Positions 1 through 36,770 of a DNA stretch of 36,770 nucleotides are shown one piece after another. Made by a program: the position numbers and the translations under genes. Position 1 is the first letter of the stretch; each line of letters starts with the position of its first letter. The stretch is from Candidatus Nitrosopelagicus sp. (GTDB taxonomy: Archaea; Thermoproteota; Nitrososphaeria; Nitrososphaerales; Nitrosopumilaceae). The notes beneath the pieces were generated by a model. The model made no database searches and was not told the DNA's origin. It worked only from the letters and a program-made list of their open reading frames with translations. The stretch is taken from the NCBI GenBank assembly GCA_028343215.1, contig JAOLYB010000011.1, positions 1-36,770 on the forward strand, in the 5' to 3' direction.

Positions 1-273
1 TTGAGTATCAGTCACATGTGAAACATACAAATTTTCAAGTATAGATGGAGGCAAATTTCGAGATTGTATAATTTGAAGAAATCGCTCAGGCCTAAATTCA
101 ACGGTGGTGTCAATAAATAATATTTTTTTATTATTATTCAAAGATTCAATTGCAAATTGTAAAGCAAGTTGTGTTTTTCCAGTTCCACGTAAACCTGAGA
201 TCTCAGTAATTATTCCATTTTGTAGTCCACCTGAGAAAATTTTATCTAATGAATCGATCTGTGAGGAAATCAT
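1..273 (-). CDS. RadA/RadB-like RecA-family ATPase, N-terminal part (partial)
   Basis: The reading frame starts at an ATG (273-271) and runs off the window edge at position 1, giving 91 residues with no stop. Residues 8-16 (LDKIFSGGL) and the Walker A P-loop at about 28-35 (GLRGTGKT), followed by QLALQF and a strand ending LFIDTT, are the usual start of the RecA/RadA/RadB core. These ATPases bind ssDNA or assist RadA in recombinational repair. The protein begins almost directly with the ATPase core and has no helix-hairpin-helix N-terminal domain, which fits RadB or a RadA paralogue better than full-length RadA. It is divergent from the LSm gene. RecA-family membership is clear; the exact subfamily is not, because Walker B and the C-terminus lie outside the window. 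Confidence 0.8.
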   Translation of the reverse strand, partial: MISSQIDSLDKIFSGGLQNGIITEISGLRGTGKTQLALQFAIESLNNNKKILFIDTTVEFRPERFLQIIQSRNLPPSILENLYVSHVTDTQ

Positions 274-325
274 ATAATGAATAATAAATAATAAAAATAA
301 AAAGTTCTTTCTAATCTAAGCAAGA

Positions 326-335
326 CTTTATATTC
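326..335 (+). promoter_or_regulatory. TATA box for the LSm-metK operon
   Basis: The sequence ctttatattc lies about 38 nt before the LSm ATG. With the usual archaeal TATA-to-start distance of about 26 nt, transcription would begin near 355-358 and give a leader of roughly a dozen bases. No second promoter fits between LSm and metK, so both genes are probably transcribed from here. Confidence 0.5.
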
Positions 336-368
336 TCTAGAAAATCGATTCATCACAAGAGAAAATTT

Positions 369-614
369 ATGTCACAAACTACAGCTGCTAAAAGACCACT
401 TACAACTTTACAAAAGAATGTAAAAAAAACTGTAATTGTAAGATTAAAGAATGAAGTAGAGTATAAGGGTAAAATGAAAAATGTCGATTCCTACATGAAT
501 TTGATTATGACTGAAGCTGAAGAATTAGTTGATGGTAAAACAGTTGGTAAATTTGCTAGAGCAATTTTAAGAGGCAACAACGTACTATTCATAAAATTAG
601 AAGACGAAATCTAA
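369..614 (+). CDS. LSm / Sm-like archaeal RNA-binding protein (snRNP homologue)
   Basis: This 81-residue protein has the two-part Sm fold: Sm1 in residues 13-54 ([19 protein letters not shown] followed by MNLIM) and the Sm2 signature [12 protein letters not shown] near residues 66-77. Archaeal LSm proteins form heptameric rings that bind U-rich RNA and take part in RNA processing and tRNA maturation. The length is typical of the family, with a short, basic N-terminal extension. metK follows after 10 nt on the same strand, so the two are likely co-transcribed. Family assignment is secure from the Sm2 motif. Confidence 0.93.
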
Positions 615-624
615 TTTTATAATC

Positions 625-1782
625 ATGACCAAAAATTATCTATTTACATCTGAATCTGTTACCGAAGGTCATCCAGACAAAGTTTGTGATATGATATCAG
701 ATTCAATTCTAGATGAGTATCTTAGAGGCGATCCAAATTCAAGAGTTGCAGTAGAAACAATGACAACAACTAATTTTGTAGGAGTAGCAGGAGAAGTTAC
801 ATCAAAAGCAAGTTTTGATATTGAAAGTGTTATACGAAAAACAATTACAGAAATTGGTTATGACAATCCAGATTTGAAATTTGATTCACACTCTTGTGAA
901 GTAATGATAAAATTAGATCCACAAAGTCCACATATCTCTCAAGGAGTTACTGCAAATGATGAAAAAGAACAAGGTGCAGGTGATCAAGGTTTAATGTTTG
1001 GATATGCTAGTAATGAAACTGAAGAACTAATGCCATTACCAATACTTTTGGCTCATAAATTAACAAAAAAATTGACAGATGTTAGAAAAAGTAATGAATT
1101 AACATGGGCCAGACCTGATGGAAAATCCCAAGTATCAATCAGATATGAAGATGATAAACCAAAAGCAATTGAAGCAATAGTACTTTCTACACAACATTCT
1201 CCAGAGATAACAAATGAAGAGATAACATCACAATTAATTGAACATGTAATCAAACCAGTCTGTGGAAATTTGTGGAATGAAGATATCAAAATTCATGTAA
1301 ACCCAACAGGTAAATTTGAAATTGGTGGACCACACGGAGATGCTGGCTTAACTGGAAGAAAAATAATTGTAGATAGTTATGGTGGAATGGGTCGACATGG
1401 GGGCGGAGCATTTTCAGGAAAGGATCCATCAAAAGTAGACAGATCAGCATGTTACATGTGCAGATATGTTGCAAAAAATATTGTTGCTGCAGGTTTAGCA
1501 GATAGATGCGAAGTACAAGTTGCTTATGCAATTGGAGTTGCAGAGCCAGTTTCTTTAATGGTAAATACATTTGGTACAAATAAAATTTCAGAGGATAAAA
1601 TTGAAGAATTAGTTAAAAATAATTTTGATATGAGACCAGCAGGAATTGTATCACAATTAGATTTGAAAAGACCAATTTACAAAAAGACCGCAGCATATGG
1701 TCATTTTGGTAGAAATGAGCCAGAGTTCAACTGGGAAAAAACAGACAAAGCTGAAAAATTGAAAACAGAATCAGGCATTTAA
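625..1782 (+). CDS. metK: S-adenosylmethionine synthetase, bacterial/eukaryal-type MetK
   Basis: This 385-residue enzyme makes SAM from methionine and ATP. The N-terminus carries [18 protein letters not shown], with the ATP-binding His in GHPDK. The central hexapeptide GAGDQG (residues 117-122) and the glycine-rich stretch [14 protein letters not shown], followed by [22 protein letters not shown], are signatures of the bacterial/eukaryal MetK family at its usual length. Most archaea instead use a dissimilar archaeal MAT, so this is a notable family choice. The gene is downstream of LSm, and its last 12 nt overlap the end of the convergent SDR gene. Its product is the methyl donor for the CbiL, CbiF and CbiD steps encoded in this window. 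Confidence 0.96.
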
Positions 1783-2586
1783 TGATTCAATTTTTTTAAA
1801 TTTAAAACCACATAAATTTTGTAATTTTTTATGATTTCCAACATAGTTACCAACTAGTATATTCAAATCTTCAACACCATATTCAAAATTAATGTCATTT
1901 AATGCTTTTTTATATGCCAGTTCAAGATTTATTTTTTTAATTTTTATCTTAGAAGATACAGATTTTTTTATAAGATTTTGAAATATTATTTCATTAGGTC
2001 CTACTAGATCAATAATTTTATTTGAAAATTTTGATGAGTGTAATGCAGCATTTATGCACATACAAACATCATCAATTGATATTGGTTGAAGAAGGAATTT
2101 TCCAGAACCTGGTACAAGTACCTGTTTTTTTACAAGTTGTTTAGAAATATTTTTTGTCAGATAGTCATCATTGCCTAGAATGTATGAAGGTCGAAATATT
2201 GTATATTGAAGACCAGAATTTTTTATTAATTGTTCAGCATTGAATTTAGAAATAAAATATGAAGAACGTGAATTTTTTGATACCCCTAAACCACTAAAGT
2301 AAATTATATTTTTAATATTATTTTTTTTACAAAGATTAATCACAGTTTTTGTTAGTTCAATGTTAACTTGTACAAATGAATCCTGATTAACAGATTCTGA
2401 ACCAACTCCCGCAAGATGAACAAAATGTAATGAATTTTTTAATGAAGGAAATTTATTTTTTTTGAAATTTTGGCGAGATATTGGAATTGATGAAATCCCA
2501 TTTGCAGAGAGAAATTTTCGTAGGTTTTTTCCAACAAAGCCCTTTGCGCCAGATATAACCACACGATCAATAATTTTTGTACGCAT
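1771..2586 (-). CDS. NAD(P)-binding epimerase/dehydratase-like protein (atypical SDR, NDUFA9-like)
   Basis: This 271-residue protein opens with a Rossmann nucleotide-binding motif ([14 protein letters not shown], residues 8-21), then [16 protein letters not shown] and the active-site-like [11 protein letters not shown] (Tyr-x3-Lys), and then FRPSYILG. These features place it among extended or atypical SDR proteins resembling NAD-dependent epimerases and the NDUFA9/complex I subunit group. The substrate cannot be read from sequence. The ATG at 2586 lies about 26 nt from an A/T box at 2601-2616 shared with the divergent J-protein gene. The 3' end overlaps metK by 12 nt. Confidence 0.82.
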
Positions 2587-2600
2587 GATGAGATGATAAA

Positions 2601-2616
2601 ATATTTTATTTTAAAC
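2601..2616. promoter_or_regulatory. Shared bidirectional A/T promoter core
   Basis: The stretch atattttattttaaac sits in the 47-nt gap between divergent genes starting at 2586 (-) and 2634 (+). TATA-like cores on either strand fall about 26 nt from each start codon, so both promoters overlap physically and both transcripts could be leaderless. Confidence 0.45.
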
Positions 2617-2633
2617 ATATCCAGAGAAGGTAC

Positions 2634-3107
2634 ATGACAACAAAAATTCATGTGAAATTTGGTAAGAATGCGCAAGAATGTAGAGAGATTTTAGGAGTGA
2701 CTAAAGATTCCAGTCATAAAGAGATCAAACAGGCTTATAGAAAATTATCATTGAAATACCATCCAGATAAAAATAATGAAATCAATGCTAGTAAAAAATT
2801 CAAAGAGATTACAGAAGCATATCAATATCTAAAATCTCATCGAAAAAACCAATCAAATAAAGATGAACATGTATCAGGAGAAGACTATCAAAATTTTTGG
2901 AAAGCACAAGGAGAAAAGATGGGAGACGATATGAGATTTAATTTTGAGGAATTGAGAAGAGAAAATCAAAAATTTGGAGGAGATTATAATCAAGAGACAC
3001 ATAATAGAGAGAAACCAATATCACAAAAAACAACACATTTGTTACTTTATGGGGGATTAGGTGTTGTTACATTATGGATTATTCTTAATGAAATTCTTAG
3101 TTTGTAA
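2634..3107 (+). CDS. J-domain protein with C-terminal membrane anchor
   Basis: This 157-residue protein has a J-domain at residues 16-70 with the invariant HPD tripeptide (43-45, in KYHPDKN), which stimulates the ATPase of a DnaK/Hsp70 partner. There is no Gly/Phe region, zinc-finger domain or DnaJ C-terminal domain, so this is a type III (J-domain only) co-chaperone. A hydrophobic segment at about residues 135-157 ([20 protein letters not shown]) ends the protein, giving tail-anchored topology with the J-domain in the cytoplasm. It likely recruits Hsp70 to the membrane. It stands alone between the SDR gene and cbiD. Confidence 0.88.
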
Positions 3108-3141
3108 CAAAAGTTATTACATAAAAAATTAAAAATTTCAC

Positions 3142-4251
3142 GTGGATACAAATACAGAAACTAAAAAGAAATTACGTACAGGATTTACAACAGGAAGTTG
3201 TGCTACAGCATCATCAAAGGCAGGAATTTTATCAATTATTAATCAAAAGAAAATTGAACAGACAGATATCATATTACCAAAACGCTCAAGATTAGATATT
3301 AAAATTAATTCATGTGAATTTACTAAAAATTCAGCAAAGTGTTCTGTAATAAAAGATGGTGGAGATGATCCTGATGTAACACACGGTGCAGAAATTATTG
3401 TCGATGTTGAATTAACAAACAAGATTGATGAGATTGAAATTGATGGTGGAGAAGGCGTAGGCCGAGTTACTAAGCCAGGATTAGGATTAGAAATTGGAAG
3501 TGCTGCAATTAATCCAACACCAAAGAAAATGATTTTGGAAAATGTTAGAGAAGCTGGTGAAGAATTACTTAAAAAAAATGGAATCAAGATTACAATATCC
3601 GTACCAAAAGGAAAAGAATTAGCAACAAAAACAGATAATCCAAGAATTGGAATAATGGGAGGGATTTCTATTTTAGGAACAAGTGGAATTGTAATTCCAT
3701 ATTCAACTGCATCGTTTGCAGCAGCTATACGACAACAGATTGCAGTTGTAAGTTCTATGAATGATGACTACGTTGTTTTAACAACTGGAGGAAGAAGTGA
3801 AGACTTTGCAAGAGAAATTATAGAATTACCAGATCATTCATTTATTCAAATGGGAGATTTTTCAGGTTACACAATTAAACAATGCGCAAGAAAAGAATTG
3901 AAAAAAGCATATGTTGCAGGATTCATTGGTAAATTAGCAAAAATGGCAGCAGGTGTAAAACAGACTCATGTGAAAGGTGGAAAAGTAGATATGAAATTTC
4001 TTTCTGAACTTGCAAAAAGATGTGATGCAAAATCAGAAACCATTAGTAAGATTCTAGGTGCAAATACTGCTAGAAATGTTCAAGAGATCATTATGGAAGA
4101 CAAAGTAGAAGGATTTTTTGATCAAATTACAAATGAAACATGTAAACAAATGATGCAACACTCAGAAGGAAAGATTCCAGTTGAGGTAATACTGTTTGAT
4201 TTTGATGGTAAAGTGTTATCCAGAACAGAAATTGAGACAGGGACACTTTAG
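3142..4251 (+). CDS. cbiD: Cobalt-precorrin-5B C(1)-methyltransferase CbiD
   Basis: This 369-residue protein begins, after a short charged tail, with LRTGFTTGSCATASSKAG, the N-terminal signature of CbiD, and later has GEGVGRVTKPGL, GIMGGISILGTSGIV and GDFSGY. CbiD methylates C-1 of the corrin ring with SAM in the anaerobic cobalamin pathway, just after CbiG opens the delta-lactone and removes the two-carbon fragment. It starts with GTG at 3142; no ATG precedes the conserved motif in frame. It heads a + strand run cbiD-cbiG-cbiX-cbiC, with 42 nt to cbiG. Family assignment is very strong. Confidence 0.96.
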   Translation: MDTNTETKKKLRTGFTTGSCATASSKAGILSIINQKKIEQTDIILPKRSRLDIKINSCEFTKNSAKCSVIKDGGDDPDVTHGAEIIVDVELTNKIDEIEIDGGEGVGRVTKPGLGLEIGSAAINPTPKKMILENVREAGEELLKKNGIKITISVPKGKELATKTDNPRIGIMGGISILGTSGIVIPYSTASFAAAIRQQIAVVSSMNDDYVVLTTGGRSEDFAREIIELPDHSFIQMGDFSGYTIKQCARKELKKAYVAGFIGKLAKMAAGVKQTHVKGGKVDMKFLSELAKRCDAKSETISKILGANTARNVQEIIMEDKVEGFFDQITNETCKQMMQHSEGKIPVEVILFDFDGKVLSRTEIETGTL

Positions 4252-4293
4252 AAATAGAGTAAGGCATTTAATTAATTCAGAATTTTTAATATT

Positions 4294-5352
4294 ATGAAGA
4301 AAATAGCTGTTTTAGCAATTACAAAAAATGGAATAGGAATAGGTTTAAAATTAAAAGAATATTTTTCAGATTTTGAGATATTTGCACCAATAAAATTTTC
4401 AAACAATGATGAAAAAATTCAATGGTATGAGGATTCCACAACTCAAAAGATTGTTGATTTGTTCAAAAATAATGATGGAATAATTTGTTTATTTTCATTA
4501 GGTGCAGTAATTAGATTACTTGCGCCACACATCAAAGATAAGAAAACAGATCCTGCAGTAATTGTGATTGATGATAATGCAAATTTTGTGATTAGTGTTT
4601 TATCAGGACATTTAGGAGGAGCAAATGAGCTTTCAAATGAGATTGCAGAAAAGATGGACGCCACTCCGGTCATTACTACAGCGGCAGATGTTAACAAAAC
4701 AATAGCAGTAGATCTTGTTGGAAGAGAATTTGGTTGGAAAATTGATGATGATAGTAATGTAACTAGAATTAGTGCATTCATGGTCAACAAAGAAAAAATT
4801 GGAGTTTTTCAGAATACAGGTAAAAAAGAATGGTGGAAAGGAAAACTTCCAGAAAATATTACATTGTTTTCAAAAATAGAAGATTTGAAAGATTCTGATT
4901 CTAAGGGATATTTGATAATTACAAATGATCAAATCAATGATAAAGATATTTTGAAAGATTCTGTAGTATACAGAGTTCCAAATTTGGTTGTAGGGATAGG
5001 ATTACACTGGGATACATCTAAAGAAACTATTTTGAATGGTGTAAATGAAACATTAGAGAAGTTTGAATTAAAACAAAATCAAATAGCTAGGTTTGTATCT
5101 ATTAAGAAAGACAAAGATATCATAGGACTGATTGAGTTGGGTAAAGAGATGAATATACCAATAGAATACATTGACAGAGAAGAGTTAGCAACAATCACTG
5201 CACCAAATCCTTCAAAAACAGTTCAAGCGTTTGAAGGAACCGCCAGTGTTTCAGAAGCTGCTGCAATAAAATCATCAGAAGGTGAATTAATAGTTGAGAA
5301 ACAGAAATTTCCTCCTAATCTAACAGTGGCTATAGCGAGGATGGTAAAATGA
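4294..5352 (+). CDS. cbiG: Cobalt-precorrin-5A hydrolase CbiG
   Basis: This 352-residue protein contains the CbiG core near residues 60-130 (LFSLGAVIRLLAPHIKDKKTDPAVIVID, then SGHLGGANELSNEIA and TPVITTAADVN). A C-terminal domain begins near 230 (LVVGIGLHWDTSKE) and ends with a typical APNPSKTVQ and GTASVSEAAA. CbiG hydrolyses the delta-lactone of cobalt-precorrin-5A, releasing acetaldehyde during ring contraction. The complete N-terminal plus C-terminal architecture is present with no fused methyltransferase. It ends in ATGA, overlapping cbiX by 4 nt, so translation of the two is probably coupled. Confidence 0.95.
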   Translation: MKKIAVLAITKNGIGIGLKLKEYFSDFEIFAPIKFSNNDEKIQWYEDSTTQKIVDLFKNNDGIICLFSLGAVIRLLAPHIKDKKTDPAVIVIDDNANFVISVLSGHLGGANELSNEIAEKMDATPVITTAADVNKTIAVDLVGREFGWKIDDDSNVTRISAFMVNKEKIGVFQNTGKKEWWKGKLPENITLFSKIEDLKDSDSKGYLIITNDQINDKDILKDSVVYRVPNLVVGIGLHWDTSKETILNGVNETLEKFELKQNQIARFVSIKKDKDIIGLIELGKEMNIPIEYIDREELATITAPNPSKTVQAFEGTASVSEAAAIKSSEGELIVEKQKFPPNLTVAIARMVK

Positions 5353-6101
5353 AAAGAGGATTAATGATAATTGATAGAGGAAGTAGAGAAAGAGAAGCTG
5401 GTGAAGAGTTAGAGATGATTTGTGAAAAAGTTAGAGAAAAAGGAAATTACGATTTTACAGAGTTTTGCTTTTTAGAAGTTGTTCCACCATTTATTGAAGA
5501 TGGAATGGATGTATGTTTAAAAAAAGACGTTGAACAAATGACAATAGTTCCATATTTTCTATATCCAGGAAGGAAAGTGAAGATTGCAGTAGCAGATGCA
5601 ATGAAGTATCAAAAAGATACAAAGATCAAATTTCTAGTTACAAAACCAATGACTATGCATAAAAAATTAGTAGAATTAGTAGATAACAGAGTAATTACCA
5701 CATTAAGAGAAAATTCAGTAGATATTCCAAAAGAAAATGTGGATGTGCTCATTATTGGACATGGAAGTAAAGATCCAAATTCAGGAATATCGATTGATTA
5801 TGTTGTAGATGAGCTAAAACCAGGTTATAGAAATGTCAGTCGCTGTTATTTAGAAATTGAAGGACCGACAATAGAAGAAGGAATACAGGCATGTCAAAAG
5901 GATAATCCAGAAGTTTTGATTATCGTCTTTTACTTTTTACATGAAGGCGCTCATGTAAAGATAGATGTCAATAACGATTTATTGCCAGCTTTAGATAATG
6001 CAAATTTAAAGAAAGTATTTGTTACAAAACACTTGGGTACAGATGAAAAAATGATTGATTTAATTTTAGAAAGAGCAAAAGAGGTAGAAGATGCAAACTA
6101 G
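5349..6101 (+). CDS. cbiX: Sirohydrochlorin cobaltochelatase CbiX, two-domain form
   Basis: This 250-residue protein consists of two tandem CbiX domains (about 1-115 and 130-250), as in long CbiX proteins and unlike the roughly 130-residue CbiX-S common in archaea. It inserts cobalt into sirohydrochlorin at the start of the anaerobic cobalamin route. The second domain keeps the chelatase histidines: IIGHGSKDP (His138) and FLHEGAHVKID (His202). In the first domain the equivalent positions are IIDRGSRE (Arg10) and FLYPGRKVKIA (Lys76), so the N-terminal half looks catalytically dead while the C-terminal half looks active. It overlaps cbiG by 4 nt and cbiC by 11 nt. A siro-haem ferrochelatase role is a less likely alternative given the context. 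Confidence 0.9.
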   Translation: MKRGLMIIDRGSREREAGEELEMICEKVREKGNYDFTEFCFLEVVPPFIEDGMDVCLKKDVEQMTIVPYFLYPGRKVKIAVADAMKYQKDTKIKFLVTKPMTMHKKLVELVDNRVITTLRENSVDIPKENVDVLIIGHGSKDPNSGISIDYVVDELKPGYRNVSRCYLEIEGPTIEEGIQACQKDNPEVLIIVFYFLHEGAHVKIDVNNDLLPALDNANLKKVFVTKHLGTDEKMIDLILERAKEVEDAN

Positions 6102-6726
6102 AAAGGGACAAGAGATAGAAGATGAAAGTATGCAGATCATAGAAAGTGAGATTGGTTCTCACCCATACAACGAAATGGAATGGCCAATTGTTAGAAGAAT
6201 AATTCATTCAACCGCAGATTTTGATTTTGCTAGAAAAAATAAGCTTCTTTTTCACAAAGATGCAATTTCAAACGGAATTAATGCATTAAAAAATGGACGG
6301 AGTATAGTTGCAGATGTAAATGGCGTTATTGGATTAATGAATAAACAAAATCCAAAAGATTTTGGAAATAACTTGATTTGTAATATTTCAGATCAATCTT
6401 TAATGGAATCTGCAAAAAAAGCAGGAAAAACTAGAGCACAGATGTCTATGAGAGTAGCTGAAAAAGAGATTGATGGAGGAATTGTTGTTGTAGGAAATGC
6501 TCCAACTGCACTTTTAGAAGTAATGGAAATGTTTAGAGAAGGATTAGTAAAACCTGCATTGGTTGTTGGCATGCCAGTAGGTTTTGTTTCCGCAGTGGAA
6601 TCAAAAGATGAGTTATCAAAAACAGAAATTCCATTTATAACAAATATTGGTCGTAAAGGAGGAAGTCCTTGTGCATCTGCAATAATTAATGCATTATACA
6701 AATTGTTAAGACAAGGAATTAACTAA
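6091..6726 (+). CDS. cbiC: Precorrin-8X / cobalt-precorrin-8 methylmutase CbiC
   Basis: This 211-residue enzyme has the usual CbiC/CobH length. It moves the C-11 methyl group to C-12 to form (cob)yrinic acid. The catalytic His is His39 in RRIIHSTADFDF. Other signatures are SIVADVNGVIGLMN, VGNAPTALLEV, VVGMPVGFVSAVESK and ITNIGRKGGSPCASA. The start overlaps the end of cbiX by 11 nt, which supports translational coupling in the cbiD-G-X-C operon. The stop shares bases with the stop of the convergent cbiA (CTAA at 6723-6726). Confidence 0.96.
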   Translation: MQTRKGQEIEDESMQIIESEIGSHPYNEMEWPIVRRIIHSTADFDFARKNKLLFHKDAISNGINALKNGRSIVADVNGVIGLMNKQNPKDFGNNLICNISDQSLMESAKKAGKTRAQMSMRVAEKEIDGGIVVVGNAPTALLEVMEMFREGLVKPALVVGMPVGFVSAVESKDELSKTEIPFITNIGRKGGSPCASAIINALYKLLRQGIN

Positions 6727-8066
6727 ATTTTTAAAGTATTTTGAATCAAATTTGAAGCAAATTTTGCACTATCAAAATAAAGATGACAGTATGATGCTAT
6801 TGTATTATATTCAGTTATTGCGTCTTTATGTGATGAAATTCCTTCACCAATTTTTAAATCATAAAGAAATTTTGAATCTTTTGGAACATTAATTATTTTT
6901 GAATAATGAAATTCATGTGCACGGAAATTACGCGGTTTAGAAATAATACAGTTTGAATTAATTTTCCCTTCAGTATAATTTAAGGTCATTTTTTTCGTCA
7001 TTACAGTATCTACATCAAACAAACCAACCATTTTTGATTTTTTCTTTCCATAGGTAATTGAATTTGTAAGATACATGAGTCCGCCACATTCAGCATAAAT
7101 TGGTGTTCCATTTTCAGCATTATTTTTTATAGATTTCTTCATTGACAAGTTTTTTGCTAGAGATGATGCCAAAATTTCAGGAAAACCACCACCAAGGTAA
7201 ATTAAATTACAATTTGGAATTTTTTTATCATTAATTGGACTGAAGAATTTTATTTTTGCACCTTCACGTCTTAATGCTTCAATATTATCATGATAATAGA
7301 AATTAAAAGAATTATCAAGAGCAATAGCAATTGAGATTTTAGATTTTTTAGTTTTGACAGGTTTTATTTTTTTCAAAGAAGATGTTGTTTTACAAATTTT
7401 TTCAATTAAATCAAAATCAAGATAATCAGAAATCTCTTTTGAAATTTGTCTAATTTTATTATGAAGATCTTTTTGTTCATATACAGGAATTAACCCTAAA
7501 TGTCTTGATTCTAAATTAGCTGAGGGGTTTTTTGGAATAACACCAATTATTGGAATTTTTAAATTTAGTAAAGCAGTTCGGCAAAGATCTTCGTGTTTTT
7601 TACTTCCAATTTTATTCAAAATAATTCCAGAGATTCTTGAGTTTTTGTGGAATTTACTAAATCCTAATGCAGTTGCAGCAATTGAACGAGAAGTTTTACT
7701 TGCATCAAGAATTAAAATTACGGGTGATTCAAGTAGTGTTGCGACATGATGTGTACTTGCAAGATTTGATTTTCCTCCAAATCCATCATAGTAACCCATT
7801 ACGCCTTCAATAATTGAAATATCTGATTTTGAATTTCTTGTAAAGCTTTCAATTAATTCTTGTGTTCCCATTAACCAGACATCTAGATTTTTAGTTTCAT
7901 TTTTTGAAATAGAACTCAAGTAACTTGGATCAATATAGTCAGGTCCAACTTTGAATGGTTGTACTGAAAAACCTCTTTTTTTTAAACCATAAATAATTGC
8001 GCTTGTGATTGATGTTTTTCCAACACCACTGGTAGAACCTGCAATTACTAATCTTGGAACTCTCAA
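6723..8066 (-). CDS. cbiA: Cobyrinic acid a,c-diamide synthase CbiA
   Basis: This 447-residue enzyme amidates the a and c side chains of (cob)yrinic acid using glutamine and ATP. The N-terminal DTBS-like domain has a P-loop (GSTSGVGKTS, residues 10-19) and VGPDYIDPSYL. The C-terminal class I GATase-like domain has YLGGGFPE and the nucleophile Cys327 in IYAECGGLMYLT, with a late HEFHYS. It starts with TTG at 8066: no ATG or GTG occurs between there and the upstream in-frame stop, and a TATA-like tttaaat lies about 28 nt upstream, fitting a leaderless transcript. It faces cbiC and shares its stop bases, so it is a separate transcript from the + strand cbi operon. Confidence 0.95.
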   Translation of the reverse strand: MRVPRLVIAGSTSGVGKTSITSAIIYGLKKRGFSVQPFKVGPDYIDPSYLSSISKNETKNLDVWLMGTQELIESFTRNSKSDISIIEGVMGYYDGFGGKSNLASTHHVATLLESPVILILDASKTSRSIAATALGFSKFHKNSRISGIILNKIGSKKHEDLCRTALLNLKIPIIGVIPKNPSANLESRHLGLIPVYEQKDLHNKIRQISKEISDYLDFDLIEKICKTTSSLKKIKPVKTKKSKISIAIALDNSFNFYYHDNIEALRREGAKIKFFSPINDKKIPNCNLIYLGGGFPEILASSLAKNLSMKKSIKNNAENGTPIYAECGGLMYLTNSITYGKKKSKMVGLFDVDTVMTKKMTLNYTEGKINSNCIISKPRNFRAHEFHYSKIINVPKDSKFLYDLKIGEGISSHKDAITEYNTIASYCHLYFDSAKFASNLIQNTLKI

Positions 8067-8090
8067 TTTCTTTTGGTAATCTTGTTTTTT

Positions 8091-8098
8091 ATTTAAAT
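8091..8098 (-). promoter_or_regulatory. TATA-like box for cbiA
   Basis: The sequence atttaaat (self-complementary core) lies about 28 nt upstream of the TTG start of cbiA. Its position supports TTG as the true first codon of a leaderless mRNA. Confidence 0.4.
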
Positions 8099-8110
8099 GG
8101 ATTTAATTTC

Positions 8111-8118
8111 ATATTTAC
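8111..8118 (+). promoter_or_regulatory. TATA-like box for corrinoid adenosyltransferase gene
   Basis: The sequence atatttac is about 37 nt before the ATG at 8152. It would give a short leader of about 10-12 nt. Confidence 0.3.
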
Positions 8119-8151
8119 AATGTTTTTACTAGATGATTATCTTGTGTAGAT

Positions 8152-8685
8152 ATGAGTAAAGATGGATTGGTTATTGTTTATACAGGAAATGGAAAAGGTA
8201 AAACCACTGCGGCATTAGGTCTGGCAATAAGGGCAGTTGGTTATGAGCATAAAGTGTGTATGTTACAATTCATCAAAGGATCATGGCATTATGGAGAAAT
8301 GGATTCTTCAAAGAAATTAGAACCAAATTTTGAATTAATTGCAATAGGAAAAGGATTTGTTGGGATATTAGATGATAATAGCCCCAGAGAAGAGCATGAA
8401 AAATATGCTGCAGAAGCATTAAGAATTTGTAGAGAGAAAATTAATTCAGGAAATTATAATGTAGTTATACTTGACGAGGTAAACTATGCAATTAATTTAG
8501 GTTTGATAGATGTTCAGGAAATTATAAAATTAATTAAAGAAAAACCTTCCAATTTGGATATTGTTTTAACAGGAAGAGATGTAAAAGAAGAGATTGTAGA
8601 ATTAGCAGATTTAGTTACAGAAATGAAAGAGATCAAACATCCATTCAAATCGGGAATAAAGGCAAAGAAAGGAATTGATTTTTAA
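8152..8685 (+). CDS. cobO: Cob(I)yrinic acid a,c-diamide adenosyltransferase (CobA/CobO/BtuR type)
   Basis: This 177-residue enzyme transfers adenosyl from ATP to cob(I)alamin precursors. The unusual P-loop is at residues 11-19 (TGNGKGKTT), followed by AALGLAIRAVGY. The LQFIKG and WHYGE motifs, the Walker B-like VVILDEVNYAINLGL and the terminal HPFKSGIKAKKGIDF are all typical. It is divergent from cbiA with an 85-nt gap and precedes aIF2-alpha by 26 nt on the same strand, so it may be transcribed with the translation genes. Family assignment is secure. Confidence 0.95.
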   Translation: MSKDGLVIVYTGNGKGKTTAALGLAIRAVGYEHKVCMLQFIKGSWHYGEMDSSKKLEPNFELIAIGKGFVGILDDNSPREEHEKYAAEALRICREKINSGNYNVVILDEVNYAINLGLIDVQEIIKLIKEKPSNLDIVLTGRDVKEEIVELADLVTEMKEIKHPFKSGIKAKKGIDF

Positions 8686-8711
8686 CCTTAGTAGATAGAG
8701 AAAAATTAGAA

Positions 8712-9512
8712 ATGGTGTCAGATACGCAAGAATTGCCAGAAACTGGTGAGATTGTAATTGCAACAGTAACAAAAATTAGTGATCATGGTGCTTACGTTAC
8801 ACTAGATGAATATAATAAAATTCAAGGATTTTTACATGTTTCAGAAATTGCTCCAGGGTGGGTACGTAAAGTAAACAAGTATGTTAGAGAAGGAGAAAAG
8901 AAGGTATTACTAGTAAAAAAAGTCGAAAGCGGTAGAAAAGAAATTGATCTATCATTAAAACAGATTTCAAAAGATCAAAGAAAAAAGAAACTTCTTGATG
9001 TTAAAAGATTTGAAAAAGAACAGGGAATTTTAAAAAATATTCAAGAGAAATCAGAATTAACTACAAAACAAATTGAAGATTTAGAAGATAAATTTTTATC
9101 AAAATATGATTCAGTTTATGATGCAATGTTGAATATTGCAATTAAAGGTAGTGCTGAAATAAAAGATTTGAAACTACAGAAGAAAGTAATGACAACTATT
9201 GAAGATATTTGTTCAAAAATGAAACTTCCATCAGTAGAGTTGAGAGGAATTTTAGAAATTTCAAATAATCAATCTAACGGAGTTGAACTAATCAAAAAAA
9301 CACTAAAAGATGCAGAGAATGTTGAAGATGCAAAAATAGAGATAACATATTTGGGCGCACCAAAATACAGATTAAGTTTAGTTTCTCAAGATTTTAAAAC
9401 TGCTGAAAAATCATTGAAACCAATTTTAGAGAAAATTGAGAAAAGTGTGAAAAAGCAAAATGGAATTTATATTTTTACACGAGAAGAATCAATAAAAATT
9501 GGTGAAGGATAA
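8712..9512 (+). CDS. eif2a: Translation initiation factor aIF2 subunit alpha
   Basis: This 266-residue protein has an N-terminal S1/OB RNA-binding domain (residues 11-86: GEIVIATVTKISDHGAYVTL, GFLHVSEIAPGWVRKV, REGEKKVLLVKKV). A helical middle domain follows, and then an alpha-beta C-terminal domain (EITYLGAPKYRLSLVSQDFK) that binds the gamma subunit. As part of heterotrimeric aIF2 it delivers initiator Met-tRNA to the small ribosomal subunit. The stop TAA overlaps the next ATG by 1 nt (TAATG), which couples it to nop10, the usual archaeal neighbour. Confidence 0.96.
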   Translation: MVSDTQELPETGEIVIATVTKISDHGAYVTLDEYNKIQGFLHVSEIAPGWVRKVNKYVREGEKKVLLVKKVESGRKEIDLSLKQISKDQRKKKLLDVKRFEKEQGILKNIQEKSELTTKQIEDLEDKFLSKYDSVYDAMLNIAIKGSAEIKDLKLQKKVMTTIEDICSKMKLPSVELRGILEISNNQSNGVELIKKTLKDAENVEDAKIEITYLGAPKYRLSLVSQDFKTAEKSLKPILEKIEKSVKKQNGIYIFTREESIKIGEG

Positions 9513-9664
9513 TGCGTTTTCAATTAAGAAAATGTACCGAATGCGGAGCATATACACTAAAAGAAATTTGTAAAAAATGTGATCAAGCTACTAAAAGTGT
9601 TCATCCTGCAAAATTTTCTCCAGATGACAAATATCTAAGATACAGAATTGCCGATAAAGAATAA
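9512..9664 (+). CDS. nop10: Ribosome biogenesis protein Nop10
   Basis: This 50-residue protein begins MRFQLRKCTECGAYTLKEIC and has a zinc-binding pattern Cys8-x2-Cys11-x8-Cys20-x2-Cys23, then a tail with HPAKFSPDDKYLRYR, the Nop10 signature. Nop10 is a core protein of box H/ACA ribonucleoproteins and works with Cbf5, Gar1 and L7Ae in RNA-guided pseudouridylation. Its ATG overlaps the stop of aIF2-alpha by one base. It ends 3 nt before the stop of the convergent aldo/keto reductase gene. The size and motifs are diagnostic. Confidence 0.95.
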   Translation: MRFQLRKCTECGAYTLKEICKKCDQATKSVHPAKFSPDDKYLRYRIADKE

Positions 9665-9667
9665 CAT

Positions 9668-10678
9668 CTATCTATATTCTCCACCACAATCACCAATTGA
9701 TGTAAAAAGATCATTGGCTTTTGATGTAACAGATTTTATGTTTTCATAGTCATCATTTTGTAATTGTAATGAGAATGTTTTGTTATTTTGTCCAATATGA
9801 TCAGATAAGCCTAACCTTGAACCAATTATGACACCAGCAACTGTAGGTTTATTTAAAATAAAACGCGTTGCAACGTTTGGAATTTTTACATTATGCTTTT
9901 TTGCAATTTCATCTAATACAACAAGTAATTCTTGAAATAATATCCAACCACCCCATGCATCAATCATATTCATATATTTTTGAAGACTAAAGGTGTCAAG
10001 ATCGGATTGTGTTGGTTTTGGTGTACCAAGGTATTTTTCGGTGAGTAATCCTCCAAGTAAAGTTCCATATGCTAAAAGTTTCATATTATGATTTTTACAA
10101 AATGATGTCATCCTTACGTCTGGACGTTGATCAATTATCGAATATTGAACTTGGTTTGAAATTAATTCTATTCCATTATCATTCATTATTTGGATTCGTT
10201 CTGTATCAAAATTAGTTAATCCAAGATTGGATATTTTACCATCATCACGAAGTTTTGTCAATTGGTGTAATGCATCAATGTAACTTGCATCATTATAGTC
10301 CCACCAATGAAATTGAATCACATCAATTACGTCTACATTCATTTTTTTCATTGATTGATCTATGTAATGTTCTACAATAGATCTGGTCATTGGTCCAGGA
10401 TTAGGAACAAATTTTGTAAAGCCTTGAATTTTTTCTAGTTCATTTTTTCCTTTCTTTTTTTCTAATTCATTTCTAAAATCACCATAAAATGATTCAGCAG
10501 GTCCATAGATATCAGCCATATCCCAAGTATTGAATCCATTTTCATTATACTCTAACATTTGTGATATAGCTGAATCATGATTGATTTGACCATGTCCACC
10601 AGCTACCTGCCACATTCCATTTAGAATTCTACAGATTGAAAAGTTGGGCGCAAGTTGAATCGTTTCTATTTCAGACAA
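9668..10678 (-). CDS. Aldo/keto reductase family oxidoreductase
   Basis: This 336-residue protein shows the AKR catalytic tetrad: Asp53 and Tyr58 in TWDMADIYGPAE, Lys89 in GFTKFVP and His124 in IQFHWWDY. It also has the strand GLTNFDTERI and the C-terminal NADPH-binding GVIIGSRLGLSDH. It reduces aldehydes or ketones with NAD(P)H; the substrate cannot be told. It starts with TTG at 10678, since an in-frame stop lies two codons upstream and no ATG is available, and a TATA-like box sits about 26 nt upstream. It is a single-gene unit. Confidence 0.9.
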   Translation of the reverse strand: MSEIETIQLAPNFSICRILNGMWQVAGGHGQINHDSAISQMLEYNENGFNTWDMADIYGPAESFYGDFRNELEKKKGKNELEKIQGFTKFVPNPGPMTRSIVEHYIDQSMKKMNVDVIDVIQFHWWDYNDASYIDALHQLTKLRDDGKISNLGLTNFDTERIQIMNDNGIELISNQVQYSIIDQRPDVRMTSFCKNHNMKLLAYGTLLGGLLTEKYLGTPKPTQSDLDTFSLQKYMNMIDAWGGWILFQELLVVLDEIAKKHNVKIPNVATRFILNKPTVAGVIIGSRLGLSDHIGQNNKTFSLQLQNDDYENIKSVTSKANDLFTSIGDCGGEYR

Positions 10679-10697
10679 TAATTAATCTAGATATTGT

Positions 10698-10707
10698 GAT
10701 AATTTAG
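10698..10707 (-). promoter_or_regulatory. TATA-like box for aldo/keto reductase
   Basis: On the minus strand this reads ctaaattatc, centred about 26 nt upstream of the TTG start at 10678. It supports TTG as a leaderless start. Confidence 0.4.
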
Positions 10708-10750
10708 TATAATCGGTTATCCTAAAAAAAACTAATATTATATTTCAAAC

Positions 10751-10760
10751 ATTATATACA
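10751..10760 (+). promoter_or_regulatory. TATA box for zinc-finger microprotein
   Basis: The sequence attatataca is centred about 27 nt upstream of the TTG at 10782, the expected distance for a leaderless transcript. It favours that TTG over the upstream in-frame TTG at 10767. Confidence 0.5.
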
Positions 10761-10781
10761 CTTCAATTGTATCTTCATCAA

Positions 10782-10943
10782 TTGGATTTATTCAAAAAAA
10801 AATCTAAAACTACAACAGATTTAGTGTGTAAAATATGTAAGATGGAATTCTCTACTTCTGAAAGAACAATGAGGCATATGATTAAAGCGCATTCTAAACC
10901 ACAGAAAGTAAAGAAAAGACTCGGTAGTGGAAAATATGATTAA
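10782..10943 (+). CDS. C2H2 zinc-finger microprotein
   Basis: This small gene encodes 53 residues. Residues 16-37 form one classical C2H2 finger, Cys-x2-Cys-x12-His-x4-His (VCKICKMEFSTSE through HMIKAHS), between a lysine-rich N-terminus and a basic tail (KPQKVKKRLGSGK). It is probably a nucleic-acid-binding protein, but the target is unknown. The start is inferred: TTG at 10782 sits about 27 nt after a good TATA box. It faces the next - strand gene with a 14-nt gap. The intact Cys/His spacing and promoter make it likely to be real despite its size. Confidence 0.7.
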   Translation: MDLFKKKSKTTTDLVCKICKMEFSTSERTMRHMIKAHSKPQKVKKRLGSGKYD

Positions 10944-10957
10944 ATTATTATTTTAAA

Positions 10958-11257
10958 TTAATTCAATGCTTTCTTTATTGCATTTTGTAACGCATCTCGA
11001 TGCTCCTCAATTATACCTCGAATTTCAAATGTATCCACATAACCACCAGCTGATGCTCTAGTAGCTTTTAACAAATAATGCAATGTAGCCTCCTCAATTT
11101 TTCCTACATAATATCCATAAAGAAAATCGAGTTCATTTTCACACTTCCAAACTTTTTTTGTTTCTAGAAATGTTTCTTTAATTTCTAAAGGTATTTCTTG
11201 AATTCTCCTTAAAATATAGTCATTTAATGATTTTAGGATCGAGGTATCGGTAATCAC
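10958..11257 (-). CDS. Small conserved-looking hypothetical protein
   Basis: This 99-residue protein starts with GTG. I do not recognise a family. It is predicted mostly helical, with charged amphipathic stretches (LRRIQEIPLEIKETFLETKK; FLYGYYVGKIEEATLHYLL; EIRGIIEEHRDALQNAIKK), no signal peptide and no membrane segment. It sits between the zinc-finger gene and the helicase, divergent from the latter by 79 nt. Codon use and base composition resemble the neighbours. It is likely cytoplasmic and may bind another protein, but no function can be assigned. Confidence 0.6.
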   Translation of the reverse strand: MITDTSILKSLNDYILRRIQEIPLEIKETFLETKKVWKCENELDFLYGYYVGKIEEATLHYLLKATRASAGGYVDTFEIRGIIEEHRDALQNAIKKALN

Positions 11258-11302
11258 AGTCAGTATTATTTACAAACGGTTAATCAAGATAGCTGAAATA
11301 GA

Positions 11303-11312
11303 TTTAACTTTA
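11303..11312 (+). promoter_or_regulatory. TATA-like box for XPD/DinG-like helicase
   Basis: The sequence tttaacttta is centred about 28 nt upstream of the helicase ATG at 11337, the spacing expected for a leaderless or nearly leaderless mRNA. Confidence 0.35.
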
Positions 11313-11336
11313 GTGGTTTAGAAATTTTTTTATAAA

Positions 11337-13037
11337 ATGTCTTCACAAAGTACAATTCTCAAATCATTCCCAAAGGAGTTTGCTCCAAGACCACTTCAAG
11401 AAAAATTAATAGGAGAAATTCAAGAAAAGATTGATTCGGGTGTTAGAGTCGTCTTACTTTCAGCCCCAACAGGAATTGGTAAATCACTCATTGCTGCAAG
11501 TATTGCAGGATACTTTGGTAGTTCATTTGTTGTAACAGCATCAAAGCATTTGCAGGATCAATATACCAAGGATATGCCGTGGTTTAAACCAAACAAAGGA
11601 ATGCCAAATTTTGCATGTCATAAAATGATGGAAAAACATGGAATAGATTTGACAGAGACAGATTTTGCTGTACAAAATAAATGGACCTGTGATATGGGTA
11701 CATGTTTTGATAAAAAAACAAAAAAAGAATGTAAATACAAACCAAAACTTGCTGAAGTTGCAGAAGGGAAAAGAAAACCAGATGACTGTTTATACTATTT
11801 ACAAAAATATCAAAGTTTGATTTCTTCACATTCCATATGGAATTATGCCTCTTACTTTCAAATGATGAAGTATCAAAAAGAAAAATACGCTCAATATCTA
11901 AATAAAAAAGTTGCAATATTTGATGAAGCACATAGAATTGAAGATCAAATAATTCAATTTGTTGGAATCGATATTTATGAAAGAAATTTGAATGAATGTA
12001 AAATTGATGTAGAAAGTTATGATTTAGAAAATATCAATGATGTAATGAAATTATCAGATGGTTTATCTGAATCTTATGCAAGACAAATTAGTAATTTAGA
12101 AGACAGTAGTGCTTTTGCCCAAAATCCAGATTATGAAGTTGTTCAAACATTAGAAAATAAATATAAAAAATATGCCGAAGCACGTTCTGAAATTTATTCA
12201 AATAAACAAAATTTTATCTTAAACAAACCATATTTTGATGAAGGTGGAAAATTTAGATCACTATCTGTAAAACCACTGGATATATCAAAATATGTTAGCA
12301 CGTTTTTTGAACATCCAGTTCAAATTTTTATGTCTGCTACAATAGACAAAGAAAGTTTTTGTGAAAATACAGGATTTGATTCTAGTGTTGTAGAAATTGT
12401 TGATACACAAATCTCACCATTTCCAATTGAAAATAGAAAAGTAGAGTTTACAGATGTTAAAAGATTAAGTTACAATTCAACACGAGATGATGAATTACTA
12501 GTAATAAAGAAAATTGACGAGATAATGACTAAGTATTCTGATAAGAAGGGATTAGTTTTGACATCATCAAAATCAAGATGTTTTGAAATTTTACAAAATC
12601 TTTCTGAAGTAAATAAAAAACGTATTAGAATTTGTCATAGCTTTAATTCAGATGGTAAAACCCAAGATCAAGTTGTACAAGAACATGCAGAAAGTGAAAA
12701 TGGAGTTTTACTTTCATCTTCATTATGGGAAGGAGTTGATCTAAAAGAAGACCTATCAAGATTTCAGATTGTTGCAAAAGCACCTTATCCAATGCTATCA
12801 GAGACTAGAACTAAAATAAAGATGCAAAAATATCCGCTATGGTATAAAGCACAAGCAATTATGAAATTACTACAAGGATTTGGTAGATCAATTAGAGATT
12901 ATGGTGACTGGGCCGATACATATGTTCTTGATTCTGCAGCACATGAGTTACTTTTAATGAATAGAAAAATGGTACCACATGCCTATCATGATATAATTTT
13001 TCCAAGTTCTTTCAAGGAATTTTTAGGAGATAATTAA
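11337..13037 (+). CDS. Fe-S superfamily 2 DNA helicase, XPD/Rad3/DinG-like
   Basis: This 566-residue protein has the XPD/DinG architecture: a Q-like PRPLQ, Walker A (SAPTGIGKS, residues 42-50), an iron-sulfur region with Cys94, Cys118, Cys123, Cys132 and Cys151, and a DEAH box at 196-199 (FDEAHRIED). The second motor domain has SATID, LSSSLWEGVDL, KAPYPML and motif VI QGFGRSIRD. Such helicases unwind DNA 5'-to-3' in repair. It is somewhat shorter than canonical XPD, and five rather than four cysteines fall in the Fe-S region, so which four bind the cluster is open. It stands alone and shares stop bases with the SNase-like gene (TTAA, 13034-13037). XPD versus DinG is not decided. Confidence 0.9.
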   Translation: MSSQSTILKSFPKEFAPRPLQEKLIGEIQEKIDSGVRVVLLSAPTGIGKSLIAASIAGYFGSSFVVTASKHLQDQYTKDMPWFKPNKGMPNFACHKMMEKHGIDLTETDFAVQNKWTCDMGTCFDKKTKKECKYKPKLAEVAEGKRKPDDCLYYLQKYQSLISSHSIWNYASYFQMMKYQKEKYAQYLNKKVAIFDEAHRIEDQIIQFVGIDIYERNLNECKIDVESYDLENINDVMKLSDGLSESYARQISNLEDSSAFAQNPDYEVVQTLENKYKKYAEARSEIYSNKQNFILNKPYFDEGGKFRSLSVKPLDISKYVSTFFEHPVQIFMSATIDKESFCENTGFDSSVVEIVDTQISPFPIENRKVEFTDVKRLSYNSTRDDELLVIKKIDEIMTKYSDKKGLVLTSSKSRCFEILQNLSEVNKKRIRICHSFNSDGKTQDQVVQEHAESENGVLLSSSLWEGVDLKEDLSRFQIVAKAPYPMLSETRTKIKMQKYPLWYKAQAIMKLLQGFGRSIRDYGDWADTYVLDSAAHELLLMNRKMVPHAYHDIIFPSSFKEFLGDN

Positions 13038-13513
13038 TCGCAGCCATATTTTATGGCCCAATCCAATCCACCAAATTCACTTCTTCCACAAAATCTTGGA
13101 TCAAGTTCAGCATGATCATTATCTAAAAGTAATTCATTAAGTGATGTTTCACTACAAAATACAAGACCAATTTCTCTATCAAATGATGGTTTTTGGCCTC
13201 TATCTAAAATGAATACAGATTCACTTCCTGCAGAACACTGTGATACTGCAAATGCTTTTGATTCATCACCGCCAGGTTCTGTACGTTCTGGTGCATTTAC
13301 AAGTGCAAGTCTAATTCTAATTTCTTCACCACTATCTGAAAGAAATTTTACAGTATCACCGTCAACTACCTGAGCAATTACACCTGTTGTACAAATTTGA
13401 TCATCGCAATTAATTGAGGTATCTGGTGGCGTAATAGAAATAGAATATGCGACAATTCCAATACCAATTATAGAAATAAGCATCATCGAGATTGCCTTTA
13501 AGATATTACCCAT
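13034..13513 (-). CDS. Membrane-anchored staphylococcal-nuclease-like (SNase) protein
   Basis: This 159-residue protein has an N-terminal hydrophobic segment (residues 7-26, AISMMLISIIGIGIVAYSIS), then an SNase/OB fold starting VIAQVVDGDTVKF. The region RIRLALVNAPER corresponds to the Arg35...Asp40...Glu43 part of the staphylococcal enzyme, but the Asp40 position appears to be Asn73. Arg113 in FDREIGLVFC may match Arg87. It also has six cysteines (36, 41, 93, 120, 142, 158), which suggests disulfides outside the cell. It is probably a surface nuclease or nuclease-derived domain; activity is uncertain because of the Asp-to-Asn change. It is divergent from the HD gene. Confidence 0.82.
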   Translation of the reverse strand: MGNILKAISMMLISIIGIGIVAYSISITPPDTSINCDDQICTTGVIAQVVDGDTVKFLSDSGEEIRIRLALVNAPERTEPGGDESKAFAVSQCSAGSESVFILDRGQKPSFDREIGLVFCSETSLNELLLDNDHAELDPRFCGRSEFGGLDWAIKYGCD

Positions 13514-13533
13514 GAATTAGATATTTATCAATA

Positions 13534-13554
13534 CAATATAGATGATTTTTTAAC
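13534..13554. promoter_or_regulatory. Adjacent divergent TATA boxes (SNase-like / HD gene)
   Basis: In the 61-nt gap, ctatattg on the minus strand (13534-13541) lies about 25 nt from the SNase-like ATG at 13513. The sequence ttttttaac on the plus strand (13546-13554) lies about 25 nt from the HD-gene ATG at 13575. Both fit leaderless starts and sit side by side. Confidence 0.45.
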
Positions 13555-13574
13555 TCAATCAATTAGATGATAGT

Positions 13575-14099
13575 ATGTCAAATGTTGCAGATGCAAGAAA
13601 TTTTGCTAAAAAGAAACATGCGGGTCAATTGAGAAAAAATGGTAAAACAACAACATTTTCTCATTTAAAAGATGTAGTAAAAAATTTAAAAAAAATGAAG
13701 GTCACAAACAAAGATACCATTTGTGCTGCATGGTTACACGATACAATTGAGGATACCGATACAGATTTTGATTCAATAAAAGATAGGTTTGGGAAAAATA
13801 TTGCAGATATTGTAGTATCAGTTACTAAAGATAATCGCTTGCCAAAAAAACAAAGAGAAATAAAATATGCAAAAGATTTGAAATCTTCAAGTACAAAAGC
13901 AAAAATTGTAAAAATTGCAGATATTTTAGCAAATGTGAATGATGCACCAAATGCTGGAAGAAATACACAATGGGAGAAACAACAATTTGTTAAAAAATCT
14001 AAATATTGGAGTTATGTTTCGAGCGTAAAACCAGGGAAACTTGCAGAACTTTCATGGGCAAACAATGAATGGAAAAGACTACAGGAAAAATATAGTTAA
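13575..14099 (+). CDS. MESH1-like HD-domain hydrolase ((p)ppGpp hydrolase family)
   Basis: This 174-residue protein matches the single-domain HD hydrolases related to the RelA/SpoT hydrolase domain. It has AKKKHAGQLRKNG, His30 in TFSHLKDV, the His55-Asp56 doublet in AAWLHDTIEDTD, RFGKNIADIVVSVTKD, LPKKQREIKY and Asp116 in KIVKIADILANV. Metazoan MESH1 removes the 3' pyrophosphate of (p)ppGpp and can also hydrolyse NADPH. No synthetase domain is present. In an archaeon the substrate is uncertain: ppGpp, NADPH or another nucleotide are all possible. It shares stop bases with the convergent gene (TTAA, 14096-14099). Confidence 0.87.
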   Translation: MSNVADARNFAKKKHAGQLRKNGKTTTFSHLKDVVKNLKKMKVTNKDTICAAWLHDTIEDTDTDFDSIKDRFGKNIADIVVSVTKDNRLPKKQREIKYAKDLKSSSTKAKIVKIADILANVNDAPNAGRNTQWEKQQFVKKSKYWSYVSSVKPGKLAELSWANNEWKRLQEKYS

Positions 14100-14899
14100 T
14101 TTTTTTGCTCGTAAATGTTTAGAGTTGCTTTTACAAGAGAACGACTAACATCATCAGGTAGGATAATCATTATTCCACTATCTTGCGTTACATTAGAACA
14201 TGTTCCTGAGTGACTGATTAAATTTTTAGCAAAACACCCAGGTTCGGTATAATAAAAGAAGGTTCCAGTTTCCTTATAGCTTTCATATTCAGAAATTGAT
14301 GGAACAAAGTACAAATTTGCACCTATTGTTTTATCATCAATTCTAATACTATAATCAAAATTTGATATATCACTTATCATGCAAATTGGAATAAAATGTG
14401 CGAATGCAGTAGGTAATTTTGATTCCTGTTGAGAATCAGAATATGAAGTATTTTTTACATTTGGAAATTGAATATTGTAAGGATCATTTGTTAATTGTAG
14501 ACCCATAGCAACCTCGATGTTTTGTCTTATCACATCAACCGTAGAACGATAATGATGTGGTTGAAAATTATACTGACACTGATTGTTTTGATGTGATAAA
14601 CGAACAAATGACTTTTCATGCATTGAATCTAGTTCATTTGTACCATAATTATCCGGAAGAGTTTCATCAAATGGAACATATTTTTGTGAATCATCCAATA
14701 CAGCATTTGATTTGTTCCATGTTGATGTAACATCAAATACAATGTTTGATGGATAACTATTCCAAACAGGATCTAAATGTACGTACAATGAGTGTCTGTT
14801 AACAGACATATCTTCAAACTCCATTGGCATGTAAAATTCTACTATGTCTAATAGAGCAAGAATTGCTGCAATTCCTACGATAAATAATAAAATTTTCAT
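14096..14899 (-). CDS. Membrane-anchored extracellular protein of unknown function
   Basis: With the ATG at 14899 the protein has 267 residues. One hydrophobic N-terminal segment (KILLFIVGIAAILALLDIVE) is followed by a long polar exodomain without further membrane spans. Cysteines in the exodomain (for example NQCQYNF, FIPICMI, EPGCFA, SGTCSNV) suggest disulfides. I recognise no family. A TTG start at 14959 would add 20 residues and has a TATA-like tagataat about 26 nt upstream, so the start is open; I prefer the ATG because it places the anchor at the N-terminus. It overlaps the HD gene by 4 nt, stop to stop. Confidence 0.6.
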   Translation of the reverse strand: MKILLFIVGIAAILALLDIVEFYMPMEFEDMSVNRHSLYVHLDPVWNSYPSNIVFDVTSTWNKSNAVLDDSQKYVPFDETLPDNYGTNELDSMHEKSFVRLSHQNNQCQYNFQPHHYRSTVDVIRQNIEVAMGLQLTNDPYNIQFPNVKNTSYSDSQQESKLPTAFAHFIPICMISDISNFDYSIRIDDKTIGANLYFVPSISEYESYKETGTFFYYTEPGCFAKNLISHSGTCSNVTQDSGIMIILPDDVSRSLVKATLNIYEQKN

Positions 14900-15017
14900 C
14901 TGTTTTATTTTAGAAAATGTGGATTTTTGTGACAATATCTCAAATATGAAAAAAGCCAATAACTAGCTTACCAGTTTTGGATTATCTAGTGACCAAATAA
15001 TAGATAATTAGTTGTCA

Positions 15018-15027
15018 TTTTTATTTT
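15018..15027 (+). promoter_or_regulatory. TATA-like box for universal stress protein-photolyase pair
   Basis: The sequence tttttatttt is centred about 25 nt before the ATG at 15047, consistent with a leaderless transcript carrying both the stress protein and the photolyase. Confidence 0.4.
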
Positions 15028-15046
15028 CTAGAATATCTAATACAGT

Positions 15047-15469
15047 ATGGAAATAAAAAAAATTTTAGTTGCAGTGGATGGTTCAGAACATTCTGAAAAA
15101 GGACTAGATATAGCAATTAGTCTTGTAAAAGAGACCAAAAAAGAAATTTTAGGTTTATTTGTAAAACCTCATTCAGTAGATTCTCTTAGATATGGAGATG
15201 TGTTTTCAGGACATCAAGATGAAATTGCAAAAAAGTCATTTCAAAGTTTAAGAGAAAAATGTGAAAAGAATAATGTTGAATTTAGAACCGAGATAAGAAC
15301 CGGAGATGTAAAAACAACAATTGAAAAAATGGCAAATGATGACCAAATGAATGTAGATATGGTGATAATTGGTTCTAGAGGAAGAGGCTCAGTTAAAGGA
15401 GCACTTCTAGGAAGTGTTTCAAAATATGTTTTGGACAAGAGTAAAGTTCCAGTTCTAATAGTAAAATGA
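15047..15469 (+). CDS. Universal stress protein (UspA family)
   Basis: This 140-residue protein has the single Usp alpha/beta domain. It starts KKILVAVDGSEHSEKGLDIA and ends with the ATP-binding signature Gly109-x2-Gly112-x9-Gly122-Ser (GSRGRGSVKGALLGSVS), followed by VPVLIV. That places it in the ATP-binding (MJ0577-like) group. Its stop overlaps the start of the photolyase gene by 4 nt (ATGA at 15466-15469), so the two are probably made together, which suggests a role tied to light or UV stress. The family is certain; the physiological role is inferred. Confidence 0.95.
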   Translation: MEIKKILVAVDGSEHSEKGLDIAISLVKETKKEILGLFVKPHSVDSLRYGDVFSGHQDEIAKKSFQSLREKCEKNNVEFRTEIRTGDVKTTIEKMANDDQMNVDMVIIGSRGRGSVKGALLGSVSKYVLDKSKVPVLIVK

Positions 15470-16989
15470 CGAGAAATCTTTGTATTGTTCTTGGAGATCA
15501 ACTATCACAAAATATTACATCTTTAAAAAATCTTAGAAAAGAAGACGATAAAATTTTGATGATGGAGGTTGTAAATGAAGCAACATACGTAAATCATCAC
15601 AAAAAAAAACTAATTTTGATTTTCAGTGCAATGAGACATTTTGCAGAAGACTTGAAAAAACAAGGATATACAGTCATTTATTCAAAAATTAATAATTCAT
15701 CAAATACATTTACTGAAGAATTAGTCAAGCAATGTAAAAATACAAAACCAAAAAAAATTGTGATAACACATCCTGGTGAATATCGAGTCTTACAAGAAAT
15801 AAAAAAATGGAAAAAAATTGTAAAAATTCCAGTATCAATAGTTGAGGATGAGAGATTTTTTTGTAATATTAATGAATTTGAGAAATGGGCGGCGAGTAAA
15901 AAAGAACTAAAGATGGAGACATTTTACCAAATGATGCGAAAAAAATACAACATATTGATTGATGAAAATGGAAAACCCCAAGGAGGAAAATGGAATTATG
16001 ATATAAAAAATAGAAAGCGATTACCAAAAAATTATCCAAGTATTCCAAAACCCTTGGAACATAAACCAGATAACATTACAAAGCAGGTAATTGAAGATGT
16101 AAAAGGAAAATTTCCAAAACATTTTGGTAATTTAGAATCATTTTGGTTTGGAACAACTCATCAAGATGCAATAAAAAGCTTGAATGAATTTATAGAAAAT
16201 AGATTAGAATTATTTGGTCCATATGAAGATGCTATGGCACAAAATGAAAAATTTCTATATCATTCAGTTTTATCAATATATCTCAACATAGGATTGTTAG
16301 AACCAAAGCAGGTAATTGACAAAGTTTTACAGAAAAAGAATATTCCAGTAGAGTCTGTAGAAGGTTTTGTAAGACAAATTTTAGGCTGGAGAGAATACAT
16401 TAGAGGAATTTACTGGTTAACAATGCCAAAATATTCAGAAACAAATTACTTTAATGCAAAAAATAATCTTCCAGAATTTTATTGGACAGGAAAAACAGAT
16501 ATGAATTGCATGAAAAATTGCGTGAATCAGACAATACAAGATGCCTATGCTCATCACATACAACGATTAATGATTACAGGAAATTTTTCATTAATTGCAG
16601 GAATTAATCCTAAACAAGTTTGTGATTGGTATCTATCAGTTTATGCAGATGCGTTTGAATGGGTTGAACTTCCAAACACGCATGGAATGACCCTTTATGC
16701 AGATGGAGGTATTGTTGGAACAAAGCCTTATGCCGCAAGTGGAAATTATATCAACAAAATGTCAGATTATTGTAAAGATTGTAAATACGATGTAAAAAAG
16801 AAAGAAGGAGAAGATGCATGTCCATTTAACTATCTTTACTGGAACTTTTTTTTAACAAACAAAAAGAAACTAGAAAATAATCCAAGACTTTGGACCGTAT
16901 TTTCAAATATCAAGAAAATGTCAAAAGGAAAAAGGAAACAAATTCAAAATGACTCTAAAAATTTTCTAATTCAAATCACTAAAACATAG
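15466..16989 (+). CDS. Fe-S photolyase/cryptochrome (PhrB/CryB-like, (6-4) photolyase related)
   Basis: This 507-residue protein belongs to the deoxyribodipyrimidine photolyase-related (FeS-BCP) group. It begins LCIVLGDQLSQNI. The C-terminal FAD domain contains HHIQRLMITGNF and ADAFEWVELPNTHGM. Cys348, Cys436, Cys439 and Cys452 (in MNCMK, YCKDCK and DACPF) fall almost exactly where the [4Fe-4S] ligands of Agrobacterium PhrB lie (350, 438, 441, 454). PhrB repairs (6-4) photoproducts with FAD and a lumazine antenna. The N-terminal domain is Rossmann-like. It is translationally coupled to the upstream Usp gene and ends 1 nt before the convergent gene. Confidence 0.92.
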   Translation: MTRNLCIVLGDQLSQNITSLKNLRKEDDKILMMEVVNEATYVNHHKKKLILIFSAMRHFAEDLKKQGYTVIYSKINNSSNTFTEELVKQCKNTKPKKIVITHPGEYRVLQEIKKWKKIVKIPVSIVEDERFFCNINEFEKWAASKKELKMETFYQMMRKKYNILIDENGKPQGGKWNYDIKNRKRLPKNYPSIPKPLEHKPDNITKQVIEDVKGKFPKHFGNLESFWFGTTHQDAIKSLNEFIENRLELFGPYEDAMAQNEKFLYHSVLSIYLNIGLLEPKQVIDKVLQKKNIPVESVEGFVRQILGWREYIRGIYWLTMPKYSETNYFNAKNNLPEFYWTGKTDMNCMKNCVNQTIQDAYAHHIQRLMITGNFSLIAGINPKQVCDWYLSVYADAFEWVELPNTHGMTLYADGGIVGTKPYAASGNYINKMSDYCKDCKYDVKKKEGEDACPFNYLYWNFFLTNKKKLENNPRLWTVFSNIKKMSKGKRKQIQNDSKNFLIQITKT

Positions 16990-16990
16990 A

Positions 16991-17242
16991 TCATGCTTTT
17001 TTCATAAATTCAGAGCACGGACAGGTTACTACCATACATTGCCGTTTATCTCCAAGATGTTTTGATTTCAAGTGTCGGCAAGCTATATTTTGACAAGTAT
17101 TTTTTTCAATTTGTTTTTTTACAATGGATGCTGCAATTTTATTTGCCTCTTCTTTAGATAATTTTTTTTTGTCAATGTAATAATGGACAACTTGGGACCA
17201 TAATTTATCCACTTGAAATGGAGTGACATTCTCCCACATCAT
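16991..17242 (-). CDS. Small Cys/His-rich protein, possible zinc-binding
   Basis: This 83-residue protein has a helical N-terminal half (VDKLWSQVVHYYIDKKKLSK and EEANKIAASIVKKQIEK). The compact Cys/His-rich C-terminus (residues 49-77) reads Cys-x4-Cys-x-His-x5-His-x6-Cys-x5-Cys-x-Cys, likely a small zinc site. I do not recognise the family. A TATA-like tttatttatg on the minus strand near 17267-17276 is about 28 nt from the ATG at 17242. It is convergent with the Fe-S photolyase gene, 1 nt apart. A nucleic-acid-binding or metal-handling role is only a guess. Confidence 0.62.
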   Translation of the reverse strand: MMWENVTPFQVDKLWSQVVHYYIDKKKLSKEEANKIAASIVKKQIEKNTCQNIACRHLKSKHLGDKRQCMVVTCPCSEFMKKA

Positions 17243-17349
17243 GGCATAGTTTATGCATTGGTCATAAATAAAATTGATCTATTTCCATTAAGTGAAGTTG
17301 AGAGAAGCCACTACGGAAGATGCTGACTTCTCAGAATGTTTAATCATAA

Positions 17350-17445
17350 TCACTTTTTCTGTTTTTTTGTTTCTTCATCTGGAATATATCGTGAGATAAA
17401 TTCATCAATTACTTTGAAGAAAGGACATTTACCTTCGTATATCAT
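17350..17445 (-). CDS. Putative 31-residue microprotein
   Basis: The ORF encodes MIYEGKCPFFKVIDEFISRY plus a charged tail (IPDEETKKQKK). The N-terminal two thirds could form an amphipathic helix after a Cys-Pro turn. A TATA-like cttttattc on the minus strand (17467-17475) is centred about 26 nt upstream of the ATG, exactly as in other leaderless genes here, and this is the main reason to list it. I recognise no family and the ORF is very short, so it could be chance. Confidence 0.35.
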   Translation of the reverse strand: MIYEGKCPFFKVIDEFISRYIPDEETKKQKK

Positions 17446-17512
17446 GGGTTAGTATACACAGTTGTAGAATAAAAGCATGTAGGGAAGTTTTTTTCTAAAA
17501 AATTTTGGTAAA

Positions 17513-17522
17513 TTATTTATTG
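17513..17522 (+). promoter_or_regulatory. TATA-like box deciding the start at 17544
   Basis: The sequence ttatttattg is centred about 26 nt upstream of the ATG at 17544. It lies inside the longer reading frame that could start with TTG at 17505, so it argues for the shorter protein. Confidence 0.4.
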
Positions 17523-17543
17523 AAAAAAATATGCAAAAATTAT

Positions 17544-18035
17544 ATGCGACTTTCACTATTCAAAATAAGCATTTTACTGGTAATAATTGGAGCATCTGGT
17601 ACTGGAATCATATTTTCAGAATCAGATAAGATACAACAAGTAATGACATTAAATCAGACAGAATTTAATGAAGTAAGCTTATTTTTTGAGGCAGAAGATA
17701 TAGCATATTACAAGATAACAATTCCAGAATTTGAGGGTCAAGGAGTATTTTATAGAATTGTTGATGAGGACCAAAATACCATATCAAAGGGAATATCTGA
17801 AACAAAGATGTCAATTAGATACTTTGATGTGAAAGAATCAGGCATACATACGATGATTGTAACAAATCTTTCTCAAGAGAGTATGAAGTATGAAATAGAA
17901 ATTGGGAGCACAGATGCCAATAAAATCATTATTCCAGCAGGAATTATGTTTGTAGGAGGATTATTACTATTATTCACATCTTTTATGAAGTTGAAAAATT
18001 ATAGAACAGAACAACCTGATGAAAATATCAGATGA
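17544..18035 (+). CDS. Two-span membrane protein with small external beta domain
   Basis: With the ATG at 17544 the protein has 163 residues. An N-terminal hydrophobic segment (LFKISILLVIIGASGTGIIF) is followed by a domain of about 95 residues rich in alternating hydrophobic/polar strands (AYYKITIPEFEGQGVFYRIV; GIHTMIVTNLSQESMKYEIE). A C-terminal membrane span (IIIPAGIMFVGGLLLLFTSF) and a short charged tail complete it. The domain looks like an external beta-sandwich; a remote resemblance to GOLD-type domains is possible but unproven. A TTG at 17505 would add 13 residues. It is convergent with, and overlaps by 37 nt, the short histidine-motif membrane paralogue. Confidence 0.62.
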   Translation: MRLSLFKISILLVIIGASGTGIIFSESDKIQQVMTLNQTEFNEVSLFFEAEDIAYYKITIPEFEGQGVFYRIVDEDQNTISKGISETKMSIRYFDVKESGIHTMIVTNLSQESMKYEIEIGSTDANKIIIPAGIMFVGGLLLLFTSFMKLKNYRTEQPDENIR

Positions 18036-18598
18036 ATTGGCATACATTGAATGTAATGGCCAAAGTATAATGCAAAATTAAATGCAAGCCATGTTGTCAT
18101 AAGTAGAAAAGTTACAATTGAAAATGGTAAAAATGCATTAAGATTAGTATTTTGACGAGATTTTATTATTAGAAATCCACCTAATGCAGATAAAACAATT
18201 CCAATCTCAAGTGGTTGATGTGTTAATGATAACAAACCATCAATTCCAAACATATCATGAGATATGGAATCTCCAAAACCTGAGACAATTTGCATTATAG
18301 AACCAACTATTACAAGTTGCAATCCACGTTTCAAAATTCCAGTAATTGAATTTTTTATCAATAAATTAATAGAAAATAGAGATGCAACGGCAACAAGTGT
18401 AACACCAGCATATACTACAATATGTGGATCTGACCAGAAAAATTCCGGTGAGTTTTGAATATGATTAATTGCATCCCATATACCTGCTACAAGAATTATT
18501 AGAGGTCCAGTAACTGCTAGAATTGAAATTATAGATAATTGTGAATTAGACTTTAAACAAAGACGATTAGAGACTTTTTCAAGTAGAGTGGTAAGCAT
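17999..18598 (-). CDS. Polytopic membrane protein with histidine motifs (short paralogue)
   Basis: This 199-residue protein has about five hydrophobic segments. It is clearly paralogous to the protein at 20255-21310. The shared motifs are Trp41-Asp-x2-Asn-His46-Ile-x-Asn-x2-Glu (WDAINHIQNSPEFF), Pro-His59-Ile-x2-Tyr-Ala-Gly-Val and Gly-x-Asp-x3-His114-Asp-x2-Gly-x-Asp-Gly-Leu-Leu-Ser-x-Thr-His127. Four conserved histidines in or next to membrane spans suggest metal or haem binding, but no family or function is known to me. It lacks the second half of the larger paralogue and ends in a Cys-rich tail inside the convergent gene, so it may be a natural half-length form or a decayed copy. A TATA box at 18617-18624 supports its ATG. 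Confidence 0.65.
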   Translation of the reverse strand: MLTTLLEKVSNRLCLKSNSQLSIISILAVTGPLIILVAGIWDAINHIQNSPEFFWSDPHIVVYAGVTLVAVASLFSINLLIKNSITGILKRGLQLVIVGSIMQIVSGFGDSISHDMFGIDGLLSLTHQPLEIGIVLSALGGFLIIKSRQNTNLNAFLPFSIVTFLLMTTWLAFNFALYFGHYIQCMPIHLIFSSGCSVL

Positions 18599-18616
18599 AA
18601 TTTAATGCCGTTTTTT

Positions 18617-18624
18617 TATATTAA
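18617..18624 (-). promoter_or_regulatory. TATA box for short histidine-motif membrane protein
   Basis: On the minus strand this reads ttaatata, centred about 23 nt upstream of the ATG at 18598 in an otherwise A/T-rich gap. It fits a leaderless or very short leader transcript. Confidence 0.45.
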
Positions 18625-18824
18625 AAAACCAATCTCATAAAATCATATAATGGAATTAGTTAAAAAAATGAGAAGTTTAAGACCAATAACTGTGTGTTCA
18701 TCTGCTACACACGTTAGTAATTGATGACAACCTCTCTATTAGCTCTTTTAAAAAAAAGATAATTAAAACAAGTATTTCATTATTGACGTTAAGATCATAA
18801 CTTGAGATCAAATTTTTAGAATTT

Positions 18825-19286
18825 ATGCCTACAAAGAGATTTAATGAAAGGAAAAAACTTGGTTGTATGTCAGTCTGGTTGGGTGGAATATTTCTAAAAG
18901 ATGAAGGTGGATATGAGATCGTTTTGAAATCACTTGCTCACTATAAGAAACGATTACGATCAATAGGTGAGAGTCCAGAATTAAAAGAAGCAGCTGCTAT
19001 GTTTGCACCTATTTTACAATCGCAAGCACAGAAAAGATATCCAATGGTTATAGGAGCAATAAAAAAAATTGAACAGATGTTGCAAGGCACAATATCTCCT
19101 CAATCATTAGAAGAAGAACTGGATACTTTAGAAAAAGCGTTAGAATGTCATCAATCAGATATTGCAAAGGCACAAGACACAGGTCGAGAATATTTTATGA
19201 AATTATTGGGAGATTTACAAGAGGCACAAAAAGATTCAGAACCAATTAAAAACGCACTTGTAAAAATAAAACAGTATTCAGATTAG
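18825..19286 (+). CDS. Helical cytoplasmic protein of unknown function
   Basis: This 153-residue protein is soluble and appears almost all-helical, with heptad-like stretches (YEIVLKSLAHYKKRLRSIG; AIKKIEQMLQGTISPQSLEE; ELDTLEKALECHQSDIAKAQ). It has a basic N-terminus (MPTKRFNERKKLGC) and no signal peptide. I recognise no domain. It could be a small coiled-coil or helical-bundle adaptor. Its stop shares bases with the stop of the convergent PepSY gene (TTAG, 19283-19286). Composition matches the surrounding genes. Confidence 0.62.
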   Translation: MPTKRFNERKKLGCMSVWLGGIFLKDEGGYEIVLKSLAHYKKRLRSIGESPELKEAAAMFAPILQSQAQKRYPMVIGAIKKIEQMLQGTISPQSLEEELDTLEKALECHQSDIAKAQDTGREYFMKLLGDLQEAQKDSEPIKNALVKIKQYSD

Positions 19287-19981
19287 TTTTTCAAAGATTT
19301 TACATAATCTTCAAGCTTTTGTTTCTTTTCTTCAGGAGATAATGGTAAGAATTCTTTCCATTGTTCTTTCATTTCCTGTTTTTTTAGCTCTTTAGCTTCA
19401 TCAGACATTGTATCCCATTGCATTTTCATCTGCATAAAATGAATAATCATAGCAGCTCTGTCTTGAAGTGAAATAGACTTCCATGCATCACCCATTTCTT
19501 TAAATTGTTTTTTCTTTTCAGCAATCTGCTCAGGAGTCATGTCTTTGTAGTAATCTTTCATTTTTTTATCGTATTTTTTATCGTATTTTTTATCAGAGTA
19601 TCGTTTGTTTTTGTAAGAATCCTTTGATACGACATCGGATACGTAAAGTTGTTCTCCAGTTCCAGCATCAACTAGAACTTTGTTATGACCTCTATTGTCA
19701 TCCATCATTACAACTTTGTATACAAGAAAACCGTTAATCACAGAAAGTTTTCCATAAATTGCTTTACTATCTGGTACAGCATCTTCAGCTGTAGACATTG
19801 CATCAACTAATGTAATGTTGCTTAACTCAGCAAAATCTTGACCATCTGCAATAGGAATTGTTCCTTGAATTGCAGGATAACTTGTTTTATCCCAATCAGC
19901 AAATGCAGGAGTTGCACCAATGGATGTAACTAATACACTAATCAACATTAAAGCTGCTAATTTTCCAACAAGTTTTGTCAT
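19283..19981 (-). CDS. Secreted PepSY-domain protein with Spy/CpxP-like charged helical tail
   Basis: This 232-residue protein has a clear signal peptide (KLAALMLISVLVTSIGATPAFA, likely cleaved after AFA near residue 28). A PepSY-like domain follows at about 55-115 (LVDAMSTAEDAVPDSKA, GFLVYKVVMMD, VLVDAGTGEQLYVSD). The rest is very Lys/Glu/Met-rich and helical, with an MTPEQIAEKKKQF motif resembling the LTxxQ motif of Spy/CpxP periplasmic chaperones and a Met/His-rich stretch (MIIHFMQMKMQWDTM). PepSY domains often inhibit peptidases or accompany envelope stress and metal proteins. A short tandem repeat (YDKK units) links the two parts. The promoter carries a palindrome. Confidence 0.75.
   Translation of the reverse strand: MTKLVGKLAALMLISVLVTSIGATPAFADWDKTSYPAIQGTIPIADGQDFAELSNITLVDAMSTAEDAVPDSKAIYGKLSVINGFLVYKVVMMDDNRGHNKVLVDAGTGEQLYVSDVVSKDSYKNKRYSDKKYDKKYDKKMKDYYKDMTPEQIAEKKKQFKEMGDAWKSISLQDRAAMIIHFMQMKMQWDTMSDEAKELKKQEMKEQWKEFLPLSPEEKKQKLEDYVKSLKN
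19562..19597. repeat. 12-nt tandem repeat inside the PepSY gene
   Basis: Two perfect copies of ttttttatcgta (19562-19573, 19574-19585) are followed by a third, degenerate copy. On the coding strand they encode the Lys-Lys-Tyr-Asp units of the linker, so copy number can change without breaking the frame. Confidence 0.7.
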
Positions 19982-19996
19982 ATCAAATCGTTTGAT
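19982..19996. promoter_or_regulatory. Palindromic candidate operator at the PepSY gene start
   Basis: The perfect inverted repeat atcaaa-tcg-tttgat lies immediately upstream of the ATG (19981) and downstream of the TATA box, where a bound dimeric regulator would block the transcription start. It is the clearest short palindrome in a promoter in this window. Confidence 0.4.
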
Positions 19997-20000
19997 AATT

Positions 20001-20010
20001 GATATAAAAA
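20001..20010 (-). promoter_or_regulatory. TATA box for PepSY gene
   Basis: On the minus strand this reads tttttatatc, centred about 25 nt upstream of the ATG at 19981, so the transcript is probably leaderless. Confidence 0.5.
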
Positions 20011-20113
20011 AGGATCCTAGAATTTGTTCATAGTATAATTTGCATATTAGACATTTTACAATGATAATTGGGCGATTAGCAACCCTTTTTTCTTATAATG
20101 TGTATAACAGGGT

Positions 20114-20275
20114 ATGACAGATCCAATTTGTAATTTATGTGAAAGAAAACTTTCTGACCATACATACGAAGAATCTATCAAATGTGCTATGGAATTAATC
20201 AAACAAGGACACAAAAAAATTGGAATGGGTCAACATCGTCTACGACAAACAATGTCAAAGGATAATTCTACGTGA
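20114..20275 (+). CDS. Small Cys-containing microprotein
   Basis: This 53-residue ORF begins MTDPICNLCERKLSDHTYEE, then SIKCAMELIKQG and a basic tail with HRLRQTM. A Cys6-x2-Cys9 pair plus His15 and Cys24 could form a zinc site, with a helix after it. I recognise no family. Its last 21 nt overlap the 3' end of the convergent membrane-protein gene. The Cys-x2-Cys knuckle and coherent composition favour a real gene, but there is no well-spaced TATA box for this ATG. Confidence 0.5.
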   Translation: MTDPICNLCERKLSDHTYEESIKCAMELIKQGHKKIGMGQHRLRQTMSKDNST

Positions 20276-21310
20276 TACTTTAACCGCAATTATAGTTCCA
20301 ATAACACTTGATACTGCACCACATGCTATTAAGAGAGGAAAAATTACAACTATGAATTCTGAATAAATTAAAGGTATCATACTAGGCCATACAAGTCTAT
20401 GAAACATAACTTCATTGTATGTATACGTGATTAAAGGAAAATATGAAAAAATGAAACTAGAACCGATTATTGCACCTGCAATATAATGAGATTTCTTTAT
20501 TTTTGATTTGTTTATTATTACATCTGCTAAAACAAACGGAACTAGATTGAGTAGATAAAATGGTACAGCATCTACTAAGACAGGATTTGGTAACAAAGCA
20601 GACAAGATCATAATTAAAATATAAAATGCTCCAGTTGTACTTAGGTAACCAAATCGTCCAGGATTTACTTTGGATGAACTAATCAAAATGAATGCCATTA
20701 CAATTGGATAAACAATTGTTGCAAATACGGCTGCAAATGTTGGTTCTGGATTAAAATCAAAATAATCAGTTTTTGAAAAAGGAAGAGAAAATGAATGTGC
20801 AAAGCCGGTAAGTGAAAACCATACACCAGTAAAGATTAATCCTTGTAAAATTACACCAGTTTTTCGTTTTAATTTATTTTCAATTCGAATAATTCCTATC
20901 ACCGATGCAATACTGGTAAATAACATTCCCGTCATCAATACTAAATGTGTAGGACTCAATAGACCATCAAGACCATATGTATCGTGCCACCAAAAATCTA
21001 ACGGTCCTGCAATTATCAACAAAAATATTCCAAGTCCAGAAAAAAGTTTTGGAAATTTTAAGTTAAAAATATTTTTGTTTTTTATTGGTAGAAATAATCC
21101 AATAAATCCACTAATTGAAACAATTACACCAGCATACAAAATGATATGAGGTTCTGCAAAGAAAGATTCAGGTTTATTCAATATATGATTAGTAATATCC
21201 CAAGAACCAGCACCAGTAACAAGAACAACACCCATTCCTAAAACAATGTAAGGTATGACAATTTTCCAAAAAGGAATATTCTCTTTTATTTCAGATATTT
21301 GATCATTCAA
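20255..21310 (-). CDS. Polytopic membrane protein with histidine motifs (full-length paralogue)
   Basis: This 351-residue protein has about nine or ten predicted membrane spans and little soluble sequence. Motifs shared with the 199-residue paralogue at 17999-18598 are Trp37-Asp-x2-Asn-His42-Ile-x-Asn-x-Pro-Glu, Pro54-His55-Ile-x2-Tyr-Ala-Gly-Val, and Asp105-x3-His109-Asp-x2-Gly-x-Asp115-Gly-Leu-Leu-Ser-x-Thr-His122. A later AHSFSLPF adds another membrane histidine. Invariant Asp/His in spans suggests metal coordination or proton transfer. I know no function for it. It overlaps the upstream exodomain gene by 8 nt, so the two are translated together and may form a complex. Confidence 0.75.
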   Translation of the reverse strand: MNDQISEIKENIPFWKIVIPYIVLGMGVVLVTGAGSWDITNHILNKPESFFAEPHIILYAGVIVSISGFIGLFLPIKNKNIFNLKFPKLFSGLGIFLLIIAGPLDFWWHDTYGLDGLLSPTHLVLMTGMLFTSIASVIGIIRIENKLKRKTGVILQGLIFTGVWFSLTGFAHSFSLPFSKTDYFDFNPEPTFAAVFATIVYPIVMAFILISSSKVNPGRFGYLSTTGAFYILIMILSALLPNPVLVDAVPFYLLNLVPFVLADVIINKSKIKKSHYIAGAIIGSSFIFSYFPLITYTYNEVMFHRLVWPSMIPLIYSEFIVVIFPLLIACGAVSSVIGTIIAVKVSRRIIL

Positions 21311-21863
21311 CTATAATCACCTTTTTTTCTACAAATTCATTATCTTCATCTATAGATCCACCTTTTGGAAAGATTGAATCGACAGTAAATGGAGCAGATT
21401 TTGCTTTAGTAAAAATTCTAAATTCACCTAAATTTTCTGGAGAAATTTCTAGTTGTAAAATTGGTTTTTTGTTAATTGGATTTGGCATGTTAAAAATGTG
21501 CAATAAAGGGTAATCTGCAATTTTAAAATCACTAGGATAGTATGTTTTTACTTCATCACCAACCTCAAAAAATTTTGCTGATTGTGTAAACTCACTTGAT
21601 ATGATTTTTATTTCATCAAAAGATTTTGCGTCAGGAAAACCAATGATTAGTATTAACATATCAGAATCTCCACCAGTTACTCCTGAATCAATGATTAGAT
21701 CAATTGACTCTCCGCTAGAGATTGATTGGTTATCTAATGACGTAACAAAAAATGGCGATGTTATTTTTTTTTCTGTTAATGACATTGTATCTGGAAACAC
21801 AATGCCCATAACTAGAAAATATACCGCCATTATAGCTATTGAAGCAAAAATTAGTCGATTCAT
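21303..21863 (-). CDS. Signal-anchored exodomain protein, partner of the membrane protein
   Basis: This 186-residue protein has an N-terminal hydrophobic anchor or signal (LIFASIAIMAVYFLVMGIVF). A beta-rich exodomain follows (SISSGESIDLIIDSGVTGGD; MLILIIGFPDAKSFDEIKII; ILQLEISPENLGEFRIFTKA) and resembles an Ig-like or cupredoxin-like sandwich in its strand pattern, though no copper-ligand set (Cys/His/Met) is seen. No family is recognised. It lies first in a two-gene operon with the histidine-motif membrane protein (8-nt overlap). A TATA box at 21882-21890 fits a leaderless ATG at 21863. Confidence 0.65.
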   Translation of the reverse strand: MNRLIFASIAIMAVYFLVMGIVFPDTMSLTEKKITSPFFVTSLDNQSISSGESIDLIIDSGVTGGDSDMLILIIGFPDAKSFDEIKIISSEFTQSAKFFEVGDEVKTYYPSDFKIADYPLLHIFNMPNPINKKPILQLEISPENLGEFRIFTKAKSAPFTVDSIFPKGGSIDEDNEFVEKKVIIVE

Positions 21864-21881
21864 GTAAAAAATTACAAGGAA

Positions 21882-21890
21882 GAATATTTG
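21882..21890 (-). promoter_or_regulatory. TATA box for exodomain-membrane protein operon
   Basis: On the minus strand this reads caaatattc, centred about 24 nt before the ATG at 21863. It lies in the 38-nt gap after the end of the class I photolyase gene. Confidence 0.45.
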
Positions 21891-21901
21891 AGACTTGGCA
21901 A

Positions 21902-23260
21902 TTAAACAACCTTGAACATTATTTTTGAGCGAGCTGATTCCTCTTTGTGGACTACCATCGGTTTAGGATAATTTATTGATGCATCCAATGGTTTGGTGTC
22001 AATTTCATGTATCTCTTTGGTAGAAACGTCAGTTAATTCTGGAACCCATTTTTTTATGTATACACATTCAGGATCAAATCTTTTTTGTTGTAGCCATGGA
22101 TTGAAGACTCGGAAATATGGTTGAGCATCACAACCAGTAGATGCAGACCATTGCCAGCTACCTGCATTAACACACGGATCATAATCAATCAGATATTTTG
22201 CAAAATGTCTTTCGCCAAGTCTCCAATCACATTGAAGATCCTTTGTAAGAAATGATGCAACAATCATTCTACATCTATTATGCATGAAACCCGTTTGTTT
22301 TAGTTCACGCATGCCAGCATCCACTATAGGGAATCCAGTAATCCCATCAGTCCATTTTTCAAACTTCTTTTTATTGTGAGACCATTTTAGATCTTGATAT
22401 TTTTCTTGAAATTCTTTTTTCTGTGAATATGGAAAATGAAACATTAGATGTGAAAAAAAATCTCGCCAGTATAATTCAGATATGAATGAATGATCAGTTC
22501 CAAAAAACTTAGAGGCTGCTTGATAGACTTCTCTTATTGAAACAGTTCCAAAACGATTATGTGTAGAAAGTTGTGATGTAGGTTTTGAAGGAATATTTCT
22601 TTGTACATTATAATCTGCAATATCATCAAAATTTTCTAAAATTTTAAGACCATTTTTTCTTCCTCCTTTGATTACGGTAGTATCTGGAATTATTTTTTCA
22701 AGTTTAGAAATTGTGTTATCAGAGTCTTGATTTGAACTGATCAAGTTTTTGTGAGTAAATTTTCGTGGTGATCTCACCTTATACTGGGATGCTGCACGAT
22801 AAAATGGAGTAAATACAAGATAAGGTGTATCATCTTGCTTTAATACAGAACCTGCGTCACGTAGTAAAAGATCACCATATGCCTCAAAATCAATATTATT
22901 TTTTTCACATACGAGTTTGAAATGATTATCACGGAATCTACCATATGGTGAATTATCTCGGTTCATAAAGACAGCATTAATTTTGTCTTGTTTTATAGAT
23001 GATGAGATTAGTGAAGAAATAGAATCTTGTTTGATTAGAATATTACAATTTTTTGCTTGCTCAAACAAATCTTTTAGTGAATCAATCATAAATCTAATAC
23101 GCATTTTTGCAAAAACTGGATTATTTTCATTTATCAAACTTTTTTCAAATAAAAAACAAGGTATAACTTCTTCAGAATTTTCACAAGCTTGAATTAAACC
23201 GGTGTTATCATCTAAACGATAATCACGTCTAAAGATAAAAAGTGATTTTTTGTATATCAA
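21902..23260 (-). CDS. phr: Class I cryptochrome/photolyase (CPD photolyase-like)
   Basis: This 452-residue protein begins KKSLFIFRRDYRLDDNTGLI, the antenna-domain start of class I photolyases. The FAD-binding part contains LYWRDFFSHL, WTDGITGFPIVDAGMRELKQ, FMHNRCRMIVASFLTKDL, WRLGERHFAKYLIDYDPCVN and GSWQWSASTGCDAQPYFRVF. It repairs UV-induced cyclobutane pyrimidine dimers using FADH- and light. The start is TTG at 23260, immediately before the conserved N-terminus, with no in-frame ATG nearby. It is the second photolyase in the window and belongs to a different family from the Fe-S one at 15466. It is a single-gene unit. Confidence 0.95.
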   Translation of the reverse strand: MIYKKSLFIFRRDYRLDDNTGLIQACENSEEVIPCFLFEKSLINENNPVFAKMRIRFMIDSLKDLFEQAKNCNILIKQDSISSLISSSIKQDKINAVFMNRDNSPYGRFRDNHFKLVCEKNNIDFEAYGDLLLRDAGSVLKQDDTPYLVFTPFYRAASQYKVRSPRKFTHKNLISSNQDSDNTISKLEKIIPDTTVIKGGRKNGLKILENFDDIADYNVQRNIPSKPTSQLSTHNRFGTVSIREVYQAASKFFGTDHSFISELYWRDFFSHLMFHFPYSQKKEFQEKYQDLKWSHNKKKFEKWTDGITGFPIVDAGMRELKQTGFMHNRCRMIVASFLTKDLQCDWRLGERHFAKYLIDYDPCVNAGSWQWSASTGCDAQPYFRVFNPWLQQKRFDPECVYIKKWVPELTDVSTKEIHEIDTKPLDASINYPKPMVVHKEESARSKIMFKVV

Positions 23261-23301
23261 TAATGATAGTGTGTATTTAGAAATTAAAACCCTTGATGTG
23301 A

Positions 23302-23715
23302 TTATTTTTTAGTTTCTTCTTTAGGTGCGTCTTCTGCTGCAGCTTCAGTTTCTGCTGGAGGTGCTTCATCTTTGATTTCTCCATCATATTTGCAATTTAC
23401 TTGGAATATTTCGTCAGAAACTGTGTTTCCTCTGACAAGTTTTCTTTTTCTCAGTCCTTTTTCAGTATCCTGTAGTCCAACTCCTTTTGCTAGTAAAACT
23501 CGTTTTCTGGCCATCCCATGAAGGTCTCCTCTCATTGGAACACCAGACTTGTCACTACCACCGGTAATTTTCAATTTACCGGCTAATCCTACAATTGCAG
23601 CATCAGTCTCTGCACCAACTATTAGACCCATGAGTGGATTTGCATCTCCTTCTTTGAGTTCTTTGGTGATAGATTTGCCTTTAACATCTGAAATTGTCAG
23701 TTTGAAATTAGCCAT
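23302..23715 (-). CDS. rps6e: Ribosomal protein S6e
   Basis: This 137-residue protein shows the archaeal S6e pattern: KLTISDVKGKSITKEL, LMGLIVGAETDAAIVGLAGK, KITGGSDKSGVPMRGDLHG and RKRVLLAKGVG, followed by GLRKRKLVRGNTVSDEIFQV and an N-V-N-like VNCKYDG. It is a small-subunit ribosomal protein. The last 25 or so residues are an acidic, Ala/Glu-rich tail (EAPPAETEAAAEDAPKEETK), unusual for a ribosomal protein and possibly a flexible extension. It is monocistronic and divergent from the zinc-ribbon gene at 23807. Confidence 0.95.
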   Translation of the reverse strand: MANFKLTISDVKGKSITKELKEGDANPLMGLIVGAETDAAIVGLAGKLKITGGSDKSGVPMRGDLHGMARKRVLLAKGVGLQDTEKGLRKRKLVRGNTVSDEIFQVNCKYDGEIKDEAPPAETEAAAEDAPKEETKK

Positions 23716-23806
23716 TGCGATCTCAAAAATTTGTGAACTACTAATTAACCTTTGGACAATTTTAATTTGTAAAAAATCTTTAATTCAATTTTCTCGTACA
23801 CAAACC

Positions 23807-23929
23807 ATGAAAGAAAAAGTCGAGTGCCCAAGATGTAATGAAATAATGCTCGACGTGCAGGCATGTCATCTTATCTGTCCTAGATGTGGATCGCATATGG
23901 ATTGTTCAGATAAAGGATCAGTTTGGTAA
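23807..23929 (+). CDS. Zinc-ribbon microprotein (40 aa)
   Basis: The protein is essentially one zinc ribbon: VECPRCNEIMLD, then ACHLICPRCGSHMDCSDKG, with two CPRC knuckles (Cys7/Cys10 and Cys24/Cys27) and extra cysteines at 20 and 33. The start at 23807 is chosen because the zinc ribbon begins right after it and the longer upstream frame is antisense to S6e. I cannot assign a target; such ribbons occur in RNA polymerase and ribosome-associated proteins. Its stop abuts the stop of the next zinc-ribbon gene with no base between them. Confidence 0.7.
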   Translation: MKEKVECPRCNEIMLDVQACHLICPRCGSHMDCSDKGSVW

Positions 23930-24106
23930 TTAAAAACCAGGTCTATCAGGAATATAATCAGTAGCCATGTTAAGTGCTTGATCTTTCATGATTTCAAGAT
24001 ATTTTTCATATGATGCCTCAAATTTACAATGGGGACAAGTGACTTTTGTAATTTCATCGTTTACTTTTGCAACGTTTTCACATTCAGGACATCTTGCATC
24101 AAGCAT
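23930..24106 (-). CDS. Zinc-ribbon microprotein (58 aa)
   Basis: This 58-residue protein has two zinc knuckles, Cys6-Pro-Glu-Cys9 and Cys24-Pro-His-Cys27, then a helix (ASYEKYLEIMKDQALNMATD) and the end YIPDRPGF. It looks like a single-ribbon protein with a C-terminal helix; no named family is recognised. The ATG at 24106 lies about 26 nt from a TATA box (24127-24136), fitting a leaderless mRNA. It is tail-to-tail with the 40-residue ribbon gene, with no spacer. Confidence 0.72.
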   Translation of the reverse strand: MLDARCPECENVAKVNDEITKVTCPHCKFEASYEKYLEIMKDQALNMATDYIPDRPGF

Positions 24107-24126
24107 GTCTCTGATAACAATCCAAA

Positions 24127-24136
24127 GTATATAATT
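24127..24136 (-). promoter_or_regulatory. TATA box for 58-aa zinc-ribbon gene
   Basis: On the minus strand this reads aattatatac, centred about 26 nt upstream of the ATG at 24106. Confidence 0.5.
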
Positions 24137-24162
24137 CTGATCGAGTGATTTGATTGTAAGAT

Positions 24163-24172
24163 TTTATATAAA
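24163..24172 (+). promoter_or_regulatory. TATA box for the 24192 microprotein gene
   Basis: The palindromic tttatataaa is centred about 25 nt before the ATG at 24192. A GGAG at 24181-24184 also lies 7 nt before the ATG, so either a leaderless start or a short leader with a Shine-Dalgarno site is possible; promoter spacing favours leaderless. Confidence 0.5.
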
Positions 24173-24191
24173 ATAAAGCAGGAGTAGTTTC

Positions 24192-24368
24192 ATGAGTTAT
24201 AATGAAATTGCAGAAACTTTTTCAGAGTATTCTAAAGTAAAATCAAAAAATTGCCAACATCTAATTGAATTATTTGAGCAAGCAATGATTCAGATGCAAG
24301 AAGAAGAAGAAATTATACTGGTTCAACATGAGAATAAACCTGTAAAAAAGAAAAAATTGGTTCAGTAA
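24192..24368 (+). CDS. Short helical protein (58 aa)
   Basis: The protein starts MSYNEIAETFSEYSKVKSKN. A predicted amphipathic helix (CQHLIELFEQAMIQMQEEEE) and a basic tail (KPVKKKKLVQ) follow. It has no signal peptide or membrane segment, and I recognise no family. A strong TATA box at the leaderless distance and good coding composition support it. It is convergent with the C39-like/TPR gene, 9 nt apart. Confidence 0.62.
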   Translation: MSYNEIAETFSEYSKVKSKNCQHLIELFEQAMIQMQEEEEIILVQHENKPVKKKKLVQ

Positions 24369-24377
24369 TAATTTTAA

Positions 24378-25346
24378 TTACATTTCATTTAATGCACGTT
24401 CTATCATTCCACGATCTTTTGCATTTGGTGTAAATTTGATATAATTTTGATAGTCTTCTTTAGCTTGTTCCATTTTATTTTGTTGTTGTCTTACATAACC
24501 ACGATTTTTGTATATAGGACCAAATCTGTTATCGTTAATTTTAATTGCATTGGTATAATTTTCTTCAGATTTATCAAACTGTTGATTTTTTAAATAGAAA
24601 TTTCCAAGACCTCGGTAAGCCAAATAGCAATTTTCATTTTTTTCAAGACTTTTTTCATAGTATGAGACACATTCTGGGTTATTCTGCTCGTTTAGTACTC
24701 CTCCTAGAAGGCATAATGCTGTAGAATTATCTGGATTAATTTCAATGGCTTTCTCTAATGAGTCAGTTGTTTCCTTTGTTTGTTTTTGTAAACTAAGTTT
24801 TTCAGATTCAAAGCACAGTCTATTTGATTTTGTTTTATTTTGATCAGACTTGAGTGCAGATATGATATCAGTTGGACCTAACAGAACCATTAAACATCCA
24901 TCTTCAGACCAGAGTTTTTCAAATCTTTTTTCTGGTATAACACCTACCTGAATTCCTTCTTCAGATGGTTTTTGTTCTGGAACATAATGGAAAATTGTTT
25001 TTTCATTATCATCATAGCCAGAAATTACTGATGCATGTTGTACCACATCATGCAATCCAGGTAAAATTACAATTGGAGGAATTCCCATATCAATTACCTG
25101 TTTTAATTCTGTAATACTAGAGTGTAAAATTAAACTAGAAAGTCCATGTCGTTCTGCAAGATTAATACCTTCAATTAAGATACTGCCGTTCATTCCTACA
25201 TATTTTGATGCAATTTCGTTTGCTTCTGCGATTGGAAGATCAATATTCCAGTACTTGGCTACGGCATTTACTGAAAGTGGTAGGCAAATATTATCATCAT
25301 CAGAAATTGGTGGTAAAACTAGTTCATGTCCAGAATCGTCACTCAT
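24378..25346 (-). CDS. C39-like papain-fold domain fused to TPR repeats
   Basis: In this 322-residue protein, residues 1-160 resemble a C39-type peptidase domain: Cys21 in DNICLPLSVNAVAKYW matches the nucleophile region and His104 in VQHASVISGYDD matches the catalytic His. The third residue, usually Asp in an Asp-Pro pair, appears to be replaced in FHYVPEQ, so activity is doubtful. Residues about 185-322 hold at least three TPR units (AIEINPDNSTALCLLGGVL; YLAYRGLGNFYLKNQQFDKS; AIKINDNRFGPIYKNRGYVR) for protein binding. There is no signal peptide, so it should be cytoplasmic. It lies 32 nt downstream of the amidotransferase gene on the same strand. Confidence 0.78.
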   Translation of the reverse strand: MSDDSGHELVLPPISDDDNICLPLSVNAVAKYWNIDLPIAEANEIASKYVGMNGSILIEGINLAERHGLSSLILHSSITELKQVIDMGIPPIVILPGLHDVVQHASVISGYDDNEKTIFHYVPEQKPSEEGIQVGVIPEKRFEKLWSEDGCLMVLLGPTDIISALKSDQNKTKSNRLCFESEKLSLQKQTKETTDSLEKAIEINPDNSTALCLLGGVLNEQNNPECVSYYEKSLEKNENCYLAYRGLGNFYLKNQQFDKSEENYTNAIKINDNRFGPIYKNRGYVRQQQNKMEQAKEDYQNYIKFTPNAKDRGMIERALNEM

Positions 25347-25378
25347 GTTGATTCAATAATTTTATCATATTAATATCA

Positions 25379-25915
25379 TCAAAGTTTTGTAAATTTTGTA
25401 ATCATTGTTTGACCGTTTTCAGTCATCTCTGGATGAAACTGTGTGCCATAAATTGACAGTTCTTTATGTTTTACAATCTCATTTTTACAATTTTCAGACT
25501 TTGCTATAGAATCAAGTGAGTTACCAAGTTTAGAAATTTCGTATGAATGACTTTCAAAGACAGTTTCTTTTCCAGTACAAAGAGAATTTTCATCACAAGT
25601 GATCTCTTGTTCACCTTGTATCACAGAGGATTTACGTATGGTTCCACCTAATGCAAGAGCTAGGATTTCAGCACCATAACAGATTCCTAAGAGTTTCTTT
25701 TTTTCATTTACCGCATGTAAGATAATCTTTGAATTTTTTGCATTCATTTGTGAATCGTTCTGACGCCGACCAGATAAAATAAATGAGTCATATTTTCTTA
25801 TTTCATCTAAACTAATCTCATCAAATGATTTTTGCTCAAATTTTACATCAGATTTTGAAAGTATGCTTGAAATATCTTTTGTAAAGACAGAGCCGTTATC
25901 TACTAAAAGTAGCAC
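25379..25915 (-). CDS. Class I glutamine amidotransferase (GuaA-A/TrpG-like, specific role unknown)
   Basis: This 178-residue protein is a stand-alone class I GATase domain with the nucleophile Cys79 (LLGICYGAEILALALGG), His161 and Glu163 (YGTQFHPEMTENG) forming the triad. It releases ammonia from glutamine for a partner synthase. The sequence resembles the GMP synthase glutaminase subunit (GuaAa), but no GuaAb-like partner is nearby, and the oxyanion-loop SGRRQND is not the usual SGGP, so GMP synthesis is not certain. It begins with GTG, 2 nt after the stop of the UPF0182 gene, and likely shares its transcript. Confidence 0.85.
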   Translation of the reverse strand: MLLLVDNGSVFTKDISSILSKSDVKFEQKSFDEISLDEIRKYDSFILSGRRQNDSQMNAKNSKIILHAVNEKKKLLGICYGAEILALALGGTIRKSSVIQGEQEITCDENSLCTGKETVFESHSYEISKLGNSLDSIAKSENCKNEIVKHKELSIYGTQFHPEMTENGQTMITKFTKL

Positions 25916-25917
25916 GG

Positions 25918-28770
25918 TTAGTCTTTTCCAATCTGAATCTTGATGTAGTGAATTTCAGCAATTCCGTCTACAGTGTTAATTACTCCAAAGTATAGAGAAG
26001 TATCTTCTTCCCACATCAATACTCTAGATGTTCCTGTAGCGTATTCGCTCATAAACTCATTAATCATTTCCTCAGTTGCGGCTTTATCAGATTCATTAAA
26101 GAATACAATTTCACCTTCTTCAAATGATAATGGAATTTGAATTGCAGTTGGTTTTGTAATTGTTAAACCACTATTGCTTATCATTTCCATGATTTTTTCG
26201 AATCTTTCATCTTTGTCTAATTGTATTATAGTTTCACCAGTTTTACTAGTAGAGACAACGCCAGATAGCTTTTGTAGATATGCTTCAAATGCGTCTTCTT
26301 GTGTATCGCCTAAACCAACATAATACTCTCCTGTAAATCCAGCACCTACTGCAGCAATAGTACCTAATTGTGCTACAGAGCCACCGGCTCCTGCAGTGTA
26401 TACTGGAATAAAGTAAGTATCTTGATCTCCTACACGATACAAAATATTATCACCAATTCTTGGGTTTCTCAACAAGGTTTTGAGTTGTGCAAAGTCAGGA
26501 TCACGGTCAAGTGCTTCTCTTACTGAAGTTGGTCCCAAAAGTTTTGTTTCAGAATCTAATGGAACTTCATAGAAGGTCATCTTACCAAGTTTGTCCATAT
26601 CATTTTCTACAATCATGTATCCTGCCAAGTTACGTCCTTGTGAACCACGAAGCTCTAATGATAAGAGTCCGATGAATTCAGTTTCTTCAAATCCAGGTGG
26701 TTTTGCTTGAATGTAATATGTATCAAGTCCTCTAGGAATTTCATAAAACTCGTTTGCTTGAATGAATGTTTCAACATCAGTTACATGGTAAATGTTGTAC
26801 ATTTCTGTTTTCCAGTTGAATAATTCCTCTGGATAACGAATTTGTTCTTCTAGCCATGCAGGTGTATCAATTATTTGATCATCATATTGTGCCATCAGCA
26901 TGTTTGAGAAAAAGTCATCACCATTTTTTATCAGATCAATGTTGCCGTTGTATGTATCAACAAGTGCAAATCCTGCTAATCTAAGATATGGATTTCCAGC
27001 AGAATATGGAACATCACGTGTATCAAATCCAACAATTAATGGAACAAGCCAATATGTGTTAGTACCATCAGTTACAGGATAGGAATCTAGTTCTTTTCCA
27101 AACATGTTATACAAGAAATAAGGATAAAGTGTTTGCATTCTATCGTTGACATCTTTGTATCTCATAATGTGAAGTGATTCTCCAGGGTAAGATAGGATAA
27201 AGTTTGGTTCGAAGATCCATGAGAGTGGTGGTGGTACGTCAACCCCTCCCATTCCATCATATTTTGCACCATTAAGCTCTGCACTTGTTTCACGATTTAC
27301 GGGATAACCAGACCAGGTTTCATCTAATAATCCACCTTCACCATAGTAAATTGATCTTTGTTGGAATAATTCAGAACTATCAACAATTTTTCCTTCTGTT
27401 GCTTCTAGTGTAAGAAATCCATCAGGCACGTGTGTGTATACTAAATGTTCGTTATACCATTGATTTTCAAGGCTTACAGATGAAGGAAGTATTGGCTTCA
27501 TTGATGCAGTCCAGTAAAGTTTATCGTCAAATCTCAAAATATCATTATCTTCAAAGTCTACATAAGGAATAAGACCAATCTCTGGTTTTAGTTTTGCAAA
27601 TGCAGCGTTCCAGTCCCATACACGAATCTTACTTAGTACATCTTCATTAGCGTCAATGTAAGAATCAATTACGTTTGGATTAACAGATGTAATTTGTACT
27701 TCGTGAGTATTTTCATTAATCAAATCAAGTTCTGCAAGATGACGATTAACACCAATTTGTTGTGCAGTGTATGGTCCAAGATATTCAATCTTTTTTGCAT
27801 CTGCAACGCTATTGTTTACACCCATTGCAATTCCTACGATGAGAGCAATGGCAATGATTGCTGCAACACGAATGTATACATCACGTTTGAACATGTGTGT
27901 TAAAACACGTGCACGCATTCTATCAAAGATTGAAAATGCAATTAACGCAAATCCTACAACAAAAGTTCCACCTATTGCATATCTAGTGTTATAATCAATA
28001 GTATCTGTAAAGAACATGTTAAAGGCAGCCCAGACTATTCCTATTCCAATTATGGCCTCAATTGTGGCCATGTAGTTAAGATATCTTGGTTTTCCTTCTT
28101 TCGTATCATGTAGGTAGAGTGTAACAACTTTGATTATGTAATGGATTCCTACAAAGAGGATTAAACGAAGTCCAATCGCTCCAATGATTGGTGGAATTAT
28201 AATGAGAAGTGAAGGAATCATTGGTGTTACGTTATCCATTGCAAACATTGGATCATTTGGTGGAGTTACAAATGGAAGTGAGAATAGTGTTGTAATATTT
28301 TCAACGCCTAAATCATTTCCTTCTAGCATATAGAGTAAACCAAATCCAAACATGAGATTTGCAAAGAATGCACCAAAGAGGAGAATTTTTGTAACTTGCC
28401 ATATTGCAAATTGTACACCAGATAATTTGAATTCAGAAAAGTTTGGTACAGTTTGTTGAACTTGATCTTGTGGACCACGGTTCATCATGTTGATTACGCT
28501 AGTTATAGCAAACCAGAAAATTGATGATCTGCCAACTACGTTAACTCGAAGTAATGCTATACTTGCAAGAGTAACTCCACCTATCAATGCAAACATTAGT
28601 GGTTTTGTAAATACATCAGCAAATTCTGTCACATTCATTGACAAAACTACGGCTTGATTTCCAGCCAATGCAAAAATTATAATTCCGATTAATGTAATAA
28701 TACCAATTTTGATAAATTTGCCAGCATCTGGTGGTGGTTGACTACTGTCTTCATTTTTGGCGCTGTACAA
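25918..28770 (-). CDS. UPF0182 family large membrane protein
   Basis: This 950-residue protein has about seven membrane spans in the first 320 residues (GIITLIGIIIFALAGNQAVV; VTKILLFGAFFANLMFGFGL; LLIIIPPIIGAIGLRLILFV and others). A large extracytoplasmic domain follows, with YVDFEDNDILRFDDKLYWTA, VYTHVPDGFLTLEATEG, IYYGEGG, LSWIFEPNFILSYPGE and YWLVPLIVGFDTRDVPYS, as in the UPF0182 (COG1615) family known from actinobacteria, cyanobacteria and archaea. Its function is unknown. It begins with TTG (no in-frame ATG upstream), with a TATA-like box about 25 nt before. It leads a - strand run with the amidotransferase and the C39/TPR protein. Confidence 0.88.
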   Translation of the reverse strand: MYSAKNEDSSQPPPDAGKFIKIGIITLIGIIIFALAGNQAVVLSMNVTEFADVFTKPLMFALIGGVTLASIALLRVNVVGRSSIFWFAITSVINMMNRGPQDQVQQTVPNFSEFKLSGVQFAIWQVTKILLFGAFFANLMFGFGLLYMLEGNDLGVENITTLFSLPFVTPPNDPMFAMDNVTPMIPSLLIIIPPIIGAIGLRLILFVGIHYIIKVVTLYLHDTKEGKPRYLNYMATIEAIIGIGIVWAAFNMFFTDTIDYNTRYAIGGTFVVGFALIAFSIFDRMRARVLTHMFKRDVYIRVAAIIAIALIVGIAMGVNNSVADAKKIEYLGPYTAQQIGVNRHLAELDLINENTHEVQITSVNPNVIDSYIDANEDVLSKIRVWDWNAAFAKLKPEIGLIPYVDFEDNDILRFDDKLYWTASMKPILPSSVSLENQWYNEHLVYTHVPDGFLTLEATEGKIVDSSELFQQRSIYYGEGGLLDETWSGYPVNRETSAELNGAKYDGMGGVDVPPPLSWIFEPNFILSYPGESLHIMRYKDVNDRMQTLYPYFLYNMFGKELDSYPVTDGTNTYWLVPLIVGFDTRDVPYSAGNPYLRLAGFALVDTYNGNIDLIKNGDDFFSNMLMAQYDDQIIDTPAWLEEQIRYPEELFNWKTEMYNIYHVTDVETFIQANEFYEIPRGLDTYYIQAKPPGFEETEFIGLLSLELRGSQGRNLAGYMIVENDMDKLGKMTFYEVPLDSETKLLGPTSVREALDRDPDFAQLKTLLRNPRIGDNILYRVGDQDTYFIPVYTAGAGGSVAQLGTIAAVGAGFTGEYYVGLGDTQEDAFEAYLQKLSGVVSTSKTGETIIQLDKDERFEKIMEMISNSGLTITKPTAIQIPLSFEEGEIVFFNESDKAATEEMINEFMSEYATGTSRVLMWEEDTSLYFGVINTVDGIAEIHYIKIQIGKD

Positions 28771-28790
28771 GTTGAATAAACTCGATTTTC

Positions 28791-28800
28791 ATTAAATTAA
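28791..28800 (-). promoter_or_regulatory. TATA-like box for UPF0182 gene
   Basis: On the minus strand this reads ttaatttaat, centred about 26 nt upstream of the TTG at 28770. It supports that start. Confidence 0.4.
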
Positions 28801-28834
28801 TACCTTATTGGTAGAAATACAAAAAAATCTTAGA

Positions 28835-29956
28835 TTACACGCTTGATGCTACGCCTTTACACATCATATAGACTGCTGCAAACTTTGGTACAGATACTTG
28901 TTCGTTGTTAAATGGTCCAAATTTTTTCTTCTTTAATGAAAACTCGATCGGACAATTTGCTGCAACTTCGATTTCTTCATCATCAATAAAGCATGCATCA
29001 ATGTATGGATCAAATTTTTTCAGATCCTCTACGAAAATTTTCGTAAGACCACTCTTACTGTTAATGGAACCAGGTAATCTAAAAATTCTGTGAATGTCTT
29101 GTGTAACATTTGGGTCAATTTTTATTCCAATTGAATCTCTAAAATCTTCTAACTTTTTTTGAAATAATGCATAACCACCAGAGAGTATTTCTTGGGAAAT
29201 TTTTGAGCGGTTTGATTTTGTTCCGTACAAATGCTTTGCAAGTCTTCCATTCCATCCAACATCATCAAATTTTGGAAGAGATGATTTGTTTGTGTTAAAT
29301 TTTTTGAATCCAAACGTTTCAGGAATACCCCCACGGAACATTATGTAATCAGAAAGTTCCGCTCGTTCTCTAGAGCCAACACTCTCGTATTCTGATTTAT
29401 GAACATAAATATGAAATCCTTCGTTTCCAGAAAAAAAGATTTTGATATTTTCTTCATTAATTCCTAAATCATCTATGAGAATTTTGTTTAATTTTAAGAC
29501 CTCATCTTTTGTTGATTTTATACAGTCATCACAAGTCAGTGTGGTAAACGAAAGTTTTGTAGAATTACATTTAGGACATGATTCACCAAGTTCAGAAATT
29601 TCATTACACTCAGAGCATTTGATTAGTGTGTTATTTTTGGGGTGTTCTTTTCTTAGATCTTTTGCGTCAATATCAAAAATTAGCTCTGCATTTTGCCAAT
29701 CTTTTTCAGACATTGGTAAATTTGGGAACATGTATCGTGCATTAGAACAATAAACATCAGAAGGTTTGTTTTGCATTAAAAGTAAGTGTAATTCTTTATC
29801 GGATTTTAATGAAAGGTGTCTATTCATTCCTCCGTTAAATTTTTGGTAACCAAATTCTCTTTGATTAGGATCATCAGGCACGTGTAAAAGATCAAAATGT
29901 TCAAAATAAAATTTTTTGAATGTATCTTCTAAAAATGTAACATCTTTTCCATTCAT
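28835..29956 (-). CDS. priS: DNA primase small (catalytic) subunit PriS
   Basis: This 373-residue catalytic subunit of the archaeal/eukaryal primase has the metal-binding aspartates Asp95 and Asp97 in ELIFDIDAKD and the SGNEGFHIYVH motif (176-186). The zinc-knob region has Cys114, Cys117, Cys127, Cys130, Cys142 and Cys145 (KCSECNE, SCPKC, CDDC). GGMNRHLSL and DVTQDIHRIFRLPGS-like segments also fit (here NVTQDIHRIFRLPGSINSKS). It makes primers for DNA replication together with PriL, whose gene overlaps its start by 4 nt. The family is secure. Confidence 0.96.
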   Translation of the reverse strand: MNGKDVTFLEDTFKKFYFEHFDLLHVPDDPNQREFGYQKFNGGMNRHLSLKSDKELHLLLMQNKPSDVYCSNARYMFPNLPMSEKDWQNAELIFDIDAKDLRKEHPKNNTLIKCSECNEISELGESCPKCNSTKLSFTTLTCDDCIKSTKDEVLKLNKILIDDLGINEENIKIFFSGNEGFHIYVHKSEYESVGSRERAELSDYIMFRGGIPETFGFKKFNTNKSSLPKFDDVGWNGRLAKHLYGTKSNRSKISQEILSGGYALFQKKLEDFRDSIGIKIDPNVTQDIHRIFRLPGSINSKSGLTKIFVEDLKKFDPYIDACFIDDEEIEVAANCPIEFSLKKKKFGPFNNEQVSVPKFAAVYMMCKGVASSV

Positions 29957-30963
29957 ACTCTTTTTCTCCCGAATTGAAGAGGATTGATTATTGTATCACA
30001 TGCAGGAACAGGAAAGCAAAGATTTTGACTCTTTACCTTTTCACAAGATGGGGATTTGTATTCGGTAGTGCCAGATATACCAGAAAGTTGATTCAGTTGA
30101 TAAATTGTAACTTTTGGATTATAGTCGGGTGCGTTTTTGAATAAAGGTGCAATTTGTTCAACAGTCTGCCCCTTGTTTAAGAGAAAAGTTGCAAGTAGGA
30201 ATCTTCCTGAATGCGGTAAGTTTTCTCCTTTTTCTAAAACTTCTATTGCATGCTTTATGCATGGAGGAAATTCCTTTGACTCTACTGTTTTTACTTCGAA
30301 TTTTTTTGCAAGTTGTTTTAGTTTATCAACATAGGTCTCAAATCCAATTATCATTTCAGGAGTTGATGATGAATTGATTTTTGTATAGATATGCCTGTCA
30401 AGCTCTTTTCTAACTAATCTTACGGTTTCATGTGGTGTGAGGTGAACCTTTCCATTTGTGACCTTACGATTAATTAATTTCCATTCGCGCTCATGAAAAT
30501 TAATAGAGTGTTTTAGATAATCACTCACTAAAATTGTAAATTCTTCATCTATTTTTTCTACAGTCACAGAAAATAATTCTTGAAGTATTTGAAGTGAAAG
30601 TTTTGCTTTTGTAATATCTTTATGATTCATTAAATCTTTTTCAAGAAATTTTTCTGCACGACGAGCTTCTGCTAGTGAAAATCTTCTGATTAAGGTATTC
30701 ATTCCAGATAGCTTTAGTAAGATTACAGCAATCAAAAATGAGAATATCTCTAAAGGTAATGCAGAATTATTAGACGATGGATCAGATTTGAAGATTCTTC
30801 CTTCTGATGAGGTGATAATTCTTTCAAAAGCATTATCAACAATTTTTTTTAGATCGGGATCGCTTCCAAATTGCTCTAATGAGAATCCCAGATCATTTAG
30901 ATATTTTCCAGCTTCGGTTAGAAAAGGATACTTTACAATTTCATCGTTTCCAAGATTAACCAT
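29953..30963 (-). CDS. priL: DNA primase large subunit PriL
   Basis: With the ATG at 30963 the protein has 336 residues and begins MVNLGNDEIVKYPFLTEAGK. An upstream ATG at 31002 would add 13 mainly hydrophobic residues, but a TATA box at 30984-30993 lies between the two and fits a leaderless start at 30963. The N-terminal helical domain binds PriS (RRFSLAEARRAEKFL). The C-terminal domain carries the four Fe-S cysteines: the one in FPPCIKHAIE, then SPSCEKV, NLCFPVP and PACDTI, together with LPHSGRFLLATFLLNKG. It regulates initiation and primer length. It overlaps priS by 4 nt. Confidence 0.93.
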   Translation of the reverse strand: MVNLGNDEIVKYPFLTEAGKYLNDLGFSLEQFGSDPDLKKIVDNAFERIITSSEGRIFKSDPSSNNSALPLEIFSFLIAVILLKLSGMNTLIRRFSLAEARRAEKFLEKDLMNHKDITKAKLSLQILQELFSVTVEKIDEEFTILVSDYLKHSINFHEREWKLINRKVTNGKVHLTPHETVRLVRKELDRHIYTKINSSSTPEMIIGFETYVDKLKQLAKKFEVKTVESKEFPPCIKHAIEVLEKGENLPHSGRFLLATFLLNKGQTVEQIAPLFKNAPDYNPKVTIYQLNQLSGISGTTEYKSPSCEKVKSQNLCFPVPACDTIINPLQFGRKRV

Positions 30964-30983
30964 AACAATAGTGTACCAACTTA

Positions 30984-30993
30984 GTTTAAAAAT
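30984..30993 (-). promoter_or_regulatory. TATA box deciding the priL start
   Basis: On the minus strand this reads atttttaaac, centred about 26 nt upstream of the ATG at 30963. It lies downstream of the alternative ATG at 31002, which argues against the longer protein. Confidence 0.45.
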
Positions 30994-31030
30994 TGCAATC
31001 ATAAAATTGCTATTTTCATTAGATCTCTAG

Positions 31031-31038
31031 TTTAAATT
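31031..31038 (+). promoter_or_regulatory. TATA box for endonuclease IV gene
   Basis: The sequence tttaaatt is centred about 26 nt upstream of the ATG at 31060, fitting a leaderless transcript. It sits back-to-back with the priL promoter in the 96-nt divergent gap. Confidence 0.45.
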
Positions 31039-31059
31039 GTAATAAATTTTAGAAAATGT

Positions 31060-31899
31060 ATGCAGATTGGTGCGCATATATCCAAATCTGGTTCTTTAGA
31101 GAGTTGGGTAGATAATGCAATTGAAAGAGAATGCTCAGCATTTCAAGTTTTTACTAGAAGTCCAAGAAGCTGGTTTGCAAAAGATTTGGATTTAGAAGAA
31201 GCGGAGAAGTATAAACAAAAACTCGAAGCTTCAGATATTGACAGAATGGCAACATGTGCACATATGCCATATTTACCAAATCTTTCTACACCTGAAGATG
31301 AAGGGTATGAAAAGTCAATAAAATCAATGATTGAAGAAGTCAAAAGATGTGACAAGTTAGGAATCCCATATCTTGTTACACATCTAGGAAGTCACAAAGG
31401 TTCAGGAGAAGAAAACGGAATTAAGAGACTCACTAATGCATTAAACGAGGTTGCAAAAACAAAGGCAGATGTTATGATTTTACTTGAAAATACTGCTGGA
31501 CAAAAAAATTCTGTTGGTTCTGATTTTAAACAGCTTGCTGAAATTTTTGCAAAGTGTAAACCAGCAAAAAAATTTGGAGTTTGTCTAGATACATGTCATG
31601 CATTTGTTGCAGGATACGATTTGAGGACTAAAGCTGCCGTCAAAAAAACAATGAAAGAGTTTGATGATATGGTTGGATTAAAAAACTTGAAAATTTTACA
31701 TCTAAATGATTCAAAAGGAGAATTAAATTCGAATTTGGATAGGCATAATCATATTGGATTAGGAGAGATTGGAAGCGAAGGATTAGGAGAGGTAGTTAAA
31801 ATTATGAATAAAAATAAAATTCCAATCGTTTTAGAAACACCAATTGATGATACGAGAGATGAGTTTGAGAATATTAGAAAGGCAAAGTCACTTGCATGA
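31060..31899 (+). CDS. nfo: Endonuclease IV (AP endonuclease)
   Basis: This 279-residue TIM-barrel enzyme starts MQIGAHISKSGSLESWVDNA and shows the tri-zinc ligand motifs: His in TCAHMPYLPNL, LVTHLGSHKGSG, ILLENTAGQKNS, VCLDTCHAFVAGYD, LHLNDSKGELNSNLDRHNHI and PIVLETPID. It cleaves the DNA backbone 5' of abasic sites in base excision repair and can process damaged 3' ends. The length is normal. It precedes glyS by 41 nt on the same strand, which may be a second transcript. Assignment is certain. Confidence 0.96.
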   Translation: MQIGAHISKSGSLESWVDNAIERECSAFQVFTRSPRSWFAKDLDLEEAEKYKQKLEASDIDRMATCAHMPYLPNLSTPEDEGYEKSIKSMIEEVKRCDKLGIPYLVTHLGSHKGSGEENGIKRLTNALNEVAKTKADVMILLENTAGQKNSVGSDFKQLAEIFAKCKPAKKFGVCLDTCHAFVAGYDLRTKAAVKKTMKEFDDMVGLKNLKILHLNDSKGELNSNLDRHNHIGLGEIGSEGLGEVVKIMNKNKIPIVLETPIDDTRDEFENIRKAKSLA

Positions 31900-31940
31900 G
31901 TAATTACGCATTTATTCCATGATTGTTTTAGAGTTTTAGT

Positions 31941-33398
31941 ATGAATTACGAAAGCGTGATGAAACTTGCACTTGAAAGAGCATTTTATTTTCCAAGTTGC
32001 GAGGTTTATGGAGATGCCCAAGCAGGTTTTTGGGAATATGGGCCGACAGGCGTTAGTGTAAAAAATAAATTTCTGGAATTATGGAGAAGAGAACTAGTAA
32101 GAAGAGATAGAATGCTTGAGATTGATGGCTCACAGATAATGTCAAAATCAGTTTTTGAGGCATCAGGTCATCTCGGTAATTTTGCAGATCCAATAATAAA
32201 ATGTAAAAAATGTGGATTGACATTTAGAGCTGATAAATTAATTTCAGAAATTGCTAATGTCGAGATTCCTGAAAGTGCAGATTTAGAAGATTTTGATAAA
32301 ATGATTCAAGAAAAAAATATTGTTTGTACAAAATGTAAAGGTGAATTCGACTCTGCAAAAAAATTCAACATGATGTTTAGAGTTGGAATCGGTCCTGAAG
32401 ATGTTGAAGCATATCTCAGACCTGAGACATGTCAATCAATATTTGTTGATTTTCCAAGATTATTCAAAACAATGCGTGGAAAACTTCCATTAGGAATAGC
32501 TCAAGTAGGAAAAAGTTTCAGAAATGAGATCGCTCCAAGACAAAGTCTTTTGAGATTAAGAGAGTTTTATCAAGCAGAAATTGAGGTTTTTTGTAATCCA
32601 GGTAAACTAAACGATTTGGAAAAATTCTCAGAAATTGAAAATACCACATTACGAATTCAAATTTCAGATGAAATTCAGGTAATGACATGTAAAGAAGCAG
32701 TAGAGAAAGGAGTAATCCCAAACAAGTTTGTTGCATACTATCTTGGATTATTAACAGAATTTTATGAAAAGACTGGAATTGATATGGGAAAAAGTAGATT
32801 CAGAAAGCTTGGAGAAAAAGAAAAAGCATTCTACGCAGATGTTGCATTTGACTTTGAAGTGAATACAACAATTGGATGGCTAGAGTTGGTAGCATGTAAC
32901 TACAGATCAGATTATGATTTATCAAGTCATGCAAAGAAGAGTAAAGAAAAATTTGAGGTCATGGATAATGATGAGAAAGTTTTACCACATGTATTTGAAA
33001 TTTCAATGGGTATTGACAGAAGTCTTTACACAATTTTAGAACATTCACTAAGAGAGGATAAAGAAAATGAAAGAATGGTTTTATCAATTAAACCATATTT
33101 AGCCCCAACACATGTGGGAGTTTTATCATTAGTGAAAAAAGATGGGCTCTTAGAAAAAACAGATGAGATTTATCGTCTTATTAGAACAAAATTTGATTCC
33201 TTTTTAGATCATTCAGGTGCAATTGGACGAAGATATAGAAGATTAGATGAGATTGGTGCACCATTTGCAATAACAGTAGACCATCAAACAAAAGAGGACA
33301 ACACAGTAACCATTCGCAGAAGAGACGATATGGCTCAAAATCGTGTTAATATTTCAGAATTAGAGTCAATTCTTGCAAAAGAGACAGCATATCCATAA
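31941..33398 (+). CDS. glyS: Glycyl-tRNA synthetase (archaeal/eukaryal dimeric type)
   Basis: This 485-residue class II synthetase charges tRNA-Gly. Near the start it has FYFPSCEVYGDAQAGFWEYG. A zinc-ribbon-like insertion (IIKCKKCGLTFRA ... CTKCKGEF) follows, then motif 2 (GKSFRNEIAPRQSLLRLREF), the glycine pocket region WLELVACNYRSDYDLSSH, motif 3 (EISMGIDRSLYTILEHS) and a C-terminal anticodon-binding domain (PTHVGVLSLVKKDG, SGAIGRRYRRLDEIGAPF). It is somewhat shorter than some archaeal GlyRS but complete. A DPM1-like gene follows after 31 nt. Confidence 0.96.
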   Translation: MNYESVMKLALERAFYFPSCEVYGDAQAGFWEYGPTGVSVKNKFLELWRRELVRRDRMLEIDGSQIMSKSVFEASGHLGNFADPIIKCKKCGLTFRADKLISEIANVEIPESADLEDFDKMIQEKNIVCTKCKGEFDSAKKFNMMFRVGIGPEDVEAYLRPETCQSIFVDFPRLFKTMRGKLPLGIAQVGKSFRNEIAPRQSLLRLREFYQAEIEVFCNPGKLNDLEKFSEIENTTLRIQISDEIQVMTCKEAVEKGVIPNKFVAYYLGLLTEFYEKTGIDMGKSRFRKLGEKEKAFYADVAFDFEVNTTIGWLELVACNYRSDYDLSSHAKKSKEKFEVMDNDEKVLPHVFEISMGIDRSLYTILEHSLREDKENERMVLSIKPYLAPTHVGVLSLVKKDGLLEKTDEIYRLIRTKFDSFLDHSGAIGRRYRRLDEIGAPFAITVDHQTKEDNTVTIRRRDDMAQNRVNISELESILAKETAYP

Positions 33399-33429
33399 GA
33401 TATTTCTTCTAAGATAATGGTGAAATTTT

Positions 33430-34143
33430 ATGAAATTAGCAATTGTAATTCCAACGTATAATGAAGCAGAAACTATTCCAAGTTTAATCAATGAATTATT
33501 TGAAAAAATAAAGCAGTTAGTTGAAAGATTAGATATTTTAATTATTGACGATTCCTCTCCAGACGGAACCGCAGATATTGCAAGAGAATTAGGTGCAAAA
33601 TATGAAAAAATTACGGTAATTCAGAGACCGAAAAAGATGGGACTAGGAGCAGCATACAAAGAAGGATTTAGTCATGTTTTGGAAAAACTTGATTCAGAAT
33701 TGATTCTTCAGATGGATGCAGATCATTCGCACCAACCTAGTGAAATTCCAAATATGCTTGAAAAAATAAAAAACTTTGATTTTTTAATTGCAAGTAGACA
33801 TGTGGAAGGTTCAGATGTCATAGGATGGGGAATTGGAAGAAAAGCAACACATTCTATTGCAGGTGCAATTGCCAGGATTTGTGCAAAAATAGAGATCAAG
33901 GATTCAACTAGTGGATTTAGAATGTTTAAGAAAAAAACACTTGAAAAAGTTGATTTTAATAAAATTCGTTCAGATGGGTTTGCATTTCAAATTGAGGTTT
34001 TACATCAACTAAAACAACTAGGAATGAAAGGATTAGAAGTTCCAACAGTTTTTGTAAACAGAACAGAGGGTAGCTCAAAAATGGGAAGTAGTGAGATGAT
34101 GCAATTCATCACAATGTGCATTAGTTACATAGGTAGAAAATAA
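33430..34143 (+). CDS. Dolichol-phosphate mannosyltransferase-like GT2 glycosyltransferase (DPM1-like)
   Basis: This 237-residue GT-A fold enzyme has VIPTYNEAETIPSLI, LIIDDSSPDGTADIA, the metal-binding DxD in ILQMDADHSHQPSEI, GSDVIGWGIGRK, STSGFRMFKKKTL and SDGFAFQIEVL. This order matches polyprenyl-phosphate mannosyl/glucosyltransferases of the DPM1 type. It has no C-terminal membrane domain and so resembles the soluble catalytic form. It would transfer a sugar to dolichyl phosphate for protein or lipid glycosylation. A GGTGA at 33419-33423 lies 6 nt before the ATG, one of the few Shine-Dalgarno-like sites in the window. Confidence 0.9.
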   Translation: MKLAIVIPTYNEAETIPSLINELFEKIKQLVERLDILIIDDSSPDGTADIARELGAKYEKITVIQRPKKMGLGAAYKEGFSHVLEKLDSELILQMDADHSHQPSEIPNMLEKIKNFDFLIASRHVEGSDVIGWGIGRKATHSIAGAIARICAKIEIKDSTSGFRMFKKKTLEKVDFNKIRSDGFAFQIEVLHQLKQLGMKGLEVPTVFVNRTEGSSKMGSSEMMQFITMCISYIGRK

Positions 34144-34157
34144 AAGAAGAAGGCTAA

Positions 34158-34820
34158 CTACTCAAAACTTGAAGTTGATGTTGTTTGTTTGTATTCTTGA
34201 GTTGGAAGCTCCATTGAAGGTACTGATGGAAACTTGTCACCGATTTGTTGCTCTGCAACTGCGGATGCCTCTTGAAGAATTTTATTTGTTTCTTCACTAG
34301 ATGCATCTGATTCCATGTTAAATGAATCACCGGAGATCGAGTCGACCATAAGTCCGTTTAATGTCTGGGTCATTGCGTTCAATTCTGAATCTGCTTCTGG
34401 CATGAATTTACCTAATGATGATTGTAGGCTCTTCATTGTACCCATTGCAGGTCCAATTGCAACCATTGCATCACCGAGGTCATGAATTGTTGAAAGTCTT
34501 AATTGAACTTGTTCCAAGGACATTCTTGCACCGCCAAGCATTTTTTTTACTTTTCTAACTTCTGCTAGTTCGTTTGATAAAACAGTGCTTGCACTTTTAT
34601 CATGATTTTGAACTGCTGTGACTACACGTTGGAATAATTGTTGATCTCGTTGTTCGAGTTTTCCCAACATAGTGTCCATCTTAGAAGTTTGTGTCTGTAA
34701 TTTGTTAACAGCATTCTGAATTCTTGGTTTCAATGCTCCTTGAGGTTTCAAGGTATCACGAAACTTGTCAGTCATACCTGCTGTTTCTTGACGTGCCCAT
34801 GCTTTATGGAATGATGGCAT
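34158..34820 (-). CDS. cdvB: CdvB-family ESCRT-III protein
   Basis: This 220-residue protein has a basic helical N-terminal core typical of Snf7/CdvB (KFRDTLKPQGALKPRIQNAV; KLQTQTSKMDTMLGKLEQRD; QLFQRVVTAVQNHDKSASTV; LAEVRKVKKMLGGARMSLEQ). An acidic helix (SSEETNKILQEASAVAEQQI) and a Pro-rich tail (FPSVPSMELP, 197-206) follow, the latter resembling a MIM2 peptide that binds MIT domains such as that of the CdvC/Vps4 ATPase. These proteins polymerise at membranes in archaeal cell division. It is not next to cdvA or cdvC here, so it may be one of several CdvB paralogues rather than the main CdvB. Confidence 0.88.
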   Translation of the reverse strand: MPSFHKAWARQETAGMTDKFRDTLKPQGALKPRIQNAVNKLQTQTSKMDTMLGKLEQRDQQLFQRVVTAVQNHDKSASTVLSNELAEVRKVKKMLGGARMSLEQVQLRLSTIHDLGDAMVAIGPAMGTMKSLQSSLGKFMPEADSELNAMTQTLNGLMVDSISGDSFNMESDASSEETNKILQEASAVAEQQIGDKFPSVPSMELPTQEYKQTTSTSSFE

Positions 34821-34842
34821 GTGTAGTCTCGAAAAAAATGCT

Positions 34843-34852
34843 CTTAATTAGA
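34843..34852 (-). promoter_or_regulatory. TATA-like box for cdvB
   Basis: On the minus strand this reads tctaattaag, centred about 27 nt upstream of the ATG at 34820. Confidence 0.4.
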
Positions 34853-34877
34853 AGTGTGGAATAAGATCAACACTAGA

Positions 34878-34887
34878 CTAAATTTAG
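34878..34887 (+). promoter_or_regulatory. TATA-like box for MurI-like gene
   Basis: The palindromic ctaaatttag is centred about 24 nt before the ATG at 34906 and back-to-back with the cdvB promoter in an 85-nt gap. Confidence 0.4.
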
Positions 34888-34905
34888 CTAACCAATCATA
34901 CATGA

Positions 34906-35655
34906 ATGAAGATGAAAATTGTAGTTTTTGACTCAGGATTAGGTTCTTTATCAATAATTAAGGCAATTCAAAAAAAGACAAAATCAGATATCATCTATCT
35001 GGCAGATAAAAAAAACTTTCCATATGGAAAGAAAACAAAATCGCAATTATACAAAATAATTTCAGAAACAATTAAAAAAATTTCAGAAAGATTTGATCCG
35101 GATGTAATAGTACTTGCATCAAATACACCATCATTACTTTTTAAAGAAAAATTACCAAAAAATATAATTACAGTTTTACCTCCACTTGAAAAAATTCAGA
35201 AACCAGGTAACATTGCAGTACTTGCAACAGAGATTGTTACAAAAAGTAAAGAATTGGATAGTTACATATCAGAATTTAATGATTTGAAAGATGTATGGAA
35301 AATAAATTGTTCAGAATTAGTTGAATTAGTCGAGAGTGGAAAATTTTTAACCGATGAAAAAAATTGTGTTAAAACTATACTAAAGGTACTAAAAAATGAA
35401 TTTAAAGAAAATAAAATAAAATTTGCAACACTTTCAAGTACACATCTTCCATTTCTTTTACCATTTATGAAGAAATATTTTAAAAAAGTAGAGTTTTTAG
35501 ATCCAGCCGATGATGTAGCAATAAAAATTTCTAAATTAAAACTACCAAGATCTACAAGAAATTCTTTGTCAATTTATACAACAAAAAGTCCAAAAGCATT
35601 ACAAAGAAACCTCAAAAGTATGGGAATTTCCAATAAAGTTAATCTTTTTTCTTAG
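34906..35655 (+). CDS. Glutamate racemase (MurI)-like protein lacking both catalytic cysteines
   Basis: This 249-residue protein has the Asp/Glu racemase fold pattern: VVFDSGLGSLSIIKAI (residues 6-21), DIIYLADKKNFPYGKK, DVIVLASNTPS and FATLSSTHLPFLLPFM. In true MurI the two catalytic bases are the cysteines of xCNTxS and GCTHYP; here both are serine (Ser72 in ASNT, Ser178 in SSTH). The Asp-Ser at the start and the Thr-His are kept. Racemisation by the thiol mechanism is therefore unlikely, and an archaeon has no need for D-Glu peptidoglycan. It may bind an amino or dicarboxylic acid or act on another substrate. It is convergent with cbiF, overlapping by 17 nt. Confidence 0.82.
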   Translation: MKMKIVVFDSGLGSLSIIKAIQKKTKSDIIYLADKKNFPYGKKTKSQLYKIISETIKKISERFDPDVIVLASNTPSLLFKEKLPKNIITVLPPLEKIQKPGNIAVLATEIVTKSKELDSYISEFNDLKDVWKINCSELVELVESGKFLTDEKNCVKTILKVLKNEFKENKIKFATLSSTHLPFLLPFMKKYFKKVEFLDPADDVAIKISKLKLPRSTRNSLSIYTTKSPKALQRNLKSMGISNKVNLFS

Positions 35656-36415
35656 TTTTCTTTGCTTTTCTGAAACCATGTGAGAAGGTTTTATCATATA
35701 ATTTAGAATATTCATAAGATTTTGGTTTTATTACATCACCAATTATTACAATTGCAGTCATTTTGATTTTTTCATCTCTTACTTTTTTTGCGATATCTGT
35801 AAGTGTACCAAGAATAATTTTTTGATCTTTTCTACTTGCTTTGTAAACTACAGCAACTGGAGTAGTTTTTTTGTATCCACCTTCAATTGCTTCTTTTGAT
35901 ATTTTATTTAGTAAATGAACACTAAGATAAAAAATTAAAGTTGCCTGATGTTTTGCAAGTTCAGAAATTTTTTCACGTTTAGGAACTTTAGTTCTTGATT
36001 CTGCACGTGTAACAATCATTGTTTGTGTAATTCCAGGTAGAGTTAATTGTGTTCCAAGTGCTGCTGCAGATGCCAAAAATGATGTAACACCAGGTACGAC
36101 AATTGATTCTACATCTTTTTTTTCTAGATTATCAATCTGTTCTCTAATTGCACCATAAATTGCAGGGTCACCATCATGTAATCTAACTACGGTTTTTCCT
36201 TTTTTTGAATTTTTTAAAAGTAAATCAAATATTTCTTCACGAACAAGTTTTGCTGCATCATATTTTTTGCCTTTTTTATTAAATTTTAGAATCTCAGGAG
36301 GAATCAATGAACCTGAGTAAACGATTACATCTGCCTTTTGAACCAATTTTTTTGCCTTTATAGTGATTAAATCGGGGTCACCAGGACCGCAACCAACAAA
36401 ATATACCTTAGACAC
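35639..36415 (-). CDS. cbiF: Cobalt-precorrin-4 C(11)-methyltransferase CbiF/CobM
   Basis: This 258-residue SAM-dependent tetrapyrrole methyltransferase has KVYFVGCGPGDPDLITIKAK, VIVYSGSLIPPEIL, VVRLHDGDPAIYGAIREQID, VVPGVTSFLASAAALGTQLT and TRAESRTKVP, which separate CbiF/CobM from related methylases. It methylates C-11 of the corrin ring. It has a Lys-rich C-terminal tail. Its start overlaps the end of cbiL by 8 nt, so it follows cbiL in a - strand operon that continues beyond the window. With cbiD-G-X-C and cbiA at 3-8 kb, the cobalamin genes form at least two separate groups. Confidence 0.96.
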   Translation of the reverse strand: MSKVYFVGCGPGDPDLITIKAKKLVQKADVIVYSGSLIPPEILKFNKKGKKYDAAKLVREEIFDLLLKNSKKGKTVVRLHDGDPAIYGAIREQIDNLEKKDVESIVVPGVTSFLASAAALGTQLTLPGITQTMIVTRAESRTKVPKREKISELAKHQATLIFYLSVHLLNKISKEAIEGGYKKTTPVAVVYKASRKDQKIILGTLTDIAKKVRDEKIKMTAIVIIGDVIKPKSYEYSKLYDKTFSHGFRKAKKTKKKD

Positions 36416-36770
36416 GTTTTATCACCAAAATTGAAAAGTATTTTGTAGTTAAAGTATCATCATTTACATCACCTAGTCTTAATTTTCTAATAATTTCTTT
36501 GTCTGTACCTAAATCTTGACCAATTGCAAATATAGAATCCTCTGGAAATCCAGACTCTCTAACTAGTTCAATTACTTGATCAAAATATCTACCGTCTTTA
36601 AGAAATACCAATACCTCAGAATTTTTTGCAATTTCTTTAACTGAACTTAAATCATAACAGGATGGAATAATTGAAACTTTTTCTGCCCCTTCAGCTATAC
36701 TTATTCCGATTTTAGATGCAAAGGTGAACATTGAAACAATTCCAGGTATTACTGTAATCTTCATTTCAGG
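36408..36770 (-). CDS. cbiL: Precorrin-2 C(20)-methyltransferase CbiL, C-terminal part (partial)
   Basis: The frame is open to the window edge, giving at least 120 residues; the first Met seen (36764) is internal. The sequence ITVIPGIVSMFTFASKIGIS, then AEGAEKVSIIPSCYD, VLVFLKDGRYFDQVIELV and DSIFAIGQDLGTDKE, fits the second half of CbiL/CobI, where the same positions read IPGVTSF...PLAEGDE and LKVGR. CbiL methylates C-20 of cobalt-factor II. It overlaps cbiF by 8 nt. The SAM-binding N-terminal half lies outside the window, so CbiL is favoured over other family members on the C-terminal motifs alone. Confidence 0.85.
   Translation of the reverse strand, partial: PEMKITVIPGIVSMFTFASKIGISIAEGAEKVSIIPSCYDLSSVKEIAKNSEVLVFLKDGRYFDQVIELVRESGFPEDSIFAIGQDLGTDKEIIRKLRLGDVNDDTLTTKYFSILVIKRV

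Follow-up and report, generated by a model that had tools for sequence, protein, structure and literature searches.

The window analyzed here, a stretch of 36,770 nucleotides, is one contig of a 1.06-Mb draft archaeal genome that, among named organisms, is closest to Candidatus Nitrosopelagicus and other Marine Group I thaumarchaea. Three small genes, called P1, P2, and P3 below, lie close together in it beside a ribosomal protein gene that we take to be S6e. The features of the locus are as follows.

23302..23715, minus strand: gene for an S6e-like ribosomal protein, a conserved neighbor that is divergent from P1 and downstream of P2

23770..23790, plus strand: TATA-like TTTAAT box, conserved in the genus

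23807..23929, plus strand: P1, a 40-aa zinc-ribbon protein with the pattern CPxC-x9-CHxxCxxCG-x4-CSDKGxxW, ending in Trp

23930..24106, minus strand: P2, a 58-aa protein of zinc-ribbon type (C6, C9, C24, C27), 5' of the S6e gene and codirectional with it

24107..24191, no strand assigned: 85-nt putative promoter region between the divergent P2 and P3, in which each gene is preceded by a TATA-like box facing outward

24192..24368, plus strand: P3, a 58-aa, genus-restricted protein without Cys pairs, in which an acidic stretch is followed by a Lys-rich C terminus

The original prediction had claimed that three genes of 40, 58, and 58 codons occupy this region without a spacer between the first two, and that their intact Cys spacing and well-placed TATA boxes suggest that they are functional. 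The three open reading frames (ORFs) are indeed intact at those lengths, and the stop codons of P1 and P2 abut exactly (TAA followed directly by TTA at 23927-23932). TATA-like AT-rich boxes, which are putative promoters, are present and conserved before all three genes: TTTAAT lies ~28 nt 5' of P1 in 13 of 13 loci of the genus, TTATATA lies 5' of P2 in the window and seven relatives, and a TTTTATATAA/TTTTAAATAA-like box lies 5' of P3, likewise in the window and seven relatives. A search of related genomes, one of the proposed checks, gave matches to P1 in 28, to P2 in 38 (a count that includes some weaker paralogues), and to P3 in 9 of the 61 relatives' genomes searched, those with P3 all belonging to the genus. 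A dN/dS comparison had been proposed as well; we computed pN/pS among close relatives and found purifying selection on each gene, with pooled values of 0.10 for P1 (10 sequences), 0.08 for P2 (10 sequences), and 0.24 for P3 (8 sequences).

The Cys residues bear out the claim of intact spacing. In 74 P1 sequences, C7 is conserved at 99% and C10, C20, H21, C24, C27, and C33 at 100%; the tail from D32 to G37 is conserved at 99 to 100% and W40 at 99%, with Trp as the last residue in 73 of the 74. All four Cys residues of P2 (C6, C9, C24, and C27) are 100% conserved in 81 sequences. Loss of the Cys pairs in close relatives had been named as the result that would overturn the prediction, and that objection fails because the Cys residues of P1 and P2 are nearly invariant. 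P1, P2, and P3 are thus real conserved microprotein genes, more than chance ORFs, and both P1 and P2 belong to the zinc-ribbon type and are conserved among Nitrososphaeria archaea. None of the three receives a convincing name from a curated model. The label "regulators" that had been attached to the three proteins is unproven and goes too far. Nor are the genes one unit, because they differ in age, place, and spread.

The absent spacer between P1 and P2 is ordinary for this genome. Over 313 kb of the genome, the gap between convergent ORFs, counting only those of at least 100 aa, has a median of -4 nt (n = 57 pairs), and 18 of the 57 pairs overlap by exactly 4 nt, which corresponds to overlapping stop codons. 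The idea that the P1/P2 junction is a special regulatory device was considered and rejected because convergent genes here usually overlap or touch and because the sole tight control pair that could be followed is just as fixed (gap of -4 nt in 8 of 8 loci; two reference loci). The remaining control pairs have gaps of ~160 nt and are poor controls because these gaps, by eye, hold Nop10.

The further microproteins that had been reported for the window are also there, as ORFs at 9512-9664 (the site named Nop10 in the prediction), 10767-10943, 16991-17242, and 20114-20275. The second of these encodes a 58-aa protein with a single C2H2 finger, found with its paralogues in 37 of 61 genomes and often in two to four places in each. 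The third encodes a Cys/His microprotein of 83 aa, with matches in 26 of 61 genomes and conservation across the window's family, and the last encodes a 53-aa, genus-restricted Cys microprotein (22 of 61 genomes). P2 and P3 are ordinary additions to this large class of proteins.

P2 is an old neighbor of S6e. The S6e gene lies beyond P1 and is codirectional with P2, P1 being placed between them on the opposite strand, and the P2-S6e adjacency is also kept in loci of archaeal families f2, f3, and f8. P2 scores 28.6 bits against IBR_1 (PF22191; gathering score, 27), and we read this match as a ribbon cross-match because it covers only positions 5 to 30 of the 47 in this half-RING model and because P2 has four Cys residues. 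The match to DUF5817 (PF19134) is colinear, over 6 to 48 of 57 positions, and falls below the gathering score (19.8 versus 31 bits). Profiles of P1 and P2 gave no convincing match among PDB sequences, the best matches of the P2 profile being to designed zinc fingers, in which no individual stretch scored high enough to pass. The predicted P2 structure is a low-confidence model with a mean pLDDT of 60 that places a C-terminal helix at residues 33 to 47, and a structural search with it was uninformative. A scan of viral contigs for P2 yielded 86 stretches with the pattern and no relative among them.

P3 is placed between P2 and the next gene beyond. Upstream of P2, a tRNA-Gly(CCC) gene was seen in 10 of 11 loci scanned (L071-L073, L076, L080, L086, L120, L074, L078, and L113). 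The single P3-bearing locus scanned (L061) has no tRNA there and the window has no tRNA gene, so that P3 occupies the place of the tRNA gene. P3 may have been acquired late or may have arisen locally.

P1 has a different history. A class-level profile search found matches in 223 of 300 genomes, including 176 of the 213 good ones, leaving 37 good genomes without a match; the matches grow weak in the distant families of the class. In a phylum sample of 300 genomes, every match listed at E < 1e-12 comes from the order to which the window belongs, and matches outside the order are weak (E of 5e-8 or worse) and mostly lie within much longer ORFs. Gene order was followed at 80 named P2 loci, the best 80 of 179, and there P1 is tail-to-tail with P2 in 73. 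The gap between the two is 0 nt in 59 of these loci, 1 nt in 10, and 3 nt in 1, with gaps of 34, 40, and 184 nt in the other three. The other seven P2 loci of this set lack P1. P1 is found elsewhere, away from S6e, in archaeal families f2 and f10. P1-less loci mostly keep a short P2-S6e gap of ~45 to 52 nt, while one of them (L120) keeps ~170 nt. At one further locus (L153; archaeal family f1, genus g3), P2 and S6e are present and a P1-like stretch is degraded and contains a stop. P1 is old as well, yet its location differs in some families and it has been lost from some lineages. Because it was not found in the 37 good genomes and in 7 of the best 80 P2 loci, cells can evidently do without it, which sets it apart from the core factors of transcription or translation.

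The predicted model of P1 (mean pLDDT, 81) is zinc-ribbon-like with three short strands, and this modeled fold together with the two invariant CxxC/CxxCG knuckles classes P1 as a zinc-ribbon protein. The best structural matches of the model are RNA polymerase Rpb9/TFS-type ribbons and ribosomal eL43, all at Z < 4, and VIA-align of the model found nothing at Z of 5 or more. No named family in Pfam or NCBIfam takes P1 over its cutoff; transcription factor S (TIGR01384), for example, gives 17.2 bits against a cutoff of 64.75. A PHROGs search with P1 gave E values of 0.0014 or worse at best, to families of unknown function, and Rfam gave no match at gathering score.

What sets P1 apart is its presence in viruses. 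A scan of IMG/VR with P1 found 40 contigs, and a second scan with an alignment of the viral sequences found 69. The first scan was seeded with the motifs H[LM]DCSDK and QACH[ML][FI]C and the second with H[LM]DCSDK and CH[LM][IRF]CxNCG, and the viral ORF pattern required three Cys; core conservation in the viral sequences is partly built in because both seeds and pattern require the core, while C7/C10 and the final W lie outside the seeds. One contig (L323) has no readable P1 ORF and was left out of the counts (68 of 69). The six-Cys pattern is kept in 67 of the 68 viral ORFs, with the seeds requiring part of this core, and the proteins end in Trp in 61 and in DCSD in 7. The truncated forms ending in DCSD (L316 to L322) resemble the form in archaeal family f2, both being without the KGxxW tail. 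Host and viral P1 sequences are too short for a tree to resolve, although one group of 35 unites 34 of 40 viral sequences with a single member from archaeal family f8.

Pfam searches with ten proteins from four of the P1-bearing viral contigs identified a prohead protease, terminase by both its N-terminal and its C-terminal domain, two MCM proteins, a RadA/Rad51 protein, and one that is RNase H-like, and four of the ten had no match; these hallmark genes were seen on the contigs examined, not on each of the 69. The viral RadA is over one NCBIfam RadA equivalog cutoff and under another. The flanks of the 69 contigs contained no P2, S6e, P3, or other tested window neighbor. Hallmark genes on the contigs, close kin in hosts, and purifying selection (pN/pS of 0.11 for nine viral P1 sequences of group A, described below) mark P1 as a virus-borne host gene, an AMG-like cargo. 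The P1 family is common to archaea and to tailed viruses that very probably infect Nitrosopumilaceae, and P1 itself is a host-type zinc microprotein recurrently carried by viruses. Searches of known phage records gave no match to P1 or viral P1, and a plasmid search gave one match only, in a TFIIB-family gene at an E value of 0.7. We found no report of P1-like virus cargo in the literature, including the accessible portions of PMC6563490, PMC11849493, PMC8115048, and PMC12254263, and make no claim that it is unpublished. PMC6563490 lists arCOG08677 as a Zn-ribbon family common in thaumarchaeal mobile elements; this may or may not be the P1 family.

The first 40 viral contigs fall into group A (n = 15), group B (n = 24), and one single contig. 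In all 15 group A contigs, P1 lies 28 to 32 nt directly behind viral gene f2, whose ~407-aa product has no Pfam match and is the putative major capsid protein, an assignment based on its position near the prohead protease. In group B, a small conserved viral gene, f6, lies upstream of P1 in 14 of the 24 contigs. One record from each group (G582 and G592) share 31 of 96 ORFs by BLASTP, with f2 at 75% identity. A second Cys-rich viral microprotein directly follows P1 in three contigs (L233:5117-5362, L246:5124-5363, and L221:5108-5299) and overlaps the end of P1 in L221 and L233.

The same sites also hold amoC. AmoC (PF04896) is over its cutoff in 3 of the 40 records, many of which are fragments. 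Compared with the copy in G592, one of the remaining copies shows 94% identity and the other 98%, and all three look archaeal. In G592 and G604, amoC lies between viral gene f2 and an f3-like gene, which is the P1 slot of group A. In G604, amoC is preceded in this capsid-side slot by a Cys-rich ORF, and L258:6687-6911 is a Cys-rich ORF in that position, between the putative capsid gene and amoC. In G584, amoC lies between an f6-like gene and P1, and 14 nt separate its stop from the start of P1. These amoC copies, MCM, and RadA are the pointers to the host on P1 contigs, and by these sequences the viruses appear to infect Nitrosopumilaceae, that is, ammonia-oxidizing archaea. A conserved viral secreted protein gave only weak low-identity matches as a host signal, in 8 of 200 genomes.

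As to what P1 does, we infer, as a tentative proposal somewhat short of probable, that it is a zinc-ribbon adaptor in transcription or translation that viruses supply anew. P1 would fold around one zinc held by C7/C10 and C24/C27, and the invariant tail C33-S-D-K-G-x-x-W-COOH together with the C20-H21 pair would dock it on a partner in transcription or translation. The cellular protein might act as a constitutive adaptor, and the viral copy, sometimes behind the capsid gene, would keep or redirect the host transcription or translation machinery during infection. P2 could be another zinc-ribbon adaptor, distinct from P1 and linked to S6e through gene order, and P3 a young accessory gene of the genus. 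The S6e neighborhood and the weak structural neighbors favor a role of P1 in gene expression. Its loss from some good genomes and its location away from S6e in archaeal families f2 and f10 speak against this role, and the fold matches, besides being weak, are those to be expected of any zinc ribbon. The capsid-side slot does not point to information processing because the same slot holds amoC, a metabolic gene.

The cargo sites bring up another reading, in which P1 is a metabolic or stress accessory of ammonia oxidation, handling metal or redox or acting as a soluble regulator of AMO, and viruses carry it as they carry amoC, to keep the host energized. The two genes occupy the same two cargo sites and lie 14 nt apart in one virus, P1 has the spare Cys residues C20 and C33 beyond its four ligands, and AmoZ of Nitrosocosmicus is reported to have a C-terminal zinc ribbon (PMC10030591). 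Host P1, however, lies by S6e and not by amo genes, amoC was found in only the three P1 records noted above, and P1-like genes also occur in families that may or may not oxidize ammonia. On balance, we consider this reading unlikely.

We also hold it improbable that P1 is a generic zinc-finger microprotein like HVO_2523, with pleiotropic control over lifestyle and stress genes, and that viruses acquired it by chance. The HVO_2523 family (NF041914) is the nearest NCBIfam model; 56 of 68 P1 members match it at E <= 0.01, and its listed matches in the window's family are mostly the P1 loci themselves. Deletion of HVO_2523 has pleiotropic effects, altering growth on glycerol, biofilm formation, and swarming, as stated in the accessible part of PMC6562870, and a weak likeness to such a protein would fit many roles. 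Against this, P1 scores 21.5 bits where the cutoff is 60, none of 101 genomes of the class has a match over the cutoff, the match (residues 6 to 35 of 40) stops short of most of the CSDKGxxW tail, and retention under selection in viruses speaks against chance uptake.

The 15 contigs in which P1 follows the putative capsid gene at 28 to 32 nt would also suit a structural or packaging protein of the virion, with the host copy an old viral gene kept by the cell; this is very unlikely, as P1 lies downstream of f6 and away from the capsid gene in 14 of the 24 group B contigs, and host P1 is order-wide, with a location that most members of the window's family share. The idea that the P1-bearing contigs are misclassified host fragments, IMG/VR being able to hold host DNA, is scarcely credible given the terminase, prohead protease, and common virus gene order, and flanks devoid of tested window neighbors.

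In a broader and quite doubtful picture, P1 would be an unrecognized control element of archaeal ammonia oxidizers, linked physically or functionally to ammonia monooxygenase or to the gene expression machinery that sustains it. P1 and amoC would then be interchangeable cargo at the same two sites in viruses of marine ammonia-oxidizing archaea, which would use them to keep the energy metabolism and gene expression of the infected host running. Much of the nitrification in the ocean is the work of ammonia-oxidizing archaea, and to our knowledge little is understood of what the genes of their viruses do. The carriage of P1 by viruses whose hosts apparently oxidize ammonia is what makes it worth attention. 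Its retention by viruses in several genome contexts, including the amoC slot, suggests something that these viruses need to supply, and, in a setting of mostly uncharacterized genes, it is a small protein that can be expressed and tested. It also shows that virus cargo can include microproteins that most annotation would pass over for their shortness.

Several known systems bear comparison with P1. Like P1, HVO_2523 of Haloferax volcanii is a single small protein with two CxxC knuckles, and P1 residues 6 to 35 align to positions 2 to 30 of the 33 in its model. P1 differs in its invariant DCSDKGxxW tail, its virus-borne relatives, and the confinement of its high-scoring members to Nitrososphaeria, and it reaches only about a third of the cutoff score. 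The N-terminal zinc ribbon of the Rpb9/TFS type and the eL43 ribbon have the ribbon arrangement predicted for P1, but at Foldseek E values of >= 0.7 and with no above-cutoff sequence support; unlike the Rpb9/TFS ribbons, P1 has no second domain. The amoC of marine Thaumarchaeota viruses is, like P1, a host gene at the same viral cargo sites, yet it encodes a known enzyme subunit, whereas P1, small and soluble, is a ribbon protein not known to be part of an enzyme. The available portion of PMC8115048 places an AMG hotspot of T4-like phages next to the capsid gene gp23, and the viral P1 site similarly has a cargo gene beside the major (here putative) capsid gene. The T4-like viruses are phages of bacteria, while the viruses that carry P1 have archaeal-type genes and a zinc microprotein as their cargo.
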